From Aphrocallistes beatrix (lineage: Eukaryota; Porifera; Hexactinellida; Sceptrulophora; Aphrocallistidae): 64,000 nucleotides of DNA. Position numbers and translations under genes: made by a program. Position 1 is the first letter of the stretch. Every line of letters begins with the position of its first letter. This document shows positions 1-64,000 of the stretch, piece after piece. Under the pieces are notes generated by a model. The model worked only from the letters and a program-made list of their open reading frames with translations, made no database searches and was not told where the DNA came from. The stretch is from positions 539,001-603,000 of the forward strand of contig OY725506.1 in the NCBI GenBank assembly GCA_963281255.1. Direction: 5' to 3'.

Positions 1-2775
1 AGATGCTCTCTCAGTACATTGGAATGTGATATTGTAAATCAAGTACATTTATGTACAGTACATACAGCATAAGTATCTGAGTAGTCGACTACGGAGTTTA
101 TCCTACTAACAATTAGGTTACGCCATAATCAGGATACATTCTTTTCCATCTCGCTTGACGTACATTCTTGACGCAGTTTATACTGAAACCGCCTCATAAC
201 GTTTGCTGATGTTTTGTTATAATAAATCGCTCATAATGTTGATAGATTTCAGTCATTACAATTAAGCACTCTGCGCAAGGAAAATAAACACTATTAAGTC
301 GAGGATGTGGTTTAGTGAAATTGCAATACCAGAATTGCGTGTTTAGGATTTAAATGTAAACATCACACTATGGTGTGAAATAGGATAGTTTTAGAATGAG
401 TTAGAGGAATAAGCAAATATATATTTAGAAGTTTAAACATATGAAGATGTTAAATGAGATTTATCCGTAGTACAATATATTGTAGAAACTAAGGTTTGCT
501 AGCTCTATAGAATTTAGGCATAAAGGTTTGTAGTGACCTTTCGTAAGTCGAATTATCTTGTCTATCGTACGAATATTCTGAATACCTTTAGGAATGTTTA
601 AAAAATTTACTTAGTATTTTTAAATATTATATAATAATCACAAAATGTACAACACTGTGCGCAAATTACACATCGAAAATATTTGTTGAATAATAATGAT
701 TGGTTATAAAGGTTCATCGGGACAACAGCATTGGAGCATTGCTATTTGGAGCCGACTGTATATAACAAATTATCTGTCTTGATTATATTGGAAGTCTTGC
801 TGAAACAAATTTACCATTAACAGTGGCTTAATTATGCTCCAATGGAGTAGTAGCACCTTCTATCTAATTGGATTTTATCTATTCTAACATGTTGTTGATG
901 GGGAAAGTTAATAAATCTGTTCAATTTGACTACCAGCTCAAATCATCAACCAAAACAATCTCAAATCGAATTAACTTTAATTTAATTAAAAAAATCCCCC
1001 AGCGTGAGTTAACAATGTAATAATTAATTGTTTACCCAAACATGCATGTAAAAGCATACTATGTAAGCACGCGTTACCGCCATGTGTCGTGTTGGAATAT
1101 GGGAATCTCTGTTTACAAGAAGTTAAGTGGGCTTAACTCCACAAACAGGAATATCGTTTGAAAATAGATGACTAGACTCTCTGTATCTTCCATTTTTATA
1201 TATACAGTTCTCACTAAGTTCTCACTATAATCATTACGCATGAATTGAAAATTAATTGAGCAATCAAGTCACAATTTGCCGTCAAAACAAGTACTTTGTC
1301 AACAATAAAATTTGATTAGAAACGTGTTTACCACTGAAATAGCGTTTCAGTTGTTTACTCCTCCTATCTTCCAGCAAGCTGAGTCAAAGTTTAGTGCTAA
1401 GTTTTTAGTTCTAAGTTAATCGAATCAGAGAAAGATTTTTCGACTAAGTTAATTAATTTAAAGATAAAACTAAACTTCCTAAACAATGAGTAACGGTCAA
1501 GAGATGTAGATAAACCAGTTCAACAATGTAATACGTCTGAACTAACTCACATCAAGGGATGGATAAACACAAGTCTAGTAATCTACTTAACGATAAAGTT
1601 ATTATCCTGAAATATCCCACAAGGACATTTAACTAACTTGCGTCAGATCTGAGATAAGAATGTTATCGGACCTTCCTTCGTCTCATTACTTAATAGATTT
1701 CAGACCTACGCACATACATATCAAAATCAATTGAAACTGGGGTTATCTTTCTTCGTAAAATGTATATTCTGATTGCTAACCAACTAGTTCCACTCTTAAA
1801 TATCTCAGATTGATAAATCATTTATATTACGTTTCTGGCGGAGTGTGTGGGTTAAAACTCATACGAGTGCTAGATGCAGTCTTTAGTATCATGAACTTTA
1901 GGCTACGTAGAGAGAATTGATATTATTCTGTAGTGAGTTATGGAACTTGATAGAGTATGTGATGCCTCGTTTTCCACGTCAATCCTTATCTAGAAACTGA
2001 GTCACTGTTAGTATTGAATCTGATGAGACTGTATATTTTGATCAGGAAAAACAATGTAGAATTTGTATTCATTAGTATTGATTTCTGATCAAAGCTCTAC
2101 ATTGGCCATTGTTATAAAGGTTTAGTAGACACTAATCTCTTCACAATAAATTCCATCTTCGCATGTATCGATCTAAAATTCTTGCAAATTCCACGATTTA
2201 TCATAGCAGTTTTGTTGCAACAGATTTAGCTCCAAATTATTCCTCTAAGTTTGAAGTCGCAATTAATTAACTAATTTGATGCATAATAATTCAGAGAAAA
2301 ACATTGCAAAACAATATTGTTGATATCATCATCCAAACTCGAAACCTGTTACAATAGACAATTCCATAAATGCAACGTAAAAGTACAAAATACGTTTACA
2401 TATTCTGCGAATTCTAATATTAAAACTACTTTGCTATGAGATTTGCAGAACTAAACATAATTGATTCATTTTCAAATAATGCAAGCGTATAATACTAAAC
2501 TATTTCAGCAGGTAGTTTTCTCCCAGTACAACTATAAGATAATAGATAGCATATTAATTTTCAGCTCTACATTGTTGGTTATGTTTATGTATCACATAAT
2601 TATTGATGTTTACAAAGGTTAGGTTTGGCTTGCAACACACGTTGTCATTCTCTGCATCCTCCATATAAATATTTTGTCAAGTGAAAACTTTCAACAGTAA
2701 TAGAAATTTATTTTTATAAAGGCATCAAAAGAACAAATTAAATGATCACAAAATTTATATTTCCAATATTAACTA
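1..2775. other. gene-free AT-rich stretch
   Basis: No coding region with recognisable protein similarity, no splice-framed exon and no clear repeat pair was seen here. Open frames are short and have the composition of AT-rich noncoding DNA. Confidence 0.5.
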
Positions 2776-2777
2776 TA

Positions 2778-3530
2778 CAGGGTGGCTCATAAGTTCTGTG
2801 ACAAGCTTCGTTAAGTATAAAATTTTTTATACTCAAACAATCTTAGTTATTATAGTCTTTAGAGATTGTAATTCGAATATTTTCAATGATTTTAAAAGAT
2901 TTTTCGAGTCTAAGACTTGGAACTGTGTTTTGTATGGTGAATTTTATGGGGAAAAATGTGTCCTGGCACGCAGCGAAAATCGCGAATTAAGGTCACTACT
3001 TCTGTAAAGAATGTCTTCATAATCGATGTTCTATGACGATTTAGCACCAGATACCTTTCAATCACCATGGAAATATTTCATAAATCCATTGAATTCATTA
3101 TCAGAAACGAGAGAAAGTTATTATTTCACGAGATCAAAATATGTACATTTTGCAAAATCACCCAAAATCTGATCCAAATGGTTCTCAATATGTACTGATA
3201 TAAACATCTTATATTTCTACAAATTTAGAGTGTTCGAGGAAAATGTGAGAGCCAATTTTTCCTAGAATTTGAAGACTCTAGAAAGATAATTTGAAAAGCA
3301 GTGGGCCCTGATTCTCGATTTTCGCTGCGTGCCAGGACACATTTTCCCCCATAAAAATCACCATACAAAACACAGTTCCAGGTCTTAGACTCGAAAAATC
3401 TTTTAAAATCATTGAAAATATTCGAATTACAATCTCTAAAGACCTTAATAACTAAGATTGTTTGAGTATAAGAAATTTTATACCTAACGAAGTTTGTCAC
3501 AGAACTTATGAGCCACCTTGTATACTATAG
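2778..3530. mobile_element. mariner-ended foldback element with ~225-bp inverted arms
   Basis: The left end reads CAGGGTGGCTCATAAGT and the right end is its near-perfect inverse (CTTATGAGCCACCTTG). TA dinucleotides flank both sides (2776-2777 and 3531-3532). The two arms (about 2778-3000 and 3303-3530) are inverted copies of each other, differing at scattered sites. Ends of this type with TA duplications are typical of Tc1/mariner elements. The roughly 300-bp centre holds no transposase, so this is a non-autonomous foldback. Each arm contains a similar short open frame on opposite strands, which is a by-product of the inverted duplication. The inverted similarity continues beyond the TA sites (attaacta / tagttaat). 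Confidence 0.85.
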
Positions 3531-3532
3531 TT

Positions 3533-5476
3533 AATAATGGCTCTCATCAGTCGTCATTGTGTAGTGGATTTAAAGATAAATAACTTTAAAATAATTGTTG
3601 TGAGCAGAGTTTGTTGGTTTACTAGTTTTGATAAATAAGATTGTTATTAACCATGACTAAAGACACTGATACGATTAGAGCAGTCTATTTTGATTTCAAG
3701 CGTTTACATTGGTCAACAAAAGTAACTTCAACACAATCTCTTGTTTTTAGATGATGGTAGTTGTACTGTGATCTGTGCAACACATTCTAATTAAATGCCC
3801 TTCAATTAATCAAAAATGATTCGTCGTTACTGTTCACACAAACAAAATCAGTTACAATAAGACTGAACTAGTAGCCTCGATTAGTTTCCAAATTTTGTTA
3901 CTTATGCTAGCTGTATTGGATAATTCTAATGGAGAGTGTAGACAACACACGATGGTAATTTTCAAGTCTAGAGTGCAAGAAGGTAACACGGAGATGCAAC
4001 GATAGGAGTAGGAGCGAATTGGTAGGAGACAGTCTGTCCTTTGAAAGAGCAAGTGAATCAAATCTAAAATAACTGACAACAAGGTGTAAACTTATGTAGT
4101 AATTGGTTAGGAGAAATTAATGATTTTGGTAGATCAGTTTTTTAGCACAACTCCTATTATAGGAGATGTCTTATTGCTAGAGACGATGTTGAAGCCATCC
4201 AGGCCATTCTGAGAAATATAGCGGACTGATCGATGCCAAACATCCTTATATGGTATAGACCTATACCTAGTATAAGGATTATTCATATTTTCACACCTTC
4301 CCATAAAAGCTGCTAAATAGTATTGATCAATCAAATAACATGATTTCATTGATTCAGCTGCTTGCACTGTGATTGGTTTATAGAACTGCAACGTACATTA
4401 TGACTACAAAAGTCCAATGATTCTATGAGCAATATAATTGGCTTAGTTTACCGATATTACTTTAACATAAACATTATCGTATTAAAATAAACAAATTCAC
4501 CATATACGTGCCACAGTACTCCATAATCCGACACCATTTCTACCACAATACCAGACAGTTCACATTATACTGTATGTATAATTCTACAGTTTTCCTAACT
4601 ATGTTCTAATATAAATTCCAAAGCTGTGAACAAAGTTGTATAATTAATACAAAAATGAATAAAAACCATTAACAGATTTGATAATGAATGCGCAAAGTGG
4701 AAGTTCTAGAAGAATTCTTAGTGTGTGTAGAAAGTATAGTTGTTAACTTGGCTTAGGTAACCCTGCATGCACTCTTCACGCTCAAACTAATGATGTTAGG
4801 ATGCTATTAGGTTAAAAATAGCTCACAATGGAAATGCGTAACTAATTTTAAATTGAATTACGAATAATTATTCATTAATTAAGTGCGAGCATATTAAACT
4901 AATTAGTTTTCCTACTACTATATACTAGAGTGTACTCTTTCTTGTAATGCTGATGGCCGTAACCTCTCCTTTGTAAAAAATATATTTTGTTTTAGGAGTT
5001 AACATTTTCAGGAAAGGTGTAATGACACTTGAAGATGTTTCAATCAAACACATTGGCGAGTTTTCAATGTGAGAAATTCACACATGTCCATTTTTCAATG
5101 CCAGAATATTCATATATGTAATCAATTCAAATTGAAACAGCTTAGTAATACTGAGCTAGATAGCATCAATTATTCAGATGAAAGACTCTAATTGATGGAA
5201 TATACTTTACATCTTTTGACTCGCTAATCGATTTTAAGTTTTCAAACCAATGCAATGCTAAACTCTGATAGATAGATGATATGATAAAATGTACTAATCT
5301 TGTACACGAGTTTCACAACAAACATGTGCAATGATAACATTGACATTTCCCCGGTCTATTTGAAACATGATATTCTGCATCACAAGATTGAAATAAGGGA
5401 ACACATGTGTTGTTAGTTCTGGGTGGAAACATTCAACTAATATTTTAGCAACAATTATATTATCATGCGTGAATCA
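3533..5476. other. gene-free stretch
   Basis: Two minus-strand open frames of 76 and 85 codons (3852-4082, 4134-4391) have no recognisable domains and no supporting context. Nothing else was seen. Confidence 0.4.
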
Positions 5477-5960
5477 TCCTTACTATTAAAACTCGATTAA
5501 TGTATATATATATATATGTAACGAATTGATTGAAGAAACTGCCAGGCACAGAAAGCTGATTTTGGCATGTGGGAGTCTTTTGGCTATGGCTCCACTAAGT
5601 TCTGACCTCATACCAAAATGTCGACTCATCATGGAATTATGACGTCATTGTCACCTTTTTTTATAATTAGAAATTTCAGTTTTTCGGCCATAACTCAGCC
5701 ATTTTAAGTGATAGAAGGCTGAAATTTTAATAGAATGTGTATATTAATATATCTCACATATGATACAACTATAGTTAAAAAATGACGACTCATCACTCTG
5801 TTATGACGTCATCATTACGCATCAAAAAAATTTAAAAAATTGAGAAATTTTGTGATTTTTCGTGCGATATCGATTATAACCGTAGGACAGACGTATTTAG
5901 AGATGCTATATCCCTTATAATTAATCAATGTATTAAGCGAAGTCAACTGCATATTATAAC
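5477..5960 (+). repeat. dispersed repeat family H, Helitron-like left end
   Basis: It begins with TCCTTACTATTAAAACTCG, followed by an AT microsatellite and a block starting GAATTGATTGAAGAAACTG. The same block recurs inverted at 16820-17186 and 46120-46316. A TC start near AT-rich sequence with no terminal inverted repeat resembles a Helitron 5' end, but the right boundary and class are uncertain. The repeat carries two TGACGTCA palindromes in ATGACGTCAT context (about 5640 and 5803). Confidence 0.55.
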
Positions 5961-8113
5961 ACCGTACTGCTAGTCAAATTATCAAACAAATGCTGCAATT
6001 TTAACTTCCTAAATGGAAAAAAATTATTTTCCCAAGAGTGTCTGTATTTTCCTGAGACACTCATACAACTACTTGAATCATATCAGTAATGAAAAAAATA
6101 GGGTAGTTATAAAACTTCTATCTCTCGAGGGATTTATTACCTAGACGCTAATTGCATTAGAACATCTAGACATGAATGATACACCCAAATAGATTACCGA
6201 GTCAAATAATTAGTGGAACTGAGAAGTCCATTAAGATGCTACTTTGATGAGCACATCTCTATTTCATGAGAAAAGTCTGATAACATTGCTCTGGCACAAA
6301 ATATATCTTTTAACTGTTAAAGAATCTTTTATTGAAGAGGTGGTTTCATGCAACTGGATCAATCATTAACATTCAACCATGATGATGTGTTCAGATATGT
6401 TGCAACCATTTTCACTATAACCTTAATTAAGTTCACCATACGTGTATATTATCCACACACAGTCTTGATAAATACATTGCTACATTACCCTATGGATAAA
6501 ATTGGACATTGGACATTTCATTGGTTAATTTATATCGAAGCTATGGTGGAACATTTGCTGAAGTTTTAAACACAGATGTATGTAGAGAGTATAAAGATCC
6601 AACTCATACTTAATATTCATGCACTTAGTTGTATTATCCTGGACTGAACTAGTCATTAATTCATGAAATCTTACGATCCAAAAGGTTAGCAAAACATTGA
6701 AATTGAATACTTGGCAACCAAATTACCTTAGAAATATTTGCTGCAGTCAAATCGCAACAAATGCTTTCATAAAATATTAGGAAGGGACATTTTTATATAA
6801 TGGATACCATTCTAAAAAAAAGGACGGGATGTTTTTGAACAGGAATTTTATCTCAACTTAAAAAAAACTACAACTAATGATATAATTTCACACCTACCCA
6901 TTAATATAACAAGCGGGCTTTTAGGTGATGGAATATTGGGCAACAAATATCAATTGTGTGTCTGTATACTCTTACTAATGTATATTTTAATATTTCAATG
7001 CTAACTTAAGAAGACAGAGCAAATACTTAATATCATGTAATTATTAAATCGAAGTTTAAGGGGCAATTTAAAATGGTTGCAAGCTGTAGAATGTAAGCAT
7101 ATATTAATTTAATATTTTTAGTATCATCCTGTATGATACTAAAAATAGAATGTCAATTGCTTACAACCAAAGTGGGGCAGTCGTTTCATTGAATTCTTTT
7201 GATCTAAAAGAGAAGACTGCATTAGCGAATATACAGGTGTATAAATTCCAAGAAATTCAAATTGATTTATATTGAAGGGAAATACGATATTCTTAATTAA
7301 ACCTTGTTATCTCAAAGTACTGTGATTTGATTCGTACTCAAATGTTATTTGATTAAAGTAATTATAGTGATTGCTGAAGTCGCTTTATCTTGTATACAAT
7401 TCAACATTGTGTTTATTACGAAATCTGCATAAAACAGGTGCATACTTTCGATGTTGCAACTTTGTCAGCCAAAGTAAGAGTGTGTAGGACATATCTATGT
7501 ACATAAAACTAACTGTCTAATTTGGAAGATGTAAACGAGGATGCTTAGAAGTTGCAACAATGTGGACATAAAAACAACAGTTAGCAATTACAGCCTCGCA
7601 ATCACTTGAAATATCACTGAATCACTGGATTGCGGCAACTAGCTTATGGTTTATTTATCGAGTAAATTTGCGTAGAGGTACATTCTACACTGAAAGGTAG
7701 ACGCAATGCTGTTTCGTCACATCATGAAAACGTTTCTATTCGTTATGATACACAAACATTATCAGTTAATCCTGAAATCATTGTCTACGTTAAGGAGCAT
7801 TATCCAGACACAAAAAGTATAATAGATTCCGTTTAAAAATAAAGAATAATTCACTTTCAAAAATATTAAGAATTATCCGTATAAGGAAACGATTCAAAAC
7901 ACAATTCAATAGAATCAATATATAAAGATAGTTTCTATTTATCCACTAGTCTCGCTGTGATGTGCTATAACACCAGCAGATACTAGGAACTAGCAGAATC
8001 CACGAATTGAAAATAGGCCACGTATTTAATCGTGTACAAAAAACTTTCATAAGAAGAAAACGCAGAGAAAGAAGAACTACTCACTACACACATTTATAAA
8101 GGATGCGAATATA
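5961..8113. other. gene-free stretch
   Basis: A 73-codon plus-strand frame (6348-6569) has no recognisable family and the AT-rich codon use expected of noncoding DNA. No repeat pair was recognised. Confidence 0.4.
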
Positions 8114-8142
8114 CAGTATGTCCCATAATTATTGAGACTATG
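8114..8142 (+). mobile_element. solo mariner-like terminal sequence
   Basis: CAGTATGTCCCATAATTATT directly after a TA resembles the outer end of a mariner-type inverted repeat. No matching right end was found, so this is probably a relic. Class and extent are tentative. Confidence 0.3.
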
Positions 8143-8764
8143 TATGATGAATAGGATGACTACAGTCTTGTGTTCGAACTTTAAAACCTATAAAGTCATT
8201 TGAATTTTATTATGCAGAATCAGCCAAAGGTCCATCACTGTATAGAGTTTCAGTGTACTTGCACTAGCAGCCTGGTGCTACAAGAAATTTACATTTATTT
8301 CCAATGAAGAATTAGTGATCCAACCTAACAGCTCGGAGTAGTATTGAGAATTCTGGAGGAGGCATATCTGTCTGTTAGCCAACAGTTTTGTTCAGAATTG
8401 GAGAGCAAAATTTACAAAAAGATATAACAAATTAAGATTGCAGGAGACAAAAAAAGGATACATGCAGAATCTAAGAATAGAAAGGGAAAGCACTGGGCTA
8501 TTTGCATAAAAAGATTACAGTCGGTAAATTTCCTTTAAATATTACAATATTTAGAGCAGTATTACTGTTGTAACAAATTTCCCTTCAAAATCGATGAGGA
8601 GACTTAACAAATCAAATGCAAAAAAGCACAAAAACTTTAGTAAAAAACTAATGTTCCAAAATATCTAATTTGTATTTGTCATTACATATACAAGTTGTAT
8701 TGGTCTGTAGAACTCAGAAGTAAGGCTGTTCATAAGTGGATACATAGTATAGAGTACGATTGAG

Positions 8765-8773
8765 TATAAATAG
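8765..8773 (+). promoter_or_regulatory. TATA box of the first TRIM gene
   Basis: TATAAATAG lies 56 bp upstream of the ATG at 8821. The second TRIM gene has the identical 9-mer 55 bp upstream of its ATG (33047-33055), which supports both as core promoters with very short leaders. Confidence 0.65.
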
Positions 8774-8820
8774 AGTCTGAAAGGGTATAGAATAAAGATA
8801 AAATAAAATAAAATTTCAAA

Positions 8821-11070
8821 ATGTCTAATTCATTTGACGAAAGCAAATGCAACATCTGCAAAAAACCATACACAAATCCCAAATTCCTTCAATGTTTTCA
8901 TGTTTTCTGCTGCGAATGTCTGCATGGCATACTTGACTCACAAAATAGAAGATTAAGTTGCAAAACTTGCAACGAATCGTTGGAAATGACCCACCAAGAC
9001 ATCGATGCACTCTTTGGACATTTGCCATTCCGATTAATCTCCGATTTACAGAGAAATATAGAGAAAATAAACCAAGACCCGAGCTCCATCTTGTGTACAA
9101 AATGTACGTATACTGATATTGGACCTAGAACAGCTATAGCCAATTTCTTCTGTATCCAATGCCAATTCTTCTTCTGTGAATTCGATGCAAAAGCTCACGA
9201 GAAATTTAAGCCCACTCACAACATTGTGCCGGTTGAGGATATTGCATACCGGCCGATTTCCCATCTACTCCCGCCTCAACCGGAAATATACTGCAAAGAA
9301 CACAAAGAATCAGAAATTAACGTTTACTGCCCAAGCTGTGATGTTGCTTGTTGCGAGCTTTGCGCTAGATTCTACCATATCAGACACGAAATAAAGTTAG
9401 TTCAAGATTCGGCAGAATTATTGAAGAAAAAGATAGAAGATCACTTTAAAAGCGCGAGAGAAATGCTTGACCAAATTTATAGCAGGCTACCTGGGTATAC
9501 GGAGCAAATGGAACAAGTTAGAACCGATAAAAAAAGAACTTTGGGAACTATGAATGACACTTTCAAAGAGCTTCAAGACACAATTGAGAGAAGAAGAGTT
9601 GAACTGGAAACGAAAATATCTGCATTTTACGATGAACAATCTAAAATAATCAAGAATTCCATCGAAGCGATGAGTAGCTTTGAGAAGAAAATTAGTAATG
9701 CTGAAAACCACCTCAAATCTTCACTCGAATTCTTCCCAAGTTACTACCTCTTCTCAATATCCGATGCAATTAACTCAAGATTAACCACCATCAAGGATTC
9801 CGTTCCTAGGAAACATTTGAAGGCAACCAGCATTGATTTTACGGTCCCATCGAATGAGCGAAAAGAATTTGAAAACAAAATAGCCAGCATTGGAATCCTA
9901 TCACAAAACACTAAGACGAATTTCAACAATTCTCAGGTGCTCGCTCCATCAAATTTCGGACTTTCAAATGACACCACGGTTCATTGCATTTCGCAAGATG
10001 AGGATAAACTTAGCATTTTGGTGTCAGAGAAAAGCGATGATAGCAAAAAAGTAATACAAAAAATTCACGTCATAGATCCTTGCCATCGAAACATAGAATC
10101 TATTAACCAATCAGATTCAATAGAAAATCCAACACAGATGGCTAAAATGACTTCTGGCCCCGTCCTAGTAACTGATTCGATCAATAGGAATGTAGTCGTC
10201 CTAAATGGGAATAAACCGAAACGGGTCCTAGGGGAAAAGGACAATTTGTCTCTAGTCGACCCAGTTAGCATCTCTGTTATGAAGCAAGGTGAGGAGAAAG
10301 GCCAAGTGGCTGTATACGACAAAAGAACAGGAGAAGTCACCGTTTTAGATAAAGACCTGGAAAAGGTAAATAAGATACCAGTGAAAGAAATGCCCGTAGG
10401 TAGACAGAGAAAAGGATCCACCAGTAGCGTCTACTCTGGGAATAGCTCGAGATCCAACTCCCGGCCTGGTTCCAGGATGAGCGAGGTTAGCACAGATAGC
10501 GGATTCGCAGGAAGTCGACCGACGAGTGGTGCTAACTTTTCCCCGGTTAGTGTAAACTCGGCCGTTGGTAAAATAAAGGAAATTCCATCGCAATACCTAG
10601 CAACGAACTCGAAGAACGAAATCATAATTGCAGATGAAGATGACGCAAGCTATACAGCATACACTCTTGAAGGCGCCAAGATACAGCGAGTCGACTATGC
10701 TAAACACTTTGAAGAGAGAAATGAAAAGAAACCTCTTGTGCGAGCCAATAGTAACAGTTTAAAACCGAACGTTACAAACATTAATACGGGATTGAAAAGG
10801 ACACACAGTGTGAAGAGGATATCAACCCAGTTAGAAAGATCGATTTCACCTAAAACGAGCAGAGAGCGAACCCTAATAACAACGGACAATCTAGACAACG
10901 TATACATTTGCAGGAACAAAACAGTCCTCACTTTTGACTCAAAAAACGCCTATAAAACGAAACAAAAACTGCCAGAAAACATTGATCCAGTTTCTTTCCT
11001 AATCAACTCATTCGGAGAAGCCTACATCTTGTCTTCGAAAGGAGAAATTCACCTATTCGAACGCCTATAA
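8821..11070 (+). CDS. TRIM-type RING/B-box/coiled-coil protein (intronless)
   Basis: Probable E3 ubiquitin ligase of the tripartite-motif type, 749 aa, starting at an ATG shortly after a TATA box. A C3HC4 RING is seen at residues 10-50 (C10, C13, C25, H27, C30, C33, C47, C50). B-box 1 spans about 92-133. B-box 2 spans about 158-189 with the order C158, H161, C170, C173, C178, C181, H186, H189. A charged coiled coil follows to about 330. The C-terminal half looks like a diverged beta-propeller (segments such as VTDSINRNVVVLNG) broken by a Ser/Arg/Gly-rich low-complexity stretch around 530-585. The C-terminus ends in a blade-like segment (AYILSSKGEIHLFERL). The architecture matches TRIM2/3/71-class proteins, but the NHL repeats are too diverged to assign an orthologue. 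It is uninterrupted across 2.25 kb and is a paralogue of the gene at 33102. Substrate unknown. Confidence 0.88.
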   Translation: MSNSFDESKCNICKKPYTNPKFLQCFHVFCCECLHGILDSQNRRLSCKTCNESLEMTHQDIDALFGHLPFRLISDLQRNIEKINQDPSSILCTKCTYTDIGPRTAIANFFCIQCQFFFCEFDAKAHEKFKPTHNIVPVEDIAYRPISHLLPPQPEIYCKEHKESEINVYCPSCDVACCELCARFYHIRHEIKLVQDSAELLKKKIEDHFKSAREMLDQIYSRLPGYTEQMEQVRTDKKRTLGTMNDTFKELQDTIERRRVELETKISAFYDEQSKIIKNSIEAMSSFEKKISNAENHLKSSLEFFPSYYLFSISDAINSRLTTIKDSVPRKHLKATSIDFTVPSNERKEFENKIASIGILSQNTKTNFNNSQVLAPSNFGLSNDTTVHCISQDEDKLSILVSEKSDDSKKVIQKIHVIDPCHRNIESINQSDSIENPTQMAKMTSGPVLVTDSINRNVVVLNGNKPKRVLGEKDNLSLVDPVSISVMKQGEEKGQVAVYDKRTGEVTVLDKDLEKVNKIPVKEMPVGRQRKGSTSSVYSGNSSRSNSRPGSRMSEVSTDSGFAGSRPTSGANFSPVSVNSAVGKIKEIPSQYLATNSKNEIIIADEDDASYTAYTLEGAKIQRVDYAKHFEERNEKKPLVRANSNSLKPNVTNINTGLKRTHSVKRISTQLERSISPKTSRERTLITTDNLDNVYICRNKTVLTFDSKNAYKTKQKLPENIDPVSFLINSFGEAYILSSKGEIHLFERL

Positions 11071-11241
11071 AAACTTAATTCCACATCTATTGTAAGCCTG
11101 CAATGTACGCCTTAATGATCAAATTTGGATGCATTATCCCATTTCACTTGTTTGCACGCATTTATATTATTAAACTCATGTTTCAAACCAAATTAGTTTA
11201 ACTTCAGACTACGCATTAGCAGTAGAGGCTCCACGGGGCCA

Positions 11242-11247
11242 AATAAA
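11242..11247 (+). terminator. polyadenylation signal AATAAA
   Basis: Canonical AATAAA about 170 bp after the stop codon of the TRIM gene at 8821-11070, the first seen in its 3' flank. Confidence 0.5.
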
Positions 11248-11324
11248 GTATAAAGTTGCTTTATACTTTTTGTATCAAAAGTAATGAATAGTAATAAGAT
11301 AAATTATATCAAAATTATTACTGC

Positions 11325-11466
11325 ATAGACGGTTAGAATAGCTGTAGATCGATATTTCAGCGTCTAAGATTAGAAAAATCTCCGGGGGGTTTGCCCCCCC
11401 AGACCCCTTATTTGCTTGCTTCGTTCGCTCAGGGCCCCCTAATCCAAAATGCGGGCTATGCCCCTG
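11325..11466 (+). repeat. dispersed repeat with G/C-run hairpin (copy 1)
   Basis: The segment containing AGCTGTAGATCGATATTT, then a GGGGGGTTTGCCCCCCC hairpin, recurs in inverse orientation at 55770-55875 inside a LYAR intron. The C/G-run hairpin stands out in AT-rich DNA. Class unknown. Confidence 0.6.
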
Positions 11467-11484
11467 TTTAAACGCTGATCTCAT

Positions 11485-14400
11485 TCTAGGACAGTCAAAT
11501 TTAAGTTAAATATTTTTGAAAGCTACACTCATCTTGGTATAAATCTATAATTAGTTGAGTAGGAAAGAACCTGACTCAGTCATTGGGTCGGAATCAATTT
11601 CGTGTTGCGCGATTGTTGTAATATATTCTACATATTGTCGAACGAATCATTTGGCTGAAAAACTTCTACAATTCATCATCATTGGAATATTTTGATAAAT
11701 TATAGACAGTTCCTGGGAAATGAAAACACAACCAATGCATCAAACGTAGCAAACTAAACAGTGCATGGCTTGCTTGAACTGCGGGGTTGCCAAGATTTCA
11801 TGTCCATCAGGCGCCTGTGGGAGATGTTTAGTGTTACATATACTCTAATAATAGTAAAAATCATTCTGGTACGAGTCAACTCTACGTATTACTCGAAATA
11901 AACTCAAAATAACATTAACTTCCTTCCAAGTTCTTACATAATTCGGTACAGCAAATGAGTTTTATGGTAAAAATGTAGACGTTTCTTATTCTAGAGGATT
12001 GTATGGGAATGTAATACCAACATATAGCCATAACATGGTAACATGATAAGAAACAACATTTGCAAACAGAAAACTCTTCTGTTAAAGGATTTGATCGTGC
12101 TTTGTTTTCTTAGCTTAGTTAGCTGTGACGATGTGTATTCAAGTGTGTTGAACGCATTGCGTGGGTTTTGTGACTGAATTGTCAAAAACAAAATAATTGC
12201 ATTATAATTGATGTAGGATTGGGAATTTTAAAATCAATTACTGTAATTTAAAAGGAATAATATCATGTGGAGATATAATAGCTTTTCTTCCGTATTATGA
12301 GTATCTACAGATATGTTTCACAAGTTACATAAGTGCATACATACATTCCACACAATTAAATTGGAACAGATATGGTAATGGATATGGATGGATGTATATA
12401 ATTTGCATATTGTTGGATAATGTTATAACGCAATATTAAACATCATGTTTCGGATTGGGTTGTAGTTTCCCTCTTAATTTCTTGGTATTGTAAACAGGAT
12501 CTCTCTGAGTTGAGTGTAAGGTTCACTATTACATGGCTTTAGTATGTCACACCCTAAAATGGTGTAGATACGCATATGGGTTTAAGGTATGTTCCAAAGT
12601 GTAATTCAATATATGTATTTACAACAAACACATTTATTAAAATTATACGTATCGCATGCATGTACAATAAGTTACCACCATTTATGAACTTTTCTTAATT
12701 AAATTTTAGAAAATGTAAGCTAGCATTGCTATTTACAAAAATATCAGTTTTTGAGGGATAATGTTGCAATGAATGTAAATGATGAACTTACGACAGACGT
12801 GATAATTGTCCATTTGGCCAAGGATGCCATCTGTAATCGATACAGAGATTAACTCATGCACGTAGGATCTGCACAACAACAAACGTGGCTAGTGCTATCA
12901 GCAGGAATTTCCCCCAAACATATTTTAGAGATGATTCCAGAGTTCGTATATTAAAAATTATTTTAGACGTTTGTTTATTTGAAAAGAAAATACTTTTGCA
13001 TTGTTTGAATGAGTCAAATAATGCAAAATAAACAAATCACAAAGAATGGAAAACATAATATTAACAGCTACGCATTGGTAGGCAGATTTGTGGACAAATC
13101 CACTGCAGAGAAGTTTCTGATTTGTAATTTTTTGAACTGTAATAGTTTAGGTCACTGAAATAGATCAACTGCTGCACTGATAAAATCAGTTATACAATCG
13201 GCGGTTATTAATTTAATACAAATATTCAAGTTCGTTCAAGACATCATCTCAAAGGTTAAATATGCTCGAAACATTCTACAGTAGCCGATTAAGCTGGTTT
13301 ATGAAGGATCTACCCATTATCTAATTTAGCAGTGTCTATATCATACTTTAGTGAAAGGTAGATTACCTTTATAATTATAGTTGAAGTATCATACTTTTGA
13401 CCAGTCATTAATTAGTCTAATCGAATCAATTGTATGTTATACAGTTTCAAGTGTGCAACATTATACCGTGTTTTGAGTTGGTAGAGTTTTATATTTTATG
13501 GTAGTAACATGGAGCTGTATCGATTACTGGAGTAACAACATTGTTGTCAAGGTTTAAGGAATAAATGCAATAAAACAGATACAAAATATGACTAATCCCA
13601 AAATATAAACGCAAAACACATCCTTTAAAATTGGCAAATGTTATTCGAGACAAAACCTTACTTTCCCAAGATTAAAATATGAATAATTTATTCTCAAATT
13701 TCCAACTAATTTAGAAAGGTTTTGATCATTCAATTAATCTTTACTGCTAGATGAGCAAATGTGTTGTATAATAATTATGAACTATATCCGTATCTGATGG
13801 AGTAGTACTAAGAAGTAAGATTACCAATAATTTTGGTAGAATCAAGTTTCCCTTGCAAGCAATTCAATGTTCATACATACTTGTTATTATGTTGTAATAA
13901 TGATGCCACGAGTGTGATCATTATTAGAATTGATTTCCCAACAACGATGTGCTAATGGCAAAGCAAAATAGCCATCGGTACTTCACTGTAAGTTAATGTA
14001 TGAAAAATATTGACTTCACAGAGGGATAATCAACATAATATTCTTACTTTTGATTATGATTATTGACAAATTCTTCGGAAAAAAAGTGGTCCCTCAATGA
14101 TCTGAATTCTATCGAATAGATATTGTACGATAACAAGTTCTCGTAAATAGTCACATACATCTGAGATGTCTGAAGAGGAGCATTTTCTAGTAGAGGATCG
14201 AGAATCGATGGAGTGGAATGAATATTTCCCTAAGAAGCATAGTGTCGACTTTTCTAATGCAAACAATGAAAAACTGATCGTATGTAAAAATATGTTTTCG
14301 CACCAACAAGTAATAAAATTCTGAATATCTTCAAAATAAGCAGCAAAGTATAAACAGTGAAATATCCAATTCAACTTGATGAACTGATTAATCTACTTTT

Positions 14401-15470
14401 ATTCGACCGAAAATAATCCTGATTATTTGAAAAGATCTTAGATACAACTTGAAACATGAACCAGGAGGTGTAGGACATAGAACACACATTCCGATCTTTA
14501 AACTCTGTAGTTAGCATGAACCCAGGAGGCTTTATCTGAGCTAGTCATCAACTGGTGACGGAGTCATTATTGTCCAGATTTGAGATATAGTTTAGGCTAG
14601 TTCCAGGTATGTACATTGTTTGTTAGTTCTTAATCAAATTGTGTCTGAGATTATTATTGATAGTTGATATAATCAAAATAACCAATCAGTAGACAGGTAT
14701 TTAATATCAAGGAATATTTATGAGGTGGATGCCTTAAATTTTTCTTTAGGAAATCCCAGTATTCTTAACATATACTATAATTTGAACGTTGGATGCTACA
14801 AACAAGAATATGCCGTATGTATTTAGTTTGAATACAACCGCTCAAAACGGATCAATTTCGACCACTTTTGCGTAAAAATGAACCTCATTACACCTATCTA
14901 CCAGCACATCAAATTTCTCAGTTCTTTGGGTTAAAAGGTCAACAACAAACCTATACAAAAACAATCTAGTCATCATAGTTATAGAACAATCTAGTCATCA
15001 TAGTTATAGGATTACTCATAACTACAAGAGACAAAGTTCAAAAACAGAGCAGTACCCACGCTCGCTAAATAAGACATTGTTCACTAGTCACTGATCACTC
15101 TGACTTATTCTGAAATATCATGAAGTATTGCCCACAACAATATCTAGCTAATTATTAGCTAAATCTCCCATTAAGAGAGTGGACATCTGGTTAATAGTTC
15201 ATTAGTGCCAGTATTACACTTCAGAAATTCAATTTCCTCGTGAACTGTAGAACAATTATTGCCATCAGTGTAGACAGCCAATCAAATGCTTTTGTCCTAT
15301 ATTTATATTGAATAATTGATCTTCAAATCCTTAATTGATTTTATTGAGGAAATTCTCTAATCGGATAAGAACTTGAAATATATTCCATCAGAAAGTCATT
15401 GTTTTATGAGAAATCGAAGATAGAAATTTCGAAACATTCAGAATTTCAAATTTGAAATCGATTCTGAATA
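11485..15470. other. gene-free stretch
   Basis: About 4 kb without a recognisable gene. A 104-codon minus frame (14060-14374) has no domain similarity. A tandem duplication of the 20-mer AGAACAATCTAGTCATCATA is visible near 14957-15008. Confidence 0.4.
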
Positions 15471-15645
15471 CAGTTGACTCCGCTTAATAGGGTCACATCG
15501 GTCAGAGGACATTTTGCCCCTATTAAGCGGAGAACCCTATTAACCGAAAATATTCTATGTGTGAGAGCTATTCCGGTCTTGCCAAAAGTGGCCCGATTAA
15601 GCGGTTGACCCGATGAACAGTGACCCTATCAAGCGGAGTCGACTT
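15471..15645 (+). mobile_element. pogo/Tigger-like MITE, family P1
   Basis: 175 bp, starting CAGTTGACTCCGCTTAATAG and ending with its inverse (AAGCGGAGTCGACTT), flanked by TA on both sides. Family members lie at 22208, 26306, 27871, 42267 and 52892. A CAGT terminus with TA duplication is typical of pogo/Tigger elements. There is no coding capacity. Confidence 0.85.
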
Positions 15646-15797
15646 TATCTGTATTCTAGCACCAATCCATTACTGGAAAAGTAGAACTACACTCAACTAA
15701 GGCAATTTCTCTCTAACGATTTATCATGTATTATCTTGCAAATATAAATTCTTAGTACAACATGTTGGAACAAAGGAATTCGTACCTATATGTAGAT

Positions 15798-16402
15798 TTA
15801 GCATTGGAATATATCCTGCAGAATCCCTATTGACATAACACAATTAAGATACCTACATAGATTGGACAATAATTGATCGTATACTTGTGAAGAAGTCTCA
15901 ACAAGAAATGTATGATTGCAGTTGGCTGGAGTAAGCAATGGAGGCAACACATGTCTAGCAACGTAATAATGAAATAAACGGATTCGGAATGTTATTCGAA
16001 GTCCACTTGTTATTAGCCTAATTCTCTCTGAACTCAATCGTGCTGTTATAATGGCTTCATCATGCAAAAAAGCAGTGAATAATTGATCATATTTTGGTGT
16101 TAAAGTTAATCTGTAACCTAGCTTAGAGGAGTTCATGTATTTTCTCACTGATGTGGGTACTGATCATATATCAATTAGATCGATAAGACACGTGAAATCA
16201 GGGCGCCATATAATAACAAGATCATAATTGCATGATCGTACCTTGACCGGAGTGAAGTGTTAGTTATGATGGAGCTATCAATCCCACACTCAACGCTGAT
16301 AATGAAATAAAATGCAATTATGAAATTCGGCGACTTCACAAGGGAAGTATAAAACTTTTTCTGAGAAAATCGAATGGGAGGATATGAAGTAATTGGGAAC
16401 AA
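15798..16402. other. unassigned sequence with two minus-strand frames
   Basis: Frames at 15798-16148 and 16175-16402 lack recognisable domains. The first has an internal ATG but no promoter, splice or family evidence. I do not call a gene. Confidence 0.3.
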
Positions 16403-16510
16403 ACTCGAGTCAAGGGTAGCCAGAAAATATTTTATTAGCCAATGAGAATGATTAGTTTACAATTAGTACCGATATTGAATATCAAGTGTAAAGAGAGATA
16501 ATTGAGACAA

Positions 16511-16800
16511 TCTTATATATTAAAACTCTAGGATTTTTGTTTGTTTGTTTGTCCGAATTGATTGAAGAATTAATAAAATAGTAGTGACTTATGCCTACAA
16601 TCCAAAGGACTATTTGTGTTGAAATTCATTCGTTTATGTAAGAACCAATCAATTATCAGCCTTTTATAATGTCATTCACATGATTCTATTTCATATAAAC
16701 AAGCGCGCTTCGCTTGCTTGCGCTGCGCGGCTGGCGGACACTTTGTGTCCGCCGGAGGCTCCCTTCGGTCACCTGGAGTTACATTGGTTAATTATAAGGG
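16511..16800 (+). repeat. family H2 repeat, Helitron-like start plus GC-rich hairpin module
   Basis: It begins TCTTATATATTAAAACTCTA, then a GTTT run and GTCCGAATTGATTGAAG. The middle matches 17440-17560 and 21720-21835. At about 16699-16770 it carries the hairpin module read as AAGCGCGCTTCGCTTGCTTG, the inverse of the module at 17940-17972 and 18400-18437. It resembles a non-autonomous Helitron; boundaries are uncertain. Confidence 0.5.
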
Positions 16801-16819
16801 AGATATCATCTCTAAATAT

Positions 16820-17186
16820 GTCCATCTTACTTTTAAAATCGATATCACTCGGAAAAACACCAAATTTGTCAATTTTTAAAATTTTGATGAGTAATGATGA
16901 CGTCATAGCAATGTGATGAGTCATCATTTTTTGATGATAGTTGTATCATATGTGAGACGTGTTAGTATACAGATTCTATTAAAATTTCAGCCTTCTATCT
17001 CCTATAATGGCTGAGTTATGCCCGAATAACTGTGTTGCTTAACTTTTAAAAATGTGACAATGACGTCATAATTCCATGATGAGTCGACATTTTGCTCTGA
17101 ACTCAGAACTTACTGGACCCATAGCCGAAAGACTCCCACATGCCAAAAATCAGCTTTCTACGCCTGGCAGTTTCTTCAATCAATTC
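16820..17186 (-). repeat. family H repeat (inverted copy)
   Basis: Reverse-complement relative of 5495-5860. It shares the block ending CAGTTTCTTCAATCAATTCG and the TGACGTCA palindromes. It abuts the family H2 start at 17199, giving a back-to-back pair. Confidence 0.6.
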
Positions 17187-17198
17187 GTTACAGAGATA

Positions 17199-17700
17199 TC
17201 TTATATATTAAAATGCTAGGATTTTTTTTTTTGTTTTGTTTTTGTTTGTCCGAATTGATTGAAGAATTGGCAAGTCGTAGAGATACGAAAATTGGCATGT
17301 AGGTGTCAAATGATGAAACTAGGATTAAGTTCGAAGATCTAAGCGAAATGTTCACACCTCGCCGAGATAGGTGACAAAATGTGCTGACCAATCAAATTCG
17401 ATTATTTTATAATGCAAATACATTGGAATAAAATAGTATTGACTTATGCATACAATCAAAAGAACTATTTTTGATTGAAATTCATTGGTTTATGTGAACC
17501 AATCAATTATCAGCCTTTTATAATGCCATTCACACGATTCTATTTCATATAAATGATTAAATACTGCTATTTTGAGTCTATTATTTGATTGTTAACACCA
17601 ATTAAAGCGTGTTAAATGCTACGATCAATCAATTCGATCATAAAATAACTTTTAACGACATGGACTGGAATTGATTATTTTAGTATAATAATCTTAAGCA
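17199..17700 (+). repeat. family H2 repeat
   Basis: It starts TCTTATATATTAAAATGCTA and GTCCGAATTGATTGAAG, like 16511. The part from about 17350 to 17695 is nearly identical to 21640-21975, so this roughly 340-bp block was recently mobile. Confidence 0.6.
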
Positions 17701-17881
17701 ATGTGAACTTTGTGTATTCAAATTGAGCTTACATTCAGGATTAGTTGACTTAAGACTTAATACGAAGTAAATTATATTTATCACGAAACAAAATTTCTGC
17801 TACAGTTCTGATTTCATTCATGTAACCGTAGACAAATGACAATCCAGCGTACTTAGTACAAAACAAGAAAGCGACGTATTG

Positions 17882-18083
17882 TTTCTCTCATATCCCCAAG
17901 CGCCCACTAGGTAAATCTGCAGACACGCAGTGTCTGCAAGCCGCGCAGCGCAAGCAAGCGAAGCGCGCTTGTAATAATTATATAATTATTATATAATTAT
18001 TATAAGCTTGCTTGCGCTGTGCGACTTGCGGACACTGCTTGTCCGCAGAGTTTCTCAGTGGGCGCTTGGGGATATTAGAGAAA
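17882..18083. repeat. foldback with ~85-bp GC-rich arms and AT loop
   Basis: The left arm runs from TTTCTCTCATATCCCCAAGC to CAAGCGAAGCGCGCTTG. The right arm is its inverse, ending GCGCTTGGGGATATTAGAG. The loop is a TAATTATTATA-type repeat. Arms are similar but not identical, each holding nested hairpins such as CAGACACGCAGTGTCTG. It could extrude as a cruciform. Confidence 0.8.
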
Positions 18084-18086
18084 TAA

Positions 18087-18445
18087 TATTGATTTCAGCG
18101 ATTGACAAGGGGTTTTCAAGGGTGGAGATTTCGAATATCATATTTTCGAGTAAATTTGATGATTAATTTGTTTACAATAGATACATAAAGTAAACAAATT
18201 ACAAAAATAGCCTCGAGGCTGGCTTCCAACGGTTGACATGGGGTTTTCAGGGGTGTAGATTTATAATATTATATTTTCGGATCCATATGAGAAATTATTC
18301 GGTTAACTTTTGTTTACAATACTTATATAAAGTAAAAAAATCCCAAAATATGTTAAATTGAGAAACGCCCGCAGGGCGACTGTGCGGATACATAGTGTCC
18401 GCAAGCCGCGCAGCGCAAGTAAGCGAAGCGCACTTGTAATAATGA
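18087..18445 (+). repeat. duplicated ~150-bp repeat plus terminal hairpin module
   Basis: Two diverged tandem units each contain ACATGGGGTTTTCA-type and ATCCATATGA/TTAATTTGTTTAC-type segments. They are followed by a hairpin module (CCGCGCAGCGCAAG, AAGCGCACTTG). The paired units recur at 43590-43865 in the same orientation. Confidence 0.65.
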
Positions 18446-18472
18446 AATAGTAAGAATAATAAATTGTAGTCA

Positions 18473-19644
18473 TTAGTATATTTGAAAGCAATCGGTTGTT
18501 GATTCATTTATGACAACAATACGCTGTTTGTTGTCGGTAGCAACTCCGTGAGGAGAGGAGAGAAACCCTTCTCCTAGAGACTCAAAATGTTTCCCGGAAG
18601 GGTTGAACACCTTCAAACAGTTTCCAAACTCGTCACTGACAATAAAATATCCATGACTGTCTATCGTGAAGAAGTAAGGCAACAGAAAAGCCCTTTCAAG
18701 GGTAATGGTGTAAAGAAATTTGTGTACTGAGCTGAAAGTCTGAATTCTGGCGGGACAACTTAGAGTAAGTACAAATATATTTGTGTTCCACAGTTTGATG
18801 TCAAGAGGTGTTTCCAGTTTGTCTTCCCCGAACCTGGTTACAAACGCTAAATCTAGATTAAAAACCTCTATGGTACTACCTTTACTGCTACAAACATACA
18901 CACATTTTCCTTGTACACACAAACCACGAGGATCAGAAAGTTTGCCAGTTTCTTGAGAATTCGTTATCTTGACTAACTCGCCAGCTTTAGTGAACTTCAA
19001 AACAGAGTTATCCCCACGATTTGTAACGAACACGAATTCACCAAACACACAGACTCCATAAGGAAACTTGGTCACTTTACTTCGAAAACTGTTATTGAAC
19101 TCTCCTTCTGATGAATAGACAGATATTTCATCAACACTTTATCTGTTGTTTCATCAATGGAGATACTTCGAGTAATAACAAGTTCTCCCCTACCTATCCC
19201 TCGCTTAACACTCATTAGAAGAGGTTCCTTCCTTTTACTGTACTCAGTTGCTTCTATATCTCTCAGGCAAATTCGCTTCACAAAATTAGAAATGTCTTCA
19301 CTGTTCAAAATTAACTTGAGATCAGGAACAACTTCCAATTTAGCTTTGTTGATTTGCAAATCTCTGATCGTTTCATCCCAATAGCTGACACTCTCTTCCT
19401 TGTTTCTAGCAATCACGTTTTCTCTCAACATTTCGTTGGTCGCTCTTCTGATTTCTTCCATCTGTTCTACCGCCTTGTTCTGATCCCGATGTTTCAGGTA
19501 GAGTTCTTTCATCTCGTTCACTCTCTTGACTAAGAGGCATCTTCGTGTCTCGAGAAGAGAATGCAAGGAGGCGAATTTCTCTTCTATCTCCTGTAAGAGA
19601 GCATCAAACTTCTCGACTCCTTTCAACTCCGTGGGCTTAGCCAT
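18473..19644 (-). pseudogene. coiled-coil/NHL-propeller gene broken by a frame disruption
   Basis: Reading on the minus strand from the ATG at 19644, a 190-residue charged coiled-coil region leads into the start of an NHL propeller (GIGRGELVITRSISIDETT), then stops at 19072. A second frame picks up immediately (SVYSSEGEFNNSFRSKVTK, about 19140-19067) and continues as NHL-like blades to a stop at 18473. The two frames are offset by one phase within the first blade. Compared with usual NHL blades, about eight residues also seem to be missing there, so a small deletion probably caused the break. No RING or B-box precedes the coiled coil. No plausible intron fits the gap. It is a pseudogene, or an active gene with an assembly error. 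A more decayed copy lies at 26600-27022. Confidence 0.65.
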
Positions 19645-21038
19645 TCATTCGACTATTCAGGAAATAATCAGTGGAAATAACAATAACAAATTCTAATCAG
19701 TATATCTATACAATATTATGGGTTTACAAAAACAGTTCAATACATACTGACTCATAATCACTAAACCAGATAACCCGGTAATACCCCTACACACTTATCG
19801 AGACAGTAAGTACTAGTATAAAGTAAGCGCCATAAGGATCAAGGTACAGTAGATTTTGGATTCACTATATCCAATATCTCCTGACTTATACTCATTTAGA
19901 ACTGTGCCCTATACTAATATGTTGTAACACATTGATACAATCTAATATCACGTATAGGCAGCTCAATAAAAATATTTATCAAAACAAAAGTGAAAATGTT
20001 GACATAAATAAAAGGTGTCAACATGGCGGTTAAACTGGAACTAAGAAAGCAGGAAATGGGATTCTAGGGAGGTGAGAAAAACAAGTATAACTAGGGATCT
20101 AACTGGAGGAATTTACCAAAATTTACCAAAAAAACTGATCACTGTTCAATGCAAAAAGTGGCACTGATCACCCTAGGTAATACAACAAAACTGCTACAGC
20201 ATTTCTACCACCCTTGTGGTCAAGAACTATACACCATCTAAACTAGGTTAGAAACTTAACAATTTATATGTAACTCAAACCATTAACGCTCCTTTATTGA
20301 ATATATTTACTTTTTAAGAAAGGTCAGTTTGCTTGATCTTGGATTATGTACAAAAAGCAAAACTAACCAACAACCTTTATGTGCTATTTGCACATTTTAA
20401 ATTAGCAAGTGAGACTGCAACCAAATTCTGCTGGTCGCGCAACTAAATATTGCAAGAGTTGATTATATTTTAGTTCGAATTGACTGATTCGGTTTCTGTT
20501 ATGGAGGAATATACTTGCTTCTTCGTCGTTACCAAATGGCAGAATTGGTATGTAACTACATTTTACTGGCTTTACAATAACATACACAGTTTTGTCTAAT
20601 AAACTGAATTGAATTGTTCAGATCACTCTTGAAATGAATTAGAGCACAAATAATGATCCTCACACCTGGCAAATACATGTTAAATAATGCAATTATTCCT
20701 GTCTATTAGCATCGATCTACCGATTTTATCTTCAATTATGTCAACGGACCATGTAGGATGATTGTATAGTTTCTTCAATCACACGGGAGAATTGAGAAGT
20801 TTATAGTGCCATATATGTTTAAAAAGTCCACACAGCATCTTGTACCCCTAGCCATTGAATCAGAATTGCACAATGCAAAATAAGAACAATCTAAATTCGT
20901 CTATTTCTATTTCAATCAGTCATAGCAAAGCAGTTGGAGCAAAATGAAAAATGTCAGTCAACAGATAGATACTGTAGCTCCAGTAAGTGGTTCAAGGAAA
21001 ACAATATTCGACTATAGTCGGGCGAAATGGCACTAATT
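19645..21038. other. gene-free flank with one dispersed repeat
   Basis: No coding region was recognised. The only structure noted is the repeat at 20515-20640. Confidence 0.4.
20515..20640 (+). repeat. dispersed repeat R20 (two copies)
   Basis: The segment starting CGTTACCAAATGGCAGAATT is matched at about 75-80 % by 22705-22830 in the same orientation, including TTTTACTGGCTTTACAATAA. Class unknown. Confidence 0.65.
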
Positions 21039-21292
21039 CAGCGGTTCCAAACCTTTTACTCGTGCACCCCCAGGGCCTGCCAACTCTAAATGGTTGGATT
21101 TTTATAATAAAAGAATCAGTTGTGTTTGATAACAATCATGCAATAATGTAATTGTAACCTTAGTAGTCAGAAAAAGTAGATATTTTCGTATTTAACAACT
21201 ACATCTTTCACAGTCAAATATGTTCTCTGTTCAAAAAAGCTTTCACTCCCTACTCCTAGCACGAATCGTATGATGAAGGTTGGGAAACACTG
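21039..21292 (+). mobile_element. hAT-like MITE (CAGYGGTTCC ends)
   Basis: The left end is CAGCGGTTCCAAACCTTTT and the right end is AAGGTTGGGAAACACTG, an imperfect inverted pair of the common hAT type. Flanking 8-mers (cactaatt / cattttaa) are only partly alike. Related ends occur at 43150-43307 and 55230-55356. Confidence 0.65.
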
Positions 21293-21388
21293 CATTTTAA
21301 TTAGTCCATTATATTATAGCACAGCTCGTGGTCTTCAGTATAGAAAGAGGAAATAACCACGAATTCACTACTTACATTGTAATATATA

Positions 21389-22135
21389 CAGTCAGGCTCG
21401 CTTATTATGAACATTCGTTTATTATGAACTAACCTCCTTGGTCCTAATTTCATTTTTAGTGTGCTTCCTATAGTATTAGTATGCACAGTACTAAAATGAG
21501 GATGTTCCGGCCGGCCGCCCGGCCGTCCGAAATTCGTGTCCTGACCGGAGTTTAAGAGATATCGTCTTGAAATTTTTACAGTAGGTGCAAAGTGATATGG
21601 AGATGTGCACCTCGGTGTTCGCACCTCGCCGAGTTCACACCTTGCCGAGATAGGTGACAAAATATGCTGGCCAATCAAATTCGATTATTTTATAATGCAA
21701 ATACATTGGAATAAAATAGTAGCGACTTATGCATACAATCAAAAGAACTATTTGTGATTGAAATTCATTGGTTTATGTGAGAACCAATCAATTATCAGCC
21801 TTTTATAATGCCATTCATACGATTCTATTTCATATAAATGATTGAATACTGCTATTTTGAGTCTATAATTTGATTGTTAACAACAATTAAAGTGTGTTAT
21901 ATGCTACGATCATCAATTCGATCATAAAATAACTTTTAACGACATGGACTGGAATTGATTATTTAAGTATAATAAAGGTGACTTATGAGATTTGGAAGCA
22001 CACTTCCATCCCATCTGTGGGTTTTTTTTTTACTTAGATATGATTTGTAGTGAACCAAGTTTGCTTAATATGAAGTACTCTATTATGAACAGATTTTTTG
22101 GTCCCCTGTTGGTTCACAATAAGCGACCCTGACTG
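21389..22135 (+). mobile_element. pogo-like MITE, family P2, interrupted by another element
   Basis: The ends CAGTCAGGCTCGCTTATTAT and AATAAGCGACCCTGACTG are flanked by TA. Intact relatives (170-185 bp) are at 44017-44201 and 53153-53322. Here the body is split after about 70 bp by sequence from 21459 to at least 22003. Confidence 0.85.
21459..22003 (+). mobile_element. nested insertion with GTGTGCTTCC inverted ends
   Basis: It begins GTGTGCTTCC and ends GGAAGCACAC inside the P2 MITE. It includes a GC-rich CCGGCCGGCCGCCCGGCC stretch near 21507 and a roughly 340-bp block almost identical to 17350-17695. No coding capacity was seen. Confidence 0.7.
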
Positions 22136-22207
22136 TAGTAAAGTGGATTAATTGAACTAACTAGAAGAGCCATCACTTCGGGAACCTGGATAAGCGAAGT
22201 TAAAGTA

Positions 22208-22388
22208 CAGTCGACTCCGCTTAATAGGGTCACATCGGTCATTTTGCCCTGATTAAGCGGAGAACCCTTATTAACCGAAAATATTTTGTATTAGCTTCTA
22301 TGTGTGTGAGTTATTCCGATCCTGCCAAGAGTGGCCCATTTAGCGGTTGACACGATTAAACAGTGACCCTATAAAGCGGAGTCGACTG
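22208..22388 (+). mobile_element. pogo/Tigger-like MITE, family P1
   Basis: CAGTCGACTCCGCTTAATAG to AAGCGGAGTCGACTG with exact TA duplications at 22206-22207 and 22389-22390. Confidence 0.88.
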
Positions 22389-22616
22389 TAAATTACATTT
22401 AATGGTATTGAACAGGCCACTATTCCTATTAGAACCTTGCAAACGTACCATGCAAAATTTTGGGAATACTCGCTTGAACAAATCTATTATTTATTCGATA
22501 ATGAACGGACTTTAGCTGCTATAATTAGACAAGCTAGATTTATGCAGTGGTTGGACAGTGGATACTGTGACTGAATCTCGTTATTAGCTAGGCTAGAGGG
22601 AGCAACTGGATTGGCC

Positions 22617-22690
22617 TGAGGTCTATTTATAGAATAGACCTCGTAGTTTATGGCTTCCCCGCCCAAAATGACTTAACCCAGGAAATGAGT
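22617..22690 (+). repeat. dispersed repeat R4 (four copies in window)
   Basis: The core GGCTTCCCCGCCCAAAATG with a nearby CTATTTATAG recurs at 44808-44925 (+), and inverted at 59160-59225 and 61395-61500. Class unresolved. Confidence 0.6.
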
Positions 22691-22894
22691 TGGCAATAAA
22701 AATGCCGTTTTCATCGTTACCAAATGACATAATTGGTATGTAACTATTACTGGTTTTACAATAACATAAAAAGTTTTGTCTAATACCCTGAATAGAATTG
22801 AAAAGAGATCATTCTTGAAATGATTTTTGGTACATTTATACATAAACACAGTTGGTTTGTTCATCTAGAGAACTAAAACTTCTTTTGTTTTTAA

Positions 22895-22995
22895 CTGTAG
22901 AATGCCGAGCGTTTATATGGCTTCAGTGGCATAGAAAATGGCTGGGAGACATCCGCAATATCGGGGACACTGTGTCCCCAGTCAGCATTCTACGG
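22895..22995 (+). mobile_element. 101-bp inverted-repeat element flanked by TTAA
   Basis: CTGTAGAATGCCGAG at the left and GTCAGCATTCTACGG at the right form inverted ends, with TTAA immediately outside both (22891-22894, 22996-22999). TTAA duplication is the piggyBac hallmark, so a piggyBac-like MITE is possible. The element contains a GGGGACACTGTGTCCCC palindrome. Confidence 0.6.
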
Positions 22996-23579
22996 TTAAA
23001 GCGAAATAAAATGGGCAATTGTCTTGATGATAAACAAATTATAGAGTTAGAAGTTGAATCGTGAAACTTACTGAATAAAGACCGACAAACCATCATTTGT
23101 AGCAGATCCTATCAAGCAGAAATCACATTAATTTTGCTTATAATCTCTAACCATTGGAATGCAGTAGACATGGACATTGTTACTAGTTCTGTTTATCAGA
23201 AACTCTCTGGTGTATATACCTAACAGTTGACATCTTCTCGTTACAATAGGTAGTGTGTGATAGCTGGAATGATACACAGACTGAAAGGAAATGCTTGGAA
23301 ATGAGAATATTAATTAAAACAATTGTCACAAGGTCCATGTAATAATGGTGCCACAATAATAGAGTGCTTAACCACTGAAAATTTGCCTAAATCAGTTTGA
23401 TTACTAAATTAGGAAAGTTCGATTATTTAGCACTTAGATTGTGCAGCAGCTGTGGGAATAATATCACTGGAGTTTTCCATGTAAATTATTCGTCTCAACG
23501 CATTTCTGTAAGAAAATGATTTGGCGCAATCTGTGCCATTTTCTGGTTTACGGTGAGTATATATTAGGGAATAGGTATC

Positions 23580-23587
23580 TATAAATA
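23580..23587 (+). promoter_or_regulatory. TATA box of the GABA-B-like receptor
   Basis: TATAAATA lies only 33 bp before the ATG at 23613. If used at the usual spacing, transcription would start almost at the ATG, giving a nearly leaderless mRNA. Confidence 0.5.
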
Positions 23588-23612
23588 TCCTGTGCTCTAA
23601 ACGCTCAAAAGT

Positions 23613-26171
23613 ATGCAGTCCCTAGCAGTAATATTGACTCTTCTAAGTTTGCATTTTATTGATTGCAAGCAGAAGTTGTTTATTTTGGGTCTCTATCCGA
23701 ATACAGGCACTGGATGGACAGAACCATTCGCAGTTTATAGCGCGGATTTAGCAAGAAGACATGTCGAGGAAAGCGGATCAATTCTCGAGGACTACGAACT
23801 CGAAATTGATTGGCAGGACACGGAATGTGATGGTGGAGTTGCGCTTCAATCTTTTTTCAACGCACTTGCAAATAATCGCAACAAAACATATCTCGCGGTT
23901 TTCGGGGGCGGTTGCGCCGTAGCAACAAGTGAGGTCGCAGGAATTTCTTACAGATACGGACTATCCCAGATCGCCTACGCCTCTACTGCTACGAATCTGG
24001 GGAACACTCGACTGTACCCGCAATTCGTTAGAGGCGTTCCATCGGATCGAAACGCTGTGCCAGCGAGAGCCAAGTTCATCAGAGAACAAAACTGGAAACG
24101 TGTCGCCATCATAAACGAGCAAGATCCCATCTTCGTCGCGAGCTCGCACACGATGGAGACTGTGTTGGACGGATTAGGCATCAACTATAGAGTGGAAGAT
24201 TTCGCGCCCAGTGGGTTGATCAGTTTGGAAGACCAGGTGCGTACCATTGCGAGTAACCTCAAAACATTCGGGTACAGGGTAGTTATAGCGAACATGTATG
24301 AAGATGCGGCCATCAAGCTATTCTGTCTGTTAGACAGAGACAATGAATTTCTGTTACTTCCCCCTTACACCACTTGGATATTCCTGGGGTGGTTCACTGA
24401 CCAGTGGCACAATAAACCGAAAGTTCTAAAAGAGGTGAATTGTACGGCAGAACAAGTGGCCAAGGTGTCAAATGGCGCATTGGGATTCCTAGTAGTCCAT
24501 GATGAAGATAATTTTAAAGGGCAGAACAGTAATAGTCGCCTTACTGTATCGAATTATTCGGCGAGTGAACTCTACCAGCAGTATAAGAACCTTACGCTAC
24601 TAGGTTCCATCAACGAAACTCAATTTAACCAAGAATCTGATCCGCATGAAGCATATGTTTATGACTCATTTTGGACGCTCGCTCGCTCTTTACACCAAGC
24701 TGACAAAAATGGGTTCAATTTAGCCACAATTTCTCAAAAAGAAATACTCAAAGATATCGATTTTTTCAAAGCGTTCAGTGATTTCTCTCAGAAAGTCTAT
24801 AATGGAATGAAAGAACAAAATTTTTCAGGGTGGAGTGGTGAGGTGGCTTATATAGGCCATGAGAGGTATTATAATCAAGTGCAAATTCTTGAGTTTGGAA
24901 ACGGAAGTCTTATAAACCGCGGGAATGTAACAAACATCCCCAAAGATCCGGCGATGTACACCGATGTCGATAGTATGGAATATCAGGTTTCAGGGTTTGT
25001 ATACTGGAATGAAGGCAAGGCAACCGACGGAATCGAAACGCATGACATTCCTGATAGCATTTTCGGTATCATTTTCTTCCTTTCATTCTTGATGATCGCT
25101 TACATTAGTTTCTACGTTATATTCATCGTCATTGGTAAAATCAAGGGTTGGGAATCCATCAAGTCGCTATCTCCAATGCTAACCTGCATCATTCTATCAG
25201 GGAACTACTTCATGGTGTTAGCGGGAATATTCCTCATTTCGAACAGCAGAATCGTCAGGAACTCGCAGCAACATTTCGAAACGAACGTGACAGACGAAAT
25301 CGCTACCACTGAAGTATGTTTCACTCACACGTGCAATTTCTTCTGCATGATAATGATAACCCTTCTACTAATGGCTTCCAGTCTGATATTCGGTGGTATG
25401 ATGGCAAGAGCAGCTTTGATTTACATTGTCGCTGTGAAAGAAAAGATTGATTTGAGTAAGAAACATAAATACGCCATGGCTCTCTCTTGGCCGTTCATTC
25501 TGACCATCATTGACCTTCTATACATCCTAATGTGGTCGCTAGCTAGCCCCTTAGTGGTCAAATCTGAAGTCTGGCCCACTGGCCTCGAAAATCCACCTTT
25601 CTTCGAAGTGATCCAATGCCAAATACTCTATCAGAAAAGTTCCCTAACGATCGGGTTCATCATAATCCTAATTATCTACAAATCTATCCTGGTGATAATC
25701 GGACTCGTCATGGCGTACAATCTCCGCTGCGTTAAGAGGGAGAAACTCCAATATGCAAACACGATTTCGTGGACCATGTACAACACAACTTTTTTCACAC
25801 TCGTGTTGATACTGTCTCTCAGCCTAATTCAGGATCATGATGTTAAAATCGGTGTGGTTTGCTTCCTAATCCTTCTAACTGTATTCCTCACCGCCACCAT
25901 AATAGGATCCCCTCCCGTGTATTACTCTATCAAAAAAGATAAAACGATCAATGAATCGCAGAGTGTTGGAAATATTTCTGAAATTGTGCCTAATAAGCAA
26001 ATGTTCCAAGACCAAGTTGACTCGCTTCGAAAGGACAATAGAGATCTTGAAGACAAAAATAAGAAGATGGCTCGAACGTTAACTTCGAGTGGAATTGATT
26101 TTCCTTGTGAGTGGGACCAATCATCCAGTGACACCATTGTTAATAATGGAGCTCCTGAGATTAGTAAATAA
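23613..26171 (+). CDS. class C GPCR, GABA-B receptor-like (intronless)
   Basis: An 852-aa seven-transmembrane receptor. Residues 1-18 look like a signal peptide (MQSLAVILTLLSLHFIDC). About 20-450 is a periplasmic-binding-type Venus flytrap ectodomain (FGGGCAVATSEVAGIS; YPQFVRGVPSDRNAVP; NWKRVAIINEQD). The seven helices run from about 480 to 750. A conserved Cys pair for the extracellular disulphide is present near TM3 (EVCFTHTC) and in loop 2 (EVIQCQILYQ). There is no cysteine-rich domain between flytrap and helices, which is GABA-B-like rather than mGluR-like. The cytoplasmic tail has a short heptad segment (VDSLRKDNRDLEDKNKKMA), reminiscent of the GABBR dimerisation coil. The FxKxWR-type motif after TM3 is replaced by GGMMARAALIYIV, so the receptor is divergent. 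The ligand cannot be inferred. The whole coding region is a single exon. Confidence 0.9.
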   Translation: MQSLAVILTLLSLHFIDCKQKLFILGLYPNTGTGWTEPFAVYSADLARRHVEESGSILEDYELEIDWQDTECDGGVALQSFFNALANNRNKTYLAVFGGGCAVATSEVAGISYRYGLSQIAYASTATNLGNTRLYPQFVRGVPSDRNAVPARAKFIREQNWKRVAIINEQDPIFVASSHTMETVLDGLGINYRVEDFAPSGLISLEDQVRTIASNLKTFGYRVVIANMYEDAAIKLFCLLDRDNEFLLLPPYTTWIFLGWFTDQWHNKPKVLKEVNCTAEQVAKVSNGALGFLVVHDEDNFKGQNSNSRLTVSNYSASELYQQYKNLTLLGSINETQFNQESDPHEAYVYDSFWTLARSLHQADKNGFNLATISQKEILKDIDFFKAFSDFSQKVYNGMKEQNFSGWSGEVAYIGHERYYNQVQILEFGNGSLINRGNVTNIPKDPAMYTDVDSMEYQVSGFVYWNEGKATDGIETHDIPDSIFGIIFFLSFLMIAYISFYVIFIVIGKIKGWESIKSLSPMLTCIILSGNYFMVLAGIFLISNSRIVRNSQQHFETNVTDEIATTEVCFTHTCNFFCMIMITLLLMASSLIFGGMMARAALIYIVAVKEKIDLSKKHKYAMALSWPFILTIIDLLYILMWSLASPLVVKSEVWPTGLENPPFFEVIQCQILYQKSSLTIGFIIILIIYKSILVIIGLVMAYNLRCVKREKLQYANTISWTMYNTTFFTLVLILSLSLIQDHDVKIGVVCFLILLTVFLTATIIGSPPVYYSIKKDKTINESQSVGNISEIVPNKQMFQDQVDSLRKDNRDLEDKNKKMARTLTSSGIDFPCEWDQSSSDTIVNNGAPEISK

Positions 26172-26305
26172 GCTACTGAGATTAGTAAATAAGCTATAGA
26201 TTACTCATAAGTTGCTCGTTTGATTGCATGTAATTCCCCCTTGATGTTTTGAAGTATTTGTTGTGGTAATATTAATGTTAAGAATTTGAAGATCAAAATT
26301 AGATA

Positions 26306-26493
26306 CAGGCGACTCCGCTTAATAGGGTCACATCGGTCAGAGGATATTTTTCCCCGATTAAGCGGAGAACCCTATTAACCAAAAATATTTTGTATTAGCT
26401 TCTATGTGTGAGAGTTACTCCGGTCCTACCAAAAGTGGCCCGATTAAGCGGTTGACTCGATTAAACAGTGACCCCATTAAGCGGAGTCGATTG
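26306..26493 (+). mobile_element. pogo/Tigger-like MITE, family P1
   Basis: CAGGCGACTCCGCTTAATAG to AAGCGGAGTCGATTG, flanked by TA (26304-26305, 26494-26495). It inserted about 130 bp after the receptor stop codon. Confidence 0.85.
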
Positions 26494-26599
26494 TAGTTAT
26501 ATCTCTGTAAAAAGATTGAGTGAGGATTATAATTCAATTTCTCAAAACACAAAATTACTGAAATCAATACTAGTAACAACAACCAACTACGTAATGTTT

Positions 26600-27022
26600 A
26601 TGTTTGCAGCAGTGAAAGTGACAAAATAGAGGTGTTTAATCTAGATTTCGCGCTTGTAAACAGATTCAGGGAAGACAAACTAGAGTCGCCACTAGACATC
26701 AAGCTGTACTAGAATGATGGACATTTGTACTAACTAAAAGCAACACTATAATCCACACTTTCAATACAGAACACAAATTTCCTCATCCCATTACCCTTGA
26801 ACGGGATTTTCTGCTCCCTCACTTCTTCATGATAGACATTCATGACTATTTTATTGTCAGTGACAAGCTTGGAAACTGTTTGAAGTGTTGAACTCTTCAG
26901 GGGAACATGTTGAGCCTCTAGGAGAAGGATTTCAACCAATCCTCACAGGGAATAGCTACAGACAACAAATAACTATTGATGTTATACGTGATTCAACAAC
27001 CGATTGCTTTCAAGTGTACTAA
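26600..27022 (+). pseudogene. decayed NHL-propeller pseudogene
   Basis: Translated pieces match the C-terminal half of the gene at 18473-19644 in order: IEVFNLDFALVNRFREDKLE (near 26630), ITLERDFLLPHFF (near 26792), YFIVSDKLGNCLKVL and GEHVEPLGEGFQ (26850-26930), then STTDCFQVY and a stop at 27022. In-frame stops and frame changes interrupt it. The coiled-coil part is absent, so it is a truncated inverted duplicate. Confidence 0.85.
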
Positions 27023-27279
27023 ATTCCTATTTTCTACTTCCAAACTCTCTTAACATAGATTTTAACCCGTGCTCGTTTGCATTCTGATTCTATGAATTTA
27101 ACATTTGTCAAACATTGCACAGACAAATTAGCAAATAGGTCCCGAGCTCACTTCGATTAGATAAATAGAATAATATCCATCGTTTATTTAGCCATCGAAA
27201 TATTCCAAGGCATTGTCTTTCAACATACTACCACATCCATAGTCCAAAATTTCAATTGTACTGATAATTATGGGGACGC

Positions 27280-27727
27280 TGCACTTGTCAGAATTTTGAA
27301 GTTGTCATTTGTCAGAATTTCCATTACTGGCGTTAGTCAGAATAGTTTTTATTGCGTTCTGACTTTGTCAGAATGGGAGTCAGGTTCTAATCTAGTTTCG
27401 TGGGAGTGTGGTTGAGTGGCATTTTGTTTCTTTCAGAATGAATGGGAGAGCGAAAGTGAGCATTTTCGAGAGTAATATGTAAAAGAAAGGTGTGAAAAGG
27501 GGCATTTTATGTTCGAAATAGTGTCCATTTGAATGTGAAAGTGGCATTTTAATTTCGTGACGGGGTGATTGAGTGGCATTTAGTAGAATTCTAGAAATTC
27601 CATTCTAACAAGTGCAGAACTCTAAAAATCTCATTCTAACAAGTGCAGAATTCGATAAAAAACATTCTGACTAATGTCAGTGATGGAAATTCTGACAAAT
27701 GACATCTTCAAGATTCTGACAAATGCA
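27280..27727. mobile_element. foldback element with ~120-bp arms rich in GTCAGAAT
   Basis: The left arm starts TGCACTTGTCAGAATTTTG and the right arm ends AAGATTCTGACAAATGCA. The arms stay inverted-complementary for about 120 bp. Each holds four to five copies of a GTCAGAAT/GTTAGAAT word. The centre repeats GTGGCATTTT three to four times. No coding capacity was seen. Confidence 0.75.
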
Positions 27728-27870
27728 TTATTACGAGGGTATTTGTGCATAAAATTGGTCATTAATTATCAATAAAGCAAACATTGTAACATTTAATCTG
27801 AGATACGAATTAAATTAACTAAATCCGGTACCAATAGACAACTCCACATGACTACAACTAATACGAAATA

Positions 27871-28025
27871 CAGTCGACTCCGCTTAATCGGGCCACTTTT
27901 GGCAAGGCCGGAATAGCTCTCACACATAGAAGCTAATACAAAATATTTTCGGTTAATAGGGTTCTCCGCTTAATCAGGGCAAAATGTCCTCTGACCGATG
28001 TGACCCTATTAAGTGGAGTCGACTA
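27871..28025 (-). mobile_element. pogo/Tigger-like MITE, family P1 (inverse orientation)
   Basis: CAGTCGACTCCGCTTAATCG to AAGTGGAGTCGACTA, flanked by TA. The internal sequence is the reverse complement of the copies at 22208 and 26306. Confidence 0.85.
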
Positions 28026-28433
28026 TACTTGTATTAATTATATTCATTAGAGGTATATATAATTGCCTTTTTATATCATTTGATAATACCATAACATCGA
28101 AAAAATACCGTCAGTTTTGCAATAATTTGAATACAGTACAGATTCATAATGATCTACTTTTGGAAAATAGTTTCGCTGCAAATGTGTTCGACTTCATAAC
28201 ACGTCAGAATGCACCTGCAGAGTTTAGTGTGGGGATAAGCTTTTATCTAACATCCTCACATGATGCTAACCGAAGAAATCATTGAAAGCAGATAATATTG
28301 TTTAATTCAGCATATTACAGAGATAAGTGTTTTTAAATCATCTTAATTGAATAATTTGCTTTCTAACACCTTTATGTAAAATAATCTACTTTAATTTAAG
28401 TGATAATGTCATGGGATTTATTTGTATAAAATA

Positions 28434-28506
28434 TTCTTCCTTAAAGGGTAAAAATTCTTCTTTAAAAGGTAAAAATTCTTCCTTAAAAGGTAAAAATTCT
28501 TCCTAG
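28434..28506 (+). repeat. 21-bp tandem repeat, about 3.5 units
   Basis: Units of TTCTTCCTTAAAAGGTAAAA(A) repeat at 28434, 28455 and 28476 and end in a partial unit. Confidence 0.85.
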
Positions 28507-29899
28507 TCTAGAACAGAACGTTACAAATATGAATTTCATTAATAACATGTATTTCTACGCAATACGAAGTCATCAGAGACAGTAGGCATCAGTTACAACA
28601 AACGAGTTACATCCCATGCACATTCCTTCGTAGTTAACAACTTTATTCAATAATGTGGTGGTCTGCACAGAAAACCTTTTGTCGCCATAGCTCACATTGC
28701 TTAATCCAACAAAACTAATGACCAATTTCATCCTACACAGCCTACATAGCAGTATTTCTATTGTCATGAATAATTAAAATACTCTACAAGCATTTGTACA
28801 ATCAGTTTTGATGTTCGATAAAAAAATACCCAGTCCCAAACCTAATTACATAAATTATGGGTGTCTACTCACAGTGTTAACAGAAGTTAAGATAAATTTG
28901 GTTACCATTAATATACAGAATATCACAAAGAGCTTCCTCATGCAACACAACCTTCACAAATGGGACTAATCTAATATGTATAGACACCATCCTGCATTAT
29001 AACAGGTCATAAGAATCACAACATGCAATATCTACGGTACGTAACTGTAAAGAAGTAATTATAGCAATTACTTCAATGTTCAGGGGTTGACCTATTAGTT
29101 TGCCAATAACCTACTATCACCCTTGAGTGCAGGGTAGAAGCTTGGCTAGCACGTTTTCCTGGCTGACTTCCTCAGTAGACAACTCGGGTTATTAATGAAT
29201 TTTACTGTCTTATAGTATAATGGGTAATTTGAGGCTAGAATAGATGTACGAAATAGTTTAGCTAATGACACTCCCTCATTTTAATGTATTGTCTTATGAT
29301 CGAGAACCCCACCCAGTTAATTAAATATTCATTACTGAAGAAGTCTACACACTTTCAGGTGAATCGTCATGCACTAAAAAGTAATGACTTAAAGCTAGTG
29401 AGGAGTCTTATTGAGTTTTAAAGTGATTGTTTTGAGGATTAGTTGGTATTCTCAATACTAAGTGTTGAATATTATAATTTTATTCGCAAAAATTGAAAAA
29501 GTTTTAGCAGCAACAGTGATAATAAGTAAATACAGTCGGATGAACAGTCCCGTCCGATTTCCTATATATTGAACCTGTGTATATATAGTAGGGTCATATA
29601 ATTGTACCTGTGTATAGCGGTCATCTGCTCAACTTTTTCGGTTGCTTGCGGGCCGTCAAACTGTCTATAACGGCCACTTCATGTTTAGAACTACATACGT
29701 ATGTGTGTATTAAGATTCCTATTCCGAATGATGATATAGTTTCTAGCATCAGTAACACAAGTGAAACGTACATCAGTGAATTCAAGTACATTTATAGATT
29801 GCAACCCCTACTCATCGTTACAACCTGACACTGTATCCTGGCCCCTACCTGTATCTTGATTGGCTAATTATCAAGGTTGAAACCGCTTCAACCAAATAC
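28507..29899. other. gene-free stretch with a possible MITE end
   Basis: No gene was seen. CAGTCGGATGAACAGTCC after a TA at 29531-29532 looks like a pogo-type left end, but no matching right end could be located. Confidence 0.35.
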
Positions 29900-30215
29900 A
29901 AATTGAACCGAATATTTGGTCAACCAAATAATTTGCATGCTTGAACACAATCACATGTTCTTACGTGAGGTGGTCCAAACACAAATAAATCTAATAGGCC
30001 AACTTATATTTGATAATTTTTTATATAAATGTGTATATATTGAATATATAAACATTTATACAAAAATCTATTTTGTGGTTGACCAAATATTCGGTTGACC
30101 AAATTATTTGGTTCTCAACCGGATACCAAATAATGATATTTGGTTACAAACCAAATATCAACTATTTGCAAATATTATTTTTTAAACCGAATAATCAACT
30201 ATTCGGTTGCAATCC
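29900..30215. repeat. inverted and direct copies of ACCAAATATTCGG-type words
   Basis: GAACCGAATATTTGGTCAAC near 29904 is matched by inverse copies near 30074-30113 (GTTGACCAAATATTCGGTT). Further ACCAAATA and TATTCGGTT words follow to 30210. It could be a foldback; ends are not defined. Confidence 0.5.
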
Positions 30216-31359
30216 TGCTAATTATGAACAGTTCTTATTAATAAGCAGAATACTCTATTCTAATTGCATGTTTAAACAGATACAAGGTATACTCATTTAT
30301 TTGTGCAGGAAATGTTGTCATATGTAACAGCTGAAAAAAGGAAAATTGCACCATGTAGTCAGGAAGATGAACAATTCCACAAAAAGGAAATCCTATCAGT
30401 TTAGTAATCAAGAATCAATGAAGAGTTGAGACGCATAAAATGCTATAAAAATCTCAATCGTGCTTTGTTTGAGGCAATAACAAATTAAAAAGGAAAAATT
30501 ATGCGAACAATTTGGTTACATTTTCAGAAATTTTCATTGTTTGCAGTGCCATTTGTAGGAATCATTTTAAAATGCTTACTATCAAATATGTTTCGGTAAA
30601 ATTTTCAGCTGCTTTGAAATAGGTGAGACATTCTTCCAAATGATACGTACATACGTAATAGTCAAAACTCGATCGATATAGGAAATTATGTTCCAGTGTT
30701 AAATTCACCATGGCACTGATATAATTCCATCATAATTATATATTCAGAATTCCAAACGTGCGGTACATCAAAACTGTATTGGAATGGAGACCACTGAGAT
30801 TTCTTGTGTTTTCGATGTTTTGTCTTAATAAAAATATGGATGTGCAAAACACGTTAACATCTGGAGATGTTGAGATAATTAAATGATAGGAAACGAAGTT
30901 TAAAACTGCCCATAAGGTGTAAAATGATTTTATACATAAAACAATGGTGCATAAAACGTAGAATTGCTATAGGGCAAGGAATTGCGGTTCTTTCGTCCCT
31001 GGTTTCATTTTGAATGAAATTATTGATAACATTTTCCAAATTTCACGCTCCTATCAATTCTATTCAGTTTTAAAACAAATTCCCAACAGTTTGTAATCAA
31101 TAATTTCATTCGAAGAGATACCAGCGACGAAGCATCCGTTAACGAGGGGAGCGGCGTAGCACCGACACGGTTGGTCCGGCCAGAAATAAAGTTTAAAACC
31201 GCTGGCTAATATTATTATCATTATCAAATTAACAGCTATGGTTCAATATTACATGATAATAGTATCAGAGATACAAATTAGAAACCTGAATAAGCCCCAA
31301 CAACCTTATAGGCTTACAAATTTAACGTATTGATTCATTGGGGCTTGTTAGACTTGCAA
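30216..31359. other. upstream region of the LPCAT3-like gene
   Basis: No gene was recognised. A locally GC-richer patch (31125-31195, with AGCGGCGTAGCACCGACACG) lies about 170 bp before the LPCAT3-like ATG and could be promoter or repeat. No TATA box was seen. Confidence 0.35.
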
Positions 31360-32739
31360 ATGGACATCACATTTTCGATTTCTGAGTTAATCGGGATAGA
31401 CCCTGGGGCCATACGACTACTCACCACCTTAATAGCGAGCGTACTATTCGCTTATCCACACAGACTAATATGCGACAAGCTTTCTCCAACACTTCAACAC
31501 CTTTTCAATACAGGCACCGGCATAGCCTTGCTCTACTACGGGTTTGGCTCCACAATACTTCACGTCCTGATTGATATTTGTACAGTCGCTTTCCTCCTGA
31601 AGTTTACAGGGGGGACATTGTTCAGTGTGCTGGTAACATGGGGTGTGGTGTTCGGTCATTTACTATGGGGGTATTACCTGGAATATTTAACAGGGGGAAG
31701 ACAGCTGACCAACTGGCTGTTACCTCAATGTGTAGTGACACTGAAATTAATCGGGTTGGCTACGTCACTCTATGATGCGAGGAGAGATAAAGAAAAGGAT
31801 AGTCAGGTATCTAAAGGGGATAGAGAGTTCAAGCTAGAGTCAGATAAAGTTGATGTTTTAGAGGTGTTAGGATTCTGTTGCCTGTTCTCAACATCTATTG
31901 TTGGGCCGCAGATATCATTTCGCCGCTACGTGAATTTCGTGAACGGAACACTCTACAATAAAGATAGTACTGTGGGAAATGTACGCTACGCATTAACTCG
32001 ACTAAGTCTGTCCATAGTATACGGAGTGTTCTACCTTATCCTCACTCATACTGTTCCATCAGCAAATTACCTCCTAACTCCAGCATTCTCCCAAGAGAAC
32101 TTTGCCATGAAGATGCTCATGAGTGCGATTCCCTACTACATGCTATATAAGAGGTACACGATCGGATGGCTGCTGGTTGAATCTACCTGTGCGTTGATGG
32201 GGCTAAGCTTCAACAAGAATGGAGATGGAAGCTACGATTGGAAAGGGTGTAGTTGTGTTGAATTACTGAGATGGGAAACTCAAACCTCAGCAAAAGACTT
32301 CGTTACTTCAATGAATATTTCAGTGAACAATTGGCTCATCTACTTTATCTACAAGAAATTGAGATTCATGAATTCTCCAAATCTCCAGCAATTACTCGTC
32401 ACATTATTCGTGTGTATCTGGCATAGTTTGCATCCAGGAGTCTACATCGCATTTCTAAGTCCGGTTTTTCTGAACATGCATATACAAAAACTTCATGAAT
32501 TTCTCAGAGTTTGTTTCAGAGAACCGTCCACTCTAGTTCGCATACTCGGAAAGATTGGCTACAACATCTTCCTCAATATTCACATGGGATTCTTCTTCTT
32601 CACATTTTCGTTCCCTTCACCGAACGAATTCTTGAAATATTGGCAGGCTGTCCACTATTTTGGAATATATTTGATTATCGCAGAGCTCTCAATGATTCCA
32701 ATCATGAATGCACTGATTAAGAGAGCGAAATCGAATTGA
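31360..32739 (+). CDS. LPCAT3: lysophospholipid acyltransferase 5, MBOAT family (intronless)
   Basis: A 459-aa multi-pass ER membrane protein that would transfer acyl groups from acyl-CoA to lysophospholipids (Lands cycle). I start at the ATG at 31360; the frame is open ten codons further upstream but has no earlier ATG. LPCAT3-type landmarks appear in order: LPQCVVTLKLIGLA, LEVLGFCC...SIVGPQISF, RYTIGWLLVEST, ELLRWETQTSAKDFV, then NISVNNWLIYFIYKKLRF with the conserved Asn region. The MBOAT active-site motif follows as WHSLHPG (His355 or His358 in this numbering; the WH histidine is the family's catalytic residue). Length is close to human LPCAT3 (487 aa). MBOAT1/2/7 are less likely given these motifs. 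The absence of introns is unusual beside the intron-rich genes further right and might reflect retroposition. It ends 362 bp before the second TRIM gene. Confidence 0.87.
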   Translation: MDITFSISELIGIDPGAIRLLTTLIASVLFAYPHRLICDKLSPTLQHLFNTGTGIALLYYGFGSTILHVLIDICTVAFLLKFTGGTLFSVLVTWGVVFGHLLWGYYLEYLTGGRQLTNWLLPQCVVTLKLIGLATSLYDARRDKEKDSQVSKGDREFKLESDKVDVLEVLGFCCLFSTSIVGPQISFRRYVNFVNGTLYNKDSTVGNVRYALTRLSLSIVYGVFYLILTHTVPSANYLLTPAFSQENFAMKMLMSAIPYYMLYKRYTIGWLLVESTCALMGLSFNKNGDGSYDWKGCSCVELLRWETQTSAKDFVTSMNISVNNWLIYFIYKKLRFMNSPNLQQLLVTLFVCIWHSLHPGVYIAFLSPVFLNMHIQKLHEFLRVCFREPSTLVRILGKIGYNIFLNIHMGFFFFTFSFPSPNEFLKYWQAVHYFGIYLIIAELSMIPIMNALIKRAKSN

Positions 32740-33046
32740 AACAGAGTATAATACAGAAATCTACCGACATGCCTTAAAATAGTTTCATAAATTACGGAAA
32801 TAGAACATTATAATCATATAGCACTTGCAAATACATGAACTGTTGTTGTGATCATCATACTATTACCTGTGTTGCAATAGTACATCCAGGATATCCTCCA
32901 TCATCTTGTATACTCATGCATTTTATACAAGGTTGATCCAAAGCATCAGTAAAGTGTCTTAAGGCTGTACTGAACTATATACTCAGAGAAATACGAGATT
33001 ATCTATCACTCAGCAGTATTATCAGTATGTAGTCAAGAATAGCGCA

Positions 33047-33055
33047 TATAAATAG
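33047..33055 (+). promoter_or_regulatory. TATA box of the second TRIM gene
   Basis: TATAAATAG 55 bp upstream of the ATG at 33102, the same 9-mer and almost the same spacing as in the TRIM gene at 8821. Confidence 0.65.
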
Positions 33056-33101
33056 CCTAATAGAGTCTTACAGTTAAATATAATTCTACTAACAATACAA
33101 A

Positions 33102-35345
33102 ATGTCAGATCAAGTGGTAGTACAACAGGATCAATTGAAAAAATTCGATCTATTCAATATTGGCGACTGTCAACATTGCCATAAACCGTACAACAACCCT
33201 CACATCCTGAACTGCCTGCACACCTTCTGCTTGGACTGCATCAAACAAATGAGTCATGGAAGCGACCCAAAATGCAGTGTCTGCGAGGAAAAATTTGACA
33301 TTCTAAATGACGGACTGCCTTCGCATTATAGTAACAGAAGCTTTGAAGATCTCGCAAGAGTTAGACTGTTGATGGGGAAGGTTAATGACAAACTCAGTTG
33401 TGAATTGTGTAAAAAGAACACGCCGAAGCAATACTGTCGCGAATGTAAAATGGTTATATGCGAACACGACGCGAAAATACACAGGAAATCCACAAAGGAT
33501 GAGCATCAACTATTCGATTTAAACTTCTTCCGCGATTATGAAAATATCTTCAAATTAATCCCTGAAAATACGATGAATTACTGTAAGCAGCACCCTGAAA
33601 AGCTAATAGAGTTCTATTGCTACAAATGTAACGTTGTGCTCTGTACAGAGTGTGCACATGCGGGACACATGTCAGACCAATGTTACACGAATGAAATGAA
33701 CTCCATGTTCCACGGGCGGAGACAAATGGTGACACAGCGGGAAACGGAACAAGGTGTGAAGATTGAAAATCTATCAGTACAGGTACAGCACCATTCGAAA
33801 CAGATTGAAGAGATTACAAAGGAAGAAGAGGAACTGCTGAATAAAATCAACAAGGAATTTAACGATTATATCAACAAATTGGTATTGAGAAAGGATGAAC
33901 TGACCAATAGAGTGACAACAGTTTTTGCTCAGAGAAGAAAGGAGTTGGAAAAGGTGATTACAGCTCACAAAGATTTCATCAGAGATTCAAAACACCTTCT
34001 AGATATGACTTCCTTCTTCCTAAACGACCTCCCAGGAACCCATCTGTTCCCTCCAGCAGTGGCGATATGCAACAAAATGGACAGTTTGGAGAGAAGCCGC
34101 CCGGCGATCAGCGCAGATCTGAACCAATTAGATTTCGCGTTCACTCGAGATTCCCACTACAGCCACGAACCACAGCGCCTTGGGAAACTGAGTTTCCGAT
34201 TTCCGCTCGGCTTTGAAAGTTCCAGGCATGACGTGGAGGTCAGTACAAAGATGAAGCTGCCCTTTGACTTCAAGATCAAAGGAATGTCTCAGACTTCAAA
34301 AGGAACCATACAGCTCTTCCTTCAGGAGAAAAGCCAGGAGAAAGGCCAGAAGAAGAAGAATAATCAGAATCACATCCTCCGACTGAACAATTGCTTCCAG
34401 CCAGTTCATGCGAATAAATGGCTTGAACGAATTACGTCACTCGATGACTGTTCGGATAACATCCATTTGAGCGCTACACCAGAAGGAACCAGCCTTATCG
34501 TAGACAGGAATAACAGACTGTTCAGATCAATTTCAAACGGCCGCGTTAACAGTTCGCTCTCGAGGGAATCCAACTCAAACAACTGTCTGCAAGATCCGGT
34601 CAATGTTATCGGTCGGCAAGATGAAGGATTCATTGTCTTCAACAAGGAGTCGAATATAGTCGAGTTGTATAGCAAGGACAGTCAGTTGGAGAACTCTTTC
34701 GAGGTCTATCCGCCTCCGAGAACGATGAATCCTAGCACCCCTACGACACGCGGAATAAGTGCCACGCCCGATCCGTCCATGGCGGGAGGATTCATTTCTT
34801 TCCCTTCAAAGAATAGATCGCCAGATCCCAAAGACGCATCGCCATTCTCCAGCCTTGTGATTGGCTGCAACTCCCACGACGAGATTTACTATGCTTACGA
34901 CACGAAACCTGTCATAATGCGGTTCAACAAGAAAGGAGAAAAGATCGGAGAGAAAGCATTCGCTGAACCCAAAGGAGAGACTACGAATAAAGGGATAAGT
35001 TCCACTAAAAATGCCAACACTTTAAAGGTCCCCTTAGAACGTAGCGGTACTCTTCGTAAAGGAAATCGCCCCCCTTCATCCATGCAAAAGCCTATGAGCC
35101 TCACAATCCCAATCCCACAGCAAACCCATTCCACGAAGACGAAAAGTATGCGAACTCTCCTCGCCATCGATCCCTTCAATAACGTTTTCGTGTACCAAGC
35201 TGGGTACATTTACGTGCTCAACATATCTCTGGATAGCGTGCAGGCCAAAGGGAAGGTCAACTTTGAACCGGATTACATGATGGTAACCGAAATGGGTCAG
35301 ATTATTCTTGCAACGCGTGAGGATACTATGATCCATGTTTATTAG
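33102..35345 (+). CDS. TRIM-type RING/B-box/coiled-coil protein (intronless paralogue)
   Basis: 747 aa, nearly the same length as the TRIM protein at 8821. RING C3HC4 at residues 23-61 (C23, C26, C38, H40, C43, C46, C58, C61). B-box 1 spans about 100-135 (CELCKKN..., CRECKMVICEHDAKIH). B-box 2 spans about 160-200 (YCKQHPEKLIEFYCYKC, CTECAHAGH). A coiled coil runs from about 205 to 310. The C-terminal region has propeller-like segments (TSLIVDRNNRLFRSI; VNVIGRQDEGFIVFNKE; LAIDPFNNVFVYQAGYIYVL) and a Pro/Ser-rich insert around 545-590. A second basic/Ser-rich stretch lies near 650-690. Shared length, domain order, single-exon structure and TATA spacing make it a duplicate of the first gene, now strongly diverged outside the zinc fingers. 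Probable E3 ligase; substrate unknown. Confidence 0.87.
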   Translation: MSDQVVVQQDQLKKFDLFNIGDCQHCHKPYNNPHILNCLHTFCLDCIKQMSHGSDPKCSVCEEKFDILNDGLPSHYSNRSFEDLARVRLLMGKVNDKLSCELCKKNTPKQYCRECKMVICEHDAKIHRKSTKDEHQLFDLNFFRDYENIFKLIPENTMNYCKQHPEKLIEFYCYKCNVVLCTECAHAGHMSDQCYTNEMNSMFHGRRQMVTQRETEQGVKIENLSVQVQHHSKQIEEITKEEEELLNKINKEFNDYINKLVLRKDELTNRVTTVFAQRRKELEKVITAHKDFIRDSKHLLDMTSFFLNDLPGTHLFPPAVAICNKMDSLERSRPAISADLNQLDFAFTRDSHYSHEPQRLGKLSFRFPLGFESSRHDVEVSTKMKLPFDFKIKGMSQTSKGTIQLFLQEKSQEKGQKKKNNQNHILRLNNCFQPVHANKWLERITSLDDCSDNIHLSATPEGTSLIVDRNNRLFRSISNGRVNSSLSRESNSNNCLQDPVNVIGRQDEGFIVFNKESNIVELYSKDSQLENSFEVYPPPRTMNPSTPTTRGISATPDPSMAGGFISFPSKNRSPDPKDASPFSSLVIGCNSHDEIYYAYDTKPVIMRFNKKGEKIGEKAFAEPKGETTNKGISSTKNANTLKVPLERSGTLRKGNRPPSSMQKPMSLTIPIPQQTHSTKTKSMRTLLAIDPFNNVFVYQAGYIYVLNISLDSVQAKGKVNFEPDYMMVTEMGQIILATREDTMIHVY

Positions 35346-37774
35346 ACGTTAGTGCTCCTGAATGAAATCCCCAGCTCTGGATGTTAACTATATGTGTAGA
35401 ATAACTTGCTTTATTTTGTCAGTTACGAACCTAACTTAATATTTATTTATTTCATTGTGGTATGATAAATACTGGTTAAAGCAATTAAATCAAACTTTCT
35501 TAAAGTGTAAATAATTAATTTCTATTTCTACAAGTCTTGATAGATAAAAAATTCATTATTTAATCAAATAATTATACAAGAATGTGTTTGGAAGCTAAAT
35601 CTGACAACTCGTGCTTTTAGTTCTGACTTTGTAAAAAAATATTGATTAATAATCCTGGTCATTCAACTAAAACTACTGATTAATAATTATAAGTCACTGA
35701 CTTCCTCTGGTGCAGTATTGCGCAAAGCAGATGTTATTACGCTTAATATTACGTTGAGAATTCCTGTATTCAAAAACAGTAAAGGTTAAGTGGACAGAGT
35801 TAGATAATTGTGTTTAGTGGGATATACCATTTTGGAGAGCTAATTCACTCTTTCAATTATAAACTGTTGCGTGAAATTAGCTCATTAAGAGATTACAAAT
35901 ATTTGATAATTACTCCAATTTCCTACCTAAGTGGAAACCGAATAATTAATTATTAAATTTATCTTCAAATTCTAGATAACTATTTCTAAGCACACCCTAA
36001 CATGATCACGTTATATCGTGTAGCGAGAAGTGGAATTATTATCTAACAGAGTGAATGAGGTGATGAATAGTTTAGACTCTGTACAATTGTGTACTCTGAT
36101 GATTAGAATTATTATCATGATCAAAGTCTGAAAATTGTTCTCAACAACTCAAACGTGAATTCAGTATTAAGTTCCCTTCCAATGACTTCCCTAACTGGAA
36201 TACGAGACTTACAGACAATCCATTGAATTTGTCTAAAGAAAAAGATAATGTTACAAGTGATTCCATTCTTAGGTCTAGCAACGTAATGCCGTTAAGGATA
36301 AAACGAATTCGATACTTCATTCTCAACCATAAATTAAGTCTTAGACGTTTCCCCACTAAAATGACCAAAATTAGGAATAATTTATGTATCAAAAAGCTTC
36401 TACAATTCAACATCATCAGTTTGGTTATAAGTCATATGAACTAAGGTTGAAGCACATACTTTCTAGATGCTAAAACCCAAACAACTTTATTGCATGTTGA
36501 CTCGTTCAAACGTTGCGTAAAAGTTAAAAGCCACTCCTCAGTATGCAACGATTCCCCTCCATGATTTTAAATAGTGGACACTTTAAATTTCTCCAAGAGC
36601 TCAGGGACACACAGAATTCTAGTGTCGTAGCAGATACATCGTTTAGACAACTCAAAATGGAGGAATAATCGCCATATGTAATTCAGTGTGTATGGTTAAA
36701 AGCCTGATATTTGAATGGTAAATATACCTAACAGATAAGATGGAAATCGATAAGAAACTCGTTGCTTTTTCTTAAAATCCGAGTGTCTATCTTATAGATA
36801 TTCAAACTGCTATCCTGTTCTCAGTAGGGAATAAGTCTCCAGGCTAGCTGGATCATATGCAATACAACCGTAAACAAAGTTATCAGATAATAGTTGTGAT
36901 GACTAGTGAATTATGATGATGGATTCTTATGGGCTCATCTCTACGTTGATTATTATTATCTTAAAATGTTACTTGTCTAAATGAGTAGGAAGGGGGGGAG
37001 TGTCTAAACTAAATTTCCTGGAATTAGTAAAATATCTGCTTACGTAATACCGCCAGGCAATCTATAGAAATATTAGATCAGAGCTGTGTAGACAAATTTG
37101 CAGTTTACATTTTCGAGAGTTCTATTTATCATTATTTGTGTTGTGCAACTTAAGTGTAGACATCTACAAGGAAAAATTACGAAGGAAGTAGTCGATTTAC
37201 TTCCTCTCTTAATTTAGCAAAGTAAGTTCTGATTGTAAGCATTGCTTAATAATCTACTTTTAAAATGTAGTCAAAAAATGCAATAATATTTCTAATCTTA
37301 TTTAATTAAAAAAAATAGTAGTCAATGTGATTGGATCAAGCTTTTCAGAATTGTGCAAGGCGAGACTAATAGTTGCAACACTTTGCATAGAGACAATATA
37401 TCACCACAGGTATGTCCTGGTAGTTTTGGTGGCGATTGATTCATGCATTCAACCCCCAAGGTGGCTAATCAAACCACTGTTGTCAATTTGTGTTACATTC
37501 AAAAACTGATGGTATTGGTAGACAAATTGTGTCCAGATTGTGTCCAATTATGTCCATGTTTTGTTCAATTTAACTAAAATGTGTCCAGGAATGAATTTCA
37601 GTTTCTGCAAATAAGCTATCTTTATTCGAATTAGATTCCATATATGTTTCTCCAAATTAGGAATTTTGTACAGATTTGATGAGTTGAGCTTTTATGGAGT
37701 TTAATCAGGTTTTGAAACCTATTTTGGGCAGACAAACCCAACTGTTTAGTTCACCCTAGGCAGTGGCATAACAG
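35346..37774. other. gene-free stretch
   Basis: No coding similarity was recognised. Overlapping frames on both strands at 36141-36444 are mutual shadows. No repeats were recognised. Confidence 0.45.
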
Positions 37775-37870
37775 TAATGCGGAAGTGGTTCGACTTTTTA
37801 TCATGATTTATGGTGTTTTTTATGTGAACTATTTCCTTTTTTGAAAAGTCGAACTATTTCCACCATACCT
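37775..37870 (+). mobile_element. MITE family G (TAATGCGGAA ends), 9-bp duplication
   Basis: It begins TAATGCGGAAGTGGTTCGAC and ends CTATTTCCACCATACCT. GCATAACAG flanks it on both sides (37766-37774, 37871-37879). A longer relative is at 52356-52502. Confidence 0.75.
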
Positions 37871-37879
37871 GCATAACAG

Positions 37880-39352
37880 CTGTAACAGATTTCTTTTTGG
37901 AGAGAACTGGTTTCAACCTTTATAGTTGTATTTCTTACATATAATTTTACATAACAGAACTCTAAATCTCAATTTGTGTCTATTATTTGCTCGTTGCATC
38001 TTGATGTAATATTTTCAACTCTTCTAATACAGCACACTTGGAATTTGGACTGGCACGAGATGGCTTATAAATTATCGCATCAAAAATATACACCTTCACA
38101 AACTGATAAAATGAGATTGATAAGTGCACAATGAGTGAAAGAGCACATACCATTGGAACTATTCTCTTTCATCTAACAGAGCTCGTCCCATTAATGATGG
38201 TAGAGTATACCTAATATTGGTTGGGAGTGAATATACTTTTATCAGTCGCCAACATAAACCCTGTCATGATAACACACACACAAATCTGCAGATTACTGTG
38301 AAGAAGTTAGCCAAAATGCGTATGTCTATCCGTGCCACAATTATCCTCCGTAAGGGGGCAGGTGTTAGCTTAATATTGTCCTAAAATGGAGAAATGGATA
38401 ATTGAATCGTATCGTCTTTGCATACATTGAGGGAATAGACAAAGTTAATGAATAATCTACCCACGAGCAGCTTAATTAACTATCTCGACTCGATTGCTTG
38501 CGTCATAGAGTGCTAGGCAGAATTATGTGCTAGAAAATAATGATAATGTTATACATCATCAGACAATGCTAAAATAAGCAGGTGTTGGACAAATATTTCT
38601 AATCTGATTGGCTGGACATGCTCCAATACAATAGCTGCAATGGACGTTTGCGTGGCAGTTGCTAGTGAGTGGGATGTTAATGGATATGCTCGAAAACCAA
38701 TTCAGCTAAAATAGCAATGTCATGGGAGTTTAGCGTGTGAGGGAGAGAATGCATTAGCAGAAATTAGGAAATAGATGACCAGTAACCAATAGTGTTGCTA
38801 TGGTAATAATGCTATGTTTCTAGCCACTGCGTGCTATCCATTAGTACCCTCTCATGAATAGATCTGGTAATTCATAATTATAATTATCTCCTTTATACTA
38901 ATGAAACAATCTTGAAATGGTTAGACTCTAGAGATGGAAGTATAGGATTGGAATGTTTAGTGTGATTTATGGAAACTCACGTTTTTCCGTCATAACAAGT
39001 TGCGAAATTGTGTCCAGCTGTGTCGCCCTCCAAGTGCCATCTTCTATCTAATTTTCTCATAAAAAATATTATAGCCAACAGGTTGAACCTGTATTCCAGA
39101 CTCTTTGGAAATTTAAAAAATCGGTTTACTGTAAGTGAAGAAGAGAATGAATTGGCGCGTATTTGAGATAGGAATAATGTCAGATTGTAAAGGTTCTACT
39201 GAATTTAAAATAGAATTTTATAAATATGATAAAGTATTTAGAAAACCCTTGATCGAACTGTTTGGAAGTTTTGAATTTTCTAAGCGTGGATTCTACACAA
39301 TGAAATACCCTATACTCGCTGTTGAGATGTAGTTTGGTAGTAAAAGGTGTGA
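37880..39352. other. gene-free stretch
   Basis: No gene or repeat was recognised. A 65-codon plus frame (39135-39332) lacks support. Confidence 0.4.
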
Positions 39353-39360
39353 CATATGAC

Positions 39361-39552
39361 CAAGGGATTATCTAGGAGCGCGAGACGCTCCTTTAGGCGC
39401 ATGATTTTAAGCTCGTAAGTGTTTAGGAGCGTGAAAATCCAGAATAACATCCAATTTATCCTCCATTATAATGTTATTTATCGATTTAAGCGTATGAAAA
39501 TTTAAAAGTTTGAGATTAGGAGCGTAACTCTGGAGGGCTGTATAATCCCTTG
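39361..39552 (+). mobile_element. hAT-like MITE with exact 8-bp duplication
   Basis: The inverted ends CAAGGGATTAT / ATAATCCCTTG are flanked by the exact direct repeat CATATGAC (39353-39360, 39553-39560). An 8-bp duplication is the hAT signature. The interior contains GGAGCG words shared, inverted, with 49830-50045. Confidence 0.85.
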
Positions 39553-39572
39553 CATATGACTATGTCCATATA

Positions 39573-39742
39573 CAGTAGAACTCGGTTAGTACGTACCCCT
39601 CCGGGAAGCGGAAAAAGTACGTACTAACCGAGTTAAGATTACATAGGAAGCTATATAATAAATGAATTCTGGTTCATAAAAATGAGTACGTACTAAGCCG
39701 AAGTACGTTGTATCCCGAGTACGTACTAACCGAGTTCTACTG
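39573..39742. mobile_element. pogo-like MITE, family P3
   Basis: CAGTAGAACTCGGTTAGTAC and its inverse GTACTAACCGAGTTCTACTG, with TA on each side. Internal GTACGTAC palindromes recur. Confidence 0.85.
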
Positions 39743-39987
39743 TATATACATATAAATTTAATTAAATATATATATATATAAATAAGCTGGAAATTAGAAT
39801 TTCTCGCTAAAAGCAGACCCAAAAATATCCCGAAAAGGAAAGGGCATGGATTGTGTCTGATTGATACGATCGAGTGATTGGATTGAAGTCATTGAGCTAA
39901 CATTAACTACACCCAGCAATAAAATACAGATGGAATGAACGAAACTGACATCAAACATTATATATATATATAAATTCGCATATTTGC

Positions 39988-42900
39988 TTAAGCAAAGTAG
40001 AGCTCTTCTAGCTCCATGTTGGTTTCTGGGTTGCTTTCCGTGGCAAAATCAAGCGGGCACATTGGTGCCATGTCTTTCGCGTGTATATTATGGTAGGTAG
40101 GGAAGAAATGGATGATCTCTGGGGGGAGATTGGGACAATTCAACATTTTAGTGAAGAGAGCTTCTGCTAGCAGGAGTGTAGTGTCGATGTTGTAGTCCCC
40201 AGCTGCATCATTGACCATCTAGAATCGCAGGCAACTTTCAAATACATAATGTTCTCTCTAATTGCCCACATATTTCCAATTTTTCCTAATTCCAATCATC
40301 GTAATGTTAAATCCGATACCTTATTAGCATATGGGAATTTATACATACGTATAATGCTACTATTCGCCCACAAGTTAGCAGGTAGGAGTTTGAGAGGGAA
40401 AATAAGCTCACATTTGCTAATGAAAAAGCAGTCATAATTGTTCTAATTAACTACTTAAAACTTCTCGATTTGTGTTCAACCGTCGAATTATTTGCTTCTT
40501 CCACAAGAAAAATAATTTTTTCATTGAAAAGGTATAAATGGATTTTCAAACACGAGTTGACTGATTTCCTAAGCCCAACTAATTTTAGGTTGTAATATAA
40601 CTTATGTTACTAACTCGGAATATATTATCAAAAGGTGTGAAATCGGATCCAGACATATCTTGCTCCATTATTCTGTGTCGTATTTGCAGTATCATGGACA
40701 GTGCAATGAACAGGTTGTAGTGAGGAGTGAGATAATCTGTCCAGAGGACCTCCCAAAGTTTGTAGAGATCTGGAAAATCAAATTCTCGTTTGAAATCGAT
40801 TAGCAGCCATCTGAAGAAAATGTTGAACCCGTATGCCTCATTGTCTCCTACATAGAAAAGGAATTATTGCATTAGAGAGAGCATTAACCTTAATTTCATT
40901 TAAATTATAGTTTGAACAGGTCTAACCATGGATATACTATATGACAGGAGTTGGCAACCTTTGGCACGCGAGCACTAAATTGATGGCACAGTCGACACTG
41001 GCATTTATGTAGATTCAGGGATTGGCAACTCTAGACACACGTGCCACTTGCACACAAGTTCATAAATATGTAGATATTATAGGTAAACTGGCACACTTCA
41101 GTCAAAATGTTGTCGGCCCCTGTATATGATATGGAGTTTAATCATATCAGGAATAGTGAACTACCAAAAAAGTTGTATTTTATAATTAAAACTCACTCAA
41201 AAAAGCACAAAAGGGAGGATCTACGAATTTCAAAAGATCTTTAAAAGCGTTCATCTTTGTTTTCAAGATTTCTGTCGTATTTACGAAGTTATCACGCTAG
41301 AAGATAAAACCAAGAATAATATCCTCACTCGACTAAGCAATCCGTATTCTATTGTTCACTATCATTGTGGAGAATCCTAGAAATTTACCATAGAAATACC
41401 ATATAAAGATTCTTCCATTCATAGGTACACATATATACAACTGTTTCCAACAATGCTTAATATACTGTAGCGATGTTTATGTTTATATTCTTGCTTTCAT
41501 TATTGTTGACAAGTATCATACACTCCTTAGTGATCATTTGTTTACTGTTAGTGTTTGTATTGTTTGTTCTTCCATTTAGAATTATGTACTTATGCTTCGA
41601 AAGAAGGACAGAAATTGGGAAGAAGATTGAAGTGTGAAAATATACTCACCAGTTTTTCGAGATAGTGTGCGAAGCACCAGAAAGAGTCGATTTCTTTATT
41701 GATAACGATGAGAATGGGAGAGAGGATGTCACTCATTCCTTGGATGTAGCCTGTGGAAACAATGGATTCGAGTAGACGGATTTATCAATGCATTAGTATT
41801 TAATATGTCTAGTTTGTATGATAAACTGTTCTACTAATTATGTACAGTTAGAAGTTGGATATAAGAACATTCTACTAGAAAACGGTTGACATATACCCCA
41901 GATAATTTATGCCGGTTATAAGAACATTATATGCAGTTCCCAACAGTGTTATTATAACCGGCATCCACTGTCTATTTTAGGAAATCAGTTTTCATGGTGT
42001 TTCAGAAAATAGGTTTCGAAGACAAAAATCGAAATAAAAAAGTTCCTGGAAATCGAGGCATTTCGAATCTTAGAATTGAACTACATTCAATGGAGTGATT
42101 GCATTCGGGGAGCATTACCAAGGTTGAAGTCATACATGACGTGAGTGAGGAGGATGTCCTGCAAAACCTCCAAATTAGGATTCCCTTCTCCGGCGAAGTA
42201 AGGATGTTCTCTGTCTGTTCGGATGGTGTCTTTGGCTGTAATGAAGAGTCATTTAAAACACAAATACAGTGGACTCCGCTTAATAAGGTCACATTGGTCA
42301 GAGGACATTTTGGCCCGATTAAGCGGAGAACCCTATTAACCGAAAATATTTTGTATTAGCTTCTATGTGTGAGAGCTATTCCGGTCCTGCCAAAAGTGGC
42401 CCATAAACAGTGACCCTATTAAGCGGAGTCGACTGTAATAACACATGTAACATTGCAAAATTATTTTCTAAAATATTTCGTCGAATAATAAAATTAAACT
42501 CAATCAATTGAAAATTCAAATGTTTTCGCATAATGATTAACAGAAGTATAGAATATGTGTGGACATACATATGATGGTGCTAGCTTTGTTGAAGCTCTTG
42601 TTACGGCTTATCTGGCCTTGAGACATTGTTTTCCACTGACCTCGCATAACTAAGTATTCATTCCTAAAATTAGAATGTCATCAACTGAAAATAACACAAC
42701 AATAATATTGATATAAACAAATGTTTACTCTTTCTCCTTGATGGAATCTTCCCTCTCAAGATCTGTGTCTGAATACTTGTAGTAGCCCAAGAGGAAAGAC
42801 CACAATATGGGACGAATGTCATCTTCAATTCCCTACAACCAAACAATATGAATATTAAGGAAATATTGCAGATCTAGACCTGAATCTCCAAACATATGGA

Positions 42901-45900
42901 AGATTGTCGGCCAATCGATTAACATTTAAAAAGAACCACTTACGCCATTAAAAATAATACTCTTAATCGTATCAGGGTCTTTGATGGTCCCATCTCTGTC
43001 ACAGAATAATTCCCAGTCATCTCTGCTGAGAGGAACTCCTCTCGTCTTACCTGCCACACTCCCTATCAGGGCCTAGAGTAAGTATGGGAGTCATATATTA
43101 TTCGATAGAGAATGAGGTGTGTTAAATTTCATATCATCATTTCTTTAAACAGTGGTTCCCAACCTGGGGTACATGGACCCCTTAGTGGTCCACAGAATAT
43201 ATCAGGGGTACACAGGATTCGAGATTTTGTATTACGGTTAATATGAGGGGTCCACAGAATATAGGAAAATTGCTATATTCACAATCAGAAAAGGTTGAAA
43301 ACCACTGTATTAAAATAATGTGAAATTCAAAATTGTTTCAAATCAGCCGCAAGCAAGCACGCAGTGTCTGCAAGCCGCGTAGCGCAAGCAAGCGAAGCGC
43401 GCTTGTGTTTAAACATGTTTAAACACGTTTAAACATGTTTAAACACGTTTATGTTTAAACATGTTTAAACGTGTTTAAACATGTTTAAACACGTTTAAAC
43501 ACGTTTAAACATGTTTAAACATGTTTAAACACGTTTAAACACGTTTAAACATGTTTAAACACGTTTATGTCTAAACATGTTTAAAGTCTAGACTTTTAAC
43601 GGTTAACATGGGGTTTTCAAGGGTGTAGATTTCGAATATCATAATTTCGAGTAAATTTGATAATTAATTTGTTTACTTTTGTTAACAATAGATAAATAAA
43701 GTAAACAAATTACAAAAATAGACTAGAGACTAGCTTCCAACGGTTGACATGGGGTTTTTAATGCTGTAATTTTGAATATTATATTTTCAGATCCATATGA
43801 TAAATTATTCGTTTGTTTGTAATATTTATATAAAAGAAAACAAATCCCAAAATAGTTTATATTGAGTAACTCCAGGCGTAAATAGTATTGAAATATAGTA
43901 ATTGAGATCTCACTAATACTTCTAAATACAAATTCGTGTACAAAGTGTGGAATTAGTGGCATAAACATGTGAATTTATAAATACAACAAATAATGGAGCT
44001 GCTAAATTTAGAAATACAGTCAGGGTCGCTTATTATGAACCCGCTTAATATGAACATTCGTTTATTATGAACTAACCTCCTGGTCCCAATTTCATTTTTT
44101 AGATAGGATTTGTATTGAATCAAGTTTGCTTAATATGAAGTATCTCTATTATGAACATATTTTTTGGTCTCCTGGTGGTTCACAATAAGCGACCCTGACT
44201 GTAGTAAAGTGCCGATACAGTAATGCTCTATCTCTTATTTATAGGAACAATTCTAAAATAGTCATAAATATAATGGAATTAAAGTACCAGTACTCACCAT
44301 GAGGTTGAAGTTAGGCTTATCCATGAAAGGGATGGACCTGTTTAGTTCAGCCAGTGTGGGGGCAGGATCTGTGACCTCAGGTTCCTGCGCTGCGGTGGGT
44401 ACGATGCTAACACGAGCTTGATGCTTGTCTGGACTCGTGTTCGGAGTTGGGTGCTTTTGAAATGGGAAATTCACAAATGCACGCAGTTTGGGAAGATTAT
44501 CACTAATCTACAAGGAAATATTGGAATTAGAGAAGATCTCCTAACTAACTTGAGTCTGTGTGACTCACTATGTCAGACCTCTGGTCGATGTTGGATCGAT
44601 TCTTAGAAGCTATGAACTCCTCTGGCTCTGCTATTAAGAGGGTGGGGTCCTCATCATGTCTATAATACAATATCAACTATGTTCAAACGTCTGACATGTT
44701 AACAAGCTTGTGGCTTCCTATCCAAATGACTTAATCGGAACTGAGTAACAAAGTCCTTGGTCCATTGTTGAATTTAGTCAATATAACCTCGTTAATTCAT
44801 ATTATGATAATATATCTCGGCTGGCGTGGGTTTTTTCTATTTATAGTAAAGATCTCAAATTTTCATGGCTTCCCCGCCCAAAATGGCTTAAACCGGAAAT
44901 GGCACCACAACATTCCTGGCATATCATGGGATTATAATTATTGATTAATACTAACACCAGGGACGGAGAAATTTGTTCGTATTATCCGGAATTCGTATTA
45001 ACCGAAGTGATTTACATGTATTTACCTCCGTAGGGGATATAAGATATCTGTTCGTATTGACAACAAGGTACGTAAAGATGAATAGTATATACTTGGACAG
45101 TGCCGCGATGTTACATACTAAAGCGATCTACGTAGTATTGTGTACGTTTACGCATGGATTCCTAACTACACGAGTACCTGTACAACAAAATGTGTTTCTG
45201 TAGCTCAGAATAGAATCGCATCATGGCCTGCTTTCCAGAATGGAAGTAGAGATTCTGGGTTGGCTTGGAACCTTTCAGGTTGAACCTGATCGCCGGATGT
45301 GACTTCGTATTTCCGTTGAACTTAGCAGAAACTTCCTTGACAGAGAATAAAATTCCAATAGGGAAGTCCACAACAACCGATTTGATGTCAATGTTCGTCT
45401 GATCGCATTCAAGATACACTGCGTCTGAGTCGATGTTAGAGTAGTCTCCCAGTTTAGCGATGGCTGTGTCCAGAGTGCTGTCTGCCTGCACTGAGGGCTT
45501 CTTAATGGTGAAGATGTGGGAGGATTTCTGTGGTGTCTTGGGGGAGGATGAAGGTGAGTTGTTTGGAAACCTTTAAATGAAAAACATAAATAATATTAAG
45601 TTGATAGATGTCTGCATAGTTGTGTCAGTTCAGCTATAAAATCAACAAACAAACAAACAAACAAACAAACAAACAAACAAACAAACAAACAAACAAACAA
45701 ACAAACAAACAAACAAACAAACATACAAACAAACATACAAACAAACAAACAAACAAACAAACATACACTCCAAAACGGAATAATTTGAATAATATGGACA
45801 TAGAAATGAATATTCTACTCAATACACTTATCCTCACCCTACATAGAATTCAGAATTTCTGTTGCTATGCGTGCTACCGTTGTGGTGGACATGAGTGGCC

Positions 45901-47103
45901 TCTATGTTCACAAACCCAGGAGAGATCTTAGAGGGACTCCGGCCGTTGGGTCGGAGAGTTTCTGACTTGATACTCAGAGACAAAGTCGGATCTCCGTTCG
46001 CACACGGAAGATTCAACTCTCTCCGATTCACAGCTCGAGTGTTAGAGTTTTGATGGTTGTTCTCAACATCTAAAACGGAAGTATTAACTAATGAATTGGA
46101 AACTGAAATTTCTAATAATAAAAAGGTGACAATGACGTCATAATTTCATGATGAGTCGACATTTTCGTCTGAGGTCAGAACTTAGTGGAGCCATAGCCAA
46201 AAGACTCCCATATGCCAAAAATCAGCTTTCTGTGCCTGGCAGTTTCTTCAATCAATTAGTTATAGATATAGATAGATATATATAAATAAACATTAATCGA
46301 GTTTTAATAGTAAGGATATATATGTATGTTACAGTCAATCTGTGTAATCAGTTATTTCATGAAATTAATAGGCTTTTCGTGAAAATACCCACACTCATTT
46401 CACGAAATGCCTAGCAATTTCGTGGGATCACTAGGCACTTCATGAAATCCCTAATTTCACAATCTGACTATAACATATATACGTATATATATACATATTT
46501 TCACACCTCTAACCTATATTTCTAGAGCTGCACAAATGGTTATACACAAAACATAGTCGCTGATAGATAATATCATAGTATACTATCTCACCTGATTGCG
46601 TAGCTGGGACTCTATCTCCATTCTTGTTTGGGAGGTCTGAGCGGTTGAGATCGTGCAGGAGGTCCTCCCAATCGTCCGAAGGGTCGTGCGAGTAGAGACA
46701 GGTGAGGTCGGAGTTCGTTATGTCAGAGGGAAACCACTGAATTCGAATCTGCCCCTCCTACGTAGATCAGTGGATTATTATTGTATTCGTGCTGCTAACA
46801 CAAAACTTTAGACTCAATTACTTTGTGTAGAAGCTTGAGTGTCCCTTTAACAGGAATCTCTTCGTTGGTAGCAGAATATTGAGCAGGAATGTGTAGAAAT
46901 ACGGTGTCGTTTGAAAAGAAAGATATCTCCTACAATTGACAGCTAAATTAAGCTACGACTGTCTCATTAGAACAGTTATATTCCACTCGTCTCTACAGTT
47001 AATTATAAAAACTTACTTTTTGTTGCAACTTTGGGAAAGAGTGGACATGATCTGTCAATGCATCAGAGTTGACTCCGACGATTAAATCGTCCATAAAAGC
47101 CAT
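39988..47103 (-). CDS. TBC1D15: TBC1 domain family member 15/17, Rab GTPase-activating protein (15 exons)
   Basis: Proposed coding exons (minus strand): 47103-47017, 46929-46822, 46757-46592, 46069-45838, 45570-45178, 44659-44569, 44507-44298, 43072-42944, 42832-42729, 42663-42569, 42235-42119, 41750-41650, 41296-41197, 40847-40615, 40218-39988. All junctions keep phase and sum to 798 aa. The last donor is GTTAGT; the others are mostly GTGAGT/GTAAGT-like. The N-terminal half corresponds to the Rab-binding region of TBC1D15/17 (MAFMDDLIVGVNSDALTDHV). The TBC domain spans about 473-700. The Arg finger is present in KDTIRTDRE (about Arg544) and the Gln finger in GYIQGMSD (about Gln581), so the catalytic pair is intact. 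Further landmarks are RPILWSFLLGYY and FFRWLLIDFKREF. In animals this family inactivates Rab7 (and Rab11) at late endosomes, lysosomes and mitochondria. Introns carry many MITEs. Confidence 0.93.
40945..41122 (+). mobile_element. hAT-like MITE in a TBC1D15 intron
   Basis: CAGGAGTTGGCAACCTTTGG at the left and TGTTGTCGGCCCCTG at the right form hAT-type inverted ends. The shared word TATATGA flanks both sides as a near-duplication. Confidence 0.7.
41845..41970. mobile_element. pogo-like MITE, family P4, in a TBC1D15 intron
   Basis: CAGTTAGAAGTTGGATATAA and TTATAACCGGCATCCACTG are imperfect inverted ends of about 26 bp. TA precedes the left end; the right flank is TC, so one duplication has decayed. 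Confidence 0.6.
42267..42435 (+). mobile_element. pogo/Tigger-like MITE, family P1, in a TBC1D15 intron
   Basis: CAGTGGACTCCGCTTAATAA to AAGCGGAGTCGACTG with TA on both sides. It lies 31 bp from the exon ending at 42235. Confidence 0.85.
43150..43307 (+). mobile_element. hAT-like MITE (CAGTGGTTCCCAACCTGGGG)
   Basis: The left end is CAGTGGTTCCCAACCTGGGG and the right end GGTTGAAAACCACTG. Flanking 8-mers tctttaaa / tattaaaa are near-identical. A related inverse copy is at 55230-55356. Confidence 0.75.
43340..43404 (+). repeat. GC-rich hairpin module
   Basis: CGCAGTGTCTGCAAGCCGCG and CAAGCAAGCGAAGCGCGCTT match 17933-17972 and 18400-18437. The module abuts the array at 43405. Confidence 0.75.
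43405..43585. repeat. 10-bp tandem array built on the palindrome GTTTAAAC
   Basis: About 18 units alternate CATGTTTAAA and CACGTTTAAA, each centred on GTTTAAAC, with two short disruptions (CGTTTATGTTT). It lies in a TBC1D15 intron. The array is close to self-complementary. Confidence 0.9.
43590..43865 (+). repeat. duplicated ~150-bp repeat, second copy
   Basis: It matches 18087-18360 in order and orientation (CATGGGGTTTTCAAGGGTG; AGTAAACAAATTACAAAAAT; CCAACGGTTGACATGGGGTT). It follows the hairpin module and array, as the 18-kb copy follows hairpins and an AT repeat. Confidence 0.75.
44017..44201 (+). mobile_element. pogo-like MITE, family P2, in a TBC1D15 intron
   Basis: CAGTCAGGGTCGCTTATTAT to AATAAGCGACCCTGACTG, flanked by TA. 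The GCTTAATATGAAC-type segment near the left end is duplicated relative to the copy at 53153. Confidence 0.88.
44808..44925 (+). repeat. dispersed repeat R4 copy
   Basis: Contains CATGGCTTCCCCGCCCAAAA and CTATTTATAG, shared with 22617-22690 and, inverted, with 61395-61500. Confidence 0.6.
45643..45764 (+). repeat. (ACAA)n microsatellite
   Basis: About 30 units with a few ACAT variants, inside a TBC1D15 intron. It generates spurious long open frames on both strands. Confidence 0.95.
46120..46316 (-). repeat. family H repeat, inverse copy in a TBC1D15 intron
   Basis: The reverse complement starts TCCTTACTATTAAAACTCG like 5477 and includes the GATTGAAGAAACTGCCAGG block and a TGACGTCA palindrome. 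Confidence 0.65.
46332..46470. mobile_element. pogo-like MITE, family P5, with internal TTTCRTGAAA palindromes
   Basis: CAGTCAATCTGTGTAAT and ATTTCACAATCTGACTA are inverted ends flanked by TA. The interior has at least five near-palindromes of the form TTTCATGAAA or TTTCGTGAAA. Confidence 0.7.
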
Positions 47104-47304
47104 CTAACTCAAATATTTAATATTTATATTAATAGCGTTTAGTATGGAATGTCTTTTCAAGAATGGATATTTCAGAAATTAAGATTTTCTATTCAACAGA
47201 GAGATTTAAGAGGAATACGGAAAATTGAAATATTTATTTTTAGTGAGTAAATAAGGTTATTTACAAACAAATTTCGCTTATCTTCACATAGTTTTTGATA
47301 AATT

Positions 47305-47310
47305 TTTATT
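47305..47310 (-). terminator. possible polyadenylation signal of FYCO1
   Basis: AATAAA on the minus strand 329 bp after the FYCO1 stop, within the 535-bp spacer before the TBC1D15 start. Confidence 0.35.
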
Positions 47311-47638
47311 TTAAGGACAATCAAACGAGAAAAAAGTTCAAATGATAGAACTTAAAAATATGCTATCTCATATCAAATTGATTCTCCAAAAATTGAATTA
47401 ACCGGAGTCAACCATTGATATTTATCAATTCGAATTGAATCATCGAAAATGTTAAGGAAAATGCTCCTTAAATAAAATCCAAATCTCTCACATAATTCCT
47501 ATCGATGATTATCTGCCAAGCTCGCATTAAGAAAACACAATTTGAAGTAGAAAATACAGTCTCATATTTACAAACAAGACAGTTAACGTAGTCTGCTGTT
47601 AGCAAGTACATACACCAAATATACCTAAACTCAACACG

Positions 47639-50588
47639 CTATTTCACGCAGTTGGTTAGTTTAACTTTGTAGGATATTTTCCTACTCTGTAGAATACTCG
47701 TCTCGTTACTGAACACCAGACGGTACACCCCGCCCTTCACAGCTGTGTAGTGGCCGATATGAGGCAGATCCTGTGAGTTAGAGTTGTAGCTTGTGAATGG
47801 GATTATGTCCGTTTCTTTACACTCCACACCGGAAATGGCACTCGACCTGAATGTTAAGCGGAATTGTATCGGGCGTTCAGTAACGAACTCCCAAACGATG
47901 GTCATCCCTGAAGACACAATGACATCCTCACAATGAGCGCACTTTGGATATACAATTATCTCAGAGTAGTCACCAACCAAGCACTCGTACGGAGCCTCAC
48001 GCGGTAGAGAATTGGTCGAGTTCACTTTTATATTGTCCAGAGATGAGAAGCTATCCGATCCAGTGGACTTAAGATCGAAACTAGAACGTGAAAGGCTAGA
48101 AATCTTTTTCCTCCGAGAGTCATCGCTCCGAGATAGCGACACTTCCTGAAATTCACCCATACTCCCAATCGACAAGAAAGCTTCAGGATCAAACTTCTTC
48201 TCAGGTTGGTTCAGATTAAAATTGTTGTTAATAATCTCTTTAGAAGTATGCGGGGTGGCCAGGAACTTATGTCTGAAATCAGCACATGGAATGCAACACC
48301 TCACGGGATCCTTACTTAGAGGAGTTGACACCTTGGACTGTGTACATTCACTACACATCACTTTCCCACACAATCTACAATGGTGCTTTCGAATCGAGCT
48401 AGAGAATGCTCTACAACAAATCGGGCAGGAACGTATGTTACAGTCATCAATCCATTTGGCAAGGAGAAGTTTCTCTAATTCGTGTTCTAGCTCGTCTGCA
48501 CGAGTGAATAGAGCTAGTTTCTGCTCTGTGAATCTTAATATCGTAGCTCTGAGTGTGTTATTTTCATCTTGTAGGCTGGAGAATTGCTCTGTTAATTCAC
48601 ATTGTTCCCTCCTCGCTCGTTCTGAATAAACGTTACTTGATATATTGTGGTTCACGTTCAACTCTTTCAGCCCTGTGATCTCACTCCTACAACTCTCTAC
48701 TTCGATTTCCCGCGTTTTGAGATCAACTCTGTTGGAAACCAACTCAGTTCCCATCTCAGTGAGTTTGCATCTAACATCTTCTAGCTCTGTTTGAAGGTTA
48801 ACAGCATGCGATTGGCTGCTAGCTAACTTCGTTTTAATATTGTCTAACTCGATTCTCTGAGAAGAAAGTTGAAATTCAAGAGCTGACTTTTGCTCTGTAA
48901 CTTCTGCTTCCAATTTATCGTGAGTTGAACGTAATCGCTGATATTTTGACTTCAAATGTTCGTGCTCCATTTTCAGTACTTCGAATTCATCCAGTTTGGA
49001 GAATTTCCCTTCATACACACCGATCTTATCTAAAAGTTGAAACAGAATTAAATATATTAAATCTACAACAAATAAGCGTAATGAATTTTGTTGTTTCACT
49101 TTGTGTTTGTTTTTTTATTCGTCAAGTAAGCAATGCACTATAATATTTAGTTAAATTCTTACAATTCCAATTTAAATTGGTCTTACTTCTATAGTTATTT
49201 AGACAAAAAACTAAAAGTCTCGAGTTGATTGGTCCTCTAGACTAGTACAATTTAGCATTATACGTATATATATCTCCCTACCATCTCTCTCCTTCACTTT
49301 CCTTTCGAGAGAAGGAATCAGAGCTCTCAGTTCCAAACACTCCTTCTGTAGTCTCGTTCTCTCATCCCGCATGGCCTGAATAACCGTGTTCATCTGCTGA
49401 TGTTCGCGCTTCGACTGAGTCAGTTCATTCTCCTTCTCGCTCAAGGAATCCTGGAGGCTAGAAATGAATTCGCTTTTCTCCTGGGTGTTGCTGCTCCCTG
49501 TCAGCTGTTCCACCTCACAGTTATCTGTTGCCTCGGTCTCTTTCAGGGCTCTACTCAGCTCTTCAGTCAACTACACAAGATCGGCATTCATAATGTCACT
49601 GCAGGCATCATACAGCCCTCCAGATAAACGATCCTAGTCTCAGACAGGGGGTCCAAGGGAGGGAGGGGGGAATCCGGAGCATTTTCCCCGAGTTTGATTC
49701 TGCGGCCCCAGATTTTTTTTCCTTTGCCCCCCCCTAGCTCTAGACTTTGTAAATCTGGTCTCAAACTCATGAATTTTCATAAACCGATAAATAAAATTCG
49801 AATCTAGGTAAATTGGGTAATATTCTAAATTTGTACGCTCCTAAACACTTTCAGACTTAAAACCAGGGGCGTAGCCAGGGTGCGGCACATGGGCCCTAGG
49901 CCGCAACCTCAAAGGCTGTGTCCACTAAAATTTCACAAATTAACATTGGGTGCCGCAACCCTCTCACGGAATTTCCACACCCTAAAAATAGGGCTGCTAC
50001 GCCTCCTTAAAACCATCGCCTAAAGGAGCGTCTCGCGCTCCTAGGTCTTGTATCATTGTACATCTGCAATGATGCATTTAGAGTTAAATGATGCATTTAG
50101 AAAAGTGGAACTGCCACTCACATCCTCCACTTGCAGACACTTCTCTTCCAGGTCTTCCTGAGTGTAGATGACTCTCTCTTTGAGTTCGTTCCTCTCGGAT
50201 TCCGCCTGCACCAGCAACTCCTGGTTGATCTCAAGCTCCACTTCTCTCTCATTCAGCTGCCCCTCGAACTGCCGACACAGAGTGGCTGCGTGGTGTTCTG
50301 AGTCCTGACTCTGTCTCAGCGCTACCTGGAGTTCCCCCAACTCCTGCAGCAGCTCAGCGTCCGAAGTCTCTGAGGCGTTCAGCGTCTCCGTCAACTATAA
50401 TAGAACAATAATAACAACAACAACAACAACAACAACAATGATAACAGAACAATTAAGCATACCGTCTTTCCCTGAATAAGCACCGGTGGGTTATATAGAT
50501 GAGAACATTTTAAGGTTGGTATACCATTTGTTATGGCTAGTTGTATTTATTATTCAGGGAAAGAAGGTATGCGATCTCTTACTTGTTT

Positions 50589-50634
<46 letters not shown>

Positions 50635-53516
50635 GATATAAATTCAATCAATTTACCTGCAATTGCAAGTCAAGGCATTTATTCTTGCACTTTATGAGTT
50701 CGTCTTCCAAATCAATCTTGCTTCTCTCCAGCAGAGATATCTCATCTCTGGTGTCCTCCTTCTCTGCCAGGCGACCCAGAATCGTCTCGAGACGGTCCAG
50801 CTTCGAAACCGTCTCCAATCCTGTGACGCCTCCGTGTCTGTAGTGAGCTCGGGATTTGGAGTCGAGAGATACGTTGCACATTGTGGACCTGCGTAGATAC
50901 GAGATAACCTGAACTAAGGTAGATATAGAACTAGATAACCTGAACTCAAGGTAGATATAGAACTAGATGAACTGGATGAACTTGGGATAGAAATAGTACT
51001 AAGTTGCCGTATTCAATCATCAGTCATTCATTTAAGTGTCGCTTTCAGAAATAGGTGTTAGGCCACAATTTAGCTTTCGACAAATATCCATTTTCTCAAT
51101 CTTAAATAGTGTCTTATTGTGTAATATGCCCAATACGGGGATGTCATTCAGTATAATTGACATTCTATTCTCAAGTTCGTAAGAGAAAAATCTCCATAAC
51201 CAGGAACTTTTAGGGAAATAAATTTAGAAATCAATACCTATCAGTATTGAGTAAATAAAAAATGCACATTCCACTGACCTCCTAGAGTTGGTATGCATCG
51301 GTGGTTGGACGTCTATCTGAGTGGCTTTCTCGTTCATGGAGGCGATGAGCAGCTTAAGATCGTGGAGAGTGGTGGAGACGAGTCGGATCTCTGAGGGAAT
51401 GCTCATGCAACTCAAACTCGACTCCAGAGATGCTAGGCCGTGGAGTTTGTTCGGTAGCAGAATACTACAAAGCAGGAGTATAAATAGACAAGTTTCTCTC
51501 GATAAAATACGAAAACTATACGGGCGGAAAGGAGTGAATAGTTATAGCAACAAGGCTGAGACTCAAAATTCTACATATTTTCTGATCAAAATTCTACATT
51601 TTTTTCGGATCAAAATCTCAAGGACCTTCGCTTCAAAGGTAAAGAATAACTCTCAACTCACGTCCGATCGTCTTCGTCCAGGGATTCCTTGGGAATTGGG
51701 GTGCTCGGTCTGGCGAATATATCACTGCTCGGGAGTCTCAGTCCTCCGTTCACCACTGCGTTGTAAGCGCTGATCTTAGAGGGCCATTGGGAGTCCAGAT
51801 CGTGTCCGTGTGAAGGGAGATGGAACTGGATTTCTTGAAGGTCGACAAGGAATTGCAGGAACTGTGTGGAGTAACCATCTTCCAGTAGCACTGAATCCTG
51901 CATGTACCACTCATTCACGTGATGGTAGTCCTCCAGTGCGAACTGTACAATCTCTATTCAGTACAATTCCATTAACAACATTGCATAGGATACGTACTGA
52001 GATTAAACATGGCTAATTTTAGAATAGATCATCCTCAAAATGGGCGGGGATTCCTATGCAGATAAACTAATCACTCAGACTAATTAGCTGAGGATCTGAT
52101 TGGGTGAATTATAACGTAACATGAATGCAAGATTTTAGTTTTCTATCTGATGATAATGTTATAGGAAAAATAAATTCAACGAATGTGATTAGTCGTGTAA
52201 TTTGATAGGTGGAAATAAACAATTATTCAAAATTAGCAAGAGTTTTAAACTCTCTTTGGAGAGGAAGACTTAAAATTCTGAAAGCAGACAACAGAGTCTG
52301 AAAAATAGTTTAGTTGCGTAAAGACCTTATCAGCTAAAAGGGCACCAGTTAATCTGGTATGGTGGAAATAGTTCGCACAAAAACCGAAAATAGTTCGACT
52401 TACCAAAAAAGGAAATAGTTCACATAAAAACCACCATTAATCCTAATGATAAAAATTCGAACTATTTCCTTTTTCGAAAAGTCGAACCATTTCCGCATTA
52501 CCGTTAATCTACCCACTCGCCACTGGACAAATGCCGGTGTTCCGATACCCAACCCCTGACTCCAGTAGTCCGGGAATTACCTGCTAGTCGCTTATACATG
52601 AGTCCCCACCGGATCAGAGCTCTCCCCTTCCCGAGCGGCGTCTCTAAGTGAGTGAGACCGTTGACGGCCATCAGGGCCCGAGAAACGAGATCCAGGCCTG
52701 TCGATTCAGATCCTCTATCCACACTCTCCGAAATAAAGTCCCAATAGTCCTTGCTCTCTCCAAAGGTCGATGTATGGTTCCTATAATGAGTATAATAGTA
52801 GAACCAGCCAGTCAATTTCACAGCTGTAACTGTAAGCGTTTATGCTACTGTTAAGAAAGGGGCAATTAGTCGCATCCTCTACTCCCAAATACAATCGACT
52901 CCGCTTAATAGGGTCACTGTTTAATCGGGACACTTTTGGCAGAACCGGAATAGCTTTCACACATAGAAGCTAATACAAAATATATTTGGTTAATAGGGTT
53001 CTCCGCTTAAAGGGGGCAAAATGTCCTCTGTCCGATGTGACCCTATTAAGCGGAGTCAACAGTATAATAAATACTTATTCCAGAAAGTATCGCAGCCCTT
53101 GTCTTTACAGAAACACACTTTATGACGTAAATAATATCGCTTTGAGTGTCTACAGTCAGGGTCGCTTAATATGAACATTCGTTTATTATGAACTAACCTC
53201 CTGGTCCCAATTTCATTTTTTAGATAGGATTTGTATTGAATCAAGTTCGCCTAATATGGAGTATCTCTATTATGAACAGATTTTTTGGTCCCTTGGTGGT
53301 TCACAATAAGCGACCGTGACTGTATTGATGGAAACAACAATAAATCATGACTCACTCTCTGATTCTGTAGCGAAGCACGTCTTCAATAACTTCACACACG
53401 AGGAGGACTTCAGATTTGTCGTCTGTGAGAGGATGTGTCCCATTCTCCTCAAACGCTCCCCTACAAACCATCACCCCCCTCTCCAGTCGTCCCAACATAT
53501 CTTTCCCTTCATCCAT
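47639..53516 (-). CDS. FYCO1: FYVE and coiled-coil domain protein, RUN-FYVE-GOLD (8 exons)
   Basis: Proposed coding exons (minus strand): 53516-53356, 52780-52581, 51953-51662, 51464-51279, 50888-50657, 50394-50122, 49570-49282, 49029-47639. All phases match and sum to 1007 aa. The RUN domain (about 1-210) includes ESKDYWDF, PLGKGRALIRWGLMYKRLA and HDLDSQWPS. A long coiled coil runs from about 290 to 735. A complete FYVE finger spans about 737-795: WIDDCNIRSCPICC, then RKHHCRLCGKVMC, then RCCIPC, with the WxxD and R-K-H-H-C-R phosphoinositide-binding motifs. A GOLD domain ends the protein (about 900-1003). This order is diagnostic of FYCO1, the adaptor linking PI3P, Rab7 and LC3 on late endosomes and autophagosomes to kinesin. 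At 1007 aa it is shorter than human FYCO1 (about 1480) because the coiled coil is shorter. The LC3-binding motif is not obvious between FYVE and GOLD. Confidence 0.94.
49864..50005 (+). mobile_element. hAT-like MITE with exact 8-bp duplication, nested
   Basis: It begins CAGGGGCGTAGCCAGGG and ends GCTGCTACGCCTC. CTTAAAAC flanks both sides (49856-49863, 50006-50013). It sits inside a relative of the 39361 element (GCTCCTAAACACTT before, AAAGGAGCGTCTCGCGCTCC after) in a FYCO1 intron. Confidence 0.85.
50410..50438 (+). repeat. (AAC)n microsatellite, left block
   Basis: About nine AAC units in the FYCO1 intron, on the left flank of the foldback element at 50457-50572. Confidence 0.9.
50457..50572. 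mobile_element. 116-bp MITE with 23-bp inverted ends, between two AAC arrays
   Basis: GCATACCGTCTTTCCCTGAA at the left and TTCAGGGAAAGAAGGTATGC at the right are inverted with one mismatch over 23 bp. (AAC)n tracts lie just outside on both sides in the same orientation. Confidence 0.8.
50589..50633 (+). repeat. (AAC)n microsatellite, right block
   Basis: About 15 AAC units, ending 24 bp before the donor side of the FYCO1 exon 50888-50657. Confidence 0.9.
52356..52502. mobile_element. MITE family G with exact 8-bp duplication
   Basis: Ends GGTATGGTGGAAATAGTTCG and CGAACCATTTCCGCATTACC are inverted. GTTAATCT flanks both sides (52348-52355, 52503-52510). It lies in FYCO1 intron 2. Same family as 37775-37870. 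Confidence 0.82.
52892..53062 (-). mobile_element. pogo/Tigger-like MITE, family P1, in FYCO1 intron 1
   Basis: CAATCGACTCCGCTTAATAG to AAGCGGAGTCAACAG with TA on both sides. The interior is inverse to the copy at 22208. Confidence 0.82.
53153..53322 (+). mobile_element. pogo-like MITE, family P2, in FYCO1 intron 1
   Basis: CAGTCAGGGTCGCTTAATAT to AATAAGCGACCGTGACTG, flanked by TA. It ends 33 bp before FYCO1 exon 1. Confidence 0.87.
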
Positions 53517-54394
53517 TAATCCGATATCTAATTTTCATATGAACTAATGCTGTGTTAGAATAGAGGATTAATTAAACTCTTCATTAAATACCAACAATAG
53601 AATACTCACGGGTTTCCAGTATGCGCAAGATTGTAACAAATTCATCGAGTTTAATTGGAGAGTAGAGTCTCTCTCTCCACTACTAAATAGTACGAGAGCA
53701 GGCCGTAACCAGGTACGGTTGTCCTTTCAATCCCCAAAATGAATTTTTTAGGGTCGGACTGGTTTCAACTTGACCACTTCACACCTGTGGCGTCTACAGC
53801 CTTGGATAGTGGTGGAGTAGGTTCAGATAACTGAGAATGTGTCGCGTATTTAAATAGGCAGTCGAACCAAAACCGTTTAATTGGGACAAATTCGACCATA
53901 CAAATAAGTTCATAATACTAAGCATCAGTTAATTAGGAACTCTACTCAATCAGGACAAATTAGAGAAACAATTCGTCGTAATCGAGTTGAGTTACTCTTG
54001 TCAAGAAGTACATAGGAATACGAGAATACGTACTTATCCAGAATTTTCAATATTTTCGTACGAGAATGCAAGTATAATTGAAGGCACAATTATAGTCTTC
54101 TTAATGATTTTAATCAAGCACTATTGCTGCTATATAAGATAGGAGATGTCCTATATAATAATGAACACACGGGTAATGCTAGCACATAAAGCAGAAAGAA
54201 ATCTCACTGAAGCAGTGAGTATTAGAGTTTAAATAGTCTCACAAGTTTGTGAATGCAGTCGCCGTTAGAGATAGCGAATGAATTCTATAAAATGCTGACC
54301 GTTGAAAACCAAATCCCTCTAAATCTCGGTTCTTCAAATTATCAGTTTAGTTTATTTTAAGTAAACGATAATAATAATAAAGATATAAAATTCA
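53517..54394. other. spacer between FYCO1 start and LYAR stop
   Basis: It holds the FYCO1 promoter on the minus strand and the LYAR 3' end. A possible pogo-like MITE lies at 53859-53997 (CAGTCGAACCAAAACCGTTT; weak right end AATCGAGTTGAGTTACTC). No gene was seen. Confidence 0.5.
54351..54356 (-). terminator. polyadenylation signal of LYAR
   Basis: AATAAA on the minus strand, 39 bp after the LYAR stop codon. Confidence 0.55.
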
Positions 54395-56511
54395 CTAAAC
54401 ATCAATCTCAACTATTTCCCTTTTGTTCTTCTTTTTGTGCTTTTTCTCATGAACTTCTAATTTCATTTTCTTGCTATTTATATCTGTTGAAATGTCCTGA
54501 TTCTCTAGAAAATCATTAATTTCAGAACTCAATTCAGTTTCAATCTCTTTTCGTTTTCGTTTTTTCTTTTTGTGTTTTATTTCTGGTTCAAATTCTGCTT
54601 CTAAGACTGAATCTCCATTTTCACAATCAATAACGTCTCTATCCACTCTATCTTCTGCCTGTATCAACTCTTCAATCTCGATCTCGTGTATTTTCTTCTT
54701 CTTTTTCTTCTTTTTCTGGGGTTGAATATCTTCCACGGCCTCCACTGCTTCACCAGTTAATGGTTGGACTGGAGTGGGAGTTGGATCCAGAGGAGGAGGA
54801 GGAATGGAAATAGATTCTTCTTCAGTCTTACTTCCCTAATTCGGAAAGTTTGATTTTAATTAAAAATAGACGAAACGGTTAGGTTATAATCTCAAAATCT
54901 AGTTTGGGGAATCAGGGCAATTTTTATAATCAAAATTCTCATGATTTGATTCCAAACTGATAATATTTGTTTACATTACCATAAAATAACATAATTCAAA
55001 GTAAACAACAACCTTTGATTGTCCAGAGAAAGCTTCCCATACCTCCTGGATCGTTCTAGGATTTCTTTCTTTCAAACTGTTTCTAACAAAATTCTAGACA
55101 CAAAATAGAGGATTCTTAAATAAAGTTCATTTCAAAGAGAATGTTGGTAGGAATGACACACTCAAACAAAACTATTTGATCATTCAACTTAACGTTAAAC
55201 TGTCCTAATTCCTGTCTACTTGGAGAAGTGGGCCCCCTAAAGCAATTTTCCTATATTCTGTGGACCCCTCCTATTAACCGCAATACAAAATTTCGAATCC
55301 TGTGGACCCCCTGATATCTTGTGTGGACCATGGACCCCAGGTTGGGAAACACTGACAGAGAATGCGCGGAATAGTTCGATTGATTTAACTGTGAACTGAC
55401 CTCAAACTTCTTCTGCTTCCTGGGGACATTGGGGTACTCGGAGACAGCCGATAGGAGGGAAGAGACTCTGGGGCTGAGATTGCTGGCGCTCTGAATCGAC
55501 TGCTTTACTTGCTACAGAAATAACAGATCAATAAAGCCCTGCATTTGTACAAATCAAAGAAGGAAGGAATTAATAGTCAGATCCATGGTGCAGACTCATA
55601 ATTTCTTGTATGCATAAGAGAAGCGATCTTAGGTTTTAGCTCAAAAAGAGAGTTGCTTTGGCCACAATTTGAGTGTGAAAATGAATTCTATAATTAGATC
55701 TTTAAACCACCTACACAATAGTAAGTGCAGTTCTAAAATGAACGTTGGTGTCCGCATAGGCGTCAAGTTTTGGAAAATAGAATAAAACCTGGTGAGGGGA
55801 TCTGGGGGGCTTGCCCCCACAAAATTTTTTAAATCTTAGATGCTCAAATATCGATCTACAGCTATTGTTGTTACCTAGGGAAAAGAAAATCTCGGACTAT
55901 AGTGGAAGAAAAATGTAATTGGGATATATATTTAGACTCAATTAACATAATTTTGGGGTTTAGTTGTAACCTAAGTTTGTGTGGAGTCCTGCCATACCAC
56001 AGCTTCCCTCACTGCTCAATTGCCCGGCACCACGGCCCTCCACAGGCTCCAAACCGGGGGGGAGCCGGCCCCCCCAGGTACCCACACTTGGCGCCTATGG
56101 GCGTCCGGCTGTATCTACTCCCCGGGCCCAAGCTACGAAATGCGGTGGCCAGCGAACAATCTCCCACAGCACAAAATGTGTCCCGAGTGTTAAAGCAGTG
56201 GCGTGGACACATTCTTGGATCGCCACTGGTATCCAGGGACATTAACTGAACACCGAGTAGCTCACCTCAATCCATTCTTTCTGTTTCTTCGCACCTTTGG
56301 TTTCTCCCTCTCCCGGTCCATCGTAGAGAGCTCCCTGGTACCTCTGTGCCTCAGACACACAGCTGGTGTGGAGTTTGTAGCTCTGCAGTGTGAAGTCCCG
56401 GCAGCAGTCCATGCAGGAGAATGACTGGCAGTGCCGTGACGTCACAGCATGTCTCTCTACCTGATTCTTCTTCAAACTCTCTCCGCAGTTATTGCAAGTG
56501 AATACTACCAT
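54395..56511 (-). CDS. LYAR: LYAR-like nucleolar zinc-finger protein (4 exons)
   Basis: Proposed coding exons (minus strand): 56511-56266, 55511-55401, 55093-55013, 54835-54395. All junctions are phase 0, totalling 292 aa. The third donor is GTTGTT, less canonical. The N-terminus carries the paired LYAR-type C2HC zinc fingers (MVVFTCNNCGESLKKNQVE, then CMDCCRDFTLQSYKLHTSC). Exons 2-3 match the conserved central region of LYAR (SPRVSSLLSAVSEYPNVPRK; NFVRNSLKERNPRTIQEVW). The last exon is Lys-rich with repeated KKKKKKKK and KHKKKKRKRK tracts expected for nucleolar targeting. LYAR acts in ribosome biogenesis and rRNA processing. Human LYAR (379 aa) ends in a conserved winged-helix-like region that is missing here: the protein stops shortly after the Lys-rich tail. 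LYAR is divergent from the Rabin8 gene across 642 bp. Confidence 0.9.
55230..55356 (-). mobile_element. truncated hAT-like MITE in a LYAR intron
   Basis: The right end CCCCAGGTTGGGAAACACTG is the inverse of the hAT end at 43150. The interior shares GTATTGCGGTTAAT-type sequence and TCTGTGGACCCCTC words with that copy. The other end is missing. Confidence 0.65.
55770..55875 (-). repeat. dispersed repeat with G/C-run hairpin (copy 2)
   Basis: Reverse-complement match to 11325-11400, including AAATATCGATCTACAGCTAT and GGGGGGCTTGCCCCC. Confidence 0.65.
55985..56240. other. GC-rich island in LYAR intron 1
   Basis: About 250 bp of markedly GC-rich DNA (for example GGGGGGAGCCGGCCCCCCC) within AT-rich sequence. 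It yields overlapping open frames on both strands but no recognisable protein. CAGTGGCGTGG near 56195 and CGCCACTGG at 56221 hint at a hAT-type remnant. Promoter-proximal CpG-rich DNA is the alternative. Confidence 0.45.
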
Positions 56512-57153
56512 CGATATTATACAGGGCTGATCTTAGTTACGTAGGTAGAGTCAAGGAGATTTCATGAACTCACAGCGAACAGAAAGAACGAAAAAATGTA
56601 ATGTTAGCTGCTAATTTCGCTTTGTAATATGAAAACAATTGAGAAGTAAAAAAAAATGGTAAAGAAAAGTCTAATGGAGGGCAAACATCATCCTAAGATC
56701 TTCCAATATTTTCAGACTTTAGATTTTAAAATTGATAGAGCATATATGTATGCATAACTAAAGTAACGCATCCGTTCAATTATAAAATGCGTATACAACT
56801 CTTTTCAATGGCAATTGGCGTCACTGAAGAAACGTAGCCACATTTAAATGGCTCGATTTGGCAGAGAAACCATTCACAAATCAGAACGAATCCAGAGATC
56901 TTCGCATTAATTGTCTTGAAACAATTATTATTTTTTTAAATCATATAAACCTTGAAGTCTGAACGATAGCCAACTAATACGAATTAGTTCTCTTCAGAGC
57001 AATAATACTGTTGCAGTGTATACGGAGAAATCTAGTGATATGCACTCGTATGATTATGGCCAGTAGACATTATATAAATCTCTACTAGATATTATCATAG
57101 CATTGATCAGACGATTAGTATAAATTAGTGAAGACTGTTACAACACTATTTTC
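56512..57153. promoter_or_regulatory. divergent promoter region LYAR / Rabin8
   Basis: 642 bp between two oppositely directed start codons. TATATAAA at 57071-57078 lies 83 bp before the Rabin8 ATG. No gene was seen inside. Confidence 0.5.
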
Positions 57154-60100
57154 ATGAAATTATCAAAGATTATGTCGCTAGTGCATTCGCCCCTGTCCAA
57201 CAGCGCCCCCTGTGTTCCCTCTATTCTGAGCGTCGCTGGGAACTCCAGTTCTGATGAGGAGAGTCCTGCTTCTAACACGACCCACTCGAGAGGAAACTCG
57301 GACGAATCGGATCAGATAATTCTTCCCCGTTTGAGACTCCCCTCTCCAGCCGATAGCACGCAGAGCCATGCTAGCTTTCGGGAGGACGAGATGGAAGGAG
57401 AGATCAAGAGACTCAAAAAGGTAGGACTATTCCATTCTAAATTCCCTCCCGTGTACACAATACAATAATAAAACCAAATTCTATACAGGGCAATAATAAC
57501 ATAATTGATATTAGCCAAACTATCTCCATTCATTCTATGGAGTATGCACAGGGATTAAAACTGCTCCATCTTGAGATATCCACATAATCCTGGAGGTTAT
57601 AGTTCATCTTCCCGACCCCTCGAACTGTTACTTTCCTTCTTCCATTACCTTTTCAGGATCCATCCCCCGAGTCAAATGCATTACCCTTTTCGGCGAGGAT
57701 ATTCTACTACGATATAAAATATCTGGATTTCACATTATGAAGTTTATAGCGGGCATCTCCGAATTTAAAAAGTTATTTGGTTAGAAATTCATATATCTTC
57801 TTCTTAGTAACCAATGAGAGCATAAAATATTCGAAAGTGGCCTGTATAGAAAGTAATGCAGCATTTTAATGTTGGTTTCACACCACATAATTCATAGTAT
57901 TACAACGATGCACAAGCTAAGTAAGGTTCAGTCGGCAAATTTATCAGAGCACCTGGACTCCGTGAGTAGCAGCTTACCCACTACCGCTGACACCAAGTAT
58001 CACAGTACTGATTTGGGCTAGTAATCATGTGTGGAACTAATGGATAGTTTTAGACATTGGGTGTGATTTAAATTCGCTCTGTTGCATTCAATACAATTAT
58101 ATTTTTATTATTCAGGTAGGACACATAGGCAACATTTCGTGGAATCGCTTGTAGTCCTTTCGAGGAAGTTTCGCCGATTTTAAGATCTAAAACCTTCACT
58201 GCATTCTGTCATAATACCTAAGGTATTGATGTCTGTGTCCTATTAGGAGCTAGAGACAAAGTTCAAAGAGAACACGAAATTGATCGCTGATAGAAAGGAC
58301 ATGGATAATGAGCTGAATGAGCTGACGGAGAGTCTCTTCACGGTAGTTTAACTTGATTACATCTTTTGAAATCACGACTGGTTATTTGAACTTGTGGCGT
58401 AGGAGGCGAATAACATGGTCAATGAAGCCAAACGGAAACAGAGAAATGCCGACAAAAGATTAGAAGAAGCTCTGTTGAAGGTAAGTAACTGATTATTCTG
58501 CGATAAGAGCTATGCAATGTCTACCTCATTGTTAGAATATGAATTTGATTCTTTCTCCCAGGTTGAGTATTTCAAAGATGAGTCTAAGAGTTTGAAAAAG
58601 AGAATATTAGCTTTAGAAAAAGCGAACACTCAAATGGAAAATCAAACTCAGGCCGCAATAGCGAAGCATTCTTCATTGAAAGGGAAAAAGAAGTCGAATT
58701 GGTTAAGCAAGAGCTCTCTACTCACGAAAGAACAGAAGAGTATTGATTCTCAAAACTCGTTACCGTTAGAAGAAGACTCAAATATAACAATTTTTACAAC
58801 GCAGCATGATGCGATGGTAAGTAATGTTAAGTCATAATGAGGCTTATTTGTAATCTTTTTTTTAAATTTCGATTTCAATTATTAGCATCGAATACTAACG
58901 TTAATTCGTTCAACCTTAAATCCCCATTAATTAAGCAGAATTAACTATTAAATTTGTATTCGTATCAGCTCCTCTGTTATGTGTGGAAGTGATTCTGTTC
59001 CTGGAAACTTTTTCCTGTTCAACGGGATGCTGTAGTCTTTTAATGCAAAACTTTACATAGCTATATTAACAGTTTGTAATCAGTACAGTCTTCATCCGTG
59101 CTAACTCCTTCCTTCCACTCAGAAAGGATGCTTACACTTTAAACCCTTTTCAACCAAGGAATATGCTTATTAACCATTTTAGGCGGGGAAACATATAAAT
59201 GCGGGGCAGTTCTATAAATAGAAAATACCCAAAGGCTAACTGTAGCATCAAGTCAGCATCCTCGCATAACTGCGTGTTAACTTGTGGTTGTTGTTCTAGA
59301 TAAAGAGCTGTATTTACCAGCAAGTTGAAGAGTGGATGTTGTCGCCAACCCTGGCAACTTCCAGCCCTCTGATGTTCGAATCTATCAACCAGGATATTAG
59401 GCCTTGCCTGACCTTCCCTAATGAAGAGGTAAGGGAGATAGATATTAATTCATAAACTGTCATAGATATGTTGAATTTCTTACGTAACACATTTTGTATA
59501 ATAATTTAGATTTGAATTTTTCATGAAGAATATTTTGCTTTTTAGCTTTCAGGAGAAATTCAAGAAGCAATTCAACTCAATACTTTTATGATGGAATCAG
59601 TGTTGCCTAAATGCGCAACTAAAACACCTGAAAATAAGTACGTACTAATGTTGTCTTGTTTGAATCAGTCTCAATGGCTTCTAAGCCGAAACGAAACGAG
59701 TCACAGTTCCACTGTTTATATTGTACATGAACTGGTGTGTTATATTCTGAGACAACTGCAGAGTATTCTGTTTACATTTCTTTGTTGTTATTCTAGTCAG
59801 TGTGACCTCACATATGAGACAGATCAACCGTGTCAGTACAAGATAAAGATCGCTGAGAACTCTGACTGGTACTATGTCAACAACAGAGCAAGACAGAGAG
59901 TAAGTCGACACATGAAAACACAGCGTTTGTATGAATTTCATAATGCAATTCTCTATGATACTCTTCCTATGCTGTTAATGCTAACTTTATATAAATACGT
60001 ATTTATCTAGATTGCTATTGTGTGTGAGTTTTTCCAGTATCTTCGCTACATGAAGGACGGGTTGATTAAGCCAGACGGTGAGTTCAATGTTGAATGACTT

Positions 60101-60409
60101 CCACTCTTCGTGATGCGCAATAGTAACTGATAATGATGAGTCAATTGTGATGAAGGACAAAATATAAATTACAATTCTAAACGTCTTCATATTTAGTCTA
60201 TCGACACAAACAATTGAATAGAAGATAAACAATGAAATAAACACCATTTTGCTTTTGCGACAAATTAATTGTTTTTTTGTTTTTTAGTGAAAACTGCTTC
60301 GCTCTCCATTCAGAAACTACGAGCTAATATGGCTCTAACGCGACTCAGTCTGACTGAGCTAGTCACCATTCCGAATAAACCAGAGGCCTGCGTCCAATCT
60401 TTACAATAA
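57154..60409 (+). CDS. RAB3IP: Rabin8/Rab-3A-interacting protein, Sec2-type Rab GEF (9 exons)
   Basis: Proposed coding exons: 57154-57420, 58247-58342, 58403-58480, 58562-58816, 59300-59428, 59546-59637, 59797-59899, 60011-60077, 60288-60409. Phases agree and total 402 aa. After a Ser-rich N-terminus, a Sec2p coiled coil starts near residue 80: ELETKFKENTKLIADRKDMD, then LNELTESLFTEANNMVNEAK and KRLEEALLKVEYFKDE. LTxSLFxEANxMVxEA is the signature of Sec2/Rabin8 exchange factors. The C-terminal half matches the conserved Rabin8/RAB3IL1 region (EEWMLSPTLATSSPLMFESI; DIRPCLTFP; SDWYYVNNRARQRIAIVCEF; FFQYLRYMKDGLIKPDV). The family activates Rab8 in trafficking to cilia and the plasma membrane. 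Whether it is orthologous to RAB3IP or RAB3IL1 cannot be separated; invertebrates usually have one gene. Confidence 0.92.
59160..59225 (-). repeat. dispersed repeat R4 fragment in a Rabin8 intron
   Basis: AACCATTTTAGGCGGGGAAA and TCTATAAATAGAAAATACCC are diverged inverse matches of the R4 repeat. Confidence 0.5.
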
Positions 60410-60447
60410 TTCTTCTAGACAGACACAGACAGAAATATTCCTTTGTA

Positions 60448-60453
60448 AATAAA
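60448..60453 (+). terminator. polyadenylation signal of the Rabin8 gene
   Basis: AATAAA 39 bp after the TAA at 60407-60409. Confidence 0.6.
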
Positions 60454-61075
60454 GAGTTGTTATTCTAGCTATAACTGTACGAGTTGTTTAATAATTGAGG
60501 CTTTTACAGACTGATAACAATTTTGTTTAATAATTGTCATTAATTGATTTATATTAAAGAAAGCTTCAAACTGAATTCAACAATTCCAAGTTAGTTGGAA
60601 CCATGGACATCTCATTAGATAGCAAACATTGGGGAAGTACTATTATAGACTTTGTATATAGCAAATTATGTAACCACATGACGCGTTGAGAAAATTCTGT
60701 CAAGTCAGAAGATTGAACAATAATGATTTAAGGAAGAGTGCAGAAGATTTGTGATCGTTCCAAATACTTTTTGAAACCAGGAACTGTACAATCATAGGAT
60801 ATATAAGTGTAGTCTACGAGTGTACCTCCTCATCATGAAGTTAGCAAACAAGGTCAGATTTCAAGTGAGCTAATTGGACACACTGGTCTATTAGTCTGTT
60901 ATGCTTAATTGGAAAGATTAATCTTAGACTGTGTCTTCAAGTTTGTGTTAGTTGTGGCTTCAATTAGTTGCCATTGTTTACCATGAGACCTGATTTGGAA
61001 GGAGTTTACAGGACTTGGATTTGGACAATGGATAGTTGTATCATATAATAAGAGCAGAGAGCAGTGATACTAAGG
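60454..61075. other. spacer without recognised features
   Basis: About 620 bp between the Rabin8 polyadenylation signal and the first MITE. Nothing was recognised. Confidence 0.4.
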
Positions 61076-61284
61076 CATACATGTAAACTTTCCCGTTTTT
61101 GGCTGGATATCCCGCTTTTTCTCTTTTTATGGGATAATTTTCTCGAGTGTCCCGTTTTTATATGAAATTTCCCTTATGTCCCGCTTTTTTTGAGTCCATG
61201 TATAATACTTCTATTACGTCCCGCCATGTCCCGCGAAATCCAACGCCGCATCTCGCTTTAATCATGGCTCAAGTTGGCGTGTAG
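61076..61284 (+). mobile_element. MITE family Z (TCCCGTTTTTGG), copy 1
   Basis: CATACATGTAAACTTTCCCG at the left and CAAGTTGGCGTGTAG at the right are weak inverted ends. The interior repeats GTCCCGCTTTT and CCCGCCATGTCCCGCG. Direct relative of 62006-62221. Confidence 0.65.
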
Positions 61285-61394
61285 GCTAAGAGGTGATTTG
61301 ATCCAAATCTAGAATATGAGGAGCCAATAAAAATCTAGAGTTTAACATTTCAAATTGAAAATTGAAAAAACTGAATATTTGTTACAGTGTATTA

Positions 61395-61500
61395 CCTGGA
61401 ATGTGTCGCGTCATTTTCGGTTTAAGCCATTTTGGGCAGGGAAGCCATAAAAATTCGGGGTATGTACTATAAATAGAAAAAACCCACGCCATCCGGGGAT
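61395..61500 (-). repeat. dispersed repeat R4 copy
   Basis: Inverse of 44808-44925 over about 100 bp (CATTTTGGGCAGGGAAGCCA; CTATAAATAGAAAAAACCCA). Confidence 0.65.
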
Positions 61501-62005
61501 AATTATAATTATATAACGGAACTAATAATGCACTAAGAATATATATATAGACTATACGCAGCCCAGTCAAACTACATAGAATGTCTTACATACGTATTGA
61601 ACAATGTTTAGACTGTAACTGTATGCAGTGGGGGATTATAACCACTGAGGCTCGAAACCAGATGTATAGACTAGATACCTTGGTAGGGGTTTCAACCTCT
61701 TCAAATGTAGAGTTGGCGCAATACCAATTGCTTTAATATTTGTTTTTCATTTCGTGTATTTAGAACAAAGTAACAAAGTTGAGTGACATTGGAATAAAAT
61801 GTAAACATTTCGCTAAACTATGTAAATAAATGGGAGATGAGTGGACTTAGTGGATACAAATGTCTATGTTTCCCCTAAAAGCATCAACATACCATATTTG
61901 GTATTGGCATGGACGCATGTTACTATGATGGCTTTACCTGTGCTGTAACGTAGATTCTAATAAGTGATTCAAGAAGTTCTTACAGTCAGTTGGAATATAC
62001 AATGT

Positions 62006-62221
62006 CATACTTGTCAACTGTCCCGTTTTTGGCGGGACGTCCCGCTTTTTTCACTCTTCTATTGAGCTAATTTCAATTGGGTATCCCGCTTCTAAATGAA
62101 ATTTCCCCATTATGTCCTGCATTTTTGTATTCTATGTATAGTACTTTCTATTGCGTCCCGCCATGTCCCGCGAAATTCAATGCTGCGTCCTGCTTTTATC
62201 ATAGCTCAGGTTGGATGTATG
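62006..62221 (+). mobile_element. MITE family Z, copy 2
   Basis: Ends CATACTTGTCAACTG and CAGGTTGGATGTATG are inverted. CAATGT flanks both sides (62000-62005, 62222-62227), suggesting a duplication of at least 6 bp. Interior as in the copy at 61076. Confidence 0.7.
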
Positions 62222-62405
62222 CAATGTCAATGTAAGTGCACTGAATTCATAATTGCAACTAGACAGGCAATGTCTACTTCATCGAATACCTAATGCTAGA
62301 CAAAATACTGAGGTGTCAGCCTATAGGCCTATGCTACTACAATGGATTGCACATTCCTGTGAGTGAAGCAATGCAAGCCTGGGAGAAATACAGCTTCCAA
62401 AGAAA

Positions 62406-62492
62406 TGACCTTTGTTTTAAGGTCAATTTGAGTTTTTGCTGGGAAAACTGACCTTCCATCCATTGTTGGAGATTATTCACACTCAAAGGTCA
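62406..62492. promoter_or_regulatory. cluster of four nuclear-receptor half-sites upstream of CPT1
   Basis: Perfect AGGTCA hexamers at 62406-62411 (-), 62420-62425 (+), 62449-62454 (-) and 62487-62492 (+). Their 5' extensions (ACAAAGGTCA, TTTAAGGTCA, GGAAGGTCA, TCAAAGGTCA) fit HNF4/ERR-type monomer or extended half-sites. The cluster ends 13 bp before a TATA-like box. In other animals CPT1 genes are controlled by fatty-acid-responsive nuclear receptors; function here is inferred. Confidence 0.6.
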
Positions 62493-62504
62493 GTTTGTAG
62501 CGTC

Positions 62505-62512
62505 TATATATT
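62505..62512 (+). promoter_or_regulatory. TATA-like box of CPT1
   Basis: TATATATT lies about 90 bp before a GTACGT donor (intron from 62593) of a presumed noncoding first exon. Confidence 0.5.
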
Positions 62513-62831
62513 TTAGCGCGGTCCTTGCTTTTCATTTACATTTCCGTACTGCATTCTTGTTCTATTAACTGATACACTTGTTCATTTCCAAGGTACGTAT
62601 TTCAATGATTTCAATGTGTTTGATGTTCTCTAAATCTAAACTTTTATTTAGGCTTTCACCTCATCACTTTGTGAATAATATTATTTATACATACATGTTG
62701 TATTCCATATTTTCCAAACTCGAGTCAAAATTATGAATTATCAGTAGATGACGTGAAATCTACGTTGTCGTATTTCTTTAGTTTGTGCTGGAGTTTACGA
62801 ATCAATATATTTCAATGTTTTTATTTTGCAG

Positions 62832-63953
62832 AAGTAGTCGCTAATGGCAGAAGCCTCAGCTGCTGTGGGATTCCAGTTCTCTGTTGGAGATGACGGCATA
62901 CACTACCAATTCAGTGCTAAAGTTCTCTACGCCATCCTACGCCTATTCTTCCGCGGTTACAGGAAAAGAATCGCGAGGATTTCCAATACGATACGCCAGG
63001 GGACTTTCCCGTCGTCTCCTCTCCACTTCCTCACCATAGAAATCTCCCTCATGCTGTATCTGATAGCTTTCTCTGGAAATGCTTGGCCGTTGGATCTAGT
63101 TTTCTACTACATCGACTTCGTTTTCAAGTTCCTGCCTTGGTGAGTGGGAGCTAGATATAATTAGTAATTTGCGAATGACGTCATAAAAACTCCCTGAAAA
63201 TGAGTACAGTGGAATTTGCTTATTAGCAACTCGGATTTTGCTCACAAAAGTTGCTAATAAGGGAACAGAATTAATACAAAATCTACACATGGGACCTGAA
63301 AATTGTTTGCTAATAGAGCAATATTGCTAATGGTAGAGTTGCTCATAAGCGAACTCATTGTATTGTACAAATATTAAAACATTGTATTTATTTTCAATTA
63401 ATTAATTAATTAAATCTAATCATATAAGCAAATAAAGAATGATTATCTCATTTATCTTGCAATATCTTGGAACGAGAGTAGAATTAATTGAAACTCGATC
63501 CATCCATTATCGTGCATCAGCTATTGCAGTCATTCTAATGCTAGGCTGTTTACAGGAAACTAACATAGCTGAAAATTAGATTAACACTTCGCACCTAACT
63601 TCAGAGTTCATTGGTTTAGATATCATTGTGGTTGACTAATCAACAATTCACTTGTACAACTGTCTATTGAAGGTGCAAACCTTTTGAATTAGGTCAAATT
63701 ACCTAAGAGTTTCAAATAACATTTTAATTATGCAACGTTTCATGTTCACATTTCGTGTTTATTTGCATTTGATTCGTTTTAGGTACTCGAAGTTTTACAA
63801 CCTATTCCAGATTTTCCTTACCACCCTACCCATCGCCATTCCTCTCTGGTTCTTGGTTGCCATAACTCTACAAACCTGTTTCAAGCTGTTGCTAATGCAC
63901 ACCCACTGGATATTCGATAATCCGAAAAAGCCATCACTCAAAACCAAGATATG
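62832..63953 (+). CDS. CPT1: carnitine O-palmitoyltransferase 1, N-terminal exons (partial)
   Basis: The coding start is the ATG at 62844, in an exon that begins at 62832 after an AG acceptor. The preceding intron (62593-62831) separates a 5' untranslated exon. Coding exons 62844-63139 and 63783-63953 join in phase and give 155 residues plus two bases; the rest lies beyond the window. The N-terminus MAEASAAVGFQFSVGDDGI matches the CPT1 regulatory domain (mammalian MAEAHQAVAFQFTV). Two membrane segments follow (about 55-75 and 107-140). The last exon ends at the conserved KTKIW junction. The enzyme sits in the outer mitochondrial membrane and makes acylcarnitines for fatty-acid import. Glu3, used in malonyl-CoA inhibition, is conserved, but residue 5 is Ser instead of His. 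Confidence 0.9.
63207..63360. mobile_element. pogo-like MITE, family P6, in a CPT1 intron
   Basis: CAGTGGAATTTGCTTATTAG and CTCATAAGCGAACTCATTG are imperfect inverted ends flanked by TA. GTTGCTAATAAG words recur inside. Confidence 0.72.
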
Positions 63954-64000
63954 GTAAGAATTAATAGTATCGCCCGAATTAGCACTAGGGTGTTTCCTAT

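Follow-up and report, generated by a model that had tools for sequence, protein, structure and literature searches.

The stretch of DNA analysed here, which we call the window, comprises 64,000 nucleotides of the hexactinellid sponge Aphrocallistes beatrix (C20:539001-603000, in a genome searched over 100.5 Mb and 28 contigs), and close to its end begins a gene that continues beyond it. The first coding exon of this gene (62844 on) matches the CPT_N domain (PF16484, E 1.1e-14), and seven of ten open frames tested downstream match the carnitine acyltransferase family (PF00755) at E 0.001, in the order of the profile, one of the seven falling just under the curated cut-off while the remaining three have no match at that threshold. 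A CPT_N regulatory domain followed by a carnitine acyltransferase domain identifies the gene as CPT1, the name it had been given in the preliminary description; a search of solved structures with the N-terminal exon returned nothing at E 0.001. Upstream of the coding sequence lies what looks like a compact core promoter (Table 1). At 62534 a candidate initiator A was picked out by eye. Its distance of 29 bp from the first base of the TATA-like box upstream, together with the initiator-like word TCA, makes this the predicted start of transcription. The splice signals of the predicted first intron read CCAAG/GTACGT at the donor (GT at 62593) and TTTTGCAG/AAG at the acceptor. In the part of the Amphimedon promoter survey available to us, a TATA box is placed about 30 bp upstream in 26% of the promoters covered (PMC4773876), so that a TATA promoter is nothing odd in that sponge; the main text of the same article is without the words nuclear receptor, HNF4 or RXR.

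Table 1. Features at the 5' end of the CPT1 gene (positions in the window).
Feature	Position	Strand	Basis and remarks
Dispersed-repeat copy, not part of the cluster	61996..62225		blastn; about 180 bp separate its end from half-site 1
Half-site 1	62406..62411	-	exact AGGTCA; minus strand reads ACAAAGGTCA
Half-site 2	62420..62425	+	exact AGGTCA; TTAAGGTCAATT
Half-site 3	62449..62454	-	exact AGGTCA; minus strand reads GGAAGGTCAGTTTT
Half-site 4	62487..62492	+	exact AGGTCA; TCAAAGGTCAGTTT; 12 bp 5' of the TATA-like box
TATA-like box TATATATTTTA	62505..62515	+	sequence; presumed function
Predicted noncoding first exon of CPT1, 59 bases	62534..62592	+	sequence; presumed start
Predicted intron 1, 5' untranslated region	62593..62831	+	donor and acceptor in sequence
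Predicted exon 2, ATG 62844, CPT_N domain	62832..63139	+	PF16484; gene runs past the window

Four exact AGGTCA hexamers on alternating strands span 87 bp of the CPT1 promoter (62406-62492), in front of the TATA-like box and the predicted noncoding exon, and in this respect the locus is exactly as first described. All four occur in the extended form AAGGTCA. The first two make an everted repeat with an 8-bp spacer (ER8), and the following spacers are 23 and 32 bp long, always in alternating orientation, with no DR1 or DR4 among the promoter half-sites; an HNF4-type DR1, two half-sites in direct repeat with a 1-bp spacer, is thus absent from this promoter. As spacers of 8, 23 and 32 bp amount to a non-standard dimer geometry, the sites may bind monomers, or nothing.

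How unusual such an assembly is depends on the scale considered. Over the window as a whole an enrichment in AGGTCA must be rejected (25 copies present, 28.3 expected from shuffles), and the initial impression that even one such hexamer is unexpected holds at the 90-bp scale only. There, none of 5000 dinucleotide shuffles of 62400-62530 reaches four copies, the maximum being two; Markov sequence simulated at orders 2 and 4, 3.84 Mb each, contains no AGGTCA triple within 87 bp, and a background of 17 other places, 10 kb each, has at most two copies in any 90 bp for a total of 51 in 170 kb. A control points in the opposite direction: among 2080 strand-collapsed hexamers 46 form a four-in-90-bp cluster somewhere in the window, many of which share the same few repeated spots (near 43.4, 45.7 and 50.6 kb). 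AGGTCA is the sixth rarest of these 46, and AAGGTC, also one of them, is the same cluster seen again. Once all hexamers and all places in the window are allowed for, the promoter cluster by itself is only marginal, a hand estimate (2080 x 490 x 9.4e-8) giving about 0.1. AGGTCA sites are nevertheless more clustered than chance, with the 46 clustering hexamers as the reservation. Another cluster of the four-in-90-bp kind, formed by GGTCCA (19 copies in the window), runs from 55261 onward.

Beyond the end of the window, the same gene carries a second cluster, of six AGGTCA within 254 bp (C20:605002-605255; L008:4002-4255, where L008 is C20:601001-611000; 66002-66255 if the numbering of the window is continued). 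Coding sequence matches the profile at positions 129-152 on one side of it and at 196-263 on the other, which places it presumably in an intron. The Poisson probability of this cluster is 3.3e-10 for its stretch and, by a hand estimate, about 2e-8 over the 68 such stretches that make up 18 kb of new sequence; none of 5000 shuffles of the stretch reaches six copies, the maximum being three. Since the hexamer had been fixed beforehand, the intronic cluster is an independent test, and this later find removes most of the doubt over the promoter cluster. In total 252 kb were compared, 82 kb around CPT1 and the background of 170 kb, and the two clusters contribute four and six AGGTCA against 75 elsewhere. 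Of all hexamers present twice or more in the promoter stretch or three times or more in the intron stretch, AGGTCA is the one whose combined probability is smallest. Exact pairs with a spacer of 12 bp or less occur only three times in the 252 kb, as the ER8 of the promoter and as an IR10 and a DR4 in the intron, with none in the 170-kb background. The sole match to the near-DR1 pattern [AT]GGTCAnAGGTCA in the 252 kb, again with none in the background, is found in the intronic cluster, where it reads TGGTCAAAGGTCA, a DR1 with one mismatch. Exact or nearly exact paired half-sites are therefore what the gene displays: ten exact sites, with ER8, IR10, DR4 and a one-mismatch DR1 among their arrangements. 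Past CPT1, at C20:613914-613970 (L009:2914-2970), an AAGGTCA is followed by the perfect palindrome GACAAAGGTCCTGACCTTTGTC; no gene or standout open frame was recognised by eye beside this pair.

Were the hexamers receptor sites, their flanks should show a receptor preference, whereas chance hexamers should have flanks like those of the 75 other AGGTCA in the 252 kb. An A at -1 is present in eight of ten CPT1 sites and in 24 of 75 elsewhere (p 0.005, uncorrected), and CAA at -3 to -1 in four of ten and two of 75, respectively (p 0.0014, uncorrected), these tests being based on ten sites. Every promoter site has at least four flanking bases in common with some intronic site, a situation met in five of 20000 random draws, with a threshold of four bases chosen after the common words had been seen; the total of common flanking bases is a weaker statistic (p 0.024). 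The HNF4-like extension CAAAGGTCA, which we take to be an HNF4/RXR-type half-site, is found in two of the four promoter sites and two of the six intronic ones; it is absent from the 170-kb background, and the 82 kb around CPT1 hold two further copies, each downstream of the clusters and outside the window. The 5' extensions had been likened in the preliminary description to HNF4/ERR-type sites, and the HNF4 half of that likeness stands. The ERR half fares poorly: the ERR-like TNAAGGTCA, presumably the ERR-type extension, fits one promoter site in four (62420), and the receptor loci described below are not closest to ERR. It was noticed afterwards that a T at +2 is present in eight of the ten CPT1 sites and in 32 of 75 elsewhere. 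A word resembling AGGTCARTT is common to 62420-62500 of the window and to the intronic cluster, possibly part of a longer, lineage-specific receptor motif.

Which proteins might read these sites can be asked of the genome itself. Family searches recovered two zf-C4 DNA-binding exons (C15:911078 and C8:1599555). The ligand-domain exons recovered number four, of which C8 has a single one and C15 the other three, arranged in order; as domains split between exons can be missed, two receptor loci are a lower bound. The C15 receptor would span at least 84 kb (C15:911078-995500), its exons being assigned to one gene from their order and strand, while the C8 receptor, unlike it, is single-exon, one open frame with both domains (C8:1599555-1600748). 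The DNA-binding domain of the C15 receptor matches human NR2C2 best, then RXR, USP and COUP-TF; its ligand-domain exon matches USP/RXR best, helix-5 Arg and helix-7 RxxxE both lining up, so that on alignment it has the features of a sponge NR1 (RXR/HNF4-like ligand domain, helix-5 Arg, H7 RxxxE). The ligand domain of the C8 receptor matches HNF4 best, with an Ala in the column of HNF4's helix-5 Arg and L...K in place of RxxxE. On alignment this is the pattern of a sponge NR2 (HNF4-like ligand domain, RxxxE lost), with a DNA-binding domain that does not favour HNF4 (54.4 bits, against 68.5 for the estrogen receptor and 59.8 for ERR). The P-boxes of the two receptors, CEACKS and CEACKC, are unusual as far as we can judge. 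No ERR, TR or PPAR was recognised among the two loci in a search that covered two DNA-binding and four ligand-domain exons and in which split exons can be missed. With the same proviso on exon-split domains, ERR was rejected as the protein that reads the sites, since none of the genes recognised was ERR-like and its extension fits a single promoter site; neither locus being closest to ERR, 'ERR-type' is probably the wrong label here.

This repertoire is of a known kind. As far as the available parts of the published accounts go, sponges have two receptors, of which NR1 retains RxxxE and is a ligand-activated receptor that binds fatty acids (PMC2950128; PMC8092661), the serum ligand of Amphimedon NR1 being probably a fatty acid (PMC2950128), and of which NR2 is related to HNF4 and has lost RxxxE (PMC8092661); placozoans have four nuclear receptors (PMC2950128). 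Within the same limits, the two loci found here correspond in number to the demosponge AqNR1/SpNR1 and AqNR2/SpNR2, the C15 receptor resembling SpNR1 in keeping helix-5 Arg and RxxxE and the C8 receptor resembling SpNR2, RxxxE being gone and HNF4 being the best match of its ligand domain. The portions of the demosponge work accessible to us covered ligand binding, activation by GAL4 fusions and dimerisation, and mentioned neither a DNA element nor a native target gene; nor did we find a native target of sponge nuclear receptors among the matches listed in open-licence literature, as far as those sources are accessible. That literature yielded no paper pairing Amphimedon with carnitine palmitoyltransferase, and none of the matches listed, judged by title, concerns CPT1 regulation in a sponge.

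The closest parallel is mammalian CPT1A, which, from the accessible parts of two articles, owes its induction by fatty acids to intronic PPREs and its induction by thyroid hormone to elements of the promoter (PMC10076611, PMC6214012), with first-intron elements named in titles that these articles cite. It is the same gene under thyroid-hormone and PPAR control, with nuclear-receptor elements in promoter and introns, insofar as these sources go. The sponge locus differs in that no promoter site is more than 130 bp away from the predicted start, in that the intron is a later one, in the coding region, and in that neither of the two loci found was recognised as a TR, PPAR or ERR gene. With the DR1 elements of HNF4/RXR it has in common the CAAAGGTCA half-sites and the single TGGTCAAAGGTCA of the intron, whereas the promoter is without DR1 and has an ER8. 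The same physiological logic is found in an invertebrate, Drosophila, where HNF4 acts on lipid metabolism and beta-oxidation genes according to the portion of the report consulted (PMC4869932), but this is a bilaterian, and the main text of that article gives no match for CPT, whd or withered.

We may therefore take as our working model, and one that we consider reasonably probable, that the half-sites of promoter and intron are the two parts of one nuclear-receptor response unit, which controls CPT1 with a fatty-acid feed-forward logic. The sites, their clustering, their flank preference, the identity of the gene and the two receptor loci are observed here; from these we infer binding, the identity of the receptors, the ligand and the direction of the effect. 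The four promoter half-sites would constitute the first part of the unit and the six intronic ones the second, both working together. The most likely binders would be the NR1/RXR-like C15 receptor and the C8 receptor with its HNF4-like ligand domain, which would occupy the ER8, IR10, DR1-like and DR4 pairings of (C)AAAGGTCA either as homodimers or next to each other; that so few receptors are present in the genome lessens the ambiguity over which of them reads an AGGTCA site. C15 would be the best candidate sensor, while C8 may co-bind or be constitutive. A long-chain fatty acid would bind the receptor, the receptor would step up transcription of CPT1 at its TATA promoter, and the enzyme would in turn send the fatty acid to oxidation, in what would be a feed-forward induction of fat burning. 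As C15 keeps the helix-5 Arg that holds the fatty-acid carboxylate in its relatives, a logic of this type is probable. The lipid-sensing interpretation of the cluster offered at the outset is thus retained insofar as the sites are real, clustered, outside the dispersed repeat, beside a plausible core promoter and echoed in the intron, and it loses its ERR label; its further suggestion that the locus may be direct evidence for a lipid-sensing circuit went too far, as what is at hand are candidate sites known from sequence. The counts cover 252 kb; other dense AGGTCA clusters may exist at unrelated genes elsewhere in the genome, and the specificity of the clusters for lipid genes is a guess.

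Several other explanations have to be weighed. The one that survives best, though we consider it unlikely, would accept that receptors occupy the sites and see in these an activator or repressor element of constitutive or developmental function (for example for a COUP/NR2C-like repressor), without fatty-acid sensing. NR2C/COUP-type receptors bind promiscuously, or as monomers, at odd half-site spacings, and spacings such as those found here would suit them; the affinities of the C15 DNA-binding domain point the same way, as does the lack in C8 of the carboxylate-binding Arg in its column. Against this stand the helix-5 Arg and RxxxE that C15 retains, the nature of the target, which is the gate of fatty-acid oxidation, and the activation of Amphimedon NR1 by a lipid from serum that may be a fatty acid, according to the available part of the report (PMC2950128). 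It is considerably more doubtful that AAGGTCA(R)TT is, in this lineage, the motif of a transcription factor from another family. The frequent T at +2 hints at a motif longer than the classic half-site, but AGGTCA preceded by CAA is the textbook nuclear-receptor half-site, and nuclear receptors are there in the genome. Marginally less probable still is a chance or compositional cluster of functionless hexamers. The flat count over the window, the 46 hexamers that cluster as tightly and the marginal value of the promoter cluster alone would all be expected on that account; the shuffles in each region, the simulations devoid of triples, the independent second cluster in the same gene and flanks unlike those of the 75 control sites are not, and the case for non-chance clustering rests on both clusters and their flanks taken together.

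Finally, the idea that the clusters derive from a mobile element or a local duplication, to which the neighbouring dispersed repeat and the words of 10-11 bp common to promoter and intron might lend colour, is very improbable, as 62300-62700 (401 bp) has a single match in the genome, itself, in a search that skips very common words, as blastn of the intron gives no copy in the 252 kb and five other loci, and as the common words stop at 11 bp while site order and spacing differ. The promoter cluster was accordingly rejected both as part of a dispersed repeat, which ends about 180 bp upstream, and as the source of a duplication into the intron, no longer homology being present; the preliminary description had made its reading depend on the first of these points, and the reading survives it. 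The repeat itself is about 220 bp long and rich in TCCCG words, with copies 79-89% identical by blastn. Further copies are found at 61067-61277 of the window, at L008 about 2070-2290, L013 5141-5371 and L024 3334-3548, with a partial one in L011; one copy lies just upstream of CPT1 and one probably inside a CPT1 intron.

CPT1 is the rate-limiting enzyme of fat burning. What is new here is the intronic cluster of six AGGTCA; predicted receptor sites at CPT1 are of a known kind, and they are now met in a lineage that would bear on what the first nuclear receptors regulated. That a loop from fatty acid to nuclear receptor to CPT1 was the ancestral circuit of these receptors is a tentative proposal, to which we would give somewhat less than even chances. 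If it were true, the control of CPT1 that PPAR, TR, ERR and HNF4 exert in vertebrates would predate the expansion of the superfamily, and a sponge with perhaps two receptors, one of them of the fatty-acid-sensing NR1 type, would already place dense sites at promoter and intron of CPT1. Judging from these sequences, the link of fat sensing to fat burning may be very old. With ten sites in about 340 bp, the locus makes a short and mutable target that bears on whether the sensing of fatty acids was tied to their burning near the root of the animals.

Other genes of the window deserve a brief mention. A single open frame of 856 aa at 23601-26171 carries an ANF_receptor ligand domain; from its hydrophobic second half it is read as a class C GPCR, no 7-TM family being matched at E 0.001. 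At 8812-11070 and 33093-35345 there are two single-frame RING/B-box (TRIM-like) proteins of about 750 aa.
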